DNA from: Hyphomicrobiales bacterium
Lineage (GTDB): Bacteria; Pseudomonadota; Alphaproteobacteria; Rhizobiales; Xanthobacteraceae
Direction of reading: 5' to 3'
Assembly (NCBI GenBank): GCA_017305535.1
Contig: JAFKKN010000005.1
Span: 1-64,000, forward strand
Length of the DNA stretch: 64,000 nucleotides
Shown here: in pieces, positions 1-64,000 of the stretch
Numbering within the stretch: the stretch's first letter is position 1
Layout: the number at the start of each line of letters is the position of its first letter
Translations under genes and position numbers: made by a program
The notes under the pieces: generated by a model
Seen by the model: only the letters and a program-made list of their open reading frames with translations
What the model was told of the DNA's origin: nothing
The model's database searches: none

Positions 1-402
<402 letters not shown>

Positions 403-412
403 GATTGGAATT

Positions 413-462
413 GCGAATAGCGAGTAGCGAATAACCTTCGCTATTCGCTGCTCACTACTCGC
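413..462. repeat. Nested hairpin between tuf and rpsJ
   Basis: AGCGAATA pairs perfectly with TATTCGCT, and the flanking GTAG/CTAC and GCGA/TCGC extend the stem in an offset way. There is no T-tract, so it is not a classical intrinsic terminator. It could be a processing or attenuation site between tuf and the S10 operon, or a repeat fossil. A GAGTAGC-start hairpin also follows rpoA. Confidence 0.6.
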
Positions 463-484
463 TTTTCAGAGAGAGACAACGGCA

Positions 485-793
485 ATGAACGGCCAGAATA
501 TTCGCATCCGTCTCAAGGCGTTCGACCATCGAATCCTCGATACGTCGACCCGTGAGATCGTGAATACGGCGAAGCGCACCGGCGCACAGGTCCGCGGACC
601 CATTCCGCTGCCGACGCGTATCGAGAAGTTCACCGTCAACCGCTCGCCGCACGTCGACAAGAAGAGCCGCGAACAGTTTGAAATGCGGACGCACAAGCGC
701 CTGCTGGATATCGTCGATCCGACCCCGCAAACCGTCGATGCTTTGATGAAGCTCGATCTTGCCGCCGGTGTCGACGTCGAGATCAAGCTCTAG
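485..793 (+). CDS. rpsJ: 30S ribosomal protein S10
   Basis: This is S10, a small-subunit head protein that also serves as transcription factor NusE in antitermination complexes. The 102-residue length is normal, and the motifs [18 protein letters not shown] and [13 protein letters not shown] are diagnostic. A purine-rich AGAGAGAGAC precedes the ATG. It is the first gene of the S10 block, separated from tuf by a hairpin and from rplC by 110 bp. Confidence 0.98.
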
Positions 794-903
794 GGCTTTC
801 GCCCTGAACGTCAGGCGCCGGTCGCTGGATCGGGTGGCGCCTGATCCGAAGTTTTCGAGGTCCCGTCCGCACTAAGCGGACAGAAAGAACAGGATGCACG
901 CCG

Positions 904-1629
904 ATGCGCTCCGGAGTGATCGCACAAAAGGTCGGGATGACACGGGTTTTCACGGAAGCCGGTGAACATATCCCTGTGACCGTGCTGAAGCTGGGCAATT
1001 GCCAGGTGCTTGGTCATCGTACCAGCGAGAAGAATGGTTACGTCGCGTTGCAGCTCGGATCGGGCGCGCGCAAGTCGGTCTACATGCCGAAGGCGGAACG
1101 CGGCCAGTTCGCGGTTGCCAAGGTCGAGCCGAAGCGCAAGGTCGCCGAGTTCCGCGTGTCGGAAGACTCGCTGATCCCGGTCGGCGCCGAAATCCAGGCG
1201 GACCACTTCGTCGTCGGCCAGTTCGTCGACGTCACCGGCACCTCGGTCGGTAAGGGTTTTGCCGGCGGTATGAAGCGCTGGAACTTCGGCGGTCTGCGCG
1301 CCACCCACGGTGTGTCGGTTTCGCATCGTTCGATCGGTTCGACCGGCGGCCGTCAGGACCCCGGCAAGACCTTCAAGAACAAGAAGATGCCCGGCCACAT
1401 GGGCGTTGATCGCATCACCACGCTGAACCTGCGTGTGGTGCAGACCGACGTCGAGCGCGGCCTGATCCTGGTCGAGGGCGCTGTCCCCGGCTCCAAGGGC
1501 GGCTGGATCTCGGTGCGCGACGCCGTCAAGAAGGCGTTGCCGAAGGACGCGCCCAAGCCCGGCAAGTTCAAGCTCGCTGGCGAGCAGGCGGAAGCGCCGG
1601 CGGCCGCGACCGAAGAAAAGGGTGCGTGA
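904..1629 (+). CDS. rplC: 50S ribosomal protein L3
   Basis: L3 binds 23S rRNA near its 3' end and starts large-subunit assembly. The start [16 protein letters not shown] and the loop motif [20 protein letters not shown], which holds the conserved Gln methylated in many bacteria, identify it. At 241 residues it is about 30 longer than the E. coli protein; the extra length is a C-terminal Ala/Glu-rich tail, common in alphaproteobacteria. rplD follows after one base, so the two are probably translationally coupled. Confidence 0.98.
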
Positions 1630-1630
1630 G

Positions 1631-2251
1631 ATGGAACTGAAAGTCACCACGCTCGAGGGTAAGGACGCGGGCTCCGTGCAGCTCTCCGACGCCATCTTCG
1701 GCCTCGATCCGCGCAAGGACCTGATCCAGCGTTGCATCAACTGGCAGCTCGCCAAGCGTCAGGCCGGCACGCACAAGGCCAAGGGCCGCGCCGAGGTCTG
1801 GCGCACCGGCAAGAAGATGTACAAGCAGAAGGGCACCGGCGGCGCCCGTCATGGCTCGGCCCGCGTGCCGCAGTTCCGTGGTGGTGGTCGTGCTTTCGGC
1901 CCGGTCGTGCGCAGCCATGCGTTCGATCTGCCGAAGAAGGTGCGGGCGCTGGCGCTCAAGCATGCGCTGTCGGCCAAGGCCAAGGACGGCGGTCTGCTCG
2001 TGATCGATAACGCCGCGCTGGAAGCCGCCAAGACCAAGACGCTGGTGGGGCACTTCTCGGGGCTCGGACTGAGCAACGCGCTGATCATCGACGGCGCCGA
2101 GCTGAATGTCGGCTTCGCGAGCGCCGCGCGCAACATTCCGAACATCGACGTGCTGCCGATCCAGGGCATCAACGTCTACGACATTCTGCGCCGTCAGAAG
2201 CTTGTGCTCACCAAGGCGGCGGTTGATGCGCTGGAGGCGCGCTTCAAATGA
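1631..2251 (+). CDS. rplD: 50S ribosomal protein L4
   Basis: L4 lines the peptide exit tunnel and in some bacteria feeds back on the S10 operon. The protein is 206 residues, with the typical extended-loop motif [17 protein letters not shown] and [18 protein letters not shown] chose the ATG opening [10 protein letters not shown] because it follows rplC immediately and matches family starts. An in-frame upstream start at 1622 would overlap rplC. The 3' end overlaps rplW by four bases (ATGA). Confidence 0.97.
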
Positions 2252-2544
2252 CAATCGATGCGAAGCATTACGACGTGATCGTCGCGCCGGTGATTACCGA
2301 AAAGGCGACGACAGCCTCCGAGCACAACAAGGTTGTGTTCAAGGTGGCGGGCAAGGCGACCAAGCCGCAGATCAAGGAAGCGGTCGAGAAGCTGTTCGAC
2401 GTCAAGGTCAAGAGCGTGAATACGCTGGTGCGCAAGGGCAAGACGAAGGTCTTCCGCGGACATCTTGGGTCGCAGTCGGACTCCAAGCGCGCGGTCGTGA
2501 CCCTCGAAGAGGGCCACCGCATCGACGTCACCACCGGGCTATAA
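2248..2544 (+). CDS. rplW: 50S ribosomal protein L23
   Basis: L23 sits at the tunnel exit and docks trigger factor and SRP. The 98 residues have the family pattern [14 protein letters not shown] near the N-terminus and [14 protein letters not shown] in the basic loop. The ATG overlaps the rplD stop codon by four bases, so translation is probably coupled. Confidence 0.97.
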
Positions 2545-2557
2545 GGCGGATACGACG

Positions 2558-3391
2558 ATGGCACTGAAAAAATTCAATCCGACGACACCCGGCCAGCGTC
2601 AGCTGGTGATGGTCGATCGTTCGGCCCTGTACAAGGGCAAGCCGGTCAAGGCTCTGACCGAGGGCAAGTCCTCGGCTGGTGGCCGCAACAACACCGGTCG
2701 CATCACCGTGCGTTTCCGTGGCGGCGGTCACAAGCAGACCTATCGTCTGGTCGATTTCAAGCGCACCAAGGCTGATGTCGCGGCGACCGTGGAACGGCTC
2801 GAATACGATCCGAACCGCACCGCCTTCATCGCACTGATCAAGTACGCCGATGGCGAGCAGGCTTACATCCTAGCGCCGCAGCGTCTGGCTGTCGGCGACC
2901 AGGTGATCGCCGGCAACTACGTCGACGTGAAGCCGGGCAACGTCATGCCGCTGGGCAACATGCCGGTCGGCACCATCGTGCACAACATCGAGCTGAAGAT
3001 CGGCAAGGGCGGTCAGCTGGCGCGTTCGGCGGGCACCTACGCCCAGATCGTCGGCCGCGATCATGACTACGTCATCCTGCGTCTGAACTCGGGCGAGCAA
3101 CGTCTGGTTCACGGCCGCTGCCGTGGTTCGATCGGTGCGGTGTCCAACCCGGACCACATGAACACCTCGATCGGCAAGGCCGGCCGCACCCGCTGGATGG
3201 GTCGTCGCCCGCACAACCGCGGTGTCGTCATGAACCCGATCGACCATCCGCACGGCGGCGGTGAAGGCCGCACCTCGGGCGGTCGTCACCCGGTTACCCC
3301 GTGGGGCAAGCCGACCAAGGGCAAGAAGACGCGGTCGAACAAGTCGACCAACAAGTTCATTCTCATCAGCCGCCACAAGCGGAAGAAGTAA
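2558..3391 (+). CDS. rplB: 50S ribosomal protein L2
   Basis: L2 is needed for subunit association and the peptidyl-transferase centre. The 277-residue length is standard. Motifs include [19 protein letters not shown], and a C-terminal [13 protein letters not shown] segment carrying the conserved His near the catalytic centre. The N-terminal [12 protein letters not shown] is typical of alphaproteobacteria. It sits 13 bp after rplW. Confidence 0.98.
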
Positions 3392-3403
3392 GGATCGCCG
3401 GAC

Positions 3404-3679
3404 ATGGTTCGTTCAGTCTGGAAAGGCCCGTTCGTCGAGGGTTCGCTGCTCAAGAAAGCAGATACCGCCCGCGCGTCCGGCCGTCACGACGTCATCAAGA
3501 TCTGGAGCCGTCGCTCGACCATCCTGCCGCAGTTCGTCGGCCTGACCTTCGGCGTCTACAACGGCCAGAAGTTCGTGCCGGTGTCGGTCAACGAGGAAAT
3601 GGTCGGCCACAAGTTCGGTGAGTTCTCGCCGACCCGCACCTTCCACGGCCATGCGGGCGACAAGAAAGCCAAGAAGTAG
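3404..3679 (+). CDS. rpsS: 30S ribosomal protein S19
   Basis: S19 pairs with S13 in the head of the small subunit. The 91-residue protein contains the hallmarks [35 protein letters not shown] and [20 protein letters not shown]. It lies 12 bp downstream of rplB in the conserved order and has no anomalies. Confidence 0.98.
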
Positions 3680-3688
3680 GACGAAGCC

Positions 3689-4075
3689 ATGAGCAAGCCC
3701 AAGCGCGAACGGAGCCTCCCGGATAACGAGGCCAAGGCGGTTGCCCGGATGCTGCGCGTCAGCCCGCAGAAGCTCAATCTGGTCGCCCAGATGATCCGCG
3801 GCCGCAAGGCATCGGCCGCGCTCGCCGACCTGCAATTCTCGCGCAAGCGGATCGCGGTCGACGTGAAGAAGTGCCTGGAATCGGCGATCGCCAATGCCGA
3901 GAACAACCATGACCTCGAAGTGGACGATCTGATCGTCTCCGAGGCCCATGTCGGCAAGGGCATCGTGATGAAGCGTTTCGCGCCGCGCGGCCGTGGCCGT
4001 TCGGGTCGGATTTTCAAACCATTCGCGCAACTGACGATCGTGGTTCGTCAGGTTGAAGCGGAAGCAGCCGCTTAA
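3689..4075 (+). CDS. rplV: 50S ribosomal protein L22
   Basis: L22 contributes an extended hairpin to the exit tunnel, the site of many macrolide-resistance changes. The 128-residue protein has [16 protein letters not shown] near the N-terminus and the tunnel-loop sequence [14 protein letters not shown] near the C-terminus. A short Ala/Glu-rich tail ends it. It is placed between rpsS and rpsC as expected. Confidence 0.97.
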
Positions 4076-4093
4076 AACGCGCGGGAGAGAACG

Positions 4094-4792
4094 ATGGGTC
4101 AAAAGATCAATCCAATCGGGCTTCGCCTGGGCATCAACCGGACCTGGGATTCCCGTTGGTATGCCGGCAAGAACGACTACGGCCGGTTGCTGCACGAGGA
4201 CGTCAAGATCCGCGAGCTGCTGCACAAGGAATTGAAGCAGGCGGCGGTCGCGCGCATCGTGATCGAGCGTCCGCACAAGAAGTGCCGCGTGACGATCCAC
4301 TCGGCGCGTCCGGGTGTCGTGATCGGCAAGAAGGGCGCCGACATCGACAAGCTGCGCAAGAAGGTCGCGGACATCACGTCGTCCGACGTCGTCATCAACA
4401 TCATCGAAATCCGCAAGCCGGAACTCGATGCGACGCTGGTGGCGGAATCGATCGCGCAGCAGCTCGAGCGCCGCGTTGCGTTCCGCCGCGCGATGAAGCG
4501 CGCCGTGCAGTCGGCGATGCGTCTCGGCGCCGAGGGCATTCGTATCAACTGCTCGGGCCGTCTCGGCGGTGCTGAAATCGCTCGTATGGAGTGGTATCGC
4601 GAAGGCCGCGTGCCGCTGCACACGCTGCGCGCCGATGTCGACTACGGCGTGGCGACGGCGTTCACCACGTTCGGCACCTGCGGCGTCAAGGTCTGGATCT
4701 TCAAGGGTGAAATCCTCGAGCACGATCCGATGGCGCAGGATAAGCGTATGGCCGAGGGCGACAATTCGCGCCCGCGCCGCGACGCTGCTTGA
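4094..4792 (+). CDS. rpsC: 30S ribosomal protein S3
   Basis: S3 lines the mRNA entry tunnel with helicase-like basic residues. The 232-residue protein starts [14 protein letters not shown], has the KH-type RNA-binding motif [18 protein letters not shown] at about residues 74-91, and carries the C-terminal-domain motif [15 protein letters not shown]. Strong purines (GGGAGAG) precede the ATG. Confidence 0.98.
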
Positions 4793-4822
4793 TTTGAATT
4801 GGAAGGTTTGAGGGCGTAAGCC

Positions 4823-5236
4823 ATGATGCAACCTAAGAAAACCAAGTTCCGCAAGGCGCATAAGGGCCGTATTCACGGCACCGCGTCCTCGGGCGCGACG
4901 CTGGCGTTCGGCCAGTTCGGCCTGAAGGCGATGGCGCCGGAGCGGATCACCGCGCGCCAGATCGAAGCCGCGCGTCGCGCGCTGACGCGCCACATGAAGC
5001 GCGCCGGCCGCGTCTGGATCCGCGTGTTTCCGGATCTCCCGGTGTCGTCGAAGCCGGCCGAAGTCCGCATGGGCTCCGGCAAGGGTTCGCCGGAATACTG
5101 GGTGGCGCGGGTCAAGCCGGGCCGGATCATGTTCGAGATCGACGGCGTCAATCAGCAGACCGCGCGCGAAGCGCTGACGCTGGCGGCCGCCAAGCTGCCG
5201 ATCAAGACGCGCTTCGTTGCGCGCATCGCCGAGTGA
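4823..5236 (+). CDS. rplP: 50S ribosomal protein L16
   Basis: L16 helps position tRNA at the A and P sites. The 137 residues start [16 protein letters not shown], a family signature, and contain [15 protein letters not shown] and the flexible-loop motif [17 protein letters not shown] around the conserved Arg near position 80. There are two adjacent ATG codons; I kept the first because L16 proteins usually begin Met-Met or Met-Leu. Confidence 0.97.
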
Positions 5237-5243
5237 GGATGTC

Positions 5244-5453
5244 ATGGCCGAATTGAAACTCGATGATATCCGCGCGATGAGCGAAGACCAGATGAGCGAT
5301 GCCGTCGCGAACCTGAAGAAGGAGCGCTTCAACCTGCGCTTCCAGCGTGCCACCGGGCAGCTCGAGAATACCTCGCGGCTGCGCGAGGCCCGCCGCGATA
5401 TCGCTCGTATCAAGACTGTCGCCGCGCAAAAGCGCGCCGCGAAGACGAAGTAA
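5244..5453 (+). CDS. rpmC: 50S ribosomal protein L29
   Basis: L29 forms a helical hairpin next to L23 at the tunnel exit. The 69-residue protein contains the pattern [23 protein letters not shown] chose the ATG opening [10 protein letters not shown]. An in-frame upstream start would run into rplP, and a purine-rich GAGTGAGGAT precedes the chosen ATG. It is eight bases after the rplP stop. Confidence 0.96.
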
Positions 5454-5463
5454 GGGGCCGAAG

Positions 5464-5712
5464 ATGCCGAAACGTACCTTGCAGGGCGTGGTCGTCAGCG
5501 ACAAGCAAGCCAAGACCGTCGTGGTTCGCGTCGACCGCCGCTTTACGCACCCGATCTACAAGAAGACGATCCGCCGTTCCAAGAACTACCACGCGCACGA
5601 CGAGAACAACGAGTTCAAGCCGGGCGACATGGTCTGGATCGAGGAAAGCAAGCCGATCTCCAAGCTCAAGCGCTGGACCGTGGTCCGGGGCGAGCAGAAG
5701 AAAACCGCCTAA
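5464..5712 (+). CDS. rpsQ: 30S ribosomal protein S17
   Basis: S17 is an OB-fold primary binder of 16S rRNA. The 82-residue protein has [20 protein letters not shown] and the motif [14 protein letters not shown]. The ATG of MPKRTLQGV follows the rpmC stop by ten bases with AGGGGCCGAAG upstream. A 99-bp gap follows before rplN, with no clear feature in it. Confidence 0.97.
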
Positions 5713-5811
5713 CGGCAACCGTTTTAGACGAGCCGCCCGGCCGCCGGAACAAGCGAGCGGGTTCGACTCCAGAGCGCGACAAGCGCAGCAGAAAGAGGAC
5801 GAGGTGCATCA

Positions 5812-6180
5812 ATGATTCAGATGCAGACCAACCTCGACGTGGCCGACAATTCAGGCGCACGCCGTGTCATGTGCATCAAGGTGCTGGGTGGATCCAAGCG
5901 CCGTTATGCCTCCGTGGGCGACGTTATCGTCGTGTCGATCAAGGAAGCGATTCCGCGCGGCAAGGTGAAGAAGGGCGACGTCATGAAGGCGATCGTCGTT
6001 CGCGTCGCCAAGGACATCCGCCGCGCCGACGGTTCGGTGATCCGCTTCGACCGCAACGCGGCCGTGCTGATCAACAACCAGTCGGAGCCGATCGGCACCC
6101 GTATCTTCGGGCCGGTGCCGCGCGAGCTGCGCGCCAAGAACCACATGAAGATCATTTCGCTTGCGCCGGAGGTGTTGTGA
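5812..6180 (+). CDS. rplN: 50S ribosomal protein L14
   Basis: L14 contacts 16S rRNA in an inter-subunit bridge. The 122-residue length is universal, and [35 protein letters not shown] and [14 protein letters not shown] are textbook L14 segments. Its stop shares a base with the rplX start (TGATG), indicating coupled translation. Confidence 0.98.
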
Positions 6181-6494
6181 TGGCCGCCAAGATTCGCAAG
6201 GGTGACAAGGTCATCGTGCTGAACGGCCGCGACAAGGGCCGCACCGGCGAAGTGTTCGAGGTGCGTCCGGCGGAGAATCGCGCCTTGGTGCGCGGCGTCA
6301 ACATGGTGAAGCGTCACCAGAAGCAGACGCAGGCCCAGGAAGGCGGCATCATCTCCAAGGAGAGCCCGATCCACCTGTCCAACATCGCGATCGTCGGCAA
6401 GGACGGCAAGCCGACCCGCGTCGGGTTCAAGATTCAGGCTGACGGCACCAAGGTGCGTGTCGCCAAGCGTTCGGGAGCAGAGATCGATGGCTGA
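6180..6494 (+). CDS. rplX: 50S ribosomal protein L24
   Basis: L24 is an assembly-initiator protein of the large subunit. The 104 residues include a KOW motif ([20 protein letters not shown]) and [19 protein letters not shown]. It begins on the last base of rplN and overlaps rplE by eight bases, so rplN-rplX-rplE are tightly coupled. Confidence 0.97.
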
Positions 6495-7044
6495 GACCGC
6501 TTACGTTCCGCGGCTTCGCGCGGAATACGACAAGAGCATTCGGGCCAAGCTGACCGAGCAGTTCGGTTACGCTAACGTCATGCAGGTGCCACGGCTTGAC
6601 AAGGTCGTGCTCAACATGGGCGTGGGCGAAGCTGTCAACGATCGCAAGAAGGCGGAGACCGCGGCGGGCGACCTGTCCCTGATCGCCGGCCAGAAGGCTG
6701 TCGTGACCTATTCGCGCATCGCGATCGCGACCTTCAAGCTGCGTGAGAACCAGCCGATCGGCTGCAAGGTGACGCTGCGCAAGGCGCGTGCTTACGACTT
6801 CATCGACCGCCTGGTCAACGTCGCGCTGCCGCGCGTGCGTGACTTCCGCGGCCTGAACCCGAAGAGCTTCGATGGCCGCGGCAACTATTCGCTCGGCATC
6901 AAGGAACACATCATTTTCCCCGAGATCGATTTCGACAAGGCCGGGGAGCCGATGGGCATGGACATTACGGTTTGCACCACGGCGCAGACCGACGACGAGG
7001 CGCGCGCCTTGTTGACCGCTTTCAATTTCCCGTTCCGGCAGTGA
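6487..7044 (+). CDS. rplE: 50S ribosomal protein L5
   Basis: L5 binds 5S rRNA and contacts P-site tRNA. The 185-residue protein starts [11 protein letters not shown], has [15 protein letters not shown] and [23 protein letters not shown] (given here in part), and ends with the typical FPEIDFDK and [16 protein letters not shown] segments. The start lies inside the rplX 3' end in another frame. Confidence 0.97.
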
Positions 7045-7087
7045 GACGCTGAAAAGCCTCTCAAACGCGGATACCTAGGAGCCACGC

Positions 7088-7393
7088 ATGGCGAAGAAGA
7101 GTTCAGTCGAGAAGAACAACCGTCGGAAGAAGATGTCCAAGAACGCTGCGCCGAAGCGCGCGCGTCTGAAGGCCATCATCGCCGACAAGACCAAGCCGAT
7201 GGAAGAGCGGTTCGCCGCCACCCTGAAGCTGGCCGAGATGCCGCGCAACTCGTCGACGACGCGCATCCGCAACCGTTGCGAGCTGACCGGCCGTTCGCGT
7301 TCGGTCTACCGGCTCAACAAGCTGAGCCGTATCGCGCTGCGTGAGCTGGGCTCCAAGGGCCTGGTTCCGGGCCTCGTCAAGTCGAGCTGGTAA
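7088..7393 (+). CDS. rpsN: 30S ribosomal protein S14 (zinc-independent type)
   Basis: S14 is a head protein of the small subunit. The 101-residue length and the presence of only one Cys ([14 protein letters not shown]) mark the long, zinc-free form rather than the short four-Cys form. The C-terminal [23 protein letters not shown] motif (in part) is conserved. AGGAG sits just before the ATG. Confidence 0.97.
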
Positions 7394-7405
7394 GGAGGGG
7401 CGAGC

Positions 7406-7804
7406 ATGTCAACGCACGATCCGATCAGCGATCTCATCACCCGCATCCGCAACGCGCAGATGCGCTCCAAGTCCAAGGTTTCGACCCCGGGCTCCAAGAT
7501 GCGCGCCAGCGTCCTCGAAGTGCTGAAGACCGAAGGTTATATCCGCGGTTACGCCAGCGTCGAGCATGCCTCGGGCCGCAACGAGCTTGAGATCGAGCTG
7601 AAGTATTTCGATGGCGAGCCGGTCATCCGCGAGATCGAGCGGGTGTCGAAGCCGGGCCGTCGGGTTTATGCGTCGGTGAAGAACCTGCCGCGCGTCAACA
7701 ACGGCCTGGGCATCTCGGTTTTGTCGACGCCGAAGGGAATCATGGCTGACCACGAGGCGCGCGAAGCGAACGTGGGCGGCGAAGTTCTCTTCACGGTGTT
7801 CTGA
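7406..7804 (+). CDS. rpsH: 30S ribosomal protein S8
   Basis: S8 binds the central domain of 16S rRNA and, in enterobacteria, represses spc operon translation. The 132-residue protein begins with [15 protein letters not shown] and ends with the rRNA-binding region [29 protein letters not shown] lies upstream of the ATG, 12 bp after rpsN. Confidence 0.97.
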
Positions 7805-7818
7805 GGAAGGATTTTCGC

Positions 7819-8352
7819 ATGTCACGAGTTGGCAAGAAGCCCGTCGTGGTTCCGTCCGGTGTGACGGCTGCCGTCGAGGGTCAGACCGTCAAGATGAAGG
7901 GGCCGAAGGGTCAGCTTCAGTTCGTCGTGCACGACGACGTCGAGGTCAAGTTCGAGAACGGCGCGGTCAAGGTTGCGCCGCGCTTCGAGACCAAGCGGGC
8001 GCGTTCGCTGTACGGCACCGCGCGCGCGCAGGTGGCGAACCTGGTCGAGGGCGTCACCAAGGGCTTCGAGAAGAAGTTGGAAATCACCGGCGTCGGTTAT
8101 CGCGCCGCGCTGCAGGGCAAGAGCCTGCAACTCGCGCTCGGTTACAGCCACGACGTGGTGTATGCGATCCCGGAAGGCATCGCCATCACCGTGCCGAAGC
8201 CGACGGAAATTGTGATCGCCGGCAACGACGCGCAGCGCGTCGGGCAGGTGGCCGCCGAGATCCGTGGCTATCGTCCGCCGGAGCCGTATAAGGGCAAGGG
8301 CGTCAAGTACGCCAACGAATTCATCTTCCGCAAGGAAGGCAAGAAGAAGTAA
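7819..8352 (+). CDS. rplF: 50S ribosomal protein L6
   Basis: L6 lies near the factor-binding site. The 177-residue protein has the duplicated fold, with start [15 protein letters not shown], centre [14 protein letters not shown], and the C-terminal signature [19 protein letters not shown]. It follows rpsH by 14 bp with GAGGAAGG upstream. Confidence 0.97.
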
Positions 8353-8363
8353 CGGAGCCGGTC

Positions 8364-8726
8364 ATGTCGAAGATGAAAGTTACGAATGCCCGGCGTCAGC
8401 AGCGCGTGAGGCTTGCGCTTCGCCGCAGCGCCAACGGCCGCCCGCGGTTGTCGGTGTTCCGCTCGTCGAAGCACATCTATGCCCAGGTCATCGATGACCA
8501 GAAGGGCGAGACGCTGGCGTCGGCCTCCTCGCTGGAGAAGGCGATGCGTGACAGCGGCAAGACCGGTGCCAACATCGATGCGGCGGCGGCGGTCGGCAAG
8601 CTCCTGGCGGAGCGCGCGGTCAAGAACGGCGTCAAGGAAGTGGTGTTCGATCGTGGTCGCTATCTCTATCACGGCCGCGTCAAGGCGCTGGCCGACGCGG
8701 CCCGCGAGAGCGGTTTGAGCTTCTAA
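8364..8726 (+). CDS. rplR: 50S ribosomal protein L18
   Basis: L18 works with L5 to dock 5S rRNA. The 120-residue protein has [18 protein letters not shown] and ends [19 protein letters not shown], both family signatures. It follows rplF by 11 bp and precedes rpsE by about 57 bp. Confidence 0.97.
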
Positions 8727-8783
8727 GGTTCAACGAACTGAATTTTGAATTGGGGCATCGCCCCGCAAGGATTGGAAAACACC

Positions 8784-9359
8784 ATGGCAGGTGAACGCGA
8801 ACGCGGCGGACGCGAACGGAGCAGGGATCGCGAGGAGCGCGACAGCGAGTTCGTCGATAAGCTCGTCCACATCAACCGTGTGGCCAAGGTCGTCAAGGGC
8901 GGTAAGCGCTTCGGTTTCGCGGCGCTGGTCGTGATCGGCGATCAGAAGGGCCGGGTCGGGTTCGGCCACGGCAAGGCGCGCGAAGTTCCGGAAGCGATCC
9001 GCAAGGCCACTGAATCGGCCAAGCGCAATCTCACCCGGGTCGCGCTGCGCGAAGGCCGCACGCTGCATCACGACATTGCCGGCCGCCATGGCGCCGGCCG
9101 TGTCTATCTGCGTGCCGCTCCGGCCGGTACCGGCATCATCGCCGGCGGTCCGATGCGCGCCGTGTTCGAGACGCTCGGCATTCAGGACGTGGTGGCGAAG
9201 TCGATCGGCTCGTCGAACCCGTACAACATGATCCGCGCGACCTTCGATGCGCTGAAGCATCAGGACTCGCCGCGCTCGGTCGCCGCTCGTCGCAACATCA
9301 AGGTTTCGACCTTGCAGTCGCGTCGCATCGGTGGCGATGCCGAAGTGGTCGCCGACTAA
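8784..9359 (+). CDS. rpsE: 30S ribosomal protein S5
   Basis: S5 is part of the mRNA entry channel and decoding-fidelity network. The 191-residue protein has a charged Arg/Glu-rich N-terminal extension (about residues 1-22), usual in alphaproteobacteria, then the dsRBD-like motif [20 protein letters not shown] and [21 protein letters not shown] chose the ATG of MAGERERGG, since an in-frame start further up adds residues not seen in the family. Confidence 0.97.
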
Positions 9360-9444
9360 ACAGGCGGATGCGGTGTGGAGCGGCGCGAAGGATGCGCGGC
9401 TCCGGCCGGTCCCGGATTGAATTGACCGTTCTGGAGTGATGACG

Positions 9445-9639
9445 ATGGCCAAGGCCACAAAGACGATCAAGGTCATGCAGACCGCCAGCGCGATCCGCCG
9501 TCAGCAGGTGCAGCGGCAGACGCTGATCGGCCTCAAGCTGAACAAGATCGGCCGCGTCGCCGAATTGCAGGATACGCCTGAGGTTCGCGGCATGATCAAC
9601 AGGGTGCACCACCTCGTTCGCGTGATTGACGACAAGTAG
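9445..9639 (+). CDS. rpmD: 50S ribosomal protein L30
   Basis: L30 is a small peripheral large-subunit protein absent from some bacteria. The 64 residues contain the typical [14 protein letters not shown] and [11 protein letters not shown] segments. I chose the ATG of [12 protein letters not shown], with CTGGAGTGA upstream. A palindromic repeat remnant fills the gap to rplO. Confidence 0.96.
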
Positions 9640-9646
9640 GAATTTG

Positions 9647-9727
9647 CCGTCATGTGCCCGGTCTTGTGCCGGGCATCCACGTCTTGTTGAATCAGCCAGG
9701 CTGATGGAAAGACGGGGGCCATGACGG
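9647..9727. repeat. Palindromic repeat remnant between rpmD and rplO
   Basis: This 81-bp stretch starts CCGTCATG and ends CCATGACGG, the terminal repeats of the longer elements at 15489, 29919 and 43373. It retains their inner arm CATCCACGTCTT and a degenerate partner AAAGACGGGGG. In the middle is a near-continuous palindrome, ATCAGCC-A-GGCTGAT (9691-9705). It is a shortened member of the repeat family lying inside the spc operon, where it must be co-transcribed. Confidence 0.6.
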
Positions 9728-9746
9728 AAACGATGAGGACAAGACG

Positions 9747-10232
9747 ATGAAACTCACCGATATCGCCGACAATGCCGGTTCGCGCAAAAAGCGCATGCGC
9801 GTCGGCCGTGGCATCGGCTCCGGCAAGGGCAAGACCTCCGGCCGTGGCGGCAAGGGCCAGACCGCGCGCTCGGGCGTGCGCATCAAGGGCTTCGAGGGCG
9901 GCCAGATGCCGCTGCATCGTCGCCTGCCGAAGCGTGGCTTCCACAACATCTTCCGGCTCGACTTCGCCGAGGTCAATCTCGATCGTCTGCAGGCGGCGAT
10001 CGACGCCAAGACGCTCGATGCCAAGGACGTCATCAACGCCGAGGCGCTGGTCAAGGCGCGCGTTCTGCGTCGCGCCAAGGATGGCGTACGGCTGCTCGGT
10101 CGTGGCGAGATCAAGGCGAAGCTGAACGTCGAGGTGCACGGTGCCTCGAAGTCGGCGATCGAAGCCATCGAGAAGGCGGGCGGATCGGTGAAGATCCTCG
10201 CGCCGAAGAACGACGAAGGCGAAGCGGCGTAA
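9747..10232 (+). CDS. rplO: 50S ribosomal protein L15
   Basis: L15 is a late-assembly large-subunit protein. The 161 residues begin with [18 protein letters not shown] followed by the glycine/basic motif [37 protein letters not shown] is the second signature. A short acidic tail ends it. Palindromic repeat remnants lie on both sides. Confidence 0.97.
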
Positions 10233-10237
10233 CATTC

Positions 10238-10356
10238 GCGTCATCGTCCGGCACGGACGAACGATGCGGGATGCCGCTGTGATAGACATAAGACGATTGC
10301 CGAGCACCAGAAAATGTCCGGCGTCTGCTGAATGCCTCGCCACGGCGGGGCATGAC
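10238..10356. repeat. Degenerate palindromic element between rplO and secY
   Basis: The 153-bp gap contains CGTCATCGTCCGG at one end and a hairpin of the form TGCC(T)CGCC-ACG-GCGGGGCA followed by TGACAG at the other. The layout resembles the terminal hairpins of the longer repeats in this window. The similarity is partial, so family membership is a guess. There is no terminator-like T-tract, so secY probably remains co-transcribed with rplO. Confidence 0.3.
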
Positions 10357-10385
10357 AGTGCCAGGGGCGCGGGAGAAAACTGATC

Positions 10386-11717
10386 ATGGTCTCTGCTGCT
10401 GAACAACTCGCCTCCAATCTCAATTTCTCCGCGCTGGCGAAGGCGGACGAACTCAAGAAGCGCATCTGGTTCACGCTGGGTGCGCTATTGGTGTATCGGC
10501 TTGGCACCTACATTCCACTGCCCGGCATCGATCCCGGCGTGTGGAGCCAGATCTTCCGCACGCAGGCAGGCGGCATCCTCGGCATGTTCAACATGTTCTC
10601 CGGGGGCGGTATCGACCGCATGGCGATCTTCGCGCTCAACATCATGCCGTACATCTCGGCATCGATTATCCTTCAGCTTCTGACGTCGGTGGTGCCGTCG
10701 CTGGAAGCCCTCAAGAAGGAAGGCGAGGCGGGCCGCAAGATCATCAACCAGTACACCCGTTATCTCACCGTAGTGCTGGCGGTATTGCAGGCTTACGGCA
10801 TTGCCGTCGGTTTGCAGGGCGCCGGCAACGTGGTCAGCCAGCCGGGCATGTTCTTCCTGATCTCGACGGCGCTGACCCTGACTGGCGGCACCATGTTCCT
10901 GATGTGGCTGGGTGAGCAGATCACCGCGCGCGGCATCGGCAACGGCATTTCGCTGATCATCATGGCCGGCATCGTCGCCGAATTGCCGGCGGCATTGGCC
11001 TCCACCCTCGAACTCGGTCGGCAGGGCGCGCTGTCGACGGCGGTGATCCTCGCCATCCTGGTGATGGTCGTGGTGGTGATCGCCTTCATCGTCTTCATGG
11101 AGCGGGCGCAGCGCCGGTTGCTGATCCAGTATCCGAAGCGTCAGGTCGGCAACAAGATGTTCGAGGGCCAGTCCTCGCATCTGCCGCTCAAGCTCAACAC
11201 CTCGGGCGTGATTCCGCCGATCTTCGCATCGTCGCTGCTGTTGCTGCCCACCACGGTCGCCAACTTCAATGCCGGGTCCGGCCCTGAGTGGCTGCAATGG
11301 CTGAACACGAATCTCGGCCACGGTCGGCCGCTCTATCTCGTGCTTTATCTGGCGATGATCGTGTTCTTCACGTTCTTCTATACGGCCGTTGTATTCAATC
11401 CGACCGAGACCGCGGATAATCTGAAGAAGCATGGCGGCTTCATTCCTGGCATTCGTCCCGGTGAACGGACGGCCGAGTACATCGACTACGTGCTGTCGCG
11501 CATTACCGTCATCGGCGCGATCTATCTGGCGGTCGTCTGTCTCGTTCCTGAAATTCTCATTTCGTACGCCTCGGTTCCGTTCTACTTTGGCGGCACATCG
11601 TTGCTGATCGTGGTCAGCGTGACGATGGATACGGTGGCGCAGGTCCAGGGCTACCTGCTGGCGCACCAGTATGAGGGCTTGATACGGAAGTCGAAACTGA
11701 GGGGCCGACGTAAATGA
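10386..11717 (+). CDS. secY: Protein translocase subunit SecY
   Basis: SecY is the channel-forming subunit of the SecYEG translocon in the inner membrane. The 443 residues are predicted to form the usual ten membrane segments. Family landmarks are [10 protein letters not shown] after the first segment, [14 protein letters not shown] in TM2, and [17 protein letters not shown]. The cytosolic loop has [20 protein letters not shown]. The stop overlaps the adk start by four bases, as in many bacteria. Confidence 0.98.
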
Positions 11718-12658
11718 GACTGATTCTTCTCGGGCCGCCGGGGGCGGGCAAGGGAACACAGGCGCAGCATCTGGTTCAACGACACGGCATCGTCCAGCTT
11801 TCCACCGGCGACATGTTGCGCGCCGCGGTGAAGGCGGGAACGCCGGTCGGGCTCAAGGCCAAGGACATCATGGCCTCGGGCGGTCTGGTGCCGGACGAGG
11901 TGGTGGTCGGCATCATCGCCGATCGCATCGAGGAGGCCGACGCCAAGAACGGTTTCATTCTCGACGGTTTCCCGCGCACGGTGCCGCAGGCTGTCGCGCT
12001 CGACAAGCTTCTGAAATCGAAGGGACTGGCGCTCGACGCCGTCATCGAGTTGCGCGTCAACGAAGGCGCGCTGCTGCGCCGGGTCGAGACCCGCATTGCC
12101 GAGATGAAGGCGCGCGGCGAAGCCGTTCGTGCCGACGACACGCCGGAAGTGCTGTCGCAGCGGCTCGCCAACTACCGGGCCCAGACCGAACCGCTGGTCG
12201 ATTACTACGGCGAGAAGCGCAAGCTCGCGACTATCGACGGCATGAAGTCGATCGAAGAGGTCACCGCCGACATCAAGCGGGTGCTCGATGCCTTGAACGA
12301 ATCGGCGGCCAAGCCTGCCAAGACTCGTAATAAGGCGCGCAAGCCGGTGGCGAAGAAGGCCAAAGCCAAGAAGGCAGTCAAGGCGGCGTCGGCCGGCCGG
12401 ACCGCCAAGAAGGCCAAAGTTGCCAAGAAAGCCGCCAAGAAAACGGTGAAAAAGGCTGCCAAGAAGGCTGCGCCCAAGCGGGCGGCTGCCAAAAAAGCGA
12501 AGAAATCGGCCAAACCGGCCGCCAGGAAGGCCAAAACGACCGCCCGCAAGGGGGCTGCCAAGGGGGCCCGGAAGGGTTCCAAGGCAAGTTCCCGGCCCGT
12601 GAAAAAGGTCACGAAAAAGCCAGCCAAAACCGCGAGGCGGTTGACGAAACGAGGATGA
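11714..12658 (+). CDS. adk: Adenylate kinase with long Lys/Ala-rich C-terminal tail
   Basis: Adenylate kinase interconverts ATP, AMP and ADP. Residues 1 to about 196 form a short-LID (zinc-less) kinase with P-loop [10 protein letters not shown] at 7-16, AMP-site segment [16 protein letters not shown] near 84-89 and the arginine-rich [13 protein letters not shown]. From about residue 197 to 314 the sequence becomes a Lys/Ala/Arg tail (repeats such as [16 protein letters not shown]) resembling histone H1-like bacterial proteins. Typical alphaproteobacterial Adk of this type is about 190-220 residues, so the tail adds roughly 118. The frame is open throughout and ends in TGA. The tail may bind nucleic acid or ribosomes; that is inference. 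Confidence 0.95.
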
Positions 12659-12816
12659 ATCCTTTAATAAGGCCCGCATTCAGTCGGATTTTTTCAGACG
12701 ATGCCGGGCCCCAAGGTGATTGAGGGGCGGGCGTCGTATTCGCGTTTGCGACCGCCTGCCTAAGCTAGTTGAGAAAAACTGCCGGCCCAACATGGCCGGT
12801 GACAGGAGAGAAGTCT

Positions 12817-13185
12817 GTGGCCCGTATCGCAGGTGTGAACATCCCGACCAACAAGCGCGTGTTGATCGCGCTGCAGTACATTCACGGCATCGGCCAGAAG
12901 AACGCTGCCGATATCCTTGAGAAGGTGAAGATTCCGGTCGAGCGCCGGGTCAACCAGCTCACCGACGCCGAAGTGCTGCAAATCCGCGAAGTCATCGACC
13001 GCGATTATCTGGTCGAGGGTGACCTTCGTCGTGAGACCGGCATCAACATCAAGCGTCTGATGGACCTCGGCTGCTATCGCGGCCTGCGTCATCGTCGCGG
13101 TCTTCCGGTTCGTGGCCAGCGCACGCATACCAACGCGCGCACCCGCAAGGGCCCGGCCAAGGCGATCGCCGGCAAGAAGAAGTAA
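12817..13185 (+). CDS. rpsM: 30S ribosomal protein S13 (GTG start)
   Basis: S13 forms inter-subunit bridges and contacts P-site tRNA. The family start [15 protein letters not shown] maps to a GTG codon preceded by GACAGGAGAG at good spacing, so I use GTG rather than the upstream ATG, which would add 16 unrelated residues. The 122-residue protein has the HIGQ-type motif IHGIGQKNA and the C-terminal [17 protein letters not shown]. It opens the alpha-operon section after adk. Confidence 0.96.
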
Positions 13186-13207
13186 GTAAGCGAATTGCGA
13201 ATAGGCG

Positions 13208-13233
13208 GTCGCGAATGGGGATCTGTTCGCGAC
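13208..13233. repeat. Hairpin between rpsM and rpsK
   Basis: GTCGCGAA and TTCGCGAC form a perfect 8-bp stem with a 10-base loop in the 110-bp gap. The neighbouring GCGAATTGCGAATAG resembles bases near the tuf-rpsJ hairpin. No T-tract follows, so it is more likely a processing or attenuation structure or a repeat remnant than a terminator. Confidence 0.5.
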
Positions 13234-13295
13234 GCGCTTTATTTGGTGGAGCCGCTGGAATCACGGCGGCGTTGAGATCGTAAAAAGGAACTGTA

Positions 13296-13685
13296 ATGGC
13301 TAAAGAAGCTGCCCGCGTTCGTCGTCGTGAGCGCAAGAACATCGCCTCCGGCATCGCGCACGTGAATTCGTCGTTCAACAATACGACCATCACCATCACC
13401 GACGCGCAGGGCAACACCATTGCCTGGTCGTCGGCCGGCACGATGGGCTTCAAGGGTTCGCGCAAGTCGACCCCGTATGCGGCGCAGGTTGCCGCGGAGG
13501 ACGTCTCCAAGAAGGCTCAGGAACACGGTATGCGCACCCTCGAAGTCGAGGTCGCCGGACCGGGTTCGGGCCGTGAGTCGGCGCTGCGTGCGTTGCAGGC
13601 CGCGGGTTTCACCGTCACCTCGATCCGCGACGTGACCACGATCCCGCACAACGGCTGCCGCCCGCGCAAGCGCCGTCGCGTTTAA
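13296..13685 (+). CDS. rpsK: 30S ribosomal protein S11
   Basis: S11 is a platform protein near the E site. The 129 residues contain [40 protein letters not shown] and end [16 protein letters not shown], all invariant features. It is preceded by AAAAGGAACTGT before the ATG and stands between rpsM and rpoA in the expected order. Confidence 0.98.
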
Positions 13686-13801
13686 GCCGCAGGGCTTTTG
13701 TCGCGGCCACGCCACGGGCCGCGACGGCTGTTCGATCTTCGGACGCGGGCCGATCCCCGCGACCTCCAACGCCAGTTGTTTTGATGGCAAAGCTGGCCTG
13801 T

Positions 13802-14833
13802 ATGGGTGAAACAGTGACGATCCAGAAAAATTGGCAAGAATTGATCCGCCCCAACAAGCTGCAAGTGACGCCGGGCGCGGATGCAACCCGTTTCGCGACC
13901 CTCGTCGCCGAGCCGCTCGAGCGTGGCTTCGGTCAGACCCTGGGCAATGCGCTCCGCCGCATCCTGTTGTCGTCGCTGCAAGGCGCGGCGGTGCAGTCGG
14001 TGCACATCGACGGCGTGCTGCATGAGTTCTCCTCGATCGCCGGCGTGCGTGAAGACGTCACCGACATCGTGCTGAACATCAAGGACATCTCGATCAAGAT
14101 GCAGGGCGAAGGCCCGAAGCGCATGGTCGTGAAGAAGCAGGGTCCGGGCACCGTCACCGCGGGCGACATCCAGACCGTCGGCGACATCACCATCCTCAAT
14201 CCGGAATTGCAGCTTTGCACGCTGGACGACGGCGCTGAAATCCGCATGGAATTCACCGTCAACACCGGCAAGGGCTACGTCGCCGCCGAGCGCAATCGCC
14301 CGGAAGACGCGCCGATCGGCCTGATCCCGGTCGACAGCCTGTACTCGCCGGTGCGCAAGGTGTCGTACAAGGTCGAGAACACCCGCGAGGGTCAGATCCT
14401 CGACTACGACAAGCTGACCATGACCATCGAGACCAACGGCGGCATCACGCCGGAGGACTCCGTGGCTTATGCCGCGCGCATCCTGCAAGACCAGCTCAAC
14501 GTGTTCGTCAACTTCGAAGAGCCGCGCAAGGAAGTGACCGCCGAGATCATTCCGGATCTGGCGTTCAACCCGGCGTTCCTCAAGAAGGTCGACGAGCTGG
14601 AGCTGTCGGTGCGCTCTGCCAACTGCCTGAAGAACGACAACATCGTCTACATCGGCGACCTGGTGCAGAAGTCGGAAGCGGAAATGCTCCGCACCCCGAA
14701 CTTCGGCCGCAAGTCGCTGAACGAGATCAAGGAAGTGCTGGCCCAGATGGGTCTGCACCTCGGCATGGAAGTGCCGGGTTGGCCGCCGGAGAACATCGAC
14801 GAGCTGGCCAAGCGCTTCGAAGATCACTACTAA
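13802..14833 (+). CDS. rpoA: DNA-directed RNA polymerase subunit alpha
   Basis: RpoA dimerises to start RNA polymerase assembly and contacts activators and UP elements with its C-terminal domain. I chose the ATG beginning [14 protein letters not shown], giving 343 residues, the usual length in this group; two upstream ATGs in frame add only 7 or 6 residues. Landmarks are [20 protein letters not shown] (dimerisation helix), [20 protein letters not shown] at the linker, and the alpha-CTD motif [14 protein letters not shown] with [19 protein letters not shown] stem-loop follows the stop. Confidence 0.97.
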
Positions 14834-14841
14834 GCTAAAGC

Positions 14842-14871
14842 GAGTAGCAACCGGATTTCCTGTTGCTACTC
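14842..14871. repeat. Perfect 10-bp hairpin between rpoA and rplQ
   Basis: GAGTAGCAAC pairs exactly with GTTGCTACTC around a 10-base loop, eight bases after the rpoA stop. It opens with GAGTAGC like the hairpin after tuf. No run of T follows, so a role in mRNA stability or processing between rpoA and rplQ is likelier than termination. Confidence 0.6.
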
Positions 14872-14953
14872 ACTTCCACCGGGCGAACGCAGGAAGCCCA
14901 CCTGAGCAACTTGTCCGACGAGCGGTCGTGACACAGAATGAAGGATACATCAC

Positions 14954-15370
14954 ATGCGTCACGGAAAGGTTCATCGCAAGCTCAACCGCACCGCCGAACA
15001 CCGCAAGGCGATGTTCGCCAACATGGCGGCGTCGCTGATCAAGCACGAGCAGATCGTCACCACGCTGCCGAAGGCGAAGGAGCTTCGTCCGATCGTCGAG
15101 AAGCTGGTCACGCTCGGCAAGAAGGGCGGCCTCGCGCTGCGCCGTCAGGCCATCAGCGAGCTGCGCGACCAGGATCAGGTCCGCAAGCTGTTTGACACCT
15201 TGGCGACCCGCTACAAGGATCGTCAGGGCGGTTACACCCGTATCATCAAGGCCGGCTTCCGCTACGGCGACAACGCGCCGATGGCCGTGATCGAGTTCGT
15301 CGACCGCGACGTCGATGCCAAGGGCAAGGACTCCGGTCCGGTGCAGGGCGAGGCGTCGGAAGCGGCGTAA
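14954..15370 (+). CDS. rplQ: 50S ribosomal protein L17
   Basis: L17 lies near the tunnel exit of the large subunit. The 138 residues begin [20 protein letters not shown] and contain [20 protein letters not shown] and [20 protein letters not shown], which are family signatures. It is the last gene of the ribosomal block and is followed 20 bp later by a strong terminator. Confidence 0.98.
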
Positions 15371-15390
15371 GCTGGCTGACCATCGAATGT

Positions 15391-15420
15391 AAAAAGCGGC
15401 GCCTCGGCGCCGCTTTTTTG
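15391..15420 (+). terminator. Rho-independent terminator of the ribosomal superoperon
   Basis: AAAAAGCGGCGCC and GGCGCCGCTTTTT form a perfect stem with a 2-base centre, ending in six T residues. It directly follows rplQ and ends the ribosomal transcript. The A-run on the other side would let it act on the opposite strand too. Confidence 0.92.
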
Positions 15421-15488
15421 TTTGTGATAGCAGCGCAAACAAGGCAGTTGTTGTCGCTATCCGCGCGACAGCTGTACCGATTTTCCCT

Positions 15489-15613
15489 CGTCATGCCCGG
15501 GCATAGCCGTTGGAAGAACGGCGTCGCTTCGCTCGCCTATGTCCCGGGCATCCACGTCTTGCTTAGGCGCGAGATCAAAGACGTGGATGGCCGGGACGAG
15601 CCCGGCCATGACG
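15489..15613. repeat. Palindromic intergenic repeat, full copy 1
   Basis: The element of about 125 bp starts CGTCATGCCCGGGCATAGCC and ends CCCGGCCATGACG, so its termini are inverted repeats. It contains the shared core CGTCGCTTCGCTCG and an inner 12-bp inverted repeat CATCCACGTCTT / AAGACGTGGATG around a variable loop. Near-identical copies lie at 29919 and 43373. It sits between rplQ and the convergent reductase gene, with no coding capacity. Confidence 0.85.
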
Positions 15614-15645
15614 ATTGATGGGTGAGTATCGGTCGCTGGTGTCGC

Positions 15646-16767
15646 CTAAGTCTGCACCGTTAAAATCGGATTCATCACCAGCCCGAAACTGCGGAGTTGC
15701 CCAAGTAGTTCGCGATAGCCGAACGCCTGGCAACCCGAAGCAAAGCCGACCTTGCGCGGCGGCTGTTGCAGCAACGAATAGGCGGCATAGGCTTGCAGCA
15801 TTCCGGTCTGCTTGTAGTTGCAGTTGCCATGGATCACGCAGTGCGCGCGGCCGAGCGGGCCTGACGCGTAGACCGAATCGATCGACGTGTTGATGCGCGG
15901 ATTTTCGCGCGGCGGCATCGCGGCTTGCACCGTCGCGGCGATGTCGGCCAGCGCCTTCTCCTGCTGGTCCGGCGGCAGCGGCTTGATGTTCTCCTTCACC
16001 ATCTGCGTGGTCTGCACCACGCCTTCCATCACCGCGCGCTGCAACACGCCGCCCATCACGCGGCAGTTGGCGACGCGCGGATCGTTCTTGAACCACACCG
16101 GATGCGCGGTGCCGCCCCATGGCACGGCGATCGCGGTTTCGTGCTGACCGGGCACCACGACATCGGCACGCGCGGTGACGTCCCATTCGAGAAACTTGTT
16201 CTGCTCGAGGTAGTACCAGTTCGCCTTGAGGATAGTGAAGATGGTCTGCGTCGAGGCGTAGGTCGGAAAGCCTTTCCAGAATACGAGGATATCGAGCGTA
16301 TCGAGACCGGGCGTCTCGAGGCAGATGTTCGCAGCGATTTCGCCGGTCGTGTACATCTGCGCGAGATTCGGCGAGAGCAGCAGGTTCTTCTTCGCGAACG
16401 CATCGCCCCACGTTTTCTGCGCGTGCAGTACCCAGTCCTGTTCGCCGGTCGTGTCGGTGTAGTGACAGCCGGCTGCGAGACAGGCTTCGACGACTTCGCC
16501 GCCGTACTTGATGAACGGGCCGACCATGTTGCTGACCACACTGGCGCCCTTGAACAGTTTCGTCAGCGCCTCGACGTTGTGCTCGACGCCGATCACTTCA
16601 TAGTCCGCGGTTTCGATGCCGGGAATCTTTTCGACAACGGCCTGCACCTTGGCCTTGTCGCGGCCTGCGGCGATGAAGGGCACGTTGTATTCGCGCAAGT
16701 ATTCGCACACCAGCCGTCCGGTGTAGCCGGATACGCCGTAGACCACGACGGGTCGCTTGTCGCTCAT
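15646..16767 (-). CDS. Saccharopine dehydrogenase/reductase-like NAD(P)-binding protein
   Basis: The 373-residue protein opens with a Rossmann dinucleotide-binding motif (VVVYGVSGYTGRLVCEYL) typical of the saccharopine dehydrogenase-like family, which includes trans-acting enoyl reductases and lysine-pathway enzymes. The conserved region after it (SNMVGPFIKYGGEVVEAC and CHYTDTTGEQDWV) matches this family, but the substrate is unknown. GGAGGACGAC precedes the ATG. It is downstream of an SDR gene on the same strand, 53 bp away, and both lie divergent to a TetR regulator, suggesting a small controlled oxidoreductase operon. True lysine-pathway function is unlikely in this context. Confidence 0.8.
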   Translation of the reverse strand: MSDKRPVVVYGVSGYTGRLVCEYLREYNVPFIAAGRDKAKVQAVVEKIPGIETADYEVIGVEHNVEALTKLFKGASVVSNMVGPFIKYGGEVVEACLAAGCHYTDTTGEQDWVLHAQKTWGDAFAKKNLLLSPNLAQMYTTGEIAANICLETPGLDTLDILVFWKGFPTYASTQTIFTILKANWYYLEQNKFLEWDVTARADVVVPGQHETAIAVPWGGTAHPVWFKNDPRVANCRVMGGVLQRAVMEGVVQTTQMVKENIKPLPPDQQEKALADIAATVQAAMPPRENPRINTSIDSVYASGPLGRAHCVIHGNCNYKQTGMLQAYAAYSLLQQPPRKVGFASGCQAFGYRELLGQLRSFGLVMNPILTVQT

Positions 16768-16820
16768 GATGTCGTCCTCCCTGTCTCGTTGTGATGTGGT
16801 GTTGCGTCAGATGCTGAAGT

Positions 16821-17624
16821 TCAGGTTCCCATGCCGCCGTCGACCGGAAGGCCGATGCCGGTGATGAAGCGCGCCTCGTCGCTGCACAGGAACACGGCGG
16901 CGTCGGCGATCTCGCTGATCTCGGCGAGGCGGCCGAGCGGCGTCTGCTCGATTACTGAAGCGACGGCGGCGTTGACGTCGGCGGCGAGGCCGAGCGCGGC
17001 GATATCGGTCGCGAGCTTCATGCCCATCTCGGTCGGCGCGAGGCCCGGATAGATGCAGTTCACCCGCACGCCATAGCCGAGCTTGCCGGCTTCCATCGCG
17101 CCGATTCGCGTCATGCGATCGACCGCGGACTTGGTCGCCGAATATCCGGCGATCGACGGATAGGCGATGGTGGCGGCGACGGAGGAGATGTTGACGATGG
17201 CGCCGCCCTTGCCGGCGGCCCCGCCGGGCTTCATGGCGCGGAAGGCGTGCTTCATGCCGAGCCCGGTGCCGACGATGTTGACGTCGCACATGCGCCGCAT
17301 GTCGTCAGCCTTGATGTCGATCAGCAGCGAGGTGAGTTCGATGCCGGCGTTGTTGATGAGAATGTCGTAGCCGCCGAGTTCGGACACGGTCGCCGCGACC
17401 GCTTTTTCCCATTGCGCGTCGTCAGTGACGTTGAGTTCGGCAAAGCCGGTCTTGACGCCGGATTTGCCGATCTTGGCCGCCGTCTCCTTGCCGAGATCCG
17501 CCAGAATGTCGGTGATCATCACCGATGCGCCGGCGTTCGCCAGGGCTATTGCAATCGCTTCACCGATGCCGCGCGCGCCGCCGGTCACCAGGGCCTTGCG
17601 GCCAGTCAGACGTCCTCCGCTCAT
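16821..17624 (-). CDS. SDR family NAD(P)-dependent oxidoreductase
   Basis: A classical short-chain dehydrogenase of 267 residues. The cofactor motif TGGARGIGEA is near the N-terminus, the NNAG motif lies in DILINNAGIE, and the catalytic Tyr-x-x-x-Lys appears in GYSATKSAVDRM. The C-terminal FITGIGLPVDGGMGT is typical of 3-oxoacyl-ACP reductase-like members. A strong AAGGGAGG lies before the ATG. It is the first gene of a two-gene unit with the saccharopine-reductase-like gene and is read away from the TetR regulator. Substrate unknown. Confidence 0.88.
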   Translation of the reverse strand: MSGGRLTGRKALVTGGARGIGEAIAIALANAGASVMITDILADLGKETAAKIGKSGVKTGFAELNVTDDAQWEKAVAATVSELGGYDILINNAGIELTSLLIDIKADDMRRMCDVNIVGTGLGMKHAFRAMKPGGAAGKGGAIVNISSVAATIAYPSIAGYSATKSAVDRMTRIGAMEAGKLGYGVRVNCIYPGLAPTEMGMKLATDIAALGLAADVNAAVASVIEQTPLGRLAEISEIADAAVFLCSDEARFITGIGLPVDGGMGT

Positions 17625-17729
17625 GGTCTCGCCTCCCTTGAAAAGGTCAATCGTTCCAAGGGCCTGCTACGTCGGTCCGGTTCGCTCCCGGATGCGGGAA
17701 GGGACGATGGGCCGGCGAAGACAGTTTGC

Positions 17730-17787
17730 TTGACGATTGCCCAAATTTTATTATCCGAATGTCAAAGATAATCTTGACGATTGTCAA
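17730..17787. promoter_or_regulatory. Candidate TetR operator repeats in the SDR/TetR divergent region
   Basis: The divergent gap contains TTGACGATTGCCCAA (17730-17744) and TTGACGATTGTCAA (17774-17787), spaced 44 bp apart. The second is an inverted repeat, TTGAC-GATT-GTCAA. A further GTCAA at 17761 pairs with TTGAC at 17774. Repeated palindromes between a TetR gene and the operon it faces are the usual operator arrangement; binding is inferred. Confidence 0.5.
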
Positions 17788-17885
17788 GGGATCGTTTTGG
17801 GTGAATCGGAGATTTTTTCGTCGTGAGTTGGCATGATCGGCTGTGCGACAGCCGGGACGCCGAGTCGCGGAACGACGGGTTGGAT

Positions 17886-18530
17886 ATGAATCAGGCGTTG
17901 TTGAAAGCGAAAGTAGGCAGGGACACGCCGCCCCGGCGCGGCCGGCTGCCGGTCGACAAGTTCAATGCGCGACGCGTCGAACTGGCCGAGGCCGCGCTCG
18001 CGACGCTCGCCGATATCGGTTATGCGCGGACCAGCCTGCGCGAGATCGCGCAGAAGTCCGAATTCACCCACGGCGTGCTGCACTATTACTTTAGCGACAA
18101 GTTCGATCTGATCTGTTGCAGCGTGCGCTACTACAAAGCGAAGTGCGTCACCCGTTACGATCAGATCACCGCGACCGCGCGCAGCCGCGAGGAGTTGCTC
18201 GAAGGTTTTCTGGAGAAGCTCGGCGAGACGATCCGCACCGAAGCGCATATGCATCGGCTGTGGTACGATCTGCGTGCGCAAGCGCTGTTCGAAAGCGCGT
18301 TTCGCGATGACGTCACCGCCATCGACAAGAGCCTCGAGGACATGGTGTGGCGCATCATGTCGCGCTATGCCGCGCTCGGCGGCAAACAGATCGCGGTCTC
18401 GCCGGAATCGCTCTACGCGTTGTTCGATGGCCTGTTTCAGAAATATCTGTTGCAGCATCTCTCCGGCGACGCTGACGCCATCGCCGCGCTTCAGGCCGAG
18501 CTGCGGCGGTTATTGCCGATGATCGGATAA
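17886..18530 (+). CDS. TetR/AcrR family transcriptional regulator
   Basis: The N-terminal helix-turn-helix is clear: AEAALATLADIGYARTSLRE followed by IAQKSEFTHGVLHYYFSDKF, the TetR recognition helix and its YYF tail. The rest is a helical ligand-binding domain without a recognisable subfamily. I chose the ATG of MNQALLKAK (214 residues); an upstream ATG at 17823 would add 21 residues. It is divergent from the SDR/saccharopine-reductase pair, its probable target, with inverted repeats in the gap. Confidence 0.88.
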   Translation: MNQALLKAKVGRDTPPRRGRLPVDKFNARRVELAEAALATLADIGYARTSLREIAQKSEFTHGVLHYYFSDKFDLICCSVRYYKAKCVTRYDQITATARSREELLEGFLEKLGETIRTEAHMHRLWYDLRAQALFESAFRDDVTAIDKSLEDMVWRIMSRYAALGGKQIAVSPESLYALFDGLFQKYLLQHLSGDADAIAALQAELRRLLPMIG

Positions 18531-18553
18531 TCGCGGCGTCGCCGTGACGAAAC

Positions 18554-18588
18554 AAGCCCGCGCACCTGACAAAAGAGTGCGCGGGCTT
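18554..18588 (+). terminator. Hairpin downstream of the TetR gene
   Basis: AAGCCCGCGCAC pairs with GTGCGCGGGCTT in a 12-bp stem with an 11-base loop, 24 bases after the TetR stop. Only a short T pair follows, so termination is plausible but not certain. It may also serve the convergent porin gene. Confidence 0.6.
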
Positions 18589-18649
18589 CGTCATGTTTGG
18601 TCCTGCGCCGTGGCCGAGGGCATCCGGGCGCGACGCGACTTGAAGGCAG

Positions 18650-18674
18650 GGGACGCCGCGCGGGGCGGCGTCCC
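18650..18674 (-). terminator. GC hairpin downstream of the porin gene
   Basis: GGGACGCCGC and GCGGCGTCCC form a perfect 10-bp stem with a 5-base loop, ten bases beyond the porin stop on the minus strand. No T-run follows, so this may be a weak or factor-assisted terminator or an mRNA-stabilising end. Confidence 0.4.
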
Positions 18675-18683
18675 GGTTGTGCT

Positions 18684-20087
18684 TTAGAACGCGAACTGAG
18701 TGCGCATGGCGAAGGCGTCGTACTTCGCACCGCGATCGACGTTGGCGAGGTTGGTCTTCTGCACCGTGCCGTGGATCCAGTTGAACATCATCCGCATGTT
18801 CTCGTTGAGATACCAGTTGAGGCCGACGGTGATGTTTTCCTGGGTGCCGCCGAAGACGGTCTTGTCGTTGAGATCGACGTAGCTGTAACGCGCCGCGATT
18901 TCCCAGGCGCCGGTGCCGCCGGTCATGTCCCAGAAGAAGTTATTGTTCGGCTTGACGCCACCCAGCGAGCCGGACGACTGGCTGTATTTGCGCTTTTCGC
19001 CGGTGAGGATGTAGCCGGCCTGAACATAGCCGCCCTTGAAGTGAAGATCGGGCAGGGCGAAGCGCGAGATTGAATAGTCGAAATATTCGCCCTGGGCGTG
19101 GAAGCTGCCTACGGTGGCGGCGGCTTCGGCGCTCAGCACCAGCGCGTTGTTGACGTTGGCAAGCGCTCCGGTGTCGAGCACGCGGGTCGGATCGATACGC
19201 ACTTCGATACGATCGCGCAGGCGGATTTCGTTGACGTTGGGCGCGCCCCCGGTGTCGGCGAGATAGAGCACGTCGCCACCGAACAGGAATGCGCCGGCAT
19301 CGGTGTTGATCGGTGTGAACACCAGACGGCCGGTCGCGGCATAAGGCGTGCGCAGCGAGTGATCGTAGCCGGAGGTCGGGCCGGTCAGATAGGCGCCCGC
19401 CCACCACCACTTGTCGTCGGCGCGAATACCGAACGCGGCGCGGTTGTCGCCGGCGCCGAGATCAGTCGCCAGCACCTGCGAGGATGCGCGCTCCATGAAG
19501 GTGATATTGTTGGAGCTGGTCGCTTCGTCGAGGGTGTAGGGCACGTCCATGTAGCCGCCCTCGATGCGGACGCCCTTGAAGCCCTTATAGGACACATACG
19601 CGTTGTTGAGAATGACGGTGCCGTCCTGCGATCCACCGCCGTCGAAAATCAGGTTGTATTCCCAGTCGCGTGCGAACACGCCGGTGAGGCCGATACGGGC
19701 GCGACGCGCGTTGACGCCGTCCTGCAGAGATTGCGGCGTGGTGGCCGCGGTGTTCGGCTTGTAGGAGTAACCGCCGACGTCGAAATGCAGCCGGCCGGTG
19801 ATGCCGACGCAGTTGTAGCCATCCGCGGTGCAGATGGTCGGGCGGTTGCCCTTCATCGTCACCAGAACGTCCGGCGGCGCGAATTTCGCCTTGGTCGGCA
19901 TATAGCCGGCGCTGGCGTTGAGGAACGTCTTCTGCTGCACGCTGTTGAGTTTCTTTTCCAGCGCGCGGATTTGCTTTTGCAAGCTCTCAACCTGTTCGGT
20001 CGTTGCCGATTGCGCGTGCGCCTGCGTCGCGCTGAGCGCACCGGCCAGACCGATCGCCCCCAAGATAAGTTTGGTTTTTGCCGACAT
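18684..20087 (-). CDS. OprO/OprP-type outer-membrane porin
   Basis: The 467-residue protein has a Sec signal peptide (MSAKTKLILGAIGLAGALSA, cleaved after AHA), then a predicted coiled-coil stretch (VESLQKQIRALEKKLNSV) typical of trimeric phosphate-selective-type porins. A long beta-rich region with alternating aromatic residues follows, and the chain ends in Phe as outer-membrane barrel proteins do. RARIGLTGVFARDWEYNL is characteristic of the OprO/P family. I chose the ATG preceded by AGGGGAAC. Substrate is not predictable: many relatives carry anions but not all carry phosphate. The upstream region holds three hairpins. Confidence 0.85.
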   Translation of the reverse strand: MSAKTKLILGAIGLAGALSATQAHAQSATTEQVESLQKQIRALEKKLNSVQQKTFLNASAGYMPTKAKFAPPDVLVTMKGNRPTICTADGYNCVGITGRLHFDVGGYSYKPNTAATTPQSLQDGVNARRARIGLTGVFARDWEYNLIFDGGGSQDGTVILNNAYVSYKGFKGVRIEGGYMDVPYTLDEATSSNNITFMERASSQVLATDLGAGDNRAAFGIRADDKWWWAGAYLTGPTSGYDHSLRTPYAATGRLVFTPINTDAGAFLFGGDVLYLADTGGAPNVNEIRLRDRIEVRIDPTRVLDTGALANVNNALVLSAEAAATVGSFHAQGEYFDYSISRFALPDLHFKGGYVQAGYILTGEKRKYSQSSGSLGGVKPNNNFFWDMTGGTGAWEIAARYSYVDLNDKTVFGGTQENITVGLNWYLNENMRMMFNWIHGTVQKTNLANVDRGAKYDAFAMRTQFAF

Positions 20088-20284
20088 GAAGTTCCCCTGT
20101 TGTCGAGACAAACTGCTCCAGCTCCCGCGACATCGCTGCCGCAGGCTGGATCGATTTTTGTTTTTGGGTCGATGTTGTCGTGTCGCTCGCCTTACGGCGA
20201 AGTAGATCGTCCCCAGCAAGCCCCGTTCGAAGCTCGGGCGGAAACTAGGAACCTTCGATTACAGTTGTGCGACATGGAAACGCG

Positions 20285-20404
20285 CGACATGCGGCGTCAC
20301 GCCGCATGTCGACGTGTCATCCACAATGTGTGGCGCAATTGTCGCGCTTGCATCAGCGATGCAAACGATTGACGCGAGCGCGATGTTTGCCGCGCTCGCG
20401 TCAA
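20285..20404. repeat. Three consecutive perfect hairpins upstream of the porin
   Basis: Within 120 bp lie CGACATGCGGCG/CGCCGCATGTCG (20285-20311, 3-base loop), TTGCATC/GATGCAA (20348-20364, 3-base loop) and TTGACGCGAGCGCG/CGCGCTCGCGTCAA (20369-20404, 8-base loop). They occupy the 376-bp gap between the porin start and the end of the MDR gene, which otherwise shows no gene. One could end the MDR transcript; together they could also be a structured 5' leader or a small RNA. Confidence 0.6.
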
Positions 20405-20463
20405 TGCAGATCATGAAGAATAGAGTGCGATGTTATTATCGCAGGTGACGCTGCGTTTTGCTG

Positions 20464-21477
20464 CTACCAGCCTTCCAGCACGATTTTGCCGCGCGACGTC
20501 GCCGATTCGATCTGCGCATGCGCACGCTTCAGGTTCGCAGCGTTGATCGTGCCGTAGGTCTGATCGAGCGTCGTGCGCAATACGCCCTTGTCGATCAGAT
20601 CCGAGACGTCATTGAGCAGATGATTCTGCGCGATCATGTCGGCGGTCTGGAACGAACTGCGCGTGAACATCGATTCCCAATGGATCGACGCGGCCTTGCC
20701 CTTGAACGCGGCGATGTTGAATTCCGGCGGATCGTCGATCAGGCCGAATCGGCCTTGCGGCGCGATGATGTCGGCGAGCGCCTTGTAGTGCTGGTCCGTC
20801 ATCGTCAGGCTCGCGATCAGGCCAACCGGCGGCAGCTTGAGCGCTTCGATCTGATGCTGCATCGGCTGTGCATGATCGACGACGGCGTGCGCGCCGAGAT
20901 CGCGACACCACGCTTGCGTTTCCGGTCGCGAGGCCGTGGCGACCACGGTGAGGCCGGTGAGGCGGCGTGCCAGCTGGATCAGGATCGAGCCGACGCCGCC
21001 GGCGGCGCCGACGATCAACAGCGTGCGCGGATCGAGGCTCTTGCCCGGCACCGCGCCGAGGCGGTCGAACAGCAGCTCCCACGCGGTGATCGAGGTCAGC
21101 GGCAGCGCGGCGGCCTGCGCGAACGACAGCGTCTTCGGCTTGCGACCGACGATGCGCTCATCGACCAGGTGATATTCCGCGTTGGTGCCCTGCCGCAGGA
21201 TCGAGCCGGCGTAGAACACCTCGTCGCCCGGCTTGAATAACGAGACGTCCTTGCCGACCGCATCGACGATGCCGGCGGCGTCGTAGCCGAGGATCTTGTG
21301 CTCGCCGGCCGGCGGCGCGGCACGCTTGCGCACCTTTGTATCGACCGGATTGACCGAGACGGCCTTGACCGCGACGCGGATGTCGCGCGGACCCGGCTCC
21401 GGCTTCTGCGTTTCGAAATCGACCAGCGCGTCCGCCGCATCGATCGGGAGGGATTGGGAATAGCCAACTGCCTTCAT
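20464..21477 (-). CDS. Zinc-type alcohol dehydrogenase-like / quinone oxidoreductase (MDR)
   Basis: A medium-chain reductase of 337 residues. The GroES-like N-terminal half has VSVNPVDTKVRK and GYDAAGIVDAVGKDVSLFKPGDEV; the NADPH-binding motif VGAAGGVGSILIQLARRL follows. Catalytic zinc ligands are absent, so it fits the zinc-independent quinone/enone reductase group. I chose the ATG of MKAVGYSQSL, preceded by AGAGGAAC. It is divergent from an HxlR regulator, a pairing known for qorA/qorR-type genes that respond to electrophiles or quinones; that role here is inferred. Confidence 0.88.
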   Translation of the reverse strand: MKAVGYSQSLPIDAADALVDFETQKPEPGPRDIRVAVKAVSVNPVDTKVRKRAAPPAGEHKILGYDAAGIVDAVGKDVSLFKPGDEVFYAGSILRQGTNAEYHLVDERIVGRKPKTLSFAQAAALPLTSITAWELLFDRLGAVPGKSLDPRTLLIVGAAGGVGSILIQLARRLTGLTVVATASRPETQAWCRDLGAHAVVDHAQPMQHQIEALKLPPVGLIASLTMTDQHYKALADIIAPQGRFGLIDDPPEFNIAAFKGKAASIHWESMFTRSSFQTADMIAQNHLLNDVSDLIDKGVLRTTLDQTYGTINAANLKRAHAQIESATSRGKIVLEGW

Positions 21478-21565
21478 CGCGAGTTCCTCTGCCTGGCGGT
21501 TCAAGGCCGCCGAGAGGTAGATCACGCACCAGAGCCCGGATTGCAAGTACGGTCGAAAATGGTAG

Positions 21566-21587
21566 ATAGTACCCATCTGGATACTAT
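21566..21587. promoter_or_regulatory. Candidate HxlR operator
   Basis: ATAGTA and TACTAT form an inverted repeat with a 10-base spacer, just upstream of the HxlR start and facing the MDR gene. Position and symmetry fit autoregulated HxlR operators. Binding is inferred. Confidence 0.55.
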
Positions 21588-21599
21588 TGGATTTCCCGG

Positions 21600-21971
21600 A
21601 TGAAACGTAAGAATTTCGCCTGCGGGCCGGGTTGCCCGGTCGAGGTGACGCTGGATCTGATCGACGGCAAGTGGAAGGGCGTCATCCTGTATCATTTGCA
21701 GGGCGGCACATTACGGTTCGGCGATCTGCGGCGGCGGATGCCCAGCATCACCCAGCGCATGCTGACCAAGCAACTCCGCGCGCTGGAGGGTGACGACCTG
21801 GTGATCCGGAAAGTCTATCCGGAGGTGCCTCCACGCGTCGAATACACGCTGTCGAAGACCGGCGAGCGGCTGAAGCCGGTGATCGACGCACTCAAGGCCT
21901 GGGGCGAAGACCACCGTGCCCGGCAGGCTGAATCCGGCCAGCAGATATCCGCCGAAACGCGCGCCGCGTAA
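21600..21971 (+). CDS. HxlR family transcriptional regulator
   Basis: The 123-residue protein is a winged-helix regulator with the HxlR signature: an early Cys pair (Cys8 and Cys12 in ACGPGCPVE), then LIDGKWKGVILYHL, FGDLRRRMPSITQRMLTKQL and the wing region RVEYTLSKTGERL. Members such as QorR and HypR sense oxidants or electrophiles through the N-terminal Cys. It is divergent from the quinone-oxidoreductase-like gene with a palindrome in the gap, so control of that gene is likely. Confidence 0.92.
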   Translation: MKRKNFACGPGCPVEVTLDLIDGKWKGVILYHLQGGTLRFGDLRRRMPSITQRMLTKQLRALEGDDLVIRKVYPEVPPRVEYTLSKTGERLKPVIDALKAWGEDHRARQAESGQQISAETRAA

Positions 21972-22058
21972 CGCCGATCACGGCGCGAAAAGCCGCCTTA
22001 TGCTTCTCTTGAATGGCCGGGATGCCTATATCTCAGCCCTCACACTGGGAATCGCTTC

Positions 22059-23450
22059 ATGATGCCACTTCGCCTGTTCGCCCTGCCGCTCCTCATTCTG
22101 ACGGTGCTGGCGCCCGCCCATGCCCAGGATCGCCGCGTGCCGGCGTCGCAGAACGAACTGCGGCTGTCCTATGCGCCTATCGTGCAGCGGGTGACGCCGG
22201 CGGTGGTCAATGTCTACGCCGCCAAGGTGGTGCAGAACCGCAATCCGCTGCTCGACGATCCGATCTTTCGCCGCTTCTTCGGCGTGCCGGGCCAGCAGCC
22301 GGAACAGATGCAGCGTTCGCTCGGCTCCGGCGTCATGGTCGATGCGTCGGGACTGGTGGTGACGAATAATCACGTCATCGAGGGCGCCGATCAGGTCAAG
22401 GTGTCGCTCGCCGACAAGCGCGAGTTCGAAGCCGAGATCGTACTGAAGGATACCCGCACCGACCTCGCGGTGTTGCGGCTGAAGAACGCCAAGGAGAAAT
22501 TCGCGACGCTCGATTTCGCCAACTCCGACGACCTTCAGGTCGGCGACGTGGTGCTCGCGGTGGGCAATCCGTTCGGCGTCGGCCAGACCGTGACGCACGG
22601 CATCGTTTCGGCCTTGGCGCGCACCCAGGTCGGCATCACCGACTATCAGTTCTTCATCCAGACCGACGCGGCGATCAACCCCGGCAATTCCGGCGGCGCG
22701 CTGGTGGACATGACCGGCAAGCTGGTCGGCATCAACACCGCGATCTTCTCGCGTTCGGGCGGTTCGCAGGGCATCGGTTTCGCGATTCCCGCCAACATGG
22801 TGCGCGTGGTGGTGGCCTCCGCCGAGCGCGGCGGCAAGGCGGTGAAGCGGCCGTGGCTCGGCGCGCGGCTCCAGGCGGTGACGCCGGAAATCGCCGATAC
22901 GCTGGGGTTGGCGCGGCCCACCGGCGCGCTGGTGGTCAAGGTGGTGCCCGGCAGTCCGGCGGCGCGTGGCGGGTTGAAGCTGTCCGATCTCATCGTCTCC
23001 GTGGAGGGCCAGACCATCGATGATCCGAATGGGTTCGGTTATCGCTTCGCGACGCGACCGATCGGCGGCACCGCGCAGATCGAGGTGCAACGTGGCGGCA
23101 AGGTGGTGAAACTCGCCATTCCGCTCGAGGAGGCGCCGGATACGAACCGCAACGAGATCGTTATCACCAGCCGCTCGCCGTTCCAGGGTGCGCGGGTTGC
23201 CAACATCTCGCCGGCGGTGGCCGATGAACTGCAACTCGACAGCAACGACGGTGTGGTGATTACCGAACTCGCCGACGACGGCACCGCCGCCAATGTCGGG
23301 TTCAAGAAGGGCGACGTGATCCTCGCGGTCAATGGGACCAAGATCAATGACACCGCCGAGCTCGAGCGAGTGACGCGCGAACGCAGCCGGTTGTGGCGCA
23401 TCACGGTATTGCGCGGCGGCCAGCAGATTCAGGTGACGCTCGGGGGATGA
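22059..23450 (+). CDS. Do/DegQ-type periplasmic serine protease
   Basis: A trypsin-like HtrA protease with a signal peptide (residues 1-22, ending AHAQ) and 463 residues. The catalytic triad is visible as His105 (TNNHVIEG), Asp135 (DTRTDLAVLR) and Ser211 (NPGNSGGALV). Two PDZ domains follow at about residues 265-355 and 380-460, with the last ending KKGDVILAVNGTKI. It degrades misfolded envelope proteins. It is shorter at the N-terminus than classical DegP, closer to DegQ/MucD. It lies ten bases upstream of rarA, probably co-transcribed. Confidence 0.93.
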   Translation: MMPLRLFALPLLILTVLAPAHAQDRRVPASQNELRLSYAPIVQRVTPAVVNVYAAKVVQNRNPLLDDPIFRRFFGVPGQQPEQMQRSLGSGVMVDASGLVVTNNHVIEGADQVKVSLADKREFEAEIVLKDTRTDLAVLRLKNAKEKFATLDFANSDDLQVGDVVLAVGNPFGVGQTVTHGIVSALARTQVGITDYQFFIQTDAAINPGNSGGALVDMTGKLVGINTAIFSRSGGSQGIGFAIPANMVRVVVASAERGGKAVKRPWLGARLQAVTPEIADTLGLARPTGALVVKVVPGSPAARGGLKLSDLIVSVEGQTIDDPNGFGYRFATRPIGGTAQIEVQRGGKVVKLAIPLEEAPDTNRNEIVITSRSPFQGARVANISPAVADELQLDSNDGVVITELADDGTAANVGFKKGDVILAVNGTKINDTAELERVTRERSRLWRITVLRGGQQIQVTLGG

Positions 23451-23460
23451 ACCTGGCGTC

Positions 23461-24798
23461 ATGGCCGATCGGAAAAAGACAGCGACGCAATCTCTCTTCT
23501 CCGCCGCGGGGCTGGAGCAGGATGCGCCGCGTCCGTTGCCGGAGCGGCTGCGGCCGCGCAAGCTCGCCGACGTGGTAGGACAGGATCATGTCCTCGGCCC
23601 CGACGGCGCGCTGACGCGCATGCTGGAAACCCGCACGCTGGGATCGCTGGTCTTCTGGGGCCCGCCCGGCACTGGCAAGACCACGGTGGCGCGATTGCTC
23701 GCGGATGCGACTGAATTGCACTTCGAGCAGATATCCGCCGTGTTCTCCGGCGTCGCCGATCTCAAGAAGGTGTTCGATGCCGCGCGGGCGCGGCGTGAGA
23801 CCGGCACCGGTACGTTGCTGTTCGTCGATGAGGTGCATCGCTTCAACCGCGCGCAGCAGGATTCCTTTCTGCCGGTGATGGAAGACGGCACCGTGGTGCT
23901 GGTCGGCGCCACCACGGAGAACCCGTCGTTCGAACTCAACGCGGCGCTATTGTCGCGCGCGCGCGTGCTGGTGTTTCACTCGCTCGATGCCGACGCGATC
24001 GAGAAACTGTTCGCACAGGCGGAGCGGCTCGAGGGCCGGCCGTTGCCGCTCGATGCGGAAGCACGCGGCGTGTTGGTGCGCATGGCTGACGGCGACGGCC
24101 GCGCCGCGCTGACGTTGGTGGAAGAGGTGTGGCGCTCGGCGCGCGCGGGCGAGACGTTCGATGCCGCGCAGTTGCAGGATATCCTGCAACGTCGCGCTCC
24201 AATCTACGACAAGTCGGCGGACGGCCACTACAATCTGATCTCGGCGCTGCATAAGTCGGTGCGCGGCTCCGATCCCGATGCCGCGCTGTATTATCTCGCG
24301 CGGATGTTCGACGCCGGTGAGGACCCGCTGTTCTTGGCGCGGCGCGTGGTGCGGATGGCGGTGGAGGATATCGGCCTCGCCGATCCGCAGGCGCTGGTGA
24401 TCTGCAACGCCGCCAAGGACGCGTATGATTTTCTCGGCTCGCCGGAAGGCGAACTGGCGATCGCGCAGGCGGTGATCTATCTCGCCACCGCGCCGAAATC
24501 CAACGCTGCCTACAAGGCCTTCGGCGCGGCGATGCGCACCGCGAAGGACGCCGGCTCGCTGCTGCCGCCGAAGCACATTCTCAACGCGCCGACCAAGCTA
24601 ATGAAGTCGGAAGGTTACGGCGGCGGCTATCAGTACGATCATGACACGCCGGAAGCCTTTTCCGGGCAGGATTACTTTCCGGAGGCGCTCGGCCGCCAGA
24701 CCTTCTACAATCCGCCGGACCGCGGCTTCGAGCGCGAAATCCGCAAGCGGCTGGACTACTGGGCGAAGCTGCGACGCGACAAGGCGCGCGACGCATGA
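23461..24798 (+). CDS. rarA: Replication-associated recombination protein A (MgsA/RarA AAA+ ATPase)
   Basis: The 445-residue AAA+ ATPase has Walker A GPPGTGKTT, Walker B LLFVDEVHRF, and sensor-1 VLVGATTENPSFELN, all matching RarA/MgsA, a clamp-loader-like protein acting at stalled forks. The C-terminal tetramerisation region contains LHKSVRGSDPDAALYYLARM and the terminal GYGGGYQYDHD. The stop overlaps the next gene (ATGA). DegQ-rarA adjacency is seen in related genomes. Confidence 0.95.
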   Translation: MADRKKTATQSLFSAAGLEQDAPRPLPERLRPRKLADVVGQDHVLGPDGALTRMLETRTLGSLVFWGPPGTGKTTVARLLADATELHFEQISAVFSGVADLKKVFDAARARRETGTGTLLFVDEVHRFNRAQQDSFLPVMEDGTVVLVGATTENPSFELNAALLSRARVLVFHSLDADAIEKLFAQAERLEGRPLPLDAEARGVLVRMADGDGRAALTLVEEVWRSARAGETFDAAQLQDILQRRAPIYDKSADGHYNLISALHKSVRGSDPDAALYYLARMFDAGEDPLFLARRVVRMAVEDIGLADPQALVICNAAKDAYDFLGSPEGELAIAQAVIYLATAPKSNAAYKAFGAAMRTAKDAGSLLPPKHILNAPTKLMKSEGYGGGYQYDHDTPEAFSGQDYFPEALGRQTFYNPPDRGFEREIRKRLDYWAKLRRDKARDA

Positions 24799-25517
24799 AA
24801 CAGGATCAGGTGCAGATGGTGGGACGTGGGTTCGCGGGACTAATGATCGGGCTGATGCTGATCGCGTTTTCAAGCGCGGCGCGCGCCGAGATGGTCGAGG
24901 TCGCGCCCGGCGTGCAGGTGACGAAGACAACGTTCGATGCACCCGCTGACGAGCAGCCGTTCTACGGCTTCACGGCGAAGACGGCGGGACCGCGCGCGGC
25001 CGACGAAAAACTTTTGCCCGATCTGATCGCCGCGACGGGTTCGCGCGAGCAGGCGTTCGAGGCCGTGACCCTGCGCGGGTGGAAGGCGGTCCAGAGCGGC
25101 CGCGCTGGCGAGGCCGCCAAGCGGTTCAATCAGGCCTGGCTGCTGATGCCGGAGCGAAGCGCGGTCTATCATGGTCTGGCGATGGTGGCGCAGATGCGCT
25201 TCAACGATCTCGCTTTCGCCGACGAATTGTTCAAACAGGCCTACAAGCAGCCGCATCCGCTGAAGATGCTCGACGCGGATTACGGCCGGCTGCTGCTGAT
25301 GCAGAAGCGCTATCGCGACGCGCAGCCGGTGCTGGAAAAGGCGGTGGTCGATACCGCCGATTTCGGCGATGCGTGGGCTTATCTGGCTTTCGCAAAACTT
25401 CAGAACGGCGACAAGGCCGGTGCGTGTACGGATGCGGCCGAAGCGCGGAAGCGAAAACCCTCGCGCAGCACGGTGCGAGATCTGTCGCATATCGAGAAAG
25501 ACGCCAAATGCAACTAG
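24795..25517 (+). CDS. Secreted TPR-repeat protein of unknown function
   Basis: The 240-residue protein starts in the rarA stop codon. Residues 10-32 form a signal peptide (GRGFAGLMIGLMLIAFSSAA, cleaved near ARA). The rest is helical with tetratricopeptide-like repeats, for example RGWKAVQSGRAGEAAKRFNQ and AYLAFAKLQNGDKAGACTDA, and two Cys near the end. It is probably periplasmic and part of a protein complex. I do not recognise a named family. Confidence 0.75.
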   Translation: MKQDQVQMVGRGFAGLMIGLMLIAFSSAARAEMVEVAPGVQVTKTTFDAPADEQPFYGFTAKTAGPRAADEKLLPDLIAATGSREQAFEAVTLRGWKAVQSGRAGEAAKRFNQAWLLMPERSAVYHGLAMVAQMRFNDLAFADELFKQAYKQPHPLKMLDADYGRLLLMQKRYRDAQPVLEKAVVDTADFGDAWAYLAFAKLQNGDKAGACTDAAEARKRKPSRSTVRDLSHIEKDAKCN

Positions 25518-25527
25518 AGGCAACAGC

Positions 25528-26706
25528 ATGAGTCGTCGCGTCAAACGTCCGCTCGCCAAGAAGTCCGAACGCGGCGCCGGTAAACGTCGGATCGCCTCCA
25601 AGGGAGCGGTAAAACGGACGGTCGGAAATTCCGTGGCCGCGAAGCCTTTGCGCGCGCCGGCGCCGCTGCGCGCCAAACCGCCAGCCGAGGCGCCGGCGGT
25701 CGTGACGCCGCCGCTACCGACCAAGGTGCAGATCGTGATCGTCACCGCCGACGAGAACAATATGCGTGTCGATCGTTTTCTCGAGCACCGCTTCCCGGGT
25801 CTTTCGTTCTCGCATATCCAGCGCATCGTGCGGAAAGGCGAGTTGCGCATCAACGGCAAGCGCGCCGACAGCAAGGATCGTCTCGAGGAAGGGCAGAGCG
25901 TGCGGATTCCGCCACTCAAGCTCGACGCGCCGAAGGTGGCGCATATATCGGAAGCGCAACAGAAGACGCTCGACGCGCTAAAGGAAATGACGCTCTACGA
26001 GGACGCCGACGTCATGGTGCTGAACAAGCCGGCCGGGCTTGCGGTGCAGGGCGGCTCCGGCATGACGCGGCACGTCGACCAGATGCTGGAGGCGATGCGC
26101 GACGCCAAGGGGCAGAAGCCGCGTCTGGTGCATCGGCTCGATCGCGAGACATCGGGCTGTTTGCTGATCGCCAAGACGCGCTTTGCCGCGTCGGCGCTGA
26201 CCGGCGCGTTCCGTCATCGCTCGGCGCGCAAGATCTACTGGGCGCTGGTGGCGGGCGTGCCGAAGCCGAAGCAGGGCCGCATCTCCACCTATCTCGCCAA
26301 GGAGGAGAACGAGGAAGAGTCCATCATGCGCATCGCCGCGCATGGTGACGAGGGCGCGAGTCACGCGGTGACCTACTACGCGGTGGTGGAGACCTCGGCG
26401 CAGAAACTCGCCTGGGTGTCGCTGAAGCCGGTAACGGGCCGGACGCACCAGTTGCGCGCGCACATGGCGCATATCGACCATGCCATCATTGGCGATCCGA
26501 AATACTTCAATAAGGAGAACTGGCAGTTGCCGGGCGGCATCCAGAACCGGCTGCATCTGTTGGCGCGCCGTATCGTGATTCCACACCCGCGCGGCGGCAT
26601 GATCGACGCCACCGCGCCGCTGCCGCCGCATATGCTGCAATCGTGGAACCTGCTCGGGCTGGAAGCGGATCGCTTCGATCCCATCGAGCACGCGCCGGAG
26701 GAATGA
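25528..26706 (+). CDS. RluC/RluD family 23S rRNA pseudouridine synthase
   Basis: The 392-residue protein has an S4 RNA-binding domain (MRVDRFLEHRFPGLSFSHIQ) and the catalytic motif HRLDRETSGCLLIAKT, with the conserved Asp at about residue 205. The later GRTHQLRAHMAHIDHAIIGD is the RluC/RluD signature. It modifies uridines of 23S rRNA; the exact site cannot be told. A basic, Ala/Pro-rich N-terminal extension of about 70 residues precedes the S4 domain. I chose the ATG 11 bases after the TPR gene; a longer in-frame start would overlap that gene. Confidence 0.9.
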   Translation: MSRRVKRPLAKKSERGAGKRRIASKGAVKRTVGNSVAAKPLRAPAPLRAKPPAEAPAVVTPPLPTKVQIVIVTADENNMRVDRFLEHRFPGLSFSHIQRIVRKGELRINGKRADSKDRLEEGQSVRIPPLKLDAPKVAHISEAQQKTLDALKEMTLYEDADVMVLNKPAGLAVQGGSGMTRHVDQMLEAMRDAKGQKPRLVHRLDRETSGCLLIAKTRFAASALTGAFRHRSARKIYWALVAGVPKPKQGRISTYLAKEENEEESIMRIAAHGDEGASHAVTYYAVVETSAQKLAWVSLKPVTGRTHQLRAHMAHIDHAIIGDPKYFNKENWQLPGGIQNRLHLLARRIVIPHPRGGMIDATAPLPPHMLQSWNLLGLEADRFDPIEHAPEE

Positions 26707-26753
26707 AGCGTGGTTGTCTTGCGTTTCGCCGCCGCCGTCACGACGTATCTGGA

Positions 26754-27065
26754 ATGAAATGCGTGTCGGCTATTATGCTTGGCGTTGTGCTGGCGCTCGT
26801 GGCGCCGGGCGGTGTCGCCATGGCGCAATTGTTCGGACCGAACGTGACACCGTCGAATCCACTGCCGCCGCCCCCACCGCCGCCGCCCAAGATCGAGGTA
26901 CCGGCGGTACCGAAGCTCGACGCGCCACCGCAGCAGCCGAAGGTGAGGGGATCGCGGCGCGGCTCGTTTGGCGACCGCGTGATCGATTGCCTGCATCAGG
27001 GCGCGGCCGCGGGCATGACGTCCGGCGAACGCGCCGCGTATTCGCGCGCATGCGCCAACCAGTGA
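26754..27065 (+). CDS. Small proline-rich secreted protein
   Basis: From the ATG of MKCVSAIML the product is 103 residues with a signal peptide (LGVVLALVAPGGVAMA, cleaved at AMA-QL). Next comes a run of eight prolines and a conserved-looking C-terminal part (GDRVIDCLHQGAAAGMTSGE and ACANQ) with two Cys that may pair. No function is known to me. A start at 26703 overlapping the synthase stop is possible and would add 17 residues. Confidence 0.65.
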   Translation: MKCVSAIMLGVVLALVAPGGVAMAQLFGPNVTPSNPLPPPPPPPPKIEVPAVPKLDAPPQQPKVRGSRRGSFGDRVIDCLHQGAAAGMTSGERAAYSRACANQ

Positions 27066-27080
27066 GAGGCGAACTTCGCT

Positions 27081-27872
27081 ATGCGTGAACTGTTCGAAGA
27101 CGTTGCCGCCAATGGGGCTCTCGATCCGCAGGAGGCTGTTCGCCAGACCTCGCGCGCGCCGCAGCGCAAACGCTTCTACAAATCCGCCGCCGTTGAAGAT
27201 ACAGAAGGTGGCTTCACGATCGTGCTCGATGGCAAGTCGGTGCGGACGCCAACGGGCCAGCCATTGGCCGCGCCGACCCGTGCAATCGCGCAGGCCATCG
27301 TCGAGGAGTGGAACGCGCAGGGCGAATTCATCGATCCGATGTCCATGCCGCTGACGCGGCTGGCCAACAGCGTCATCGCCGGGGTGATCGGAAATGTCGA
27401 TGCGGTGCGCGCCGATGTCGCCAAGTATTTCGAGTCCGATTTGCTGTTCTATCGCGCCGCGCATCCGGAGGCGTTGATCGCACGCGAAGGCGAGCACTGG
27501 GATCCGGTGCTGTTCTGGGCCGCGGATGAACTCGGCGCCCGCTTCGTGCTGGCGGAAGGCATCGTGCATGTGCGTCAGCCCGAAACCGCCGTGGCGGCGG
27601 CGACCGCGGCGCTGCCGGACGATCCATGGCTGATCGCGGCGTTGCATATCGTCACCGCGATCACGGGTTCGGCGCTGTTGGCGCTGGCTCTGTCGCGCGG
27701 CGCGCGCACCGCCGATGAGGTGTGGGCTGCGGCGCATGTCGACGAAGATTGGAACATCGCGCAATGGGGCGCCGACGCCGAGGTGATGGCGCGGCGCAAT
27801 GTACGGTTGCGTGACTTCCGTGCCGCAGCTTTTGTGCTCGCGACACAGGACGCGACGGTGCCGAGAAGTTAA
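27081..27872 (+). CDS. ATP12 family F1-ATPase assembly chaperone
   Basis: The 263-residue protein matches the ATP12 family, which chaperones the alpha subunit of F1-ATPase in mitochondria and alphaproteobacteria. Key segments are RFYKSAAVEDTEGGFTIVLD, LDGKSVRTPTGQPLAAPT, and the C-terminal part with WNIAQWGADAEVMARR. It is cytoplasmic, with no signal peptide. It follows the pseudouridine synthase and the small secreted gene on the same strand. Confidence 0.92.
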   Translation: MRELFEDVAANGALDPQEAVRQTSRAPQRKRFYKSAAVEDTEGGFTIVLDGKSVRTPTGQPLAAPTRAIAQAIVEEWNAQGEFIDPMSMPLTRLANSVIAGVIGNVDAVRADVAKYFESDLLFYRAAHPEALIAREGEHWDPVLFWAADELGARFVLAEGIVHVRQPETAVAAATAALPDDPWLIAALHIVTAITGSALLALALSRGARTADEVWAAAHVDEDWNIAQWGADAEVMARRNVRLRDFRAAAFVLATQDATVPRS

Positions 27873-27925
27873 CGAGAGGTTTAGAGGCGCGGGTTACTCT
27901 GCGGCGGTAACAGGACAGCCGCAGC

Positions 27926-29599
27926 ATGGCGATTTCGATCAATCCGATTTTTCCGGTTATTGCCGCGCAGGGCGTGCCGGCGGACGTGGTGCTGCAACCC
28001 GGCACCGTGATCGACGCTCAGGTGCTCAAGGTCTTGGCTAATAACGCGGTGCGGATTGCCATCGCCAATCTCTCTATTGAGGTGATGTCGGAAATCCCGT
28101 TGCAGGTCGGGCAGACCTTGCAGCTTGCCGTGTCCCAAACCCCCGATGGCATCCGGCTCGCCGTTGTCGGGCAACCGCCGGCGACTGCACCGGCGCCATC
28201 GCTCGCGCCGACCGATACGGTGACCATCGCGTCCGACATGCCGGTGAATGCCGTTGCGAAACCGATCGCGACTACGCCGTTGCCGCAGCAAGGACTGACG
28301 GCGCTGCAAGCGCTTGCTGTGTCGGCAGCAGCGCAATCGGCGGCGACCAAGCAGGCCGGCTTGTCGCAACTGTTCGCCGACGTGCAGATGGCGGCGTTGT
28401 CAGGAAGGCTGCCGCCGCAGCTGCAACAGGCGGCAGCGCAATTGCTGGCGCGGCAACTGCCATTCGATGCTGCGCTATCGGGCAACGATATCAAGACAGC
28501 GTTGCACACCTCCGGCTTGCTGCTGGAGCGGACGCTATCGACAGGCGCGCCGGTGAGCAGCGGTGCGATGCCGGACTTGAAAGCCGCGCTGCTGGTGTTC
28601 AAGCAGATGCTGTCGCTGCAACTCGATCAGGTCGCCAAAACGGACACCGCATCGCCGCAGCCGGCAACACAGGCTCAGACATCATCAGGGTCTGCCGCAC
28701 CGATGTCTGAAGCGTCCGCTACACCGGGGCACGCGGCATCGCCGTCGCTGATGCCGGACCTCGACGTGCAGGAAATCCTGCTGCCGCAGGCGCGTGTGCC
28801 GGTCGCCGAGGATGTCGCGCGCGCGGGCACACGCTTTGCTGCTGCATTCGGCGCAACCAGTGCTTCCGATGCAACGAGCACACCACTGAATGCGGTCACA
28901 GCGAAGCTCGCGCTCAACCTGTTGCAGGAAGCCGCGACCATGTCGGACGGCACGGCGCATCAAGCGACTTTCTCTGCGAAGGTGGCGACCGCCGCCGTCG
29001 ACGAGGCGGTGCTGGTTCACACCAATGTGCCGCCGCCGCCGGTGCGCGGTGCGTCGCCCGCAGCGCAGGCGGTCGCGGTGGCTTCGCTCGCAAGCGGTGC
29101 ATCGACCTCGGAAGTGATGCATCGTCTGCATGACGATGCCGACGCCGCGATCGCACGCACGACCTTGTTGCAGATCGCGTCACTGCCGGAGCGCGCGGAT
29201 ACCTTGGCAGCGCGTAACGATTCCACCGTGCCGCGCTGGCATTTCGAGATCCCGTTCGCGACGCCGATGGGGACGGCGGTGGCGCAGTTCGAAATCGCGC
29301 GCGATGGCGGTAGCGGGGAGGTTGAAGCCGCCAAGCGCGTCTGGCGCGCGCGGTTCTCGCTCGATGTCGAACCGGCGGGACCTGTGCATGCGGTGGTGTC
29401 ACTGAGCGGCGAGACCACATCGGTGCGGATGTGGGCGGAGCGACCCGCTACCGCGGGGCAACTACGCGCCGGTGTCAGTCAGCTCAGTCAGGCGCTGAGC
29501 CGCGCCGAACTCAAGCCCGGCGACATCGTCATCCGTGACGGTGCGCCGCCACAGACCGCCGCCGCGCATGCCGGCCATTTTCTCGATCGGGCGTTGTGA
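27926..29599 (+). CDS. FliK-like flagellar hook-length control protein
   Basis: The 557-residue protein has a low-complexity Ala/Thr/Pro/Gln-rich centre. Its C-terminal domain of about 110 residues (AKRVWRARFSLDVEPAGPVH, VRMWAERPATAGQLRAGVSQ) resembles the FliK C-terminal switch domain. FliK measures hook length and flips FlhB export specificity. The next gene, overlapping by one base, encodes an FlhB C-terminal-domain-like protein, which supports the call. No other flagellar gene is in the window, so it may serve another export process. Confidence 0.75.
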   Translation: MAISINPIFPVIAAQGVPADVVLQPGTVIDAQVLKVLANNAVRIAIANLSIEVMSEIPLQVGQTLQLAVSQTPDGIRLAVVGQPPATAPAPSLAPTDTVTIASDMPVNAVAKPIATTPLPQQGLTALQALAVSAAAQSAATKQAGLSQLFADVQMAALSGRLPPQLQQAAAQLLARQLPFDAALSGNDIKTALHTSGLLLERTLSTGAPVSSGAMPDLKAALLVFKQMLSLQLDQVAKTDTASPQPATQAQTSSGSAAPMSEASATPGHAASPSLMPDLDVQEILLPQARVPVAEDVARAGTRFAAAFGATSASDATSTPLNAVTAKLALNLLQEAATMSDGTAHQATFSAKVATAAVDEAVLVHTNVPPPPVRGASPAAQAVAVASLASGASTSEVMHRLHDDADAAIARTTLLQIASLPERADTLAARNDSTVPRWHFEIPFATPMGTAVAQFEIARDGGSGEVEAAKRVWRARFSLDVEPAGPVHAVVSLSGETTSVRMWAERPATAGQLRAGVSQLSQALSRAELKPGDIVIRDGAPPQTAAAHAGHFLDRAL

Positions 29600-29871
29600 T
29601 GAGCATTGCGAGCGCATTGAAGGACCAACTCGCGATCGCGCTGGAATACGATCATTCCGGCGCGCCACGCGTGGTTGCGAAAGGGCGCGGCGAACTCGGC
29701 GAGAAGATCGTCGAAGTGGCGAAGGCTCACGATATTCCCATCGAGGAAAACGAAGTGCTTGCCGGTGCACTCGCGCACGTCGAACTGGGCGACGAGATTC
29801 CGGCGGAGCTTTACAAGGCGGTGGCCGAAGTGCTGGTGTTCGTGCTGCGTCTGTCGGGCCGCGTGCGTTGA
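29599..29871 (+). CDS. FlhB C-terminal-domain-like protein (FhlB/YlqH type)
   Basis: The 90-residue protein aligns with the cytoplasmic C-terminal domain of FlhB/YscU export-switch proteins: ALEYDHSGAPRVVAKGRGEL, then IPIEENEVLAGALAHVELGD. The NPTH autocleavage site of true FlhB is absent, as in the stand-alone FhlB/YlqH proteins. The ATG overlaps the TGA of the FliK-like gene, so they are coupled. Known role of such paralogues is unclear; partial FlhB substitution has been proposed. Confidence 0.82.
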   Translation: MSIASALKDQLAIALEYDHSGAPRVVAKGRGELGEKIVEVAKAHDIPIEENEVLAGALAHVELGDEIPAELYKAVAEVLVFVLRLSGRVR

Positions 29872-29918
29872 GTCCCTGGCGACTCCGGAGCAGGTTTCGT
29901 CCAGATGGAATCAATAAC

Positions 29919-30046
29919 CCGTCATGACTGGGCATAGCCGTTCGAAGAACGGCGTCGCTTCGCTCGCCTATGTCCCGGCCATCCACGTCTTTCGTGCTCA
30001 AACGCCTTTAAGACGTGGATGCCCGGCATAAAGCCGGGCATGACGG
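29919..30046. repeat. Palindromic intergenic repeat, full copy 2
   Basis: Starts CCGTCATGACTGGGCATAGC and ends GCCGGGCATGACGG. It has the same CGTCGCTTCGCTCG core as copy 1 and the exact inner inverted repeat CATCCACGTCTT / AAGACGTGGATG; the apical loop differs from the other copies. It fills most of the 272-bp gap between the FlhB-like gene and the beta-lactamase. Confidence 0.85.
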
Positions 30047-30143
30047 ATAGTATGAGCTACGCCATGTCTCGTGCGGGATACGTCATCGTTTGACCACGAT
30101 GCGGTTGAAAGTCGCTGCCCACACGTCGAACCGGAATGATCTC

Positions 30144-30977
30144 ATGCTTAGCCGCCGTCACGCGCTTGCCTGTCTCGCCGCTGCTACGTTGCCGCGCGCC
30201 GCGCGTGCCGACGTCGCGCCGCAGCGGAGCGAAATCAGGGACAGCCTCGCCAAGCGATTTAGCGATGCGGGTACGGCGGGCACTTTCGTCGGCTACAAGA
30301 CCGACGATTATCTGATCATCGCCAGCGATGCGACGCGTTCCGGCGAAGCGATCCTGCCGGCATCGACCTACAAGATTCCAAATTCCGTGATCGCGCTGGA
30401 CACCGGCGTCGTCGCCGATCCTGATAAGGATGTATTCAAATGGGATGGTGTGACGCGCGCTTTTCCCGATTGGAATAAGGATCACACGCTACGCTCGGCG
30501 ATCGCTGCGTCGGCCGTGCCGGTCTATCAGGAGATCGCGCGGCGCATCGGCGAGGAGCGGATGCAGAACTACGTCAACCTGCTGGAATATGGTAACAAGA
30601 ACATCGGTGGCGGCATCGACAAGTTCTGGCTCACCGGTGACATGCGGATCGATCCGATGCAGCAGATCGATTTTCTCGACCGGCTGCGGCGGGGTGCGTT
30701 ACCCGTCTCGAAACGTTGTCAGGACCTGACGCGCGATATCCTGCCGGTGGAGAAGGCGGGCGAGGCGACGATCCGCTACAAGACCGGGCTGATCGGTGTC
30801 GACGACCGTACAGAGGTGGGCAAGGTGCACCCATCGGTCGGCTGGCTGGTCGGCTGGGCCGAGAAGGCCGGACAGCAGACTGTGTTCGCGCTCAACCTCG
30901 ACATCCGCGAACCGAGCCACACCGCCGCGCGGATGACACTGACCAAGCAGTTGCTCGGCGACATCGGGGCGATCTGA
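30144..30977 (+). CDS. Class D (OXA-type) beta-lactamase
   Basis: The 277-residue protein carries all class D motifs: Ser74-Thr-Tyr-Lys77 (STYK in place of the common STFK), Ser123-Ala-Val, Tyr149-Gly-Asn, Trp162 and Lys213-Thr-Gly. The Ser acylates beta-lactams, helped by a carboxylated Lys. The N-terminus MLSRRHALACLAAATLPRAA looks like a short twin-arginine signal, indicating periplasmic export. I chose this ATG because it places the signal at the N-terminus; an in-frame start at 30090 adds 18 residues. It has no adjacent regulator or mobile element, so it looks like a resident chromosomal gene. Spectrum unknown. Confidence 0.93.
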   Translation: MLSRRHALACLAAATLPRAARADVAPQRSEIRDSLAKRFSDAGTAGTFVGYKTDDYLIIASDATRSGEAILPASTYKIPNSVIALDTGVVADPDKDVFKWDGVTRAFPDWNKDHTLRSAIAASAVPVYQEIARRIGEERMQNYVNLLEYGNKNIGGGIDKFWLTGDMRIDPMQQIDFLDRLRRGALPVSKRCQDLTRDILPVEKAGEATIRYKTGLIGVDDRTEVGKVHPSVGWLVGWAEKAGQQTVFALNLDIREPSHTAARMTLTKQLLGDIGAI

Positions 30978-31079
30978 GGCTTACTCCCTTGGTCGGACTT
31001 CCGCCGGTGGCCGATCGCGTCGACACTGTCGCCGGTGCGGATGCGGAAACGCTGCTCCGCTGAACACAGGGAGGATCGG

Positions 31080-31388
31080 ATGGCGCGTGTCGTCGTGATG
31101 TACAAGACGCCGAAGGATGCTGCCGCCTTCGACAAATATTATGCCGATATCCACACCCCGCTGGCCAAGAAGATTCCCGGCCTGCGGCGCCTCGAACTCA
31201 GCAAGGGGCCGGTCGCGTCTCCGGCCGGGCCGTCGGGTCTGCATCTGGTCGCGACGCTGCATTTCGATGACATGGCCGCCGCGCAAAAGGGCCTTACGAG
31301 CCCCGAAGGGCAGGCGGCGGCAGGCGACATCGGTAATTTCGCCAGCGGCGGCGCGGATATTTTGATGTTCGAAACGCGGGACGCCTGA
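31080..31388 (+). CDS. EthD-domain small protein
   Basis: The 102-residue protein matches the EthD dimeric alpha/beta barrel: VVMYKTPKDAAAFDKYYADI, then HTPLAKKIPGLRRLELSKG. EthD itself helps ether degradation, but most members are of unknown function. GGGAGGATCGG precedes the ATG. It sits alone between the beta-lactamase and the DUF4260 gene. A second small barrel protein occurs at 33567. Confidence 0.85.
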   Translation: MARVVVMYKTPKDAAAFDKYYADIHTPLAKKIPGLRRLELSKGPVASPAGPSGLHLVATLHFDDMAAAQKGLTSPEGQAAAGDIGNFASGGADILMFETRDA

Positions 31389-31452
31389 TCATCCATCGAA
31401 ACAGCCGTCAGGTGATGAAACGAGTTGAGGCTCGCCCGACGCGCGATCCACC

Positions 31453-31875
31453 CTAACCGGTTTCTCGCGCCGCTTTGCCGATGCGGCCGAGGTGGGTGAA
31501 GCCGAAGCCGGCGTCGTATTTCAGGCCGAGGCCGAGCGCGCGGTCGATCCCGATATGCGCCATCCAGATCATCGAGATCGACAGCGTCAGCGGCAGCGCC
31601 ATGCCGAAGCCGACGAAGGAAAGGATGAGCGGCAGCATGTAGGTGTGCATGGCGTTATAGAACGCCGCGCCTGCCTTTGGCCCCGCCAGATAGGCGAGAA
31701 GGCTGAGATCGGGCACCAGAAACAGGGCAACGTAAATCCACCAGGAGCCGCCCCAGACCCCGTAGAGCACGGTCATGCCGACGAACAGCGTCACCCCCTC
31801 GATTCGCAGCAGGGTTCTCACCCCGCCGGTGGTTACCCCGGCTTCTGAGGTGGTTTCGGTGGTGGTGGCGATCAT
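31453..31875 (-). CDS. DUF4260 family integral membrane protein
   Basis: The 140-residue protein has three to four hydrophobic segments, for example VTLFVGMTVLYGVWGGSWWI and LPLILSFVGFGMALPLTLSI, followed by MIWMAHIGIDRALGLGLKYD, the DUF4260 signature with its His and Asp. Function unknown. It ends near the EthD gene and is divergent from the carboxylase beta gene; 149 bp separate the two starts. Confidence 0.85.
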   Translation of the reverse strand: MIATTTETTSEAGVTTGGVRTLLRIEGVTLFVGMTVLYGVWGGSWWIYVALFLVPDLSLLAYLAGPKAGAAFYNAMHTYMLPLILSFVGFGMALPLTLSISMIWMAHIGIDRALGLGLKYDAGFGFTHLGRIGKAARETG

Positions 31876-32024
31876 AAGGGGCTCCTTGTGGGCAGGGGGC
31901 CTCCCCTACATAGGGAATTCGACCGGAAATTGCACCGTTTCCCCGGTTTCCATACCGGAAAACAGCGTGTTAAAACGTCCCGGCGACACCGGGGCGCGTG
32001 CCCCGCATTGATGGCTGGGACCTT

Positions 32025-33557
32025 ATGACCGACATTCTGGAATCTCTCGAGGCGCGGCGCGCCGGTGCGAAACTCGGCGGCGGCGAAAAGCGTATCGAGG
32101 CGCAGCACAAGCGCGGCAAGCTGACCGCGCGGGAGCGCATCGAGGTGCTGCTCGACAAGGGCTCGTTCGAGGAATTCGACATGTTCGTCGAGCATCGTTC
32201 GACCGAGTTCGGCATGGAGAAAACCAAGGTCCCGGGCGACGGCGTGGTTACCGGCTGGGGCACCGTCAACGGCCGCAAGGTGTTCGTGTTCGCCAAGGAT
32301 TTTACGGTGTTCGGCGGTTCGCTGTCGGAGACCCATGCGCTGAAGATCACCAAGTTGCAGGACATGGCGATGAAGGCGCGGGCGCCGATCATCGGCCTCT
32401 ACGACGCGGGCGGCGCGCGCATCCAGGAAGGCGTCGCGGCGCTGGCGGGCTACTCCTACGTGTTCCGCCGCAACGTGCAGGCGTCCGGCGTCATTCCGCA
32501 GATCAGCGTCATCATGGGGCCGTGCGCCGGTGGCGACGTCTATTCTCCGGCGATGACGGACTTCATCTTCATGGTGAAGGGGACGAGCTACATGTTCGTC
32601 ACCGGTCCCGACGTGGTGAAGACCGTGACCAACGAAGTGGTGACGGCGGAAGAACTCGGCGGCGCGTCGGTACACGCGACCAAGTCGTCGATCGCCGACG
32701 GCGCGTTCGACAACGACGTCGAGACGCTGCTGCAGATGCGCCGGCTGCTGAATTTCCTGCCGTCCAACAATTCGGACGGCGTGCCGGAGTGGCCGAGCTT
32801 CGACGACATCGAACGGGTCGACAATTCGCTCGATACGCTGATTCCCGACAATCCGAACATGCCCTACGACATCAAGGAATTGATCCTGAAGGTCGTGGAC
32901 GAGGGCGACTTCTTCGAACTGGCGCCGACCTTCGCCAAGAATATCGTCACCGGCTTCGGCCGTGTCGCGGGCCGCACGGTGGGCTTCGTCGCCAACCAGC
33001 CGATGGTGCTGGCCGGCGTGCTCGACTCGGATGCTTCAAGAAAAGCCGCACGCTTCGTGCGGTTCTGCGATGCGTTCAACATTCCGATCGTCACCTTCGT
33101 CGACGTGCCGGGCTTCCTGCCGGGTACCGCGCAGGAATACGGCGGGCTGATCAAGCACGGCGCGAAACTCTTGTTCGCGTACTCGCAGTGCACAGTGCCG
33201 CTGGTCACCGTCATCACCCGCAAGGCCTATGGCGGCGCGTTCGACGTCATGGCGTCGAAGGAGATCGGCGCTGACATGAACTACGCCTGGCCGACCGCGC
33301 AGATCGCGGTGATGGGCGCCAAGGGCGCGGTGGAAATCATCTTCCGTCAGGACATGAACGATCCCGACAAGATCGCCGCGCGCACCAAGGAATACGAGGA
33401 TCGCTTCCTGTCGCCGTTCGTCGCCGCCGAGCGCGGCTACATCGACGACGTCATCATGCCGCATTCGACGCGTCGGCGTATCGCCCGCGCGCTCGCCATG
33501 CTGCGTGACAAGAAGGTCGAGATCCCGGCGAAGAAACACGACAACCTGCCGCTGTAA
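32025..33557 (+). CDS. pccB: Acyl-CoA (propionyl-CoA-like) carboxylase beta subunit
   Basis: The 510-residue carboxyltransferase moves CO2 from biotin to an acyl-CoA. Crotonase-fold signatures include [32 protein letters not shown], and [16 protein letters not shown] in the N-half, with [20 protein letters not shown] and [20 protein letters not shown] in the C-half. Overall order and length match propionyl-CoA carboxylase beta. I chose the ATG of [12 protein letters not shown]. The likely biotin-bearing alpha subunit is 29 kb away at 61243. The acetyl-, propionyl- and methylcrotonyl- versions are hard to separate; propionyl fits best. Confidence 0.92.
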
Positions 33558-33566
33558 GGAGAGAGG

Positions 33567-33893
33567 ATGGCGCGTCACATCTTCGTCGTTCGTTCAGTCG
33601 TTCCCGATGAAGGCAAGCGCGCGGCATTCGACGCGTGGTATTCTCGCGAGCATCTGCCGGACGCCGTCAAATCGTTCGGCGTCAGGACGGCGTGGCGTTG
33701 CTGGAGCAAGACCGATCCGTCGCTTCATTCCGCGATGTATCAGTTCGACGATCTTGCTTCGCTGGAAAGCGCGGTCGGTGGCGCGGAGATGAAACGGCTG
33801 ATCGCCGATTTCGATCGCGACTGGCCGGATGTCAAACGGTCCCGCGACATCCTGATGCTGGCGGAAGAATATTCGAGTGACGCATCGCGCTGA
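33567..33893 (+). CDS. Small dimeric alpha/beta-barrel protein
   Basis: The 108-residue protein lies nine bases after pccB, with AGGAGAGG before the ATG. Segments such as FVVRSVVPDEGKRAAFDAWY and REHLPDAVKSFG resemble EthD/NIPSNAP-like ferredoxin-fold barrels. A terminator follows. Function unknown; co-transcription with pccB is likely. Confidence 0.75.
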   Translation: MARHIFVVRSVVPDEGKRAAFDAWYSREHLPDAVKSFGVRTAWRCWSKTDPSLHSAMYQFDDLASLESAVGGAEMKRLIADFDRDWPDVKRSRDILMLAEEYSSDASR

Positions 33894-33933
33894 TAGCGCG
33901 GATGTCTCGATGTCTGGCCATGGTTCATAAACA

Positions 33934-33957
33934 AAAGCCCCGCCTAAGCGGGGCTTT
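33934..33957. terminator. Bidirectional intrinsic terminator
   Basis: AAAGCCCCGC and GCGGGGCTTT form a perfect 10-bp stem with a 4-base loop. It separates the convergent pccB-side transcript and the small secreted gene, with A/T runs on each side suiting both directions. Confidence 0.88.
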
Positions 33958-33980
33958 GCTTTCAGGGTCGCCGATCCGGC

Positions 33981-34250
33981 TCAGCGCCAGCAGCGGCCGT
34001 GGCGCCAGAACATGCCAGGCGGGCAGCGGCGCGCAGGGCGCACCATGCGCGGCGGCACCACCACGACGCGGCCGCGGTTGACGCGGCAGCCGCCATAAGG
34101 ACCGCGATGCATCCCGGGGCCGCAGCCGCCGGCGACCTGGATGATGTCGCCCTGGGTGGCAGGTGCGACCGGGGCGATCGGGGCGGCATTGGCGACGCCG
34201 AAGCCCAGCATGGTGCCGGCCACAAGGGCGGCTGCGAAAATCGTTTTCAT
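33981..34250 (-). CDS. Small secreted Gly/Arg/Cys-rich protein (GCG_CRPN-like)
   Basis: The 89-residue product has a signal peptide (MKTIFAAALVAGTMLGFGVA, cleaved near ANA). A mature part follows with GGCGPGMHRGPYGGCRVNRG and a C-terminal CPPGMFWRHGRCWR, four Cys in all. This matches a family of short rhizobial secreted proteins known for the GCG/CRPN pattern; function unknown. GGAGACACCC precedes the ATG. Confidence 0.8.
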   Translation of the reverse strand: MKTIFAAALVAGTMLGFGVANAAPIAPVAPATQGDIIQVAGGCGPGMHRGPYGGCRVNRGRVVVVPPRMVRPARRCPPGMFWRHGRCWR

Positions 34251-34470
34251 GGGTGTCTCCTCTGGTGGCATATCCAATCGATAACGGCGACTCTAGGCGT
34301 CGATTCCTGACTGCGGGATGAACAAAATGAGCCGGAGGGGCGGTCACTTCCGGGCCGCTCGTCGAACGATTCCGGCGGACGCCTGATCTTGCATGATGGG
34401 GATGTCGGGCTACGATCCCGACATCTGTTCGGGGTGATTGCCTCGATGGTCGATGTGGGGTGAGGGGCTG

Positions 34471-35103
34471 ATGCAGCATAGCGATACGGTCCTTCACATG
34501 CTGTCGATCGTCGGATTCGTGGCGGAGGCCATGACCGCGGCGCTCGCCGCCGGCCGGCGTAAGATGGACTGGATGGGCGTCGCGCTGCTCGGTTGCATCA
34601 CCGCGCTGGGCGGCGGCTCGGTGCGGGACGTGCTGCTCGGTCATCATCCGCTGCTGTGGGTCGCGCATCCGTGGCTGCTCGGGCTCACCGCGATCTCGGC
34701 GCTCGCAACCATCGCGGTCGCGCGCTTCATGTATCGGCTGCGCATGACGTTTCTGGTGCTGGACGCTATCGGGCTGGTGGTGTTCACCGTTCTCGGCTGC
34801 GACATCGCGCTGACGATGCAGGTGCCGCTTCTCATCGTCATCGTTTCGGGCATGATCACCGGCTGTGTCGGCGGCGTTCTGCGCGATGTGCTGTGCAATG
34901 ACGTGCCGCTGTTGTTTCGCAGTGAGCTTTACGCCAGCGTCTCGGTGGTGGTCGGGATCATTTATGTCGGCGGCGTCTGGTTGCAGATCAACCACGATCT
35001 GGTGGTGCTGGTGACGCTTGCGATCGGCCTGACGTTCCGGCTGCTGGCCATTGCCTTCAAATGGGAGATGCCGAAGTTCGTCTACGATGCGGACCTGCAT
35101 TGA
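34471..35103 (+). CDS. TRIC/YadS family trimeric cation channel-like membrane protein
   Basis: The 210-residue protein has seven hydrophobic segments and two repeat halves, each with a Gly-rich motif followed by Arg-Asp: GCITALGGGSVRDVLLGHHP and GMITGCVGGVLRDVLCNDVP. These are the hallmarks of TRIC/UPF0126 channels, which conduct cations. I chose the ATG preceded by GTGAGGGGC; an upstream ATG at 34438 adds 11 residues. It is isolated between the small secreted gene and the lyase-like gene. Confidence 0.88.
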   Translation: MQHSDTVLHMLSIVGFVAEAMTAALAAGRRKMDWMGVALLGCITALGGGSVRDVLLGHHPLLWVAHPWLLGLTAISALATIAVARFMYRLRMTFLVLDAIGLVVFTVLGCDIALTMQVPLLIVIVSGMITGCVGGVLRDVLCNDVPLLFRSELYASVSVVVGIIYVGGVWLQINHDLVVLVTLAIGLTFRLLAIAFKWEMPKFVYDADLH

Positions 35104-35193
35104 CGGCGGAATGCAATGACAGTTCGGCTGGGGCCGAAGCATGGTGGTCCGCCGGCATGATGTGATGCGAAAACCCTTACAGGAAGGCAGGCG

Positions 35194-36015
35194 ATGTCAG
35201 TTTCGATTTCAGAAAAGCGCGCGACGTTCCGGCAACTGCACCAAAGCGGCTGCTTCGTGATCCCCAACCCGTGGGATGTCGGGAGCGCGCGCGCGTTGCA
35301 GTATCTCGGCTACAAGGCTCTGGCCTCGACCAGCGCCGGCTATGCCTGGTCGACGGGGCGGGCCGACAACAAGGTGACGTGCGACGACGTGATTGATCAC
35401 CTCACGCAGCTTTGTGCCGCCGTCGATCTGCCGGTGAATGCCGATTTCGAAGGCGGTTTCGCCGATGCGCCGGAAGGTGTGGCAGCGAATGTGACGCGTG
35501 CGCTTGCGACCGGCGTAGCCGGATTATCCATCGAGGATTCCACCGGCGACAAAGCGAAGCCGCTCTACGATCGTTCGTTGGCGATCGAACGCATTGCAGC
35601 ATCGCGCGCGGCCATCGATGCCAGCGGCACGGACGTGATGCTGGTCGGACGCTGCGAGAGCTTCTTCGTTGGCCAGCCCGACCTCGATCTGGTGCTTGAT
35701 CGTGTCACTGCCTACGCCGACGCTGGTGCGGACTGCCTCTATGCACCGGGTATTCGGACAAAAGAGCAGGTATCCGCCGTGGTGAAGGCGGTGCATCCGA
35801 AGCCGGTCAATCTTCTGATCGGTTGGCCGGGTGGACTGACTGTCGCCGAAGCGACCGACCTCGGTGTGCGACGCATCAGCATCGGCGGCGCGTTGGCGCG
35901 CAGTGCGTGGGGCGCATTCATGCGCAGCGCGCGCGACATTCTCGACAACGGATCGTTCAACTCATTCGCGGAGGGTTATCCCGCCTCTGAACTGAACAAG
36001 ATGTTTGGCGCCTGA
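35194..36015 (+). CDS. Isocitrate lyase/PEP mutase family protein
   Basis: The 273-residue enzyme has the ICL/PEPM barrel motifs: NPWDVGSARALQYLGYKALA at the start, VNADFEGGFADAPEG (Mg-binding Asp region), GLSIEDSTGD and VGRCESFFVGQPD. It likely cleaves or forms a C-C or C-P bond in a 2-oxo-acid such as a 2-methylisocitrate-type substrate. Length and motifs suit the short ICL/PEPM proteins rather than true isocitrate lyase. AGGAAGGCAGGCG precedes the ATG. An intrinsic terminator follows. Confidence 0.87.
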   Translation: MSVSISEKRATFRQLHQSGCFVIPNPWDVGSARALQYLGYKALASTSAGYAWSTGRADNKVTCDDVIDHLTQLCAAVDLPVNADFEGGFADAPEGVAANVTRALATGVAGLSIEDSTGDKAKPLYDRSLAIERIAASRAAIDASGTDVMLVGRCESFFVGQPDLDLVLDRVTAYADAGADCLYAPGIRTKEQVSAVVKAVHPKPVNLLIGWPGGLTVAEATDLGVRRISIGGALARSAWGAFMRSARDILDNGSFNSFAEGYPASELNKMFGA

Positions 36016-36028
36016 CCGGACTAAAACG

Positions 36029-36062
36029 AATGGGGCGCGTCTCAGACGTGCCCCATTGTTTT
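36029..36062 (+). terminator. Intrinsic terminator after the ICL/PEPM gene
   Basis: AATGGGGCGCGTC and GACGTGCCCCATT form a 13-bp stem with one G/T wobble and a 3-base loop, followed by GTTTT. It lies 13 bases after the stop and is close to the 3' end of the opposite-strand gene. Confidence 0.85.
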
Positions 36063-36087
36063 CGACGATACTCCGCCGCTCGCGGCC

Positions 36088-36528
36088 TTACTGTTGCGCC
36101 TTGCTGCCATCGTTCGCTGGCGGCGGCGGAGCCGACTGCGGCTGGGCCGGCGCCGAACCGGTGGTGGTGCCCGGCTGGTTATTATACGGCGTCACGTCGC
36201 GAACGCCCGGCGCCACCGGCGGCTTGCTTTGCTCGGCCATGTTGCGATCAGATTTTGGCGTCGATTGCGGCGCGGTGGTCTGTGCAGTTGGCGTGGTGGT
36301 ATTGGTGGTTGCCGTCGTCGTTTCGCTATTGTTCAGACCATAGAACACCGCGCCGAGAATCACGGCCGCCGCAATGGCGTAGAGCGCGATGCGGCTGCCG
36401 CTCGCGGGGCCTTCGGCCAGTTCGGGATCGGCCTGCAACAAATGGTTGTCGGTTGAGCGCGCGTCACGTAGCGGCTCGTCACCGACGATGGGGCGGAACG
36501 GGTCGTTTGGGTCACGTTCATAAGCCAT
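36088..36528 (-). CDS. Single-pass membrane protein with Thr/Pro-rich tail
   Basis: From the ATG of MAYERDPNDPFRPIVG the product has 146 residues: a charged N-terminal part, one hydrophobic segment (IALYAIAAAVILGAVFYGLN), then a low-complexity Thr/Ala/Pro/Gln-rich tail. No family is recognised, though similar short anchored proteins occur in rhizobia. GGAGCGCTAC precedes the start. It is convergent with the ICL/PEPM gene. Confidence 0.65.
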   Translation of the reverse strand: MAYERDPNDPFRPIVGDEPLRDARSTDNHLLQADPELAEGPASGSRIALYAIAAAVILGAVFYGLNNSETTTATTNTTTPTAQTTAPQSTPKSDRNMAEQSKPPVAPGVRDVTPYNNQPGTTTGSAPAQPQSAPPPPANDGSKAQQ

Positions 36529-37073
36529 AGGCGTAGCGCTCCTTCTGTCGATACGGACCAATTCGGCAGGAGCGGCACAGTTCCTGTGGAACTTCCGAAA
36601 GCTGGCGATAGATATGTGGTCGACGTGCGGATGGTCGCTTTTGCACCGCAAAAAATCGCTCTTTGAGGTCGCTACCGGCCTAACCGACGGGGCATGGGAG
36701 ATCAGCTAATAGCGCATGGCCGACTTCGCAGGAGAGACTCCGTCGCGTCGTCCACCGCATATGACTGCGAATCGCGATTGCTCGCTGCTGTCTGCCCGCC
36801 ATGGCCTACGAGAAACAGCGATCGAAGCCGCTTCGCCTGCGCGTGTGGATGAGATCGCCAATCCACCGGAAATCTCGATGAAGAAAATGTCCGCCAAACG
36901 ACATCTTTCAAAATCATTGCAGGCTTTCCGGACATGAAATTGTGAACTGCGCGCGCGGCACGCGGCGGTGGAGATTTGTCGTGCACTGAGCAGGAAAACA
37001 GACGTAGACTGGTTCTAAAGCGTCGTTCATCAGTTCGATAAGAAACACCTTGCAGGTGCAAGAAGAGGGCGGA
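36529..37073. other. 545-bp intergenic region, promoter side of the oxidoreductase gene
   Basis: No convincing gene: the minus-strand open frame there lacks family similarity and crosses into the oxidoreductase. The region has local AT-rich patches and a small TTTTGC/GCAAAA hairpin near 36639. It must hold the promoters for the membrane-protein gene (leftward) and the large oxidoreductase gene (rightward), but I cannot pin boxes. Confidence 0.5.
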
Positions 37074-40000
37074 ATGGGAATCAACCAAGGTCCGATCAGT
37101 CTCGATCAGAAGTACACCCAGGAATCCGGTCACATCTTTCTCACGGGCATTCAGGCGCTGGTCCGGCTGCCGATGGCCCAGATCCGGCGCGACCGCGCGG
37201 CCGGTTTGAACACCGCCGGATTTGTTACTGGCTATCGCGGCTCTCCGCTCGGCGGTTACGATCAGCAGTTGATGGCGGCGCGCAAGCACCTCGAGCAGTA
37301 CAACGTCAAATTTCAGCCCGGCGTGAACGAGGACCTCGCGGCCACCGCGATATGGGGTTCGCAGCAACTCAATCTCTCGCCCGGCGCAAAGCACGACGGC
37401 ATCGTCGGCATCTGGTACGGCAAGGGTCCTGGCGTCGATCGTTGCGGCGACGTCTTTCGTCACGGCAACGCGGCGGGCTCGGCAAAGAACGGCGGCGTGC
37501 TATGCCTTGCGGGCGACGACCACGGCGCGAAATCCTCCACGGTGCCGCATCAGTCCGACCACGCCTTCATCTCGGCGCTGATGCCGTATCTCTATCCGTC
37601 CAGCATTCATGAAATGATCCAGATGGGTCTGCTCGGCATCGCGATGTCGCGCTATTCCGGCTGCTGGGTCGGCATGAAGGTGATCACCGAAACGGTGGAG
37701 ACCACCGCGGAGATCAATCTCGCCGACGAACTGACGCCGTTCGTCATTCCCACCGATTTCGAGATGCCGCCGGGTGGCCTCAACCTGCGCTGGCCCGACG
37801 ACCGCTACGAGCAGGATCGCCGGCTGCAAGACTACAAGGGTTTTGCCGCGATCGCGTTTGCGCGCGCCAACAAGATCAACCGCGTTACCATGGACTCGCC
37901 GAACGCACGCTTCGGTATCATGGCGTCAGGCAAGAGCTACGAGGACGTGCGGCAGGCGCTGCGTGAACTCGGCATCACCGAACAGGTGGCGGCGCGCATA
38001 GGTCTGCGCCTCTACAAGATCGGCATGCCGTGGCCGCTGGAGCCGGAAGGTGTGCGGCAGTTCGCGGTCGGCTTGCAGGAAATCTTCATCGTCGAGGAAC
38101 GCCGCGAGATCGTCGAGAACCAGGTCAAGCAGGAGCTGTTCAACTGGCGCGACGACGTGCGTCCGCGCATCATCGGCAAGATGGACGATCACGACAAGCG
38201 CTTCCTGCCGTTCGCGGAAGAACTCGGCGTCGCCAACATCGCAACCTCGCTTGCGGATCGCCTGCTGGCGATGGAGATCGATCCGGAAATCGCTGCGCTG
38301 ATCCGCGCCAAAGCCGACTGGTTTCACGGCCGCGCGGCTTCGCAGGTGCAGCCGGCGATCCCGATCGCGCGCACGCCGTATTTTTGCTCGGGTTGCCCGC
38401 ACAACACCTCGACCAAGGTGCCGGAAGGCAGCCGCGCGATGGCCGGCATCGGCTGTCACTTCATGTCGTTGTGGATGGACCGCAACACCGAGACATTCAC
38501 GCATATGGGCGGCGAGGGCGTCACCTGGGTCGGCATCGCGCCGTTCACCAACGAGAAGCATGTGTTCGCCAATCTCGGCGATGGCACTTACTTCCACTCG
38601 GGCAGCCTTGCGATCCGGCAGGCGGTCGCCTCGAAAGCGAACATCACTTATAAAATTCTCTACAACGACGCCGTCGCGATGACCGGCGGTCAACGCCATG
38701 ACGGCGATCTCTCGCCACAGCAGATCACCTATCAGCTTCACAGCGAGGGCGTGCGTAACATCTATCTGGTGTCGGAGAATCCCGACGCCTATCCGCCGTC
38801 CAGCCTCGCGCCCGGCGTCAAGACCGCACATCGCGACGATCTCGACACGGTGATGAAGACCCTGCGCGAGACGCCCGGCTGCTCGGCCATCGTCTTCGTG
38901 CAGACCTGCGCCGCCGAAAAGCGCCGCCGCCGCAAGCGCGGCCTGATGGAAGATCCGGCCCGGCGCGTGATGATCAACCCGGCGGTGTGCGAAGGCTGTG
39001 GCGATTGCTCGGTTCAGTCGAACTGTATCTCGGTGGAGCCGCTGGAAACCGAACTCGGCCGCAAGCGCGCCATCAACCAGTCGAGCTGCAACAAGGATTA
39101 TTCCTGCGTCAAAGGTTTCTGTCCGTCGTTCGTCAATATCGATGGCGGCAAGCCGCGCAAGCGCGCCGCGATGGATGTTTCGTCGTTGATGGGCGATCTG
39201 CCGGAGCCAGCGTCGCGTCCGACGCTGGAGAAGCCCTACAACATCGCTGTGGGTGGCGTCGGCGGCACCGGCGTCCTGACCATCGGGGCGCTGCTCGGCA
39301 TGGCCGCGCACATCGAGGGCAAGGCCAGCATGATCCTCGACATGTCCGGCCTCGCGCAGAAGGGCGGCGCGGTGCTGAGCCATGTTCGGCTGTCGCAGAA
39401 CACCGACGACGTGAAGACGTCGAAGATCGTCACGGGTTCCGCCGATCTTCTGATCGCCGCCGACGAGGTGATGGCGATCTCCAAGGAGACGATTTCGCTG
39501 TGCGACTCCAGCCGTACCCACGGCGTGGTCAATACACATCTCATTCCGATCGCCGACTTCATCCACAATCGCGATTTCGATTTCCAGAACCGCAAGGTCG
39601 ATAGCGTGTTGCAAGGCGCGCTGACCAAAGATTCCGCGTTCATGGATTTCACCAAGGTCGCGGAAGGCTTGCTGGGCGACGCCATTGCGACCAACATGAT
39701 GATGATGGGCTATGCCTATCAGCAGGGGCGATTGCCGCTGTCTGCGGAATCGCTGTTGCAGGCCATCGAGATCAACGGCGTGTCGATCAAGATGAACACG
39801 CAGGCGTTCCAGTTGGGGCGTCTGGCGGCGGCCGATCCGGGGCGGCTGGCGCAGATGATCAAGGGCAAGGATGAGGCGACGGCGCCGAAATCGCTCGATG
39901 CGATGTCGCTCGACGAAATTATCGCGCATCGCAGCAAATTGCTGACCGATTACCAGAATGCCGGTCTAGCGAACGCCTATCGCAAGGTGGTGGATCAGGT

Positions 40001-40568
40001 GAAGGCGGTGGCCAAGCAGCACGGCTTCGGCGAGGAATTGCCGCGCGCGGTGGCGATCAATTACGCCAAGCTGCTTGCCTACAAGGACGAGTACGAGGTG
40101 GCGCGGCTCTACACCGATGGCCGTTTCCAGAAGCTGCTGCGCGAGCAGTTCGAAGGCGATTACAAGATCAGCTTCAATCTCGCGCCGCCGGTCCTGTCGT
40201 CTGAACTCGATACGCAGGGGCGGCCGCTGAAGCGCGAGTTCAGCGCGCGAATCCTGCCGCTGTTCCGGTTGCTGGCCAAGATGAAGGGACTGCGCGGCAC
40301 ACCGTTCGACGTTTTCGGTTACAACAAGGACCGCAAGATGGAGCGCGAACTGATCGCCGGTTATGAGCGCGACATCGAAACGGTGCTGCGGCTGGTCTCG
40401 CCGGCCAACGTCGATATCGCCGTCGAACTGCTGTCGCTGCCGGATCGCATTCGCGGTTACGGTCCGGTGAAGGAGAAGGCGGTGAAGGACGCCAAGGCGC
40501 GCTATGAACAGTTGGCCAAGGATCTGGTCAACCCGCCTCCTGTGACGCGGCAGATGGCGGCGGAATAG
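37074..40568 (+). CDS. Fused indolepyruvate:ferredoxin oxidoreductase family protein
   Basis: The 1164-residue protein fuses the alpha, beta and gamma-like parts of 2-oxoacid:ferredoxin oxidoreductases. The N-terminal part has GYRGSPLGGYDQQLMAARKH, a pyrimidine-binding-like domain. The TPP half has FCSGCPHNTSTKVPEGSR (Cys438/Cys441) and GDGTYFHSG (Gly502-Asp-Gly). A ferredoxin-like Cys cluster begins at CEGCGDC (Cys639, 642, 645). The gamma domain carries VGGVGGTGVLTIGALLGMAA. Such enzymes decarboxylate arylpyruvates or related 2-oxo acids to acyl-CoA, passing electrons to ferredoxin. It heads a + strand cluster of acyl-CoA enzymes, so it probably makes their substrate; the precise 2-oxo acid is unknown. 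Confidence 0.9.
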   Translation: MGINQGPISLDQKYTQESGHIFLTGIQALVRLPMAQIRRDRAAGLNTAGFVTGYRGSPLGGYDQQLMAARKHLEQYNVKFQPGVNEDLAATAIWGSQQLNLSPGAKHDGIVGIWYGKGPGVDRCGDVFRHGNAAGSAKNGGVLCLAGDDHGAKSSTVPHQSDHAFISALMPYLYPSSIHEMIQMGLLGIAMSRYSGCWVGMKVITETVETTAEINLADELTPFVIPTDFEMPPGGLNLRWPDDRYEQDRRLQDYKGFAAIAFARANKINRVTMDSPNARFGIMASGKSYEDVRQALRELGITEQVAARIGLRLYKIGMPWPLEPEGVRQFAVGLQEIFIVEERREIVENQVKQELFNWRDDVRPRIIGKMDDHDKRFLPFAEELGVANIATSLADRLLAMEIDPEIAALIRAKADWFHGRAASQVQPAIPIARTPYFCSGCPHNTSTKVPEGSRAMAGIGCHFMSLWMDRNTETFTHMGGEGVTWVGIAPFTNEKHVFANLGDGTYFHSGSLAIRQAVASKANITYKILYNDAVAMTGGQRHDGDLSPQQITYQLHSEGVRNIYLVSENPDAYPPSSLAPGVKTAHRDDLDTVMKTLRETPGCSAIVFVQTCAAEKRRRRKRGLMEDPARRVMINPAVCEGCGDCSVQSNCISVEPLETELGRKRAINQSSCNKDYSCVKGFCPSFVNIDGGKPRKRAAMDVSSLMGDLPEPASRPTLEKPYNIAVGGVGGTGVLTIGALLGMAAHIEGKASMILDMSGLAQKGGAVLSHVRLSQNTDDVKTSKIVTGSADLLIAADEVMAISKETISLCDSSRTHGVVNTHLIPIADFIHNRDFDFQNRKVDSVLQGALTKDSAFMDFTKVAEGLLGDAIATNMMMMGYAYQQGRLPLSAESLLQAIEINGVSIKMNTQAFQLGRLAAADPGRLAQMIKGKDEATAPKSLDAMSLDEIIAHRSKLLTDYQNAGLANAYRKVVDQVKAVAKQHGFGEELPRAVAINYAKLLAYKDEYEVARLYTDGRFQKLLREQFEGDYKISFNLAPPVLSSELDTQGRPLKREFSARILPLFRLLAKMKGLRGTPFDVFGYNKDRKMERELIAGYERDIETVLRLVSPANVDIAVELLSLPDRIRGYGPVKEKAVKDAKARYEQLAKDLVNPPPVTRQMAAE

Positions 40569-40581
40569 CAAGGTTCACGCC

Positions 40582-40682
40582 GCCATCCTGAGGTGGCGAT
40601 GCAATTGCCATCGCCCTCGAAGGATGACACCCCTCGCAGCTATCTTTCGAAGCTCGCTTCTGCCCGCACCTCAGGGTGACGG
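40582..40682. repeat. Intergenic palindromic element between the oxidoreductase and thiolase genes
   Basis: CCTGAGGTG (40587-40595) is inverted at CACCTCAGG (40667-40675), and GGCGATG-CAATTGC-CATCGCC (40595-40615) forms an internal hairpin. The sequence CATCCTGAGGTG resembles the REP-like palindromes common in this bacterial family. It is different from the 125-bp repeat family and has no coding capacity. Confidence 0.6.
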
Positions 40683-40782
40683 CATTCAATCAATCTCGCG
40701 GCGCGGAATATTTCCGCGCTTGCCAAGGCTGCGCAGACGGGCCAGAAAATCTGCTGGGGACAAACGCCAGCGGAGACACCTT

Positions 40783-41940
40783 TTGACGATCAAGGGCCAA
40801 GCCTACATCGCCGGGATTTACGAGCATCCCACCCGGCACGCACCCGATAAATCCACCGCGCAATTGCACGCCGAGGTCGCCAAGGGTGCGATCGAGGATG
40901 CGGGGCTGACGATCGACGACGTCGACGGCTATTTCTGCGCGGGCGACGCGCCCGGCGGCGCCTGGCCGATGGTCGATTATCTCGGTTTCAATACCAAGAA
41001 ATTGCGCCACATCGATTCCACCGAGACCGGCGGCTGTTCCTACATCATTCATATCGGCCATGCCGCCGAGGCCATCGCTGCGGGCAAGTGCTCGATCGCG
41101 CTGGTGACGCTGGCCGGTAAGCCCCGCACCAGCGTGATGCCGCCACGCGCGGCCGGCGCGGAAGTGGATTTCGAGACGGCTTACGGCGCCACCACCCACA
41201 ACGCCTACGGCATGTGTGCCATGCGCCATATGCACGACTATGGCACCACCAGCGAACAGCTTGCGTGGATCAAGGTCGCAGCCTCGCATCACGCGCAATA
41301 CAATCCGCACGCGATGCTGAAGGACGTCGTCACCGTCGAGGACGTCGTCAACTCACCGATGATCTCCGATCCGCTGCATCGCATGGATTGTTGCGTCGTC
41401 ACCGATGGCGGCGGCGCGCTGATCGTTACCACGCCGGAAATCGCCAAGAGCCTGAAGAAGCCGCTGGTGCGCCTGATCGGCCATGGCGAGGCGATGAAGG
41501 GACCGCGCGGCGGCAAGGACCTCGACCTGACCTATTCCGCCGGCGTGTGGTCCGGCCCGCGCGCGTTCGAGGAAGCGGGCGTGCGGCCTTCGGATATCAA
41601 GTATGCGTCGATCTACGACAGCTTCACCATCACTGTGCTGATGCAGCTCGAGGACCTCGGTTTTTGCAAGAAGGGCGAGGGCGGCAAGTTCGTCTCCGAC
41701 GGCAACCTGATTTCCGGCGTCGGCAAGTTGCCTTTCAACACCGATGGCGGCGGACTGTGCAGCAATCATCCCGTCAATCGTGGCGGCATGACCAAGATCC
41801 TCGAAGCGGTGCGACAGTTGCGCGGTGAAGCGCATCCCAAGGTGCAGGTGCCCAATTGTGACCTCGCGCTGGTGCATGGCACCGGCGGTCTTCTCGGCGT
41901 GCGTCACGCCGCCTCAACTGCCGTTCTGGAGCGCGTGTGA
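40783..41940 (+). CDS. SCP2-type thiolase / acetyl-CoA acetyltransferase family protein (TTG start)
   Basis: The 385-residue protein is a thiolase of the SCP2/lipid-transfer type. Cys85 in STETGGCSYIIH is at the place of the nucleophilic Cys of classical thiolases. CSNHPVNRGGM carries the active-site His. HGTGGLLGVRH replaces the usual C-terminal Cys-Gly motif, as in SCP2-type members. I start at TTG because no ATG fits: AGCGGAGAC lies 8 bases upstream and the next residues match family starts. A longer ATG start at 40624 would cross a repeat. The following DUF35 gene is its usual partner. It could cleave 3-oxoacyl-CoA or act as an aldolase. Confidence 0.87.
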   Translation: MTIKGQAYIAGIYEHPTRHAPDKSTAQLHAEVAKGAIEDAGLTIDDVDGYFCAGDAPGGAWPMVDYLGFNTKKLRHIDSTETGGCSYIIHIGHAAEAIAAGKCSIALVTLAGKPRTSVMPPRAAGAEVDFETAYGATTHNAYGMCAMRHMHDYGTTSEQLAWIKVAASHHAQYNPHAMLKDVVTVEDVVNSPMISDPLHRMDCCVVTDGGGALIVTTPEIAKSLKKPLVRLIGHGEAMKGPRGGKDLDLTYSAGVWSGPRAFEEAGVRPSDIKYASIYDSFTITVLMQLEDLGFCKKGEGGKFVSDGNLISGVGKLPFNTDGGGLCSNHPVNRGGMTKILEAVRQLRGEAHPKVQVPNCDLALVHGTGGLLGVRHAASTAVLERV

Positions 41941-42341
41941 TGAGCGAAGCGAAAACCCAAGAGAAGAAGTACCCCGCGCCGCAGGGCAATCCGGAAACGC
42001 AAGCGTTCTGGGACGCCGCCAAGCAGGGCAAGTTCATGATCAAGCGCTGCACCGCGTGCGGCGAGGCGCATTACTTTCCGCGTTCGATCTGTCCGTTCTG
42101 CTTCTCCGACAAGACGGTGTGGGAAGAAAGCGCGGGCGAGGGCGAGATCTACACGTTCAGCCTGATGCGGAAATCACCGACCGGTCCTTACGCCATTGGC
42201 TATGTCAAGCTGAAGGAAGGTCCGGCGGTGCAGACCAATTTCGTTGATTGCGATCTTGGCGCGTTGAAGATCGGACAGAAGGTCAAGGTGGTGTTCAAGC
42301 CGACCGACGGTGCACCGCTGCCATTTTTTACGACGGCTTAA
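41940..42341 (+). CDS. Zn-ribbon/OB-fold (DUF35) protein, thiolase partner
   Basis: The 133-residue protein has a rubredoxin-like zinc ribbon CTACGEAHYFPRSICPFC (two CxxC-type pairs) and an OB-fold half with YTFSLMRKSPTGPYAIGYVK. DUF35 proteins bind thiolase-like enzymes and can supply acyl-CoA-binding surfaces, as in aldolase complexes of steroid side-chain degradation. The ATG overlaps the thiolase stop (TGATG), so the two are likely to be made in equal amounts. Confidence 0.92.
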   Translation: MSEAKTQEKKYPAPQGNPETQAFWDAAKQGKFMIKRCTACGEAHYFPRSICPFCFSDKTVWEESAGEGEIYTFSLMRKSPTGPYAIGYVKLKEGPAVQTNFVDCDLGALKIGQKVKVVFKPTDGAPLPFFTTA

Positions 42342-42350
42342 CGACTTACC

Positions 42351-42468
42351 TCTCCCCGCGTGCGGGGAGAGGTCGACCGGCGAAACGCAGCGAATACGGT
42401 CGGGTGAGGGGGCGTATCCGTTGGAGCGGCCCCTCACCCCAACCCTCTCCCCGCAGGCGGGGAGAGGG
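42351..42468. repeat. Pair of CTCTCCCCGC hairpins between DUF35 and MaoC genes
   Basis: CTCTCCCCGC-GT-GCGGGGAGAG (42351-42372) and CCCTCTCCCCGC-AG-GCGGGGAGAGGG (42443-42468) are perfect hairpins with 2-base centres. The region between includes GGTGAGGGG and CCCCTCACC, another inverted pair. This is a REP-like element lying inside the cluster. There is no T-tract, so read-through to maoC is possible. Confidence 0.75.
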
Positions 42469-42498
42469 AGCGCGGAAAATCCTGGAGGAACGACACAC

Positions 42499-43362
42499 AT
42501 GGCGCTCAGTTACGACCAACTCATGGCGCTCAAGAGCACCGGCCAGAAATACAGCTACACCGATCGCGAGGTGATGCTTTACGCCTACGGCATCGGTCTC
42601 GGCGCCGATCCGATGGACGAGAAGGAATTGGCGTTCGTCAACGAAGCCTGTTTCACCGAGCGTCCGCTCAAGGTGGTGCCGACGTTTGCGTCGGTCGCGG
42701 CATGGGGCTCCGGCCCCGGCGACATGCAGCTCAACCGCCTGATGGTGGTGGACGGCGAGCGTGACATCACCTTCCACACGCCGATGCCGGTGGCTGCCAA
42801 CATCACGGCGGACTCCAGCGTGCTCGGCGTATTCGACAAGGGCAAGGACAAGGGACTGGTGATCCGTCATCAGACCGTGCTGAAGAACGAGAAGGGCGAG
42901 GCACTGGCGACCTTGGTGGCATCGCGTTTCGCGCGCGGCGACGGCGGCATCGGCGGTCCTTCATCGGCGCAGCCGGAATCGCACGAAGTGCCGAAGCGTG
43001 CGCCGGATCAGACCGTCGACATTACGACCCGGCCGGATCAGGCGCTGATTTATCGGCTCTGCGGCGACCGCAATCCGCTGCACAGCGATCCGGAGTTTGC
43101 CAAGCGCGCCGGCTTCCCGCGTCCGATCCTGCACGGCATGTGCACCTACGGCATTACTTGCCGCGGCGTGTTGCAGACCTATGCCGATTACGATCCGTCG
43201 GCGTTCCGCCGTCATGCAGTGCGTTTCTCGTCGCCGGTATTTCCGGGCGAGACCGTGACGATGGATCTGTGGAAGGACGGCAACGTGATCTCGTTCGAGG
43301 CCAAGGTGAAGTCGCGCGGCGTCACCGTGATCAAGAATGGCCGCACGGAATTGGCGTCATAA
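42499..43362 (+). CDS. MaoC-like dehydratase / enoyl-CoA hydratase (two-hotdog type)
   Basis: The 287-residue protein resembles the double-hotdog 2-enoyl-CoA hydratase domain of peroxisomal multifunctional enzyme type 2. The catalytic pair sits in the hydratase-2 motif: Asp190 (GDRNPLHSDPEFA) and His195. The N-terminal half includes YAYGIGLGADPMDEKELAFV, a family mark. It hydrates trans-2-enoyl-CoA to (3R)-hydroxyacyl-CoA. TGGAGGAAC precedes the ATG. With the next SDR it would complete two beta-oxidation steps. Confidence 0.92.
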   Translation: MALSYDQLMALKSTGQKYSYTDREVMLYAYGIGLGADPMDEKELAFVNEACFTERPLKVVPTFASVAAWGSGPGDMQLNRLMVVDGERDITFHTPMPVAANITADSSVLGVFDKGKDKGLVIRHQTVLKNEKGEALATLVASRFARGDGGIGGPSSAQPESHEVPKRAPDQTVDITTRPDQALIYRLCGDRNPLHSDPEFAKRAGFPRPILHGMCTYGITCRGVLQTYADYDPSAFRRHAVRFSSPVFPGETVTMDLWKDGNVISFEAKVKSRGVTVIKNGRTELAS

Positions 43363-43372
43363 ACACAGATGC

Positions 43373-43499
43373 CGTCATGGCCGGGCATAGCCGTTCGAAG
43401 AACGACGTCGCTTCGCTCGTCTATGTCCCGGCCATCCACGTCTTGGATGTTGATGTGCCGAAGAAGGCGTGGATGCCCGGAACAGGTCCGGGCATGACG
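43373..43499. repeat. Palindromic intergenic repeat, full copy 3
   Basis: Begins CGTCATGGCCGGGCATAGCC and ends GTCCGGGCATGACG. It contains CGTCGCTTCGCTCG and the inner arms CATCCACGTCTT / AAGGCGTGGATG (one change from the perfect arm), with its own distinct loop. It lies between the MaoC and SDR genes of the catabolic cluster. Confidence 0.85.
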
Positions 43500-43530
43500 C
43501 CCCGAGGGTTGCTGCGCTACGGAGGGACAT

Positions 43531-44403
43531 ATGGGATTGCTTGACGGAAAAGTGGCGCTGATCACCGGTGCGGGCGGTGGACTCGGCGAGGCTTACGTAA
43601 AGCTGTTCGCGCGTGAGGGCGCGGCGGTGGTCGTCAACGATCTCGGCGGGCCGCGTGACGGCAGCGGCTCGGACACCTCGATGGCGCAGAAGGTCGTCGA
43701 TGCGATCAAGGCGGAAGGCGGCCGTGCCGTCGCCAACGGCGCCGACATCTCCACCATGGCCGGCGGCCAATCGGTGTTCGACGACGCCATCAAACATTTC
43801 GGCCGCGCCGATATCCTCGTCAACAATGCCGGCATCCTGCTCGACCGCAGCTTCGTCAAGATGAGCGAGGCCGATTGGGACAAGTGCCTCAAGGTGCATC
43901 TCAAGGGGACGTTCTGCGTCACCACGCCGGTGTTCCGCTGGATGAAGGACAATGGCGGCGGCGTCATCGTCAATACCTCGTCCACATCGGGCCTGATCGG
44001 CAATTTCGGCCAGAGCAATTACGGCGCGGCGAAGGGCGGCATCTGGGGCCTTTCCAACGTCCTCGCGATCGAGGGCCGCAAGTCCAATATTCGCATCTGG
44101 ACGCTGGCGCCCGGCGCGCTGACGCGGATGACCGCCGACCTGCAACGCTATATCGACAATCCGGGCGCGGCGCTGGGGCCGGATGGCATCGCGCCGGCCG
44201 TGCTATACATGGTCAGCGATCTGTCCGGCGATCAGACCGGCAAGGTGCTCGGCGTCTCCGGCCCACGCGGCGTTCGCGAGATGAAGATGATGGAAATGGA
44301 AGGCTGGAAGCCGCCGCATGACGGCTGGAAGGCCGAGGACATCGTCACCCACGCCAAGGAGATCTTCTTCTCCGACGATACGCTGGGCGCACGACGGTTT
44401 TGA
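43531..44403 (+). CDS. SDR family oxidoreductase, MFE-2-like 3-hydroxyacyl-CoA dehydrogenase
   Basis: The 290-residue SDR has TGAGGGLGEAYVKLFAREGA (cofactor), NDLGGPRDGSGSDTSMAQKV (a region typical of the MFE-2 hydroxyacyl-CoA dehydrogenase group), NNAGILLDRSFVKMSEADWD and the catalytic SNYGAAKGG, with Tyr164 and Lys168. It likely oxidises (3R)-hydroxyacyl-CoA with NAD. GGAGGGACAT precedes the ATG. It is next to a hydratase of the same peroxisomal-like system. Confidence 0.9.
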   Translation: MGLLDGKVALITGAGGGLGEAYVKLFAREGAAVVVNDLGGPRDGSGSDTSMAQKVVDAIKAEGGRAVANGADISTMAGGQSVFDDAIKHFGRADILVNNAGILLDRSFVKMSEADWDKCLKVHLKGTFCVTTPVFRWMKDNGGGVIVNTSSTSGLIGNFGQSNYGAAKGGIWGLSNVLAIEGRKSNIRIWTLAPGALTRMTADLQRYIDNPGAALGPDGIAPAVLYMVSDLSGDQTGKVLGVSGPRGVREMKMMEMEGWKPPHDGWKAEDIVTHAKEIFFSDDTLGARRF

Positions 44404-44413
44404 AAGAACGACG

Positions 44414-45367
44414 ATGAAACTCACCCACGAAGCCAGCGGCACCTTTGCGATCGCGCCGACGCCGTTTCATGACGACGGCCGCATTGATGAGAGTTCGATC
44501 GATCGGCTGGTCGATTTCTACACCGAGGTCGGCTGCAACGGCGTCACCGTGCTTGGCATTCTCGGCGAAGCGCCGAAGATGGACAGCGCCGAAGCCGCGG
44601 CGGTGGCGACGCGTTTCGTCAAGCGCGCGAAGGCGTTGCAAACGGTGGTCGGCGTCTCGGCGCCCGGTTTTGCCGCGATGCGCGGACTGGCTCGCGCCTC
44701 GATGGACGCGGGCGCGGCGGCGGTGATGATCGCACCGACGCCGAACCTGCGCACCGATGATCAGATTGTCACGTACTTCAAGCAGGCGGTGGAGGCGATC
44801 GGCGACGACATTCCATGGGTGTTGCAGGATTACCCGTTGACGCTGAGCGTGGTGATGACGCCTTCGGTGATCCGCAGGATCGTGATGGACAATCCGTCCT
44901 GCGTGATGCTCAAGCATGAGGACTGGCCGGGACTGGAGAAGATCACCGCGCTGCGCGATTTCCAGAAGGACGGCTCGCTGCGGCCACTGTCGATCCTCAC
45001 CGGTAACGGCGGCACCTTCCTCGATTTCGAGATGGAGCGCGGCGCCGACGGCGCGATGACCGGCTACGCGTTTCCCGAATTGCTGATCGACGTGGTGCGA
45101 TTGTCGAAGGACGGCAAGCGCGATGCTGCGCACGATCTGTTCGATGCGCATCTGCCGTTGATCCGTTATGAGCAGCAGCCGGGCGTCGGCCTTGCGGTGC
45201 GCAAATATGTGCTCAACAAGCGTGGCATCATCGCCTCCGCCGCGCAACGCAAGCCGGGTTCGAGCCTCAGCGCCAAGGCGCGTGAGGAGGTCGATTATCT
45301 GTTGTCGCGCGTGGCGCGTGTCGACAAGCGCGCGCTGACCGCGCCACACAGCCACGCCGCTGGTTAG
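44414..45367 (+). CDS. Dihydrodipicolinate synthase family lyase
   Basis: The 317-residue TIM barrel belongs to the DapA/NAL family. The Schiff-base Lys is Lys167 (VMLKHEDWPG) and the conserved Tyr is Tyr140 (VLQDYPLTLS). The usual GTTGE stretch is instead GVTVLGILGEAPKMDS, so a true DapA role is doubtful. It may run an aldol or retro-aldol or decarboxylative step on a 2-oxo acid in the cluster. The start MKLTHEASGT follows the SDR stop by ten bases with AAAGAACGACG upstream. Confidence 0.88.
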   Translation: MKLTHEASGTFAIAPTPFHDDGRIDESSIDRLVDFYTEVGCNGVTVLGILGEAPKMDSAEAAAVATRFVKRAKALQTVVGVSAPGFAAMRGLARASMDAGAAAVMIAPTPNLRTDDQIVTYFKQAVEAIGDDIPWVLQDYPLTLSVVMTPSVIRRIVMDNPSCVMLKHEDWPGLEKITALRDFQKDGSLRPLSILTGNGGTFLDFEMERGADGAMTGYAFPELLIDVVRLSKDGKRDAAHDLFDAHLPLIRYEQQPGVGLAVRKYVLNKRGIIASAAQRKPGSSLSAKAREEVDYLLSRVARVDKRALTAPHSHAAG

Positions 45368-45377
45368 GGAGATATTG

Positions 45378-46172
45378 ATGTCGGTTCAATCGGCCGCCGC
45401 GCGGCCTGCTTCGACGATCCTGCTGTTGCGCGCAGGTCAAAGCGCCATCGAAGTGTTCATGATGGTGCGTCACTATCAGATCGAGTTTGCCTCCGGCGCG
45501 CTGGTGTTTCCAGGCGGCAGCGTCGATCCCGGCGACCGCGACATCGTCGAGGACCCCGTGCTTTGCGGTAATCGCGATAATCTCGATGCGGCTGCATTGC
45601 AATTCCGCGTTGCCGCGATCCGTGAAACTTTTGAGGAGAGTGGCATCCTGCTGGCGCGCCCGCGCGGCTCGCAGGATTTGATCGCGGCGTCGCGCGCGGC
45701 CGAGATCGCCGCCGCACAGCGCGTTGCGCTGTGTGAGGGAAAGACGTCGTTTCGCGAAATTCTCGCGGCGAACGAATTGATCCCGGCGGTCGATCATCTC
45801 GCGCATTACGCGCACTGGATCACCCCTGAGGGACAGCCCAAGCGTTTCGATACGCATTTCTTTCTGGCGAAGGCGCCTCCGGAGCAGGTCGGCGCGCATG
45901 ACGGTCGTGAGTCCACCGACTCGATCTGGGTTTCGCCGCAGGAGGCATTGGAGGGCGGCGAGAGCGGCCGCTTCAAGTTGCCGTTTCCGACCACGCGCAA
46001 TCTGATCAAGCTCGGCAAGCAGCAAAGTGTCGAGGCAGCGCTCGACGACGCACGGCGCTCGCGCGTGGTGACCGTGATGCCGGTGATCACCAAGGACGAC
46101 GGCAAACGACGCCTGCGCATTCCGGCCGACGCGGGTTATGACGGTGAGTTGTTCGACGTTCCGGCGCATTGA
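45378..46172 (+). CDS. NUDIX hydrolase (NUDT7/19-like)
   Basis: The 264-residue protein has the NUDIX core RETFEESG at residues 82-89 with the early FPGGSVDPGDRD motif. The Gly and first Glu of the classical box are not in phase, suggesting an insertion as in CoA-pyrophosphatase-like or NUDT19-type members. It may hydrolyse CoA or acyl-CoA diphosphate bonds, which would fit the acyl-CoA setting. TTAGGGAGATATTG precedes the ATG, 10 bases after the lyase stop. Confidence 0.85.
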   Translation: MSVQSAAARPASTILLLRAGQSAIEVFMMVRHYQIEFASGALVFPGGSVDPGDRDIVEDPVLCGNRDNLDAAALQFRVAAIRETFEESGILLARPRGSQDLIAASRAAEIAAAQRVALCEGKTSFREILAANELIPAVDHLAHYAHWITPEGQPKRFDTHFFLAKAPPEQVGAHDGRESTDSIWVSPQEALEGGESGRFKLPFPTTRNLIKLGKQQSVEAALDDARRSRVVTVMPVITKDDGKRRLRIPADAGYDGELFDVPAH

Positions 46173-46583
46173 ATGATGCATCGCCCGACGGCGATGCGCT
46201 TCAGGCCATTTTTATCGATGAGCGCGTGCGGTCGACGGGAAATTCACCCGGATTGTGTCGGAAGGGTCCGAAGCCCGATCGTTATGTAGCGAGTGCGATG
46301 TGGAGCATCGTGCGTGTCGCTGTGGCGCGCGTTATTCTCCATGTTGGCCCTGATGTGGGCGCACTGTGCGGAAATGCATGCCGCGCTCAAGTTATCAAAG
46401 CGCATCGCGGTATTGTTGCTTGCAAGCATTCGATGGAAAACATCCAAATTGTAGTTGGGAAAAAATCATCGAATCTTCCCGCGTGCACGCAACAGACGTC
46501 TACTTCCGTGGTCGTGTTGACGGTGTTTTTGCCAGCATCCTAGCCTTGATATCGGCCCATGAGAGGCGAACAGGGAGGATGGC
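46173..46583. other. 411-bp intergenic region upstream of the quinoprotein dehydrogenase
   Basis: A possible reading frame here (46169-46543, +) has no family look and overlaps the NUDIX stop, so I reject it. The stretch is AT-richer than its neighbours (for example around 46420-46480) and likely carries the dehydrogenase promoter. I see no clear box or palindrome. Confidence 0.5.
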
Positions 46584-48785
46584 ATGCGGCATCGATCGAA
46601 TTCCATTGACGATCTATCACGGCAGTTCGATCGAGGGTCGCATTGGCGTGGTTTGCGTGGCCATCTCCTGCATGGCATCGCCGTGGTGGCGTTGGCGGCA
46701 TCGGCAGCGTCGATGGGAAGCGGCGGTGCGAACGCCAAGGACAAGGATGCGAAGGGATCGCCGGCGCACATCAAGGCCGTGACGTCCGGAGTTGATGGCA
46801 AGGCGATTGAAGCCAACGCAAAGACCACGAAGGATTGGCTCAGCTACGGTCTCGACTACGCCGAGACGCGCTTCAGCAAGCTCGACAAGATCAACGACGG
46901 TAACGTCAAGAATCTCGGCCTGATGTGGACCTACAATCTGGAATCCATTCGCGGCGTCGAAGCGACGCCGCTTGTCGTGGACGGCATCATGTATGTCACC
47001 GCGTCGTGGAGCGTGGTGCATGCGATCGATGTACGCACCGGCAAGCGGATATGGTCATACGATCCCGGCGTCGATCGCTCGAAGGGCTATCGCGGCTGCT
47101 GCGACGTCGTCAATCGCGGCGTCGCGTTGTACAAGGGCAAGGTCTATGTCGGTGCCTATGACGGTCGCCTCGTTGCGATCGATGCCGCGACCGGAACGAA
47201 GGTCTGGGAAAAAGACACCATCATCGATCATTCCTTCTCCTACACCATCACCGGCGCGCCGCGCGTGGTGAAGGGTAAGGTAATCATCGGCAATGGCGGC
47301 GCCGAATACGGCGTGCGCGGCTACGTGACGGCCTACGATGCCGAGACCGGCGCGCAGGCGTGGCGCTGGTTCACCGTGCCGGGCGATCCGTCCAAGCCGT
47401 TCGAGGACGAGTCGATGGCGAAGGCCGCCAAGACCTGGGACCCGGCCGGCAAGTATTGGGAGGGCGGTGGCGGCGGCACGCCATGGGACACCATGGCTTA
47501 TGATCCGCAATTGAACCTGCTCTACATCGGCACCGGCAACGGCTCGCCGTGGAATCGCAAGTTGCGCAGTCCCGCCGGCGGCGACAACCTCTATCTGGCC
47601 TCGATCGTCGCGCTCAATCCCGATACCGGCAAATACGTCTGGCACTATCAGGAGACGCCCGGCGACAACTGGGACTACACGTCGACGCAGCCGATGATCC
47701 TTGCGGACCTGACCATCGCGGGAAAGCCGCGCAAGGTCATTCTGCATGCGCCGAAGAACGGCTTCTTCTTCGTTATCGACCGCACCAACGGCAAGTTTAT
47801 CTCGGCGAAGAACTTCGTCGATGTGAACTGGGCGACGGGCTACGACAAGGACGGCCGCCCGATCGAGGTGGCTGAAGCGCGCGGCGACAAGCCGTTCGAT
47901 GCGATCCCCGGTCCGTTCGGTGCGCACAACTGGCATCCGATGTCGTTCAATCCGAAGACAGGGCTGGTCTATCTGCCGGCGCAGCACGTGCCGCTGAATC
48001 TGACGGCGGAGCCGACTTTCAAGCATAATGAGGTGTCACCCGGTAAGGCGATGTCCGGCATCGGTTGGAATCTCGGCTTCGCGGTCAACGCGACGCCGCC
48101 GAAGAGTCAGCCGTTCGGACGATTGGTCGCGTGGGACCCGGTCAAGCAGCAACAGGTCTGGAAGCAGGACTACGTCTCGCCGTGGAACGGCGGTACGCTG
48201 ACCACGGCCGGTAACCTCGTCTTCCAGGGTACCGCCGACGGCCGCTTCGTCGCCTACAACGCCAGGACCGGTGAAAAACTGTGGGAGCAATCGACCGGCA
48301 CCGGCGTCGTTGCCGGCCCCGCGACCTACATGGTCGATGGCGTGCAGTACGTTTCCATCGCGGTCGGATGGGGTGGTGTATTCGGCGAAACGCAGCGGGC
48401 CACAGACAAGGAAGCGGCGGGGACGGTGTTCACCTTCGCCATCGGCGGCAAGGCCAAGCCGCCGGAGTTCACCAAGCTGCAACTCGCGGGCCTGGTGGAG
48501 GGCGTCAAGTACGATCCGAAGGACGTCGGCCCCGGCACGCTGCTCTATGTCACCAACTGCGCGTTCTGTCATGGCGTGCCGGGAGTGGACAAAGGCGGGA
48601 ACATCAAGAACCTCGGCTATTCCGCGCCGGAGACCATCTCGAACCTGAAGGACATCGTCTTCAAGGGACCGTTCATGGACAGGGGCATGCCGGACTTCAC
48701 CGGCAAGATCAGCGAGGATGATGTTCGGCAGATCCAGGCCTTCATTCAGGGCACGGCCGACGCCATTCGTCCGAAGACGAAGTAA
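46584..48785 (+). CDS. Type II quinohemoprotein alcohol dehydrogenase (PQQ and heme c)
   Basis: The 733-residue protein has a signal peptide (hydrophobic part HGIAVVALAASAASMGSGG, cleaved near ANA), an eight-bladed PQQ propeller and a C-terminal cytochrome c domain (Cys659-Ala-Phe-Cys-His663). The adjacent Cys172-Cys173 (YRGCCDVVNRG) is the vicinal disulphide near PQQ. The catalytic region is GDNWDYTSTQ: Asp364 is present but the residue two places on is Thr366, so the lanthanide-specific Asp of XoxF-type enzymes is missing and calcium is expected. The layout and segments such as GRLVAWDPVKQQQVWK match quinohemoprotein ethanol dehydrogenases. It oxidises alcohols in the periplasm. No PQQ biosynthesis gene is nearby. 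Confidence 0.95.
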   Translation: MRHRSNSIDDLSRQFDRGSHWRGLRGHLLHGIAVVALAASAASMGSGGANAKDKDAKGSPAHIKAVTSGVDGKAIEANAKTTKDWLSYGLDYAETRFSKLDKINDGNVKNLGLMWTYNLESIRGVEATPLVVDGIMYVTASWSVVHAIDVRTGKRIWSYDPGVDRSKGYRGCCDVVNRGVALYKGKVYVGAYDGRLVAIDAATGTKVWEKDTIIDHSFSYTITGAPRVVKGKVIIGNGGAEYGVRGYVTAYDAETGAQAWRWFTVPGDPSKPFEDESMAKAAKTWDPAGKYWEGGGGGTPWDTMAYDPQLNLLYIGTGNGSPWNRKLRSPAGGDNLYLASIVALNPDTGKYVWHYQETPGDNWDYTSTQPMILADLTIAGKPRKVILHAPKNGFFFVIDRTNGKFISAKNFVDVNWATGYDKDGRPIEVAEARGDKPFDAIPGPFGAHNWHPMSFNPKTGLVYLPAQHVPLNLTAEPTFKHNEVSPGKAMSGIGWNLGFAVNATPPKSQPFGRLVAWDPVKQQQVWKQDYVSPWNGGTLTTAGNLVFQGTADGRFVAYNARTGEKLWEQSTGTGVVAGPATYMVDGVQYVSIAVGWGGVFGETQRATDKEAAGTVFTFAIGGKAKPPEFTKLQLAGLVEGVKYDPKDVGPGTLLYVTNCAFCHGVPGVDKGGNIKNLGYSAPETISNLKDIVFKGPFMDRGMPDFTGKISEDDVRQIQAFIQGTADAIRPKTK

Positions 48786-48791
48786 AATCCC

Positions 48792-48811
48792 GCTCCGGAC
48801 CCGCCCGGAGC
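48792..48811 (+). terminator. Weak hairpin after the quinoprotein dehydrogenase gene
   Basis: GCTCCGG and CCGGAGC form a 7-bp stem with a 6-base loop, seven bases beyond the stop. No T-run follows, so this is only a possible terminator. Confidence 0.35.
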
Positions 48812-48960
48812 AATCGACATGCCACGGCGTGCCCGCCAATCCGGCCGGCGCGCCGTTCGTGCGTGGGGTGCTCCACAGTCGATTACCGTTGTGCTAGCCT
48901 TCAGAAGCGTCCGCTCATTGACCCGAAGACGCTTGGAACAATGTCATCGGACCGTGGCAG

Positions 48961-50748
48961 GTGATTGTGCGTTTCCCACTCTTGGCGACTGATCTGACGA
49001 GCATGGGCACTCTCATCTGGATTTCCATCATCATCGCGCTTCTTGTCGGCGCGGCGCTTGGCTATTTCGCGGCGATCACCGGCCGCAAGGGGCGTGCCGC
49101 GGCCGCCGACCGGGCCGGCGAGATTGCTCGCCGCTCGCTGGCGGAGCGGCGCTTTGCCGAGGCGGAGGAGAGCTACCGCAAACTGTTCGACAGCTCGATC
49201 GATGGCATCTATGTCACCACGCCGGAGGGCCGGCTGCTGAATGCCAATCCGGCATTGTCCCGGATGATGGGATACGACACCCCGCGGGAATTGATCGAGG
49301 GCGTCACCGATGTTGCCAACGCCATCTATCTCGATCCAACGGTGCGCGCGAAATATCAGGAGCGGATGGCGCGTGACGGCATGGTGCGCGAGTTCGAATA
49401 TCAGGTGAAGCAGCGCGACGGCACCGTGCTCTGGCTCTCCGACAGCGCGACGACGGTAAGGGACGACGCGGGCAACGTTATCCGCTATGAGGGTGTGGTC
49501 CGCGATATCACCAATCAGAAACGGGCGGAGGATGAGGTCGCCGAAGGCCGTCGACGTTTGCAGGAGGTGATCGACACCGTGCCGGCGGTGATCAACGTCA
49601 AGGACATGCAGATGCGCTATGTCCTGATGAATCGCTACATGGCCAGCATTTTCAACATCGAACCGGAAGATGCCATCGGCCACACCACTACCGACATCAT
49701 GTCGCGCTACGGCGCGCAGAAGACAGACGAGAATGACCGCCGCTTGCTCGATGCCGGTAAGGAACTCGGCTTCTACGAGGAGGAGTATATCGACTCTTCC
49801 GGGACCATGCGTCAGTGGCTGGTCAACAAACTGCCGCTGCGCGGATCGGACGGCAAGATCAAACAGATCGTCACCGTCGCGCTGGATATTGGCGAGCGCA
49901 AGCGCAACGAGCAGGAAATGCGCAAGGCGAAAGACGCCGCCGAGGCAGCCTTGCAGCATCTTCGGGAGACGCAGAACTCGCTGATAGAAGCAGAGAAACT
50001 TGCCGCGCTGGGACGTCTGGTGGCCGGTGTTGCGCACGAGGTCAACAATCCCGTCGGCATCAGCCTTACGGTCGCCTCGTCGCTGGAGCGCAAAGTCGCA
50101 GTGTTCGCGGAGGAGGTGGCGCGCGGCGAATTGCGGCGCTCGAGCCTCAACGAATTCGTCGAGACCAGTCGCAGCGCGGCATCGCAACTGGTCGGTAATC
50201 TCAACCGTGCCGCCGAACTCATCCAGTCATTCAAGCAGGTCGCCGCGGATCGCAGCTATTCCGACCAGCGTACCTTCAATCTCGCCGATCTGACCGATCA
50301 GGTGGTGATGAGCCTGCGTCCCGGCATCCGCAAGCAGAACCTGACGCTGAATGTCGAGTGCGAGCCGGGCCTGATCATGAACAGCTACCCCGGTCCTTAC
50401 GGCCAAGTGCTGACCAATCTGTTTCTGAATTCGGTGGCGCATGCGTTCCCTGGCGGCGCCGCCGGCGAGGTGAACATCAAGGTACGGGCATCTGGCGCCG
50501 ATCAGGTCGAGGTGCTGTATTCCGACGACGGCTGCGGCATGACGCCGGAAATTCGACGGCGCGCGTTCGATCCGTTCTTCACCACGCGACGTGACGAAGG
50601 CGGCACCGGACTGGGACTGCATATCGTCTACAGCATCGTCACCAATCGCCTGGGGGGGCAAATCCACCTGGAGTCGGACCCCGGCAAGGGGACCCGCGTA
50701 CAGATGATCTTGCCGCGTAACGCGCCCAACGAATTCGCGGCGTCATAG
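48961..50748 (+). CDS. PAS-domain sensor histidine kinase (HPK4-type, orphan)
   Basis: The 595-residue kinase has one N-terminal membrane segment (MGTLIWISIIIALLVGAALG), two PAS/PAC domains at about residues 75-195 and 200-320 (YRKLFDSSIDGIYVTTPEGR opens the first), a dimerisation/phosphoacceptor domain with His359 in VAHEVNNP, and an HATPase_c domain with N-box NLFLNSVAHAF and DDGCGMTPE plus GGTGLGLHIV. The RAAELIQSFKQVAADR stretch is HPK4-like. The start could be GTG at the given position or the ATG at 49003. No response regulator is adjacent. It follows the quinoprotein dehydrogenase and may control it; that is a guess. Confidence 0.9.
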   Translation: MIVRFPLLATDLTSMGTLIWISIIIALLVGAALGYFAAITGRKGRAAAADRAGEIARRSLAERRFAEAEESYRKLFDSSIDGIYVTTPEGRLLNANPALSRMMGYDTPRELIEGVTDVANAIYLDPTVRAKYQERMARDGMVREFEYQVKQRDGTVLWLSDSATTVRDDAGNVIRYEGVVRDITNQKRAEDEVAEGRRRLQEVIDTVPAVINVKDMQMRYVLMNRYMASIFNIEPEDAIGHTTTDIMSRYGAQKTDENDRRLLDAGKELGFYEEEYIDSSGTMRQWLVNKLPLRGSDGKIKQIVTVALDIGERKRNEQEMRKAKDAAEAALQHLRETQNSLIEAEKLAALGRLVAGVAHEVNNPVGISLTVASSLERKVAVFAEEVARGELRRSSLNEFVETSRSAASQLVGNLNRAAELIQSFKQVAADRSYSDQRTFNLADLTDQVVMSLRPGIRKQNLTLNVECEPGLIMNSYPGPYGQVLTNLFLNSVAHAFPGGAAGEVNIKVRASGADQVEVLYSDDGCGMTPEIRRRAFDPFFTTRRDEGGTGLGLHIVYSIVTNRLGGQIHLESDPGKGTRVQMILPRNAPNEFAAS

Positions 50749-50795
50749 CGGAGATGCGTGGTTTGCCCCGGCGCTCGTCGGTTCGCGATGACGTT

Positions 50796-51146
50796 TCAGT
50801 CGGCGTCGGCCAGCTTGCGCAGAGTCGCCGTAAAAATCTGGCTGGCTTTTCCAACCAGGGCCGTGCCGGTCATGGTGCCGCCGGTCTCGGTGAAGGTTCC
50901 TGACACTCCGATGCCGACGGGTTGATTCTGCCCGCCGAAAAGCGGATTCACATCGACGCTGCGGGTGTGCTGATTGACCTGCAGCTCGCCCTTGAAGACG
51001 GATCCTTCGATAGTGTAGCTGCCGATATAGAACAGATAGGCATCGCCGCCGAGAATTTTCCCGTCGCGGAAAACGACCACGCCACTGCCTTTGCCGGTCC
51101 TGCCGTCGAGCAGATCGACGTGGACCGAATACAGTCCGTTCCTCAT
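50796..51146 (-). CDS. GrlR-like small beta-barrel protein
   Basis: The 116-residue protein has the pattern NGLYSVHVDLLDGRTGKGSG, VVFRDGKILGGDAYLFYIGS, with GELQVNQHTRS later. This is like the calycin-fold GrlR family, named after a type III secretion regulator but found widely in bacteria lacking that system. Function here is unknown. It is convergent with the sensor kinase. I see no signal peptide. Confidence 0.6.
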   Translation of the reverse strand: MRNGLYSVHVDLLDGRTGKGSGVVVFRDGKILGGDAYLFYIGSYTIEGSVFKGELQVNQHTRSVDVNPLFGGQNQPVGIGVSGTFTETGGTMTGTALVGKASQIFTATLRKLADAD

Positions 51147-51280
51147 CGTGCCCCAGTTGTTACGGTTGCGCCATCCAGTATTGGTTATGCCAAACGCTAT
51201 CCGGGGCCGTCAACGCGGCATTTCAGTAGCACCGTCGATGCGATCATCCGCGAAGCGACCCGCGTTGGTTGAATATGCAA

Positions 51281-51304
51281 AGAGCCCGGAATGATCCGGG
51301 CTCT
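51281..51304 (-). terminator. Intrinsic terminator of the Gly/His-rich protein gene
   Basis: AGAGCCCGGA and TCCGGGCTCT form a perfect 10-bp stem with a 4-base loop, followed on the minus strand by TTTGCAT. It sits 37 bases after the stop of the 51341-51778 gene. Confidence 0.75.
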
Positions 51305-51340
51305 CCATGACGCTCTGATGATGCTTGGCAGCGATGACGG

Positions 51341-51778
51341 TTAGCGGTGATGTCCACCGCCGTGTCCGCCACCACGTCCGCCGCCACCGCCACTACGTCC
51401 ACCATATGCGGTCGGGCGTCCTCCACCCGGTCGCCCGCCCATGTGCGGACGCGGACCGCCAGGACGGCCGCCCATATGCGGGCGCGGGCCGGGGCCGCCG
51501 TGCATGTGCGGCGGCCGGCGATGATCCCACCCGTGCCAGCCATGGCCGCCACCCCAGCCGAAGCCGCGGCGCCAGGCATAACCGCACCAGTAAAATCCGG
51601 GGCCGTTCCAGCCGTTCGGGTAGAAGCAATAATTGCGGCCGCCGAAAATATACTGGCTCTGCTGCACGTCCGTTGGTGCCGCGATGCCCGGCTGCACGGG
51701 GAGCGCTTGCGCCGGTGCGAGCGCACCAAACGTCGCGAGAGATAGAGTCGTCGCCGCCGCATAAATCCACTGGCGCAT
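51341..51778 (-). CDS. Secreted Gly/His/Pro-rich protein
   Basis: The 145-residue product has a signal peptide (MRQWIYAAATTLSLATFGAL, cleaved near AQA). It contains YCFYPNGWNGPGFYWCGYAW with a Cys pair, and then a low-complexity Gly/His/Arg/Pro tail with repeats of GGRPGGPRPHMGG. It resembles metal-binding or cell-surface proteins of rhizobia, but function is unknown. The start AAAAGGAGGACAAATG is strong. Confidence 0.75.
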   Translation of the reverse strand: MRQWIYAAATTLSLATFGALAPAQALPVQPGIAAPTDVQQSQYIFGGRNYCFYPNGWNGPGFYWCGYAWRRGFGWGGGHGWHGWDHRRPPHMHGGPGPRPHMGGRPGGPRPHMGGRPGGGRPTAYGGRSGGGGGRGGGHGGGHHR

Positions 51779-52026
51779 TTGTCCTCCTTTTGCCGATCAC
51801 AATCGGCTCGGTTTGCCTCACCACGATATTTTAGACGTCGGGAAAGATAAAGGGTTCAAGAGACTATGGTCCAAGCTCGATCGCGCAACAGCCGATCCGC
51901 CACCGCCGCGCGATGATAACCTCGGAGAGGAAGGACGGTTCCAGCGTTATACACATCTTGCGCGCTCGGAGTTCATCAAGCTCGGACCTTGGTTTTGTCG
52001 CCGCAGAATCACGGTAAAATCCACCA

Positions 52027-52284
52027 ATGAGTTTGCACCGGGATATCTACTGGCTGGGCCGGCAATGGGCCGTGACGGGTTATGGGATTCAGGCCGTGGA
52101 TCAAAGGCGTTTCGGGCAACACGACGTCGAGGCCGCGCGGATCGGCGACAGTGAGGTCATCGCCGCGCTGGAGACGCTCGGCTGGTTTGACGTCGAGGAT
52201 TTTCGCGAAGCGGTGCGTCAGGCACAACAACGCCCAAAATTCGGCCCTGGGGGTTTGCGGATTCGCCCGGGCGGGGAAAAATGA
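52027..52284 (+). CDS. Small conserved-looking protein of unknown function
   Basis: The 85-residue protein starts MSLHRDIYWLGRQWAVTGYG and continues IQAVDQRRFGQHDVEAARIG. It has Trp- and Gln-rich regular content and a plausible amphipathic helix (DVEDFREAVRQAQQRP). I recall similar short cytosolic proteins in Bradyrhizobiaceae but cannot name the family. There is no strong ribosome-binding site. It is upstream of the tRNA gene. Confidence 0.6.
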   Translation: MSLHRDIYWLGRQWAVTGYGIQAVDQRRFGQHDVEAARIGDSEVIAALETLGWFDVEDFREAVRQAQQRPKFGPGGLRIRPGGEK

Positions 52285-52397
52285 GCGCCGTCGGAAGGGT
52301 GCCGCCAAGTCGAGCCTCCGCGCCGTGACCGCTTTCTTGGCGCGACCGGCTTCCACTTCGGTCAAAAACACGATAATCGATCCGCGTGCCCTGATGC

Positions 52398-52474
52398 GCG
52401 CTCGTAGCTCAGCTGGATAGAGCATCGGATTTCGATTCCGAGGGTCGGGAGTTCGAATCTCTCCGAGCGCGCCA
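52398..52474 (+). tRNA. tRNA-Arg (anticodon UCG)
   Basis: The 77-base gene folds as a cloverleaf. Acceptor GCGCTCG pairs with CGAGCGC, followed by discriminator G and an encoded CCA. The D arm includes AGCTCAGCTGGATAGAGC, the anticodon stem is TCGGA/TCCGA around loop TTTCGAT (anticodon TCG, for CGA codons), and the T arm is GGGAGTTCGAATCTCTCC. It stands alone, with no neighbouring tRNA, integrase or direct repeat seen. Confidence 0.97.
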
Positions 52475-52576
52475 AGCGGCTTTGAAATTCACTCTTGAAA
52501 TCTGGCAGTGTCGGGGAGAGGGCCGTGGCCCTCCCATTCTGTGTATTGCTCGTTCAGTCATCAACACGATGATGGT

Positions 52577-52876
52577 TTACCAGCGACGATGGCCCCACCC
52601 GTGACGGTGACCGTGCCAACCACGATGCCATCCGCCATATCCGCCGTAGAAGCGCGGGCCGTAGTAAGGCCGTGGGCCGTAGAAGCCATAACCGCGATAG
52701 TAATTCGGTCGCCACCAGCATCGACCCCACGCGTTACAGACGTAACGGATCTGATCGACATTGGAGGCCTGGGTCTGTGTAGGCAATCCGTTGGGCATTG
52801 CTGCCGAAGCGGTTCCGGCGGTAATCGCCGCGGCACCCAGCGCCGCCAAGCCGATGAGGGCTGATTTCAGTCTCAT
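52577..52876 (-). CDS. Secreted Trp/Tyr/Arg/His-rich small protein
   Basis: The 99-residue product has a signal peptide (MRLKSALIGLAALGAAAITA, cleaved near ASA). A mature part follows with VCNAWGRCWWRPNYYRGYGF and a tail rich in Gly, His, Arg and Tyr. Similar aromatic small secreted proteins are common in this family of bacteria; function unknown. GGAGACTCACC precedes the ATG. It is convergent with the tRNA gene. Confidence 0.75.
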   Translation of the reverse strand: MRLKSALIGLAALGAAAITAGTASAAMPNGLPTQTQASNVDQIRYVCNAWGRCWWRPNYYRGYGFYGPRPYYGPRFYGGYGGWHRGWHGHRHGWGHRRW

Positions 52877-53227
52877 GGTGAGTCTCCTTTGCACATCGGA
52901 AACGCTGGAGCATTCAATGGGTTTCGGGGCGAATAAGGGCAGAGCGCAAGATTTAATGCTGGTGAACATCTGTTCAGGCGCGCCATGCGCACGAAGCAGC
53001 GCGCGGCCATGCTTAACGAAATGCCAACACAGTTAGGCCAGATTTCCCGGGCACTTGATGTCACGGTTCCAGCATCCACTCGCCGTGTCGCGCGAAGCGG
53101 GATTGGGACCGTCCATCGGGGCTGTGGCTCTCGCGGGATTTTTGGATTTGACATGCGTGGCGTGGAATGGCTGCAATATCGCCTGCGAGGATCGAATCCG
53201 CGCCGCAACCATTGCAGTGGCGACGCG
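52877..53227. other. 351-bp region between the small secreted gene and the periplasmic protein
   Basis: No gene supported. An in-frame extension of the following reading frame covers much of it, but codon use and absence of a signal peptide there make it an unlikely start. It likely contains divergent promoters. Confidence 0.4.
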
Positions 53228-53707
53228 ATGCGGCGTTTCAATCGGATCGGCGGTCGCCTGATGCGCACCACGGGGTTGATGTTCTTTCTGATTGCGGTTT
53301 GCGCGGCGGCGCCGGCGCGTGCCGATCTGCGCATCACCCGCGACCACGGCGGTTATGTCACCGAGTACAAGGCGAAATACGAGCGCATTCGCGATCGGCA
53401 TGAGCGGGTCATCATCGACGGCATCTGCAACTCGGCGTGCACGATGGTGTTTGGCATCGTTCCGATGAACAAGATCTGCGTGACGCCGCGCGCCAGCCTC
53501 GGCTTTCATCAGGCCTATTACGACAAGGCTTTCACCTTCGGCATCAAGGTCCTCAGCCCGGAAGGGACGTCGGACCTGATGGCTTACTATCCGTCGAGCG
53601 TAAAGGACTGGATCCGCCGCAACGGCGGCCTCACGCCCGAGATGAAGAAGATCAAGAACGGGCCGGAGCTGTGGAAGATCGTCGATCCCTGTCCGGAAGA
53701 TTTCTGA
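53228..53707 (+). CDS. Periplasmic ClpP/crotonase-like protein of unknown function
   Basis: From the ATG of MRRFNRIGGR the product has 159 residues with a signal peptide (TGLMFFLIAVCAAAPARA, near residues 14-31). The mature part contains IDGICNSACTMVFGIVPMN and ICVTPRASLGFHQAY. This resembles periplasmic ClpP/enoyl-hydratase-fold proteins in which the Ser-Ala-Cys segment marks the active-site strand. Catalysis is unproven. Starts at 53261 or 52985 are also possible. Confidence 0.7.
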   Translation: MRRFNRIGGRLMRTTGLMFFLIAVCAAAPARADLRITRDHGGYVTEYKAKYERIRDRHERVIIDGICNSACTMVFGIVPMNKICVTPRASLGFHQAYYDKAFTFGIKVLSPEGTSDLMAYYPSSVKDWIRRNGGLTPEMKKIKNGPELWKIVDPCPEDF

Positions 53708-53795
53708 TCGGCCAGTTTACGCGCACCCGTATTGGTCCGGCATTGAATGCGGGACCGCATTGAAATTCTGTTCCATACCTCTTGGGCTATCGTTT

Positions 53796-53826
53796 CGTCA
53801 TGGCCGGGACAAGCCCGGCCATGACG
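53796..53826. repeat. Solo terminal hairpin of the palindromic repeat family
   Basis: CGTCATGGCCGGG and CCCGGCCATGACG form a perfect 13-bp inverted repeat around ACAAG. It has the same ends as the full copies at 15489, 29919 and 43373 but lacks the central core. It sits between the periplasmic protein gene and the convergent alcohol dehydrogenase. Confidence 0.75.
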
Positions 53827-53857
53827 GATCACTTGAGAGAAGCTTTAGCTCCGCTTC

Positions 53858-54985
53858 TCAGAACGTCACCACGCTCCGGATCGACTCGCCCTTGTGCATC
53901 AGGTCGAACGCCTTGTTGATGTCGCTGAGCGGCATGACGTGGGTGATCATCGGGTCGATCTGAATTTTTCCCTGCATGTACCAGTCGACGATCTTCGGCA
54001 CGTCGGTGCGGCCGCGCGCGCCGCCGAATGCGGTGCCTTTCCAGGTGCGGCCCGTGACCAGCTGGAACGGCCGCGTCGCGATTTCGGCGCCGGCTGCTGC
54101 AACGCCGATCACGATCGACTGGCCCCAGCCGCGATGGCAGGCTTCCAGCGCCTGCCGCATCACCGTGACGTTGCCGGTGCAATCGAAGGTGTAGTCGGCA
54201 CCGCCGATCTGGTCCGCGCCGGATTTCGTCATGTTGACGAGATGCGCGACGAGATCCTTGCCGACTTCCTTCGGATTGACGAAATGCGTCATGCCGAAGC
54301 GTTCGCCCCAGGCCTTGCGATCATTGTTGATGTCGACGCCGATGATCATATCGGCGCCGGCAAGACGCAGGCCCTGCAACACGTTCAACCCGATGCCGCC
54401 GAGGCCGAACACGATGGCCTTCGCGCCGGGCTCGACCTTCGCGGTGTTGATCACCGCACCGATGCCGGTGGTGACGCCGCAGCCGATGTAGCAGACCTTG
54501 TCGAAGGGGGCGTCTTCGCGAATCTTCGCCACCGCGATCTCCGGCAGCACGGTGTAGTTGGCGAATGTCGAGGTGCCCATGTAGTGGTGGATCGGCTTGC
54601 CGCCCAAAGAAAACCGCGACGTGCCGTCCGGCATCAGGCCCTGGCCTTGCGTGGCGCGGATCGCCGTGCAGAGATTGGTCTTGCGCGACAGGCACGATGG
54701 ACACTGCCGGCATTCCGGCGTGTACAGCGGAATGACGTGATCGCCTTTCTTCACGCTGGTGACGCCGGGGCCGACATCGACCACGATGCCCGCGCCTTCA
54801 TGGCCAAGGATCGCCGGAAACAGGCCTTCCGGGTCCGCGCCGGAGAGGGTGAACTCGTCGGTGTGGCAGACGCCGGTGGCCTTGATCTCCACCATGACTT
54901 CACCCCCGCGCGGGCCGTCGAGTTGAACCGTGGTGATCTCCAGCGGCTTTCCTGCGGCAATGGCGATGGCGGCGCGAACATCCAT
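53858..54985 (-). CDS. adhC: S-(hydroxymethyl)glutathione dehydrogenase / class III alcohol dehydrogenase
   Basis: The 375-residue zinc ADH clears formaldehyde as its glutathione adduct and can reduce S-nitrosoglutathione. Catalytic-zinc residues appear in GVCHTDEFTL and GHEGAGIVVDV; the structural-zinc Cys cluster is CRQCPSCLSRKTNLC. The NAD motif is GLGGIGLNVLQGLRLAGAD. RATQGQGLMPDGTSRF is a class III signature. It is distant from the quinoprotein dehydrogenase but could oxidise the aldehydes made by it; this is inference. The next gene upstream is divergent. Confidence 0.95.
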   Translation of the reverse strand: MDVRAAIAIAAGKPLEITTVQLDGPRGGEVMVEIKATGVCHTDEFTLSGADPEGLFPAILGHEGAGIVVDVGPGVTSVKKGDHVIPLYTPECRQCPSCLSRKTNLCTAIRATQGQGLMPDGTSRFSLGGKPIHHYMGTSTFANYTVLPEIAVAKIREDAPFDKVCYIGCGVTTGIGAVINTAKVEPGAKAIVFGLGGIGLNVLQGLRLAGADMIIGVDINNDRKAWGERFGMTHFVNPKEVGKDLVAHLVNMTKSGADQIGGADYTFDCTGNVTVMRQALEACHRGWGQSIVIGVAAAGAEIATRPFQLVTGRTWKGTAFGGARGRTDVPKIVDWYMQGKIQIDPMITHVMPLSDINKAFDLMHKGESIRSVVTF

Positions 54986-55079
54986 GATGAATTCCCGTTC
55001 TTTGTGGGGGTGTTATGTGAAATTGCGCGAGCGTCCCGCGCAAACTTGCGTTGCCGCCTAGCATAAGTTCGGGCACTCA

Positions 55080-55961
55080 ATGCGGCAAATGAAACGTGAC
55101 ACTGCCCCCATGGCGGCCCAGGCCGCGCCGGCTGTCTTCGTGGTGCTGTGGAGCACCGGCTTTGTCGCGACCAAATACGCGCTGGCCGGCGCTGAGCCGC
55201 TGACCTACCTGATGTGGCGGATGATCGTTGTCGTGGCGCTGATGGCGGTCATCGTCGCGATCTGGCGGCCGCGCTGGCCGGACTGGAAGGGCGTCGGTCA
55301 CAATGCTGTCGCGGGTCTGTTGGTGCACGGATTCTATCTGGCCGGCACCGCCATCGCCATCGCGCATTCGGTGCCGGTAGGGTTGTCGGCGCTGATCCCC
55401 GGCTTGCAGCCGATCTTGATGTCAACCATCGCCAACCGCTGGCTCGGTGAGCGCGTCACATGGCTGCAATGGATTGGATTGCTGCTTGGACTTGTCGGCG
55501 TCGTTCTGATTTTGCACGGACGCCCGATGAGCGGCGAGGTGGGCTGGGGTTGGTTCGCGTCCGGCGTGTCGCTGGTCAGCATCACGCTCGGCGCGCTGTA
55601 TCAGAAGCGCTTCTGCCACAACATCGACTGGCGCACCGGAAACCTGGTGCAATACATCGCAGTTGCCGCGTTCTTCGCGCTTGGCTCGTGGTGTTTCGAG
55701 ACCGGCGAAGTGCGGTGGACGCAGGAATTCGTGCTGTCGCTATTGTGGCTCGCGGTGGTGCTGTCGATCGGCTCGATCGCCGTGCTGTACTGGCTGATCA
55801 AGCGGCAGGGCGCCACGCAGGTCGCAAGCCTGTTCTATCTGGTGCCGGCGGTGACGGCGCTGATGGCCTACGTGCTGTTCGGCGAAAAGCTGGATGCGAT
55901 AGCGATCCTCGGCATGGCGATCTGCGCCGCGGCGGTGGGGCTGGTGGCGCGCAGGGCGTAG
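55080..55961 (+). CDS. DMT superfamily (EamA) transporter
   Basis: The 293-residue protein has about ten membrane segments in two EamA halves: FVVLWSTGFVATKYALAGAE at the first and GALYQKRFCHNIDWRTGNLV opening the second. This family exports metabolites or amino acids; the substrate is unknown. It is divergent from adhC, with 94 bp between starts. Confidence 0.88.
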   Translation: MRQMKRDTAPMAAQAAPAVFVVLWSTGFVATKYALAGAEPLTYLMWRMIVVVALMAVIVAIWRPRWPDWKGVGHNAVAGLLVHGFYLAGTAIAIAHSVPVGLSALIPGLQPILMSTIANRWLGERVTWLQWIGLLLGLVGVVLILHGRPMSGEVGWGWFASGVSLVSITLGALYQKRFCHNIDWRTGNLVQYIAVAAFFALGSWCFETGEVRWTQEFVLSLLWLAVVLSIGSIAVLYWLIKRQGATQVASLFYLVPAVTALMAYVLFGEKLDAIAILGMAICAAAVGLVARRA

Positions 55962-55976
55962 TCCCGCGCCGCGTGC

Positions 55977-57440
55977 CTAGCCACGGGTCTTGGCATAGGC
56001 GGCCAATGCACGCTGCCGCGCCAGTCCATGATCGACGATTGGTTCGGGATAGGTTTGTCCCAGCCTCACGCCTGCGCTCGCCAGTTCAATGGGCGTTGCG
56101 GCCCAAGGCTTGTGAATGAGTTTTGCGGGGAGATGTGCGAGTTCAGGGACCCAGCGGCGAACGTAGTCGCCATCGGGATCGAACTTCTCGCCTTGCAGGA
56201 TTGGATTGAAAATCCGGTAATAGGGCGCGGCATCGGCACCGGAGCCCGCGACCCATTGCCAGTTGGCGGGGTTGTTGCCGGCATCAGCATCGACCAGCGT
56301 ATCCCAGAACCACGCTTCGCCGTCACGCCAGTCGAGCAACAGATGCTTGACGAGGAAGGATGCGGCAACCATGCGCACCCTGTTGTGCATGATGCCAGTT
56401 TGCCAAAGCTGGCGCATCCCGGCATCGACGATGGGATAGCCGGTGCGGCCGCGTTGCCACGCCCGCAATGCATCCTGATCGCGGCGCCACGGAAAGGCAT
56501 CGAAGGCAGGTTGAAGGTTGCGCGTTGCGATATCCGGCATGTCGTGCAGCAGATGGCGACAGAATTCGCGCCAGCCCAGCTCGCTGAGGAATTTCTCGAC
56601 GTCGCCGGCGATCCCCGGATTGCGATCGACGGCAAAACGCGCGGCATGCCAGACTTGTTGCGGACTGATTTCACCGAACCGCAGATGCGGCGACAGGCGT
56701 GAGGTTCGATCGCGATCCGGTCGGTCGCGGGCGATGGCATAACCTCCGATATCTCTGTCGAGAAAATCGGCGAGGCGAGCTTGTGCCGCAGCTTCACCAG
56801 GTCTCCATGTTGCGCGCAATCCCTCCGCCCAATCCGGATGCTGCGGCTCAAGTTGCCAACGAGTAAGGTCGTCGCTGTCGAGGCCGGCGACGGCGTGCAA
56901 TCGTTTCGGCCGCGGCAGCGGTGCGGGTGGATCGCCGCCGCTGCGCAGACGATTCCAGAACGGCGTGAACACGCGCAGTCCGTGGCCCTGTTTGTTGCGG
57001 ATAGTGGAGGGTTCCGCCAGAAGATCGCCGTAGGAGATGCGCGAGGCGATACCGACGTCACTCAGTGCGCGGACAACATCGTCGCTGACCGAGCGGTGCG
57101 GCGCCATCGCGATATCGTTCCATGCGACGCAATCCGCACCGGTTTGGCGTGCAAGATCAGTGATTACTTGCGCGGCCGTGCCTTGCCGCAACAGGAGGGT
57201 GCCTCCCAGTGCCGCAATGTCCGCTTGCAGGGCGCGAAGCGATTGCGCCAGCCACCAACGCGCAGCGCCGCCCAGCGGTCGCCACTGCGGCGGCCGGAGC
57301 GCGGCACTGTGTTCGTCGCGTATGTAGACGCAAATAACCGGCGCCTCGCGGGATGACGCGAAATGCAGGGCGGGGTGGTCGGATAACCGCAGGTCGTCGC
57401 GAAACCAGACGATACAGGGACGTTTTGTGTTCCGAGCCAT
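55977..57440 (-). CDS. phr: Deoxyribodipyrimidine photo-lyase (CPD class I)
   Basis: The 487-residue flavoprotein splits UV-induced cyclobutane dimers with light. The N-terminal antenna-binding domain starts IVWFRDDLRLSDHPAL. The FAD domain has RMVAASFLVKHLLLDWRDGE, WFWDTLVDADAGNNPANWQW and AAPYYRIFNP. I use the ATG of MARNTKRPC; an immediately upstream TTG is also possible. It is convergent with the DMT transporter gene. Confidence 0.95.
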   Translation of the reverse strand: MARNTKRPCIVWFRDDLRLSDHPALHFASSREAPVICVYIRDEHSAALRPPQWRPLGGAARWWLAQSLRALQADIAALGGTLLLRQGTAAQVITDLARQTGADCVAWNDIAMAPHRSVSDDVVRALSDVGIASRISYGDLLAEPSTIRNKQGHGLRVFTPFWNRLRSGGDPPAPLPRPKRLHAVAGLDSDDLTRWQLEPQHPDWAEGLRATWRPGEAAAQARLADFLDRDIGGYAIARDRPDRDRTSRLSPHLRFGEISPQQVWHAARFAVDRNPGIAGDVEKFLSELGWREFCRHLLHDMPDIATRNLQPAFDAFPWRRDQDALRAWQRGRTGYPIVDAGMRQLWQTGIMHNRVRMVAASFLVKHLLLDWRDGEAWFWDTLVDADAGNNPANWQWVAGSGADAAPYYRIFNPILQGEKFDPDGDYVRRWVPELAHLPAKLIHKPWAATPIELASAGVRLGQTYPEPIVDHGLARQRALAAYAKTRG

Positions 57441-57542
57441 CAAGCAGACCTAACGTCCATATCGACCGATCGATCCGGCAAATGAGATCGAGCCGGAGCC
57501 AGGACATCGACCACCCAACAGGTTTGCGATACATCGTGCCAC

Positions 57543-57569
57543 AAAAAAGGGGCGCCGAAACGCCCCTTT
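57543..57569 (-). terminator. Intrinsic terminator of the peroxiredoxin gene
   Basis: On the minus strand AAAGGGGCG pairs with CGCCCCTTT around a 6-base loop, and the reading ends in a run of T (the A-run 57543-57548). It lies about 20 bases after the peroxiredoxin stop. Confidence 0.85.
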
Positions 57570-57589
57570 CAGATCGATATCGACGTCCG

Positions 57590-58249
57590 TTACTTCGGCT
57601 GAGCGACGATGCGGAAGTATGGTTTCGGCGATTTCCAGCCGTTCGGGAATTTCTTGCGGGCTTCTTCCTCCGGCACGGCGGCCGAGAAGAACACGTCGTC
57701 GCCTTGCTTCCAGTCCGACGGTGTCGAGACGCCATGCTTGGCGGTGAGTTGCAGCGAGTCGAGGATACGCAGCACTTCCTGCCAGTTGCGGCCGGTGCTC
57801 ATCGGATAGATCAGGACCAGCTTGATCTGCTTGTCCGGGCCGATGACGAAGATGTTGCGCACGGTCTGGTTATCCGCCGGCGTCCGCTTGTTGACGTCGC
57901 CAGAAGTGCTCGCCGGCAGCATGCCGTAGAGCTTGGCGACCTTGAAATCGACGTCGGCGATCAGCGGATAGTTCGGCGCGACGCCTTGCGTTTCCTCGAT
58001 ATCCTTGGCCCACAGGTGATGCTTGTCGGTGGGATCGACGCTGATGCCGATCAGCTTGACGCCGCGCTTGTCGAACTCCGGCTTGAGCCGGGCGACGGCG
58101 CCGAGTTCGGTGGTGCAGACCGGGGTGAAATCCTTCGGATGGGAGAAGAACAGGCCCCAGCTGTCGCCGAGCCATTTGTGAAAGCTGATGTGGCCTTCGG
58201 TGCTCTCGGCTTCGAAATCCGGAGCGGTGGAGCCAATCGATAGTGTCAT
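57590..58249 (-). CDS. 1-Cys peroxiredoxin (Prx6 type)
   Basis: The 219-residue protein has the peroxidatic site FTPVCTTELG at Cys45 and no second Cys anywhere in the chain, so it is a 1-Cys peroxiredoxin of the PRDX6 group. It reduces hydrogen peroxide and lipid peroxides with an external thiol. The C-terminal half has PMSTGRNWQEVLRILDSLQL, a Prx6 mark. A terminator follows it. The gap upstream (374 bp) contains a CRP/FNR-like palindrome. Confidence 0.93.
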   Translation of the reverse strand: MTLSIGSTAPDFEAESTEGHISFHKWLGDSWGLFFSHPKDFTPVCTTELGAVARLKPEFDKRGVKLIGISVDPTDKHHLWAKDIEETQGVAPNYPLIADVDFKVAKLYGMLPASTSGDVNKRTPADNQTVRNIFVIGPDKQIKLVLIYPMSTGRNWQEVLRILDSLQLTAKHGVSTPSDWKQGDDVFFSAAVPEEEARKKFPNGWKSPKPYFRIVAQPK

Positions 58250-58491
58250 GATCGCAAACCTCGTCAGTTCAATAGCGAATTGATACCGACCATATACGCC
58301 CCGCTATTTGGGAACGGAACCGCTCGCGAAAAAGGACAATATCCTTCTCGTAATGAGCCCGCGCACAGCAGCTTCCTTTTAGCGCGCCGACCCGGCGTCG
58401 AATTAACACCTACGGCGATCTGCCGCATGTTGCCTCGATAATGCCGCGACCGTGCCCCACGCGCGCCGGAACGTCCTGCGATGGCTTTGAA

Positions 58492-58509
58492 CCGTGATCC
58501 ACATCACGG
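58492..58509. promoter_or_regulatory. CRP/FNR-like palindrome
   Basis: CCGTGAT-CCAC-ATCACGG is a perfect 7-bp inverted repeat with a 4-base spacer, the geometry of CRP/FNR superfamily sites. It lies in the 374-bp gap between the divergent peroxiredoxin and hypothetical genes. The consensus is closer to CRP-like than FNR (TTGAT-N4-ATCAA). No promoter box is assigned, so its target is unknown. Confidence 0.45.
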
Positions 58510-58623
58510 CGACAAACCCTCGGATAGGTAAATTCAAAAACACCACGACGGATTGTCGAATTTTTAACGAACGATTCATGCCCGCGTGGAATTGCTGGTT
58601 TGATTCAAAAAATGAGAAACGCC

Positions 58624-59205
58624 ATGTCTGCCGCCATCGCCGCTACTGTTAACGCCGACCCCATCGATATCTCCGCCATCGTCAGCCGCGAAACCGTGGT
58701 TTCGGCGCTCGCCAAGGTGCGGGACGGTGTAATCACCGGCGAGGGGCCGACGACGCGTGGCCGCGTGCATTTCTCCCGTGCGCTCGATACGCAGGACGTC
58801 GACTGGTGCGTGCGCATCCTCACCGCGAGCGCGGTCGATGACGTTCCCGTGAGCCGCGCCGAAGCCGAGACGCTGTTCGAGATCAACGACGCCAGCGCCG
58901 ACCGCCTCGATCAGGGCATGTTCGACGATCTCTTGGCCAGGGCGGTGGTTCATCACGCGGCGTCCGCGTCCGGTCTTCCGGTGCCGCCGCGCGCCATCGC
59001 GCTTTCGCCGAATACCGCCATCGAAAGCTGGGCGCCGACGCAAGCCGTCGGCGTCAACCTTGAAGTGCTGGAATGGATCTCCAGCCAGATGCGCGGCAAA
59101 CGCCGCTACAATCGCGCGCTGATGACGCTGGCCGCGATGCTGGTGGGCGCCGCGACCTTGCCGATGGTGCAGCAACTGCCGGGAATGCTTGATCTCGGCA
59201 TGTAA
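58624..59205 (+). CDS. Protein of unknown function with C-terminal hydrophobic segment
   Basis: The 193-residue protein has no signal peptide. Its middle is mixed charged and helical (VSALAKVRDGVITGEGPTTR, LFEINDASADRLDQGMFDDL) and its C-terminal part has a basic patch and a hydrophobic stretch (LMTLAAMLVGAATLPMVQQL). I cannot name a family. The start at 58624 is chosen; 58612 is possible. A strong terminator follows. Confidence 0.65.
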   Translation: MSAAIAATVNADPIDISAIVSRETVVSALAKVRDGVITGEGPTTRGRVHFSRALDTQDVDWCVRILTASAVDDVPVSRAEAETLFEINDASADRLDQGMFDDLLARAVVHHAASASGLPVPPRAIALSPNTAIESWAPTQAVGVNLEVLEWISSQMRGKRRYNRALMTLAAMLVGAATLPMVQQLPGMLDLGM

Positions 59206-59225
59206 TGCTGTGTTTGAAAGTTTTG

Positions 59226-59256
59226 AACGGCGGGGTTAACGCCCCGCCGTTTTTTG
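59226..59256 (+). terminator. Intrinsic terminator after the unknown gene
   Basis: AACGGCGGGG and CCCCGCCGTT form a 10-bp stem with a 6-base loop and TTTTTG at the end. It covers the stop codon of the convergent phosphatase-family gene. Confidence 0.9.
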
Positions 59257-61092
59257 TTGTCCGATGTCCAGCCCGACAGTGCGTCCGGGGAATCCGGCTG
59301 CGTCGAAATAGCGCTGCGCGCCGACCCGCTGGAATTGCAGCACGGTCTTCAATCCGTTGGCGTAAGGCTTCGAACTGATCTGTCCGCTGTGAGCCTGCGG
59401 TGTCACGCCGTTGGGCATTGCCTCCGTCATCACGCGGCCGATCAAGCGGCCCTTGTGCTGTGCGGAGAGGCCGAGCAGCTTCGCTGCCGTCATGCCGACG
59501 TCGGCGTTGCTGACGGGCAGGGGATTGACGAAGCCGGCTTTGAAGTCCGGTCCGATGGCCGCCATGAAGTTCATCGTATCGCCGCGCCCGAAGCTGCCAT
59601 GCATGCCCTGACCCTGGCGTAACACGGTGTCGGCGACTTCCACCGAGCACACCGTCGGCTCATCGCAGCCCGCCGCATAGGAGCGGAAGTTGACGACGAT
59701 GGTGGGGCGCGGGAGCTTCGACGAACCTTTGAGCGCGATCGTCGACATCGGCAGCGTGCCGGGGAAGTTGCCGAGATCGTCATCGACGAACAGGCCGCTG
59801 ACGTAATCCTGCTCCATCAGCGCGGCGATCACTTGCCGCGTCAGCTTGCGCTCCTTGCTCGGAATGTAGATCAGATCCGAGCCACCGTTGGTGGCGACCA
59901 CGACGTCGGGCTTCTCGGGATTCTTGCCGATCAGGCCGTTGCCGGCTTTCGGATAGGCGTTGTCGCCGACCAGCGCGTTCTTGTTGTTGGGATCGTGCAG
60001 CGGCAGCTTCAGCGCCTTCGACAGGTCGATGGCGAGGAAGCCCATCGGCAGGAAACCTGCCGGCGTGTCGGGATAGCTTCCCTTGATCGATGGACTGGTC
60101 TTGCTCTCCTTCGAGATCGTCGAGAAGCCGTGGTCGGCGGCGATCATGATGTTGGTCGTCGCGGCAAGCCCGAGATCGTCGAGCGCCTTGCGCAGTTGCG
60201 CGAGGTTGTCGTCGGCATTCCTGATGCCGGCGAGCGAGGTCGGGCCGTTGATGCCGGGGACGATCTGGTTGAGGCTGTCGCCAGTGTTGTGCTGGCTGCC
60301 GTCGGGATCGCGCGACCAGAACACCAGCACGAACGGTTTGTTGCGATCCTTGAACAGCGGCAGGACCGCCTTGGTCGCGACATCGGCGAAGTAAGCCTGC
60401 TGTGCGACATTGGCGACGGTGGTGCCCGGCGTCGTTGCGGAGCCGGCCTTGCCGTTATCGCCGCGCGACGGTGTCGCGAGCGGAAGCCCGGCCTTGGTGA
60501 TCGCGGCCCTGGCGTCCTCGGACAACGGCACGCCTTTGTTGCCGCCGGTGGAGTCGTCGATGACGATGGAGTGCTGGCCATTGCTGGTGGCGCGGTCGGT
60601 GTGATCGAAGATCAGGGTCGGGCCAACCTTGCCGATGGCGGCGGTGCTGTAGCCCTTGGCGCGGGCGAGTTGCAGCAGCACCTCTTCGTTGAGGTAGTTG
60701 CCGCCGAAATGTTCGTCGATGTCGCCGATCACCTGATCGTTCTCGATGAACGGCGTCACGGTATGACCGGCGGGGTCGACGGTGTAGCCGGTGAAGATGG
60801 TATTGCTGAATGTCGAGGTGTCGCCGAGATAGTGTCCGGTCGCCATCGCCGAGCTGTTGGCCATGGTGAAGGTGGGAAACAGCGAGTGCGGATTCTTGAA
60901 GTTGACGCCCTTGTCGCGGACGGCCGCCATCGCCGGCGCGGTTTCCGGCGAAACCTTCAGCGCGCGCATCCCGTCGGGGATGAACAGGATCAGGTTATGG
61001 GGGCGGTTGGTCTGGGCTTGATTCTGGGCTTGGGCGCTGAACGCGGTGAGGACGGTCAGGCTGGCGGTCAGCAGCAGGGTTGCGGGGCGCAT
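59236..61092 (-). CDS. Secreted alkaline phosphatase superfamily (phosphodiesterase/NPP-like) enzyme
   Basis: The 618-residue protein has a signal peptide (MRPATLLLTASLTVLTAFSA, cleaved near QAQ). The catalytic region resembles NPP-type enzymes: NLILFIPDGMRALKVSPETA (metal-binding Asp), FPTFTMANSSAMATGHYLGD (nucleophile Thr likely in FTM), then IAADHGFSTISKESKT (Asp/His metal pair). It could hydrolyse phosphodiesters, phosphonate esters or nucleotides in the periplasm. GAGGGATTCCG precedes the start. Confidence 0.85.
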   Translation of the reverse strand: MRPATLLLTASLTVLTAFSAQAQNQAQTNRPHNLILFIPDGMRALKVSPETAPAMAAVRDKGVNFKNPHSLFPTFTMANSSAMATGHYLGDTSTFSNTIFTGYTVDPAGHTVTPFIENDQVIGDIDEHFGGNYLNEEVLLQLARAKGYSTAAIGKVGPTLIFDHTDRATSNGQHSIVIDDSTGGNKGVPLSEDARAAITKAGLPLATPSRGDNGKAGSATTPGTTVANVAQQAYFADVATKAVLPLFKDRNKPFVLVFWSRDPDGSQHNTGDSLNQIVPGINGPTSLAGIRNADDNLAQLRKALDDLGLAATTNIMIAADHGFSTISKESKTSPSIKGSYPDTPAGFLPMGFLAIDLSKALKLPLHDPNNKNALVGDNAYPKAGNGLIGKNPEKPDVVVATNGGSDLIYIPSKERKLTRQVIAALMEQDYVSGLFVDDDLGNFPGTLPMSTIALKGSSKLPRPTIVVNFRSYAAGCDEPTVCSVEVADTVLRQGQGMHGSFGRGDTMNFMAAIGPDFKAGFVNPLPVSNADVGMTAAKLLGLSAQHKGRLIGRVMTEAMPNGVTPQAHSGQISSKPYANGLKTVLQFQRVGAQRYFDAAGFPGRTVGLDIGQQKTAGR

Positions 61093-61242
61093 CGGAATCC
61101 CTCATGAACGTGGGCGATGGCGTCGGTGTAAATTCCCGCTGCAACAGAATTGTTACAGCGGCGTCGGCGTGCCAGATTGGGTCCCGGCCGGAGGCATATC
61201 CTCCAGGTTGCAAATTCACTTTCCAGGTTGCAATAACAGCGC

Positions 61243-63261
61243 ATGTTCAAACGTATCCTGATCGCCAACCGCGGCGAGATCGCCTGCCGGATCATCAAAA
61301 CCGCCCGCCGCATGGGTATCGAGACTGTCGCGGTCTATTCCGAGGCGGATCGCAACGCGCTGCATGTCGAAATGGCCGACGAGGCGGTGCTGATCGGCCC
61401 GCCCGCTGCCGCCGAGAGCTACCTGCTGATCGACAAGATCCTCGATGCCTGCCGCAAGACCGGCGCCGAGGCGGTACATCCCGGGTACGGCTTCCTGTCG
61501 GAGCGTGAAGCCTTCCCGAAGGCGCTGGCGGATGCCGGCATCGTTTTCATCGGTCCGAACCCCGGCGCCATCGCAGCGATGGGCGACAAGATCGAATCCA
61601 AGAAGGCGGCGGCCAAGGCCAAGGTTTCCACTGTGCCGGGCTTCCTCGGCGTGATCGAGGACGACAAGCATGCCGTGAAGATCGCCGACGAGATCGGCTA
61701 TCCGGTGATGATCAAGGCCTCGGCTGGCGGCGGCGGCAAGGGCATGCGCATCGCCCATTCCAAGGGCGAGGTCGCGGAAGGCTTCAATCTCGCCAAGGCG
61801 GAGGCGAAAGCCTCGTTCGGTGACGACCGCGTTTTCATTGAAAAATTCATCGTCAATCCGCGCCACATCGAAATTCAGGTGCTGGGCGACAAGCACGGCA
61901 ACGTCATCTATCTCGGCGAGCGCGAATGTTCGATTCAGCGCCGCAACCAGAAGGTCATCGAGGAGGCGCCGTCGCCGCTGCTCGACGAAGCCACCCGCCG
62001 CGCAATGGGCGAGCAGGCGGTGGCGCTGGCCAAGGCGGTCAACTACGATTCCGCCGGCACGGTGGAGTTCGTCGCGGGGCAAGACAAGAGCTTCTATTTC
62101 CTCGAGATGAATACCCGCTTGCAGGTCGAGCATCCGGTGACCGAATTGATCACCGGTATCGATCTGGTCGAGCAGATGATCCGCGTCGCCGCCGGCGAGA
62201 AGCTCAAGCTGACACAAAAGGACATCACGCTGACTGGCTGGGCTGTGGAATCGCGCGTCTACGCCGAAGACCCGTTCCGCAACTTCCTGCCGTCGATCGG
62301 CCGTCTGGTGAAATATCGGCCGCCGGAGGAAAGCAACGCCGACGGCATCACCGTGCGCAACGATACCGGCGTCTACGAGGGTGGCGAGATCTCGATCTAT
62401 TACGATCCGATGATCGCCAAGCTCGTCACCCACGCGCCGTCGCGCGCCGCCGCCATCGAGGCGCAGTCGCAGGCGCTCGATGCGTTCTATGTCGACGGCA
62501 TCCGCCACAACATTCCGTTCCTTTCGGCGCTGATGAATCATCCGCGCTGGCGGGAGGGCAATCTCTCCACCGGCTTCATCGCCGAGGAGTTTCCCAACGG
62601 TTTCTCCGGCCGCGTGCCGGAAGGCGAAACGGCGCGGCGCATCGCTGCGGTCGCGGCCGCCATCGATCATGTATTCGGTGAGCGCAAGCGGCAGATTTCC
62701 GGTCAGATGATCGGCCGCCCGGTGAAGCGCGAGCAGCGCCGCGCAGTGTGGCTCGACCGCGAGGAGATCGGGCTTGAGGTCGCCCGTAACGACGCGGGCG
62801 CCATCGTCGTCCGCTTCGTCGATGCCGACGGCGCGCTGGGCCAGCCGCACGAACTGATGTCGTCCTGGGCGCCGGGAATGCCGGTGTGGCACGGCACGCT
62901 CGACGGCGTCACGCTGGCGGTGCAGGTACGGCCGATGGACAATGGCATCCGGCTCGCGCATCAGGGCATCGAGATCACCGTCAACGTCTACACCGAGACC
63001 GAGGCCACGGCCGCCCGGCTGATGCCGATCAACACCGCTGCCGACACCGGCAAGAAGCTCCTGTGTCCGATGCCGGGACTGGTGGTGTCGATCGCCGTGA
63101 CTGAGGGGCAGGAGGTCAAGGCCGGCGAGGCGCTGGCCGTGGTCGAGGCCATGAAGATGCAGAACGTACTGCGCGCCGAGCGTGACGGCACGGTGAAGAA
63201 AATCCATACCGCGCCCGGCGCAACGCTGGCGGTGGATGCCCTGATCCTCGAATTCGCCTGA
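61243..63261 (+). CDS. pccA: Acyl-CoA (propionyl-CoA-like) carboxylase alpha subunit with biotin carrier
   Basis: The 672-residue protein has a biotin carboxylase N-terminal domain (FKRILIANRGEIACRIIKTA), an ATP-grasp domain with ASAGGGGKGMRIAHSK, EMNTRLQVEHPVTELITGID, a linker (BT-like) domain, and a biotin carrier domain with Lys638 in VVEAMKMQNVL. It carboxylates biotin and partners with a beta subunit; the candidate PccB is 29 kb away. Length and domain order favour propionyl-CoA carboxylase alpha over acetyl-CoA carboxylase AccC. It is divergent from the phosphatase gene. Confidence 0.93.
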   Translation: MFKRILIANRGEIACRIIKTARRMGIETVAVYSEADRNALHVEMADEAVLIGPPAAAESYLLIDKILDACRKTGAEAVHPGYGFLSEREAFPKALADAGIVFIGPNPGAIAAMGDKIESKKAAAKAKVSTVPGFLGVIEDDKHAVKIADEIGYPVMIKASAGGGGKGMRIAHSKGEVAEGFNLAKAEAKASFGDDRVFIEKFIVNPRHIEIQVLGDKHGNVIYLGERECSIQRRNQKVIEEAPSPLLDEATRRAMGEQAVALAKAVNYDSAGTVEFVAGQDKSFYFLEMNTRLQVEHPVTELITGIDLVEQMIRVAAGEKLKLTQKDITLTGWAVESRVYAEDPFRNFLPSIGRLVKYRPPEESNADGITVRNDTGVYEGGEISIYYDPMIAKLVTHAPSRAAAIEAQSQALDAFYVDGIRHNIPFLSALMNHPRWREGNLSTGFIAEEFPNGFSGRVPEGETARRIAAVAAAIDHVFGERKRQISGQMIGRPVKREQRRAVWLDREEIGLEVARNDAGAIVVRFVDADGALGQPHELMSSWAPGMPVWHGTLDGVTLAVQVRPMDNGIRLAHQGIEITVNVYTETEATAARLMPINTAADTGKKLLCPMPGLVVSIAVTEGQEVKAGEALAVVEAMKMQNVLRAERDGTVKKIHTAPGATLAVDALILEFA

Positions 63262-63270
63262 GGTCGGATC

Positions 63271-64000
63271 ATGGCGTGGCGAACCCGGCGCGAGGCCCTG
63301 CGGGCGATCCTGTCGGGGAACCGCTGCGTCCGCCCGGCGTCGGTCCATGACGCGCTCTCGATCCGCATCGCCGAGGATATCGGCTTCGAGGTCGGAATGC
63401 TGGGCGGCTCGGTAGCGTCGCTGGCGGTGCTGGGCGATCCCGACCTGACCCTGATCACGCTGACCGAACTGGCCGAGCAGGTGCGGCGGATGTCGCGCGC
63501 GGCGTCGCTGCCGGTGCTGATCGACGCCGACCACGGCTACGGCAATGCCCTCAACGTGCGGCGCACCGTCGAGGAACTGGATGCCGCCGGCGCGGCGGGG
63601 TTGACCATCGAGGACACGCTGCTGCCGCAGGCGTTCGGGCAGGCGAAGCCGCAACTGATTGCGGTGGAGGAAGGCGTCGGCAAGATGAAGGCCGCGTGCG
63701 AGGCCCGCCGCGATCCGTCGCTGGTCGTGATCGGTCGCACCGGTGCCGCCGGCATCACTTCGGTTGCGGACGCCATCGCCCGTGCGCAAGCCTATGAGGC
63801 CACCGGCGTCGACGCGCTGTTCTTCACCGGCATCAAGATCCGCGCCGATCTCGAAGCGATCGTGGCTGCGACCCGGCTACCGATCGTGCTCGGCAGTCCC
63901 GGCGACGCGATCAGCGATGGCGATTATCTCGGCAGCCAGCGGGTGCGAATCGCGGTGCAGGGCCACGCGCCGATCGCTGCAGCGGTTCAGGCCGTCCACG
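63271..64000 (+). CDS. ICL/PEP mutase family protein, oxaloacetate decarboxylase-like (3' end outside window)
   Basis: The frame opens at the ATG of MAWRTRREALRAILSGNRC, nine bases after pccA, and is still open at the window end after 243 codons. Motifs PASVHDALSIRIAEDIGFEV, DADHGYGNALN and LTIEDTLLPQ match the ICL/PEPM subgroup that includes Pseudomonas oxaloacetate decarboxylase, with the Mg-binding DADHG. A reaction on oxaloacetate or a related 2-oxo acid is likely. It is probably co-transcribed with pccA. This is the second ICL/PEPM gene in the window (also 35194). Confidence 0.88.
   Translation, partial: MAWRTRREALRAILSGNRCVRPASVHDALSIRIAEDIGFEVGMLGGSVASLAVLGDPDLTLITLTELAEQVRRMSRAASLPVLIDADHGYGNALNVRRTVEELDAAGAAGLTIEDTLLPQAFGQAKPQLIAVEEGVGKMKAACEARRDPSLVVIGRTGAAGITSVADAIARAQAYEATGVDALFFTGIKIRADLEAIVAATRLPIVLGSPGDAISDGDYLGSQRVRIAVQGHAPIAAAVQAVH

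Follow-up and report, generated by a model that had tools for sequence, protein, structure and literature searches.

A conserved gene cluster of Bradyrhizobium and relatives that may join ferredoxin-linked 2-oxo acid decarboxylation to hydration and retro-aldol cleavage

The nearest described system that we found for the locus analyzed here is the estrogen-degradation (edc) cluster of Novosphingobium (Caenibius) tardaugens and Sphingomonas sp. KC8. As far as the published accounts describe it, the IOR-family enzyme EdcC turns a ring-cleavage 2-oxo acid into its CoA ester, and the cluster also encodes a chsH2-like hydratase, a lipid-transfer protein and MaoC hydratases (PMC7793797, PMC12507874). 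Two further groups of enzymes provide references for the active sites. In the Sal paper, the catalytic base of Sal and Ltp2 is the Tyr of a YDxx motif, and a Gly at the nucleophile position excludes thiolysis. In L-2-keto-3-deoxyarabinonate (L-KDA) dehydratase, Gln143 and Glu173 have been linked to dehydration without aldol cleavage, and Glu200 is the base for the C5 proton.

Our literature searches found no paper combining "indolepyruvate ferredoxin oxidoreductase" with DUF35 and thiolase, and none giving a function for the present cluster. Of the terms lipid-transfer protein, DUF35, indolepyruvate and MaoC, any three occurred together in just three papers, all of them about estrogen degradation. 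The sequence-only reading of the locus had known of no described pathway with this exact set of genes. The combination of IOR, MaoC and lipid-transfer genes has a partial precedent in edc as published.

Gene set and conservation of the cluster

We analyzed a 64,000-nucleotide stretch of DNA from a Hyphomicrobiales bacterium (the window), which contains the following features:

35194..36015, + strand: PEP-mutase/isocitrate-lyase superfamily protein, optional upstream neighbour (PF13714)
37074..40568, + strand: fused IOR-family protein of 1164 aa, ATG start (NF009589/NF009588, PF01558, PF02775, PF20169)
40783..41940, + strand: thiolase-fold SCP2-type protein, predicted retro-aldolase, TTG start (NF006010)
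41937..42341, + strand: DUF35 partner with zinc ribbon and OB fold (PF12172, PF01796)
42350..42466, no strand: REP-like palindrome pair in the DUF35–MaoC spacer, outside the pathway (palindrome search)
42499..43362, + strand: MaoC protein of the MFE-2 hydratase-2 type, predicted to hydrate enoyl-CoA to 3-hydroxyacyl-CoA (PF22622, PF01575)
43531..44403, + strand: MFE-2-like SDR, accessory (PF00106)
44414..45367, + strand: DHDPS-family protein, predicted Schiff-base dehydratase with Lys167, Gln138 and Glu169 (PF00701)
45375..46172, + strand: NUDIX hydrolase adjoining the DHDPS-family gene (PF00293; PDB 3qsj)

The seven cluster genes lie on one strand in the order first read from the sequence, and their families were backed by Pfam or NCBIfam, the NUDIX and MaoC proteins scoring below every NCBIfam cut-off and the NUDIX protein having a Pfam match only. 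The close spacing described earlier was also recovered: the DUF35 start overlaps the thiolase-like stop by 4 bases, and the DHDPS-family and NUDIX genes start 10 and 7 bases after the preceding stops. The PF13714 protein stands beside the cluster in part of the relatives' loci, and its link to the pathway is uncertain. The cluster is flanked by a PF03458 transporter and a PAS histidine kinase, often syntenic in relatives too. An Rfam scan of the window gave one tRNA, at 52398, as its sole match.

The gene order is shared with other genomes of the genus and family; Bradyrhizobium, Rhodopseudomonas, Afipia, Tardiphaga and related genera all have it. Among the DHDPS-family loci of named genomes, which are the best 80 matches and skewed toward close relatives, 76 of 80 had at least one further cluster gene with the order unchanged, and 59 of 80 had all or part of the IOR within the stretch fetched. 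All measurable neighbouring pairs of cluster genes were co-stranded in 91 loci (five contigs counted twice). Gene-order comparison thus bears out a single conserved cluster. A MaoC orthologue was found in 41 of 149 family genomes; all 41 also had an IOR orthologue, 35 of them with both in one stretch, and in three genomes without a thiolase-like gene at that place (G014, G459 and G501), IOR and MaoC were at most 220 bp apart. This co-occurrence and closeness would be expected if the hydratase took the IOR product directly as its substrate.

The association is looser at its edges. Six of 50 genomes had IOR but no other cluster gene. The cluster-type DHDPS-family gene was solitary in 3 of 50 and missing from three; IOR lay at another place in five g27 genomes and about 5 kb from MaoC in two g344 genomes. 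Several relatives had no SDR gene in the cluster. Spacer lengths differed among relatives, and an estimated 83 to 5238 bp separated IOR from the thiolase-like gene, so that one shared transcript is not required. The thiolase-like/DUF35 pair was found without IOR in 38 other loci (within the stretch fetched), where only DUF35 was constant; these were fetched from 49 listed matches of 58–76% identity, of which 35 were in other families of the class (27 fetched) and 14 in the same family (11 fetched). Among the latter, G458, G487 and G517 are from genera in which the cluster occurs as well. Independent scattering, named beforehand as a refuting observation, was thus seen in part elsewhere but not inside the clade, where the order is kept.

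These patterns also bear on a reading in which IOR, thiolase-like/DUF35, MaoC/SDR and DHDPS-family/NUDIX are separate units in a stable chromosomal region. The syntenic flanking transporter and kinase, the units found alone, the thiolase-like pair with no constant partner except DUF35 in the 38 other loci, and the spacers (commonly 100 to 400 bp, with an IOR–thiolase-like gap of up to 5 kb) all agree with it. However, no strand change occurred among the measured pairs, IOR and MaoC are close in the three genomes lacking the thiolase-like gene, and the PQQ dehydrogenase and other neighbours varied among the named loci around a constant core order. We consider mere synteny quite unlikely. The cluster is real and conserved, and we see in it an uncharacterised version of a route whose general type is known.

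Repeats within the cluster, should they act as transcription stops, had been named beforehand as another refuting observation. They exist: perfect palindromes lie at both 42350 and 42445, and their pattern has 14 sites in the genome against none for the reversed pattern; the other two repeat places were inspected as sequence only. A role as terminators was rejected: inspection of the sequence found no run of T after the palindromes, a terminator scan gave 9 sites against 9.1 expected, and the spacer lengths vary. One of the nine, a weak + strand site at 42308–42320, falls within the DUF35 gene at its 3' end and may act as a transcription stop.

Active-site residues of the cluster proteins

The IOR scored 1594 bits against NF009589 (cut-off 816), with NF009588 likewise at about 1590 bits, and is built of alpha, Fe-S and gamma/POR parts with DUF6537. 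Its GDG (502–504) with N531, and Cys 639/642/645/651/672/678/683, are invariant in 60 cluster IORs (57 distinct). With the thiamine-diphosphate and Fe-S motifs intact, assignment to the IOR type holds, and we predict that the enzyme converts a 2-oxo acid to acyl-CoA and CO2. In B. japonicum, bll3410/bll3411 respond to IAA but are annotated as separate subunit genes; the IOR-family gene blr7589, which may be the cluster IOR, is listed in a microoxia table of B. diazoefficiens.

The MaoC and SDR proteins likewise fit their first assignments. The best PDB matches of MaoC were MFE-2 hydratase 1s9c and enoyl-CoA hydratase 2 7mku, and CGDRNPLHSD is invariant in 86 of 86 rows (81 distinct); it fits GDxNPLHxD, which we take to be the hydratase motif of MFE-2 hydratase 2. 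With PF22622, this places the protein in the hydratase-2 type. The SDR matched 2et6 and 1gz6 best, consistent with an MFE-2-like enzyme, and its Tyr164 and Lys168 are invariant in 82 sequences (77 distinct).

The thiolase-like protein exceeded the NF006010 cut-off (727 against 462 bits), but its residues, placed by alignment to 4u4e, 9myr (Sal), 6ok1 (Ltp2) and 7yvy, speak against thiolysis. The nucleophile position holds Gly84 and no Cys, and HDCF is replaced by YDSF, with Tyr278 for His. Gly84, Tyr278, Asp279, Phe281 and His329 are invariant in all 117 orthologues examined (110 distinct); 79 of these are cluster rows (72 distinct), and the remaining 38 come from other loci. Ser280 is Asn in one of the 38 and otherwise invariant; Cys85, next to Gly84, is replaced by Ser in a single cluster row and in 29 of the 38. 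The protein thus has the Sal/Ltp2-type YDxx Tyr, nucleophile-position Gly and adjacent DUF35 gene; Sal Cys304 and Ltp2 Tyr344, the second catalytic residue, are not kept, Ser280 and His329 standing at those places. A plain thiolase was rejected on Gly84 and Tyr278, and the thiolytic last step first assumed is not supported. From its residues, the protein is predicted to be a 3-hydroxyacyl-CoA retro-aldolase rather than a thiolase.

The DUF35 partner was identified correctly at the outset: PF12172 and PF01796 are present beside the thiolase-like gene, four zinc-ribbon Cys are invariant in 83 sequences (75 distinct), and an estimated overlap of the two genes was found in 82 of 82 measured pairs. 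DUF35 pairing is also seen with true thiolases (BbsAB, archaeal acetoacetyl-CoA thiolase) and is not decisive for an aldolase.

Beta-oxidation of the MFE-2/SCPx type has to be weighed against these residues. There the IOR would supply a branched or aryl, amino-acid-derived acyl-CoA, an acyl-CoA dehydrogenase encoded elsewhere would turn this into enoyl-CoA, MaoC and SDR would carry it on to 3-oxoacyl-CoA, and the SCP2-type protein would act on that as a thiolase, as in the route first read from the sequence. The nearest PDB matches of MaoC and SDR are MFE-2 enzymes, the true thiolases BbsAB and archaeal acetoacetyl-CoA thiolase have DUF35-type partners, the BbsA model gives a weak match to the DUF35 protein (24.6 bits against a cut-off of 250) and His329 of the thiolase GHP motif is retained. 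Against this stand the nucleophile Cys missing in 117 of 117 orthologues with Tyr in place of the HDCF His, the absence of the SDR from the cluster in 11 of 41 genomes retaining MaoC, and a scan of ten proteins between 34438 and 48785 in which no acyl-CoA dehydrogenase was found. We regard beta-oxidation as quite improbable.

The DHDPS-family protein matched PDB 3dz1 at 559 bits over residues 1–304, nearly its full length, followed by the L-KDA dehydratases 7c0c and 3fkk. We take Rhodopseudomonas palustris to be the source of 3dz1; a literature search for papers naming 3DZ1 together with R. palustris found none. The Schiff-base Lys (Lys167) is kept, and Gln138 and Glu169 align with Gln143 and Glu173 of L-KDA dehydratase. 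GTTGE is GILGE and the aldolase Tyr is Gln138, both original features being present in a same-genome control (L182); two same-genome DHDPS-family controls have the Tyr and lack an equivalent of Glu169. Asn198 and Gly199 replace Glu199 and Glu200, and the reaction should therefore differ from that of L-KDA dehydratase. The ordinary DHDPS-type lyase first suggested does not fit this dehydratase-like site, and a DapA-type enzyme or ordinary aldolase is disfavoured by GILGE and Gln138; judged by these residues, the protein is predicted to be a Schiff-base dehydratase of a 4-hydroxy-2-oxo acid. A NahE-like aldolase, which would either condense pyruvate with an aldehyde to supply the IOR or split pyruvate off an intermediate, shares the superfamily and the Schiff-base Lys but is very unlikely, given the Gln for Tyr, the altered GTTGE, the Gln and Glu of a non-aldol-cleaving dehydratase, and a net reaction that, with a terminal aldolase, would be pyruvate oxidation only.

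Among distant DHDPS-family relatives (L048–L058), L049, L050 and L051 have a common operon and L053 shares the SDR; the rest had no clear common gene context. The 70%-identical L050 lies in an operon that, by Pfam (examined for L050 only), encodes an IlvD/EDD dehydratase, a solute-binding protein, a permease, a MalK-type ABC transporter ATPase, Gfo/Idh, GntR-FCD and SDR proteins, a context that fits a 2-keto-3-deoxy acid substrate for this type of protein. The NUDIX protein matched NUDIX hydrolase 3qsj (E 4.8e-17), its gene lies within an estimated 30 bp of the DHDPS-family gene in 73 of 87 pairs, and it may act on CoA derivatives.

A possible route

Our preferred reading, to which we give a tentative probability of about 0.42, is that the enzymes first decarboxylate a 2-oxo acid oxidatively to its CoA thioester, with ferredoxin as the partner, and then break this thioester down by adding water and cleaving it in a retro-aldol step. 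The DHDPS-family protein would convert a 4-hydroxy-2-oxo acid to a 2-oxo-3-enoate and water, with Lys167 forming the Schiff base and Glu169 acting as the C3 base. From this and CoA, the IOR would reduce ferredoxin and directly make 2-enoyl-CoA and CO2, which would make both a CoA ligase and an acyl-CoA dehydrogenase unnecessary. MaoC would add water to give 3-hydroxyacyl-CoA, and the thiolase-fold/DUF35 pair, with Tyr278 as the base, would cleave this to an aldehyde or ketone plus either acetyl-CoA or propionyl-CoA; a dispensable SDR would act on a hydroxyacyl or carbonyl side product. We infer the steps, substrate class and products from sequence; the support consists of the genes present and their arrangement, the active-site motifs of IOR, MaoC and SDR, the absent thiolase Cys and the dehydratase-type residues, all with their conservation. 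In the earlier idea of an IOR feeding beta-oxidation, the IOR, MaoC, SDR and DUF35 assignments stand, but thiolysis and the ordinary DHDPS-type lyase are not supported.

Some points count against the route. Direct decarboxylation of a 4-hydroxy-2-oxo acid gives 3-hydroxyacyl-CoA, and dehydration followed by rehydration looks redundant unless a centre is inverted or the substrate differs. An SDR next to a hydratase usually means 3-oxoacyl-CoA and a thiolase. The second catalytic residues of the aldolase differ, and single cluster genes are also found alone. It is doubtful that the full scheme applies, with the dehydratase and IOR making enoyl-CoA free of ligase and acyl-CoA dehydrogenase, an aldolase of a third type (Tyr-His, set against Tyr-Cys or Tyr-Tyr) yielding acetyl-CoA and a carbonyl, and the whole a core Bradyrhizobium-like trait masked by wrong names.

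The cluster is kept in a much-studied soil and root-nodule group, Bradyrhizobium and relatives. The family names of two of its proteins are at odds with their active sites and have likely been propagated to many genomes, and the 3dz1 structure and the orthologues in tractable laboratory bacteria make the prediction directly testable.

Comparison with described systems

Like edc as published, the locus joins an IOR, here likened to EdcC by its published description, to MaoC and lipid-transfer-protein-type genes, and EdcC provides an earlier example of CoA-ester formation from an unsaturated 2-oxo acid by an enzyme of the IOR family. The published edc cluster differs in its P450, extradiol (ring-cleaving) dioxygenase, acyl-CoA dehydrogenases and TonB receptor, none of which turned up when ten proteins between 34438 and 48785 were scanned; "dihydrodipicolinate" has no match in the main text of the edc paper. 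Close to the DHDPS-family protein itself stands 3dz1, deposited as "dihydrodipicolinate synthase". With L-KDA dehydratase (DHDPS/NAL family), this protein shares the Schiff-base Lys, the Gln for the aldolase Tyr, the Glu at Lys+2 and the AMTG..FP motif; it differs in its 26% identity over 283 columns, the loss of Glu199/Glu200 and its adjoining CoA-ester enzymes.

Shy-Sal (bile acids, Comamonas testosteroni) and ChsH-Ltp2 (cholesterol) have the same MaoC, DUF35 and thiolase-fold protein with Tyr for the HDCF His and Gly for the nucleophile. MaoC and DUF35 are separate genes here and one protein in Shy, and YDSF with His329 contrasts with the YDCY, or YDHF plus Tyr344, of Sal and Ltp2. Unlike both systems, the present cluster has a predicted IOR feed, and steroid genes were not seen in it.

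Gene order in the window and in relatives

The cluster comprises seven genes, beginning with a fused gene of the indolepyruvate:ferredoxin oxidoreductase (IOR) family, and lies among the following features of the window:

35194-36015: PEP-mutase/isocitrate-lyase superfamily gene, 5' of the IOR gene
37074-46172, + strand: fused IOR-family, thiolase-like (SCP2-type), DUF35, MaoC hydratase, SDR, DHDPS-family and NUDIX genes
42350-42466: two perfect REP-like palindromes, CTCTCCCCGCNNGCGGGGAGAG
46584-48785: PQQ-dependent methanol/ethanol-type alcohol dehydrogenase gene with a C-terminal cytochrome c domain
48961-50748: PAS histidine kinase gene

The tight spacings described in the sequence-only reading were borne out: the thiolase-like and DUF35 genes overlap by 4 bases, and 10 and 7 bases separate the DHDPS-family gene from the SDR gene before it and the NUDIX gene after it. 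Although the reading frame of the thiolase-like gene is open from 40624, its best family model matches only from residue 54, a TTG at 40783, and relatives align from this codon onward.

The same seven-gene order was seen again, with losses, in genomes of the same genus and family (loci L034-L047). Using the DHDPS-family protein as query, we took the best 80 of 583 relatives in named genomes, a choice biased to close ones; these came chiefly from Bradyrhizobium, and the remainder included Rhodopseudomonas, Afipia and Tardiphaga. Among these best 80 of 583, the DHDPS-family gene was accompanied by at least one other cluster gene at 76 loci and stood without any at L134, L138, L139 and L140, while a whole or partial IOR gene lay within the examined stretch at 59. 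Every measurable neighbour pair was on the same strand across 91 loci (five contigs being counted twice). By distances extrapolated from alignments, the thiolase-like and DUF35 genes overlapped in 82 of 82 pairs and the DHDPS-family and NUDIX genes were at most 30 bp apart in 73 of 87, while the distance from IOR to the thiolase-like gene varied from 83 to 5238 bp (n = 67).

Some flanking features recur. The PEP-mutase/isocitrate-lyase gene has the same position in the window's genus, Afipia and some Bradyrhizobium, and L134 retains it together with the DHDPS-family gene, the intervening genes being all absent. The alcohol dehydrogenase gene, between the cluster and the histidine kinase gene, is found at this spot in some relatives only, and a PF01497 periplasmic-binding-protein-like gene follows NUDIX in a few Afipia-like loci (L122 12480-13403; homologues in L041, L045 and L123). 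The genome (4.7 Mb) contains the palindrome pattern at 14 sites and the reversed pattern at none. In a record titled Frankia sp. RB7 (L117), this alphaproteobacterial cluster is present with unchanged gene order and 68-93% identity, and the label or assembly is therefore probably wrong.

Presence and absence across family genomes

Five genes (IOR, thiolase-like, MaoC, SDR and the cluster-type DHDPS-family gene) were scored among the top-ranked candidates in each of 149 family genomes, with orthologues separated from paralogues by identity or score. At least one of the five was present in 50 genomes. All five occurred in one stretch in 19 of the 50; SDR alone was missing in seven, the cluster-type DHDPS-family gene in three (g342), and the set was reduced to IOR, MaoC and DHDPS family in three and to these plus SDR in two (g344). 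The set was split in seven genomes, five g27 genomes with the IOR gene far off or on another contig and two genomes from the window's own genus in which a contig end divides it. IOR stood by itself in six genomes and the DHDPS-family gene in three. Where SDR was missing, the spacing from MaoC to the DHDPS-family gene was too small to hold it.

IOR was present in all 41 MaoC-bearing genomes, in one stretch in 35 of them, making IOR and MaoC the firmest link. The DHDPS-family (38/41), thiolase-like (36/41) and SDR (30/41) genes are less constant. The thiolase-like/DUF35 pair was also found at 38 other loci with no IOR gene in the examined stretch, 27 in other families of the class and 11 in the same family.

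Five small genomes of genus g20 (G026, G474, G495, G513 and G529; 3.4-4.1 Mb) carry the IOR orthologue at 79-80% identity with the other four scored genes not found at the thresholds used, and in them IOR may serve a separate purpose. G544, also of g20, carries the complete set of five.

Enzyme motifs and the predicted route

The thiamine-diphosphate and Fe-S motifs of IOR are invariant in 60 rows (57 distinct), and the genome holds two more IOR copies at 51% and 48% identity. The closest PDB matches of MaoC and SDR are the MFE-2 hydratase and dehydrogenase, and their motifs are kept in 86 (81 distinct) and 82 rows (77 distinct), respectively.

In alignments with solved relatives, the thiolase-like protein carries Gly where thiolases have their nucleophile, and YDSF in place of HDCF. 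Gly84, Tyr278, Asp279, Phe281, Cys326 and His329 are invariant across 79 cluster rows (72 distinct) plus a further 38 orthologues, and Cys85 is variable in the same rows. According to the paper on Sal, Gly at the nucleophile position excludes thiolysis, and the DUF35-partnered retro-aldolases Sal (bile acids; 9MYR) and Ltp2 (cholesterol; 6OK1) use the YDxx Tyr as their catalytic base. The window's protein shares both residues and is predicted to work as Sal and Ltp2 do. The partner residue differs, however, with Ser280 in the window and His329 where Ltp2 has Tyr344, and we therefore do not claim membership in either. DUF35 pairing alone is not decisive, being shared by thiolases such as 7PXP and 6ESQ. 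The thiolase side of the comparison came from PDB sequences and the Sal paper; four paralogues (L185-L188) likewise have Gly and Tyr at the two places and were thus unusable as true-thiolase controls.

In a profile search, the closest solved relative of the DHDPS-family protein was 3dz1, followed by L-2-keto-3-deoxyarabinonate (L-KDA) dehydratases at 94 bits, with other DHDPS-family entries at or below 63 bits. The protein has Lys167, Gln138 where aldolases have Tyr, and Glu169 at Lys+2. In L-KDA dehydratase, a review reports, Gln143 replaces the Tyr, Glu173, which is not conserved among other DHDPS/NAL enzymes, is the C3 base, and no cleavage takes place. Gln and Glu are common to two relatives from other genomes (L183, L184) and 7c0c, while in two DHDPS-family proteins of the window's genome, taken as controls, the Tyr is present and the Lys+2 Glu is not. 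One difference is Gly199 in place of the C5 base Glu200, an equivalent of which would presumably not be needed for a dehydration ending at a 2-oxo-3-enoate.

A relative of about 70% identity lies in a different operon:

L050 1980-11576: second-type DHDPS-family protein operon with IlvD/EDD dehydratase, solute-binding protein, permease, MalK-type ATPase (sugar-type ABC transporter), Gfo/Idh, GntR-FCD and SDR (Pfam on L050)

This operon, with homologues in L049 and in part L051, possibly represents an uncharacterised sugar-acid pathway. Its gene content is consistent with a substrate of the 2-keto-3-deoxy acid type but does not distinguish dehydration from cleavage.

The constant tie of the hydratase to IOR would be best explained by an IOR product that is already unsaturated, by analogy with EdcC, the IOR-family enzyme of the estrogen-degradation (edc) cluster. 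From mutants and metabolites, EdcC has been proposed (PMC7793797 and PMC12507874) to act on an unsaturated 2-oxo acid derived from ring cleavage and to yield a CoA ester. The predicted DHDPS-family dehydratase could provide such a 2-oxo acid to IOR, and the predicted aldolase would then cleave the hydrated product. The weak point of the route is that, with a simple 4-hydroxy-2-oxo acid as substrate, water would be removed and then added again, which is wasteful.

Comparison with described systems

A literature search for the gene set gave no other description among the matches listed, most subscription papers being outside its coverage. PMC7793797 and PMC12507874 describe the edc cluster as joining IOR with chsH2-like hydratase, lipid-transfer protein and MaoC genes, and we therefore place the window's cluster among the variants of an already described kind of route. 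Its DHDPS-family gene, its clade and the absence of ring-opening genes from the scanned proteins set it apart from edc.
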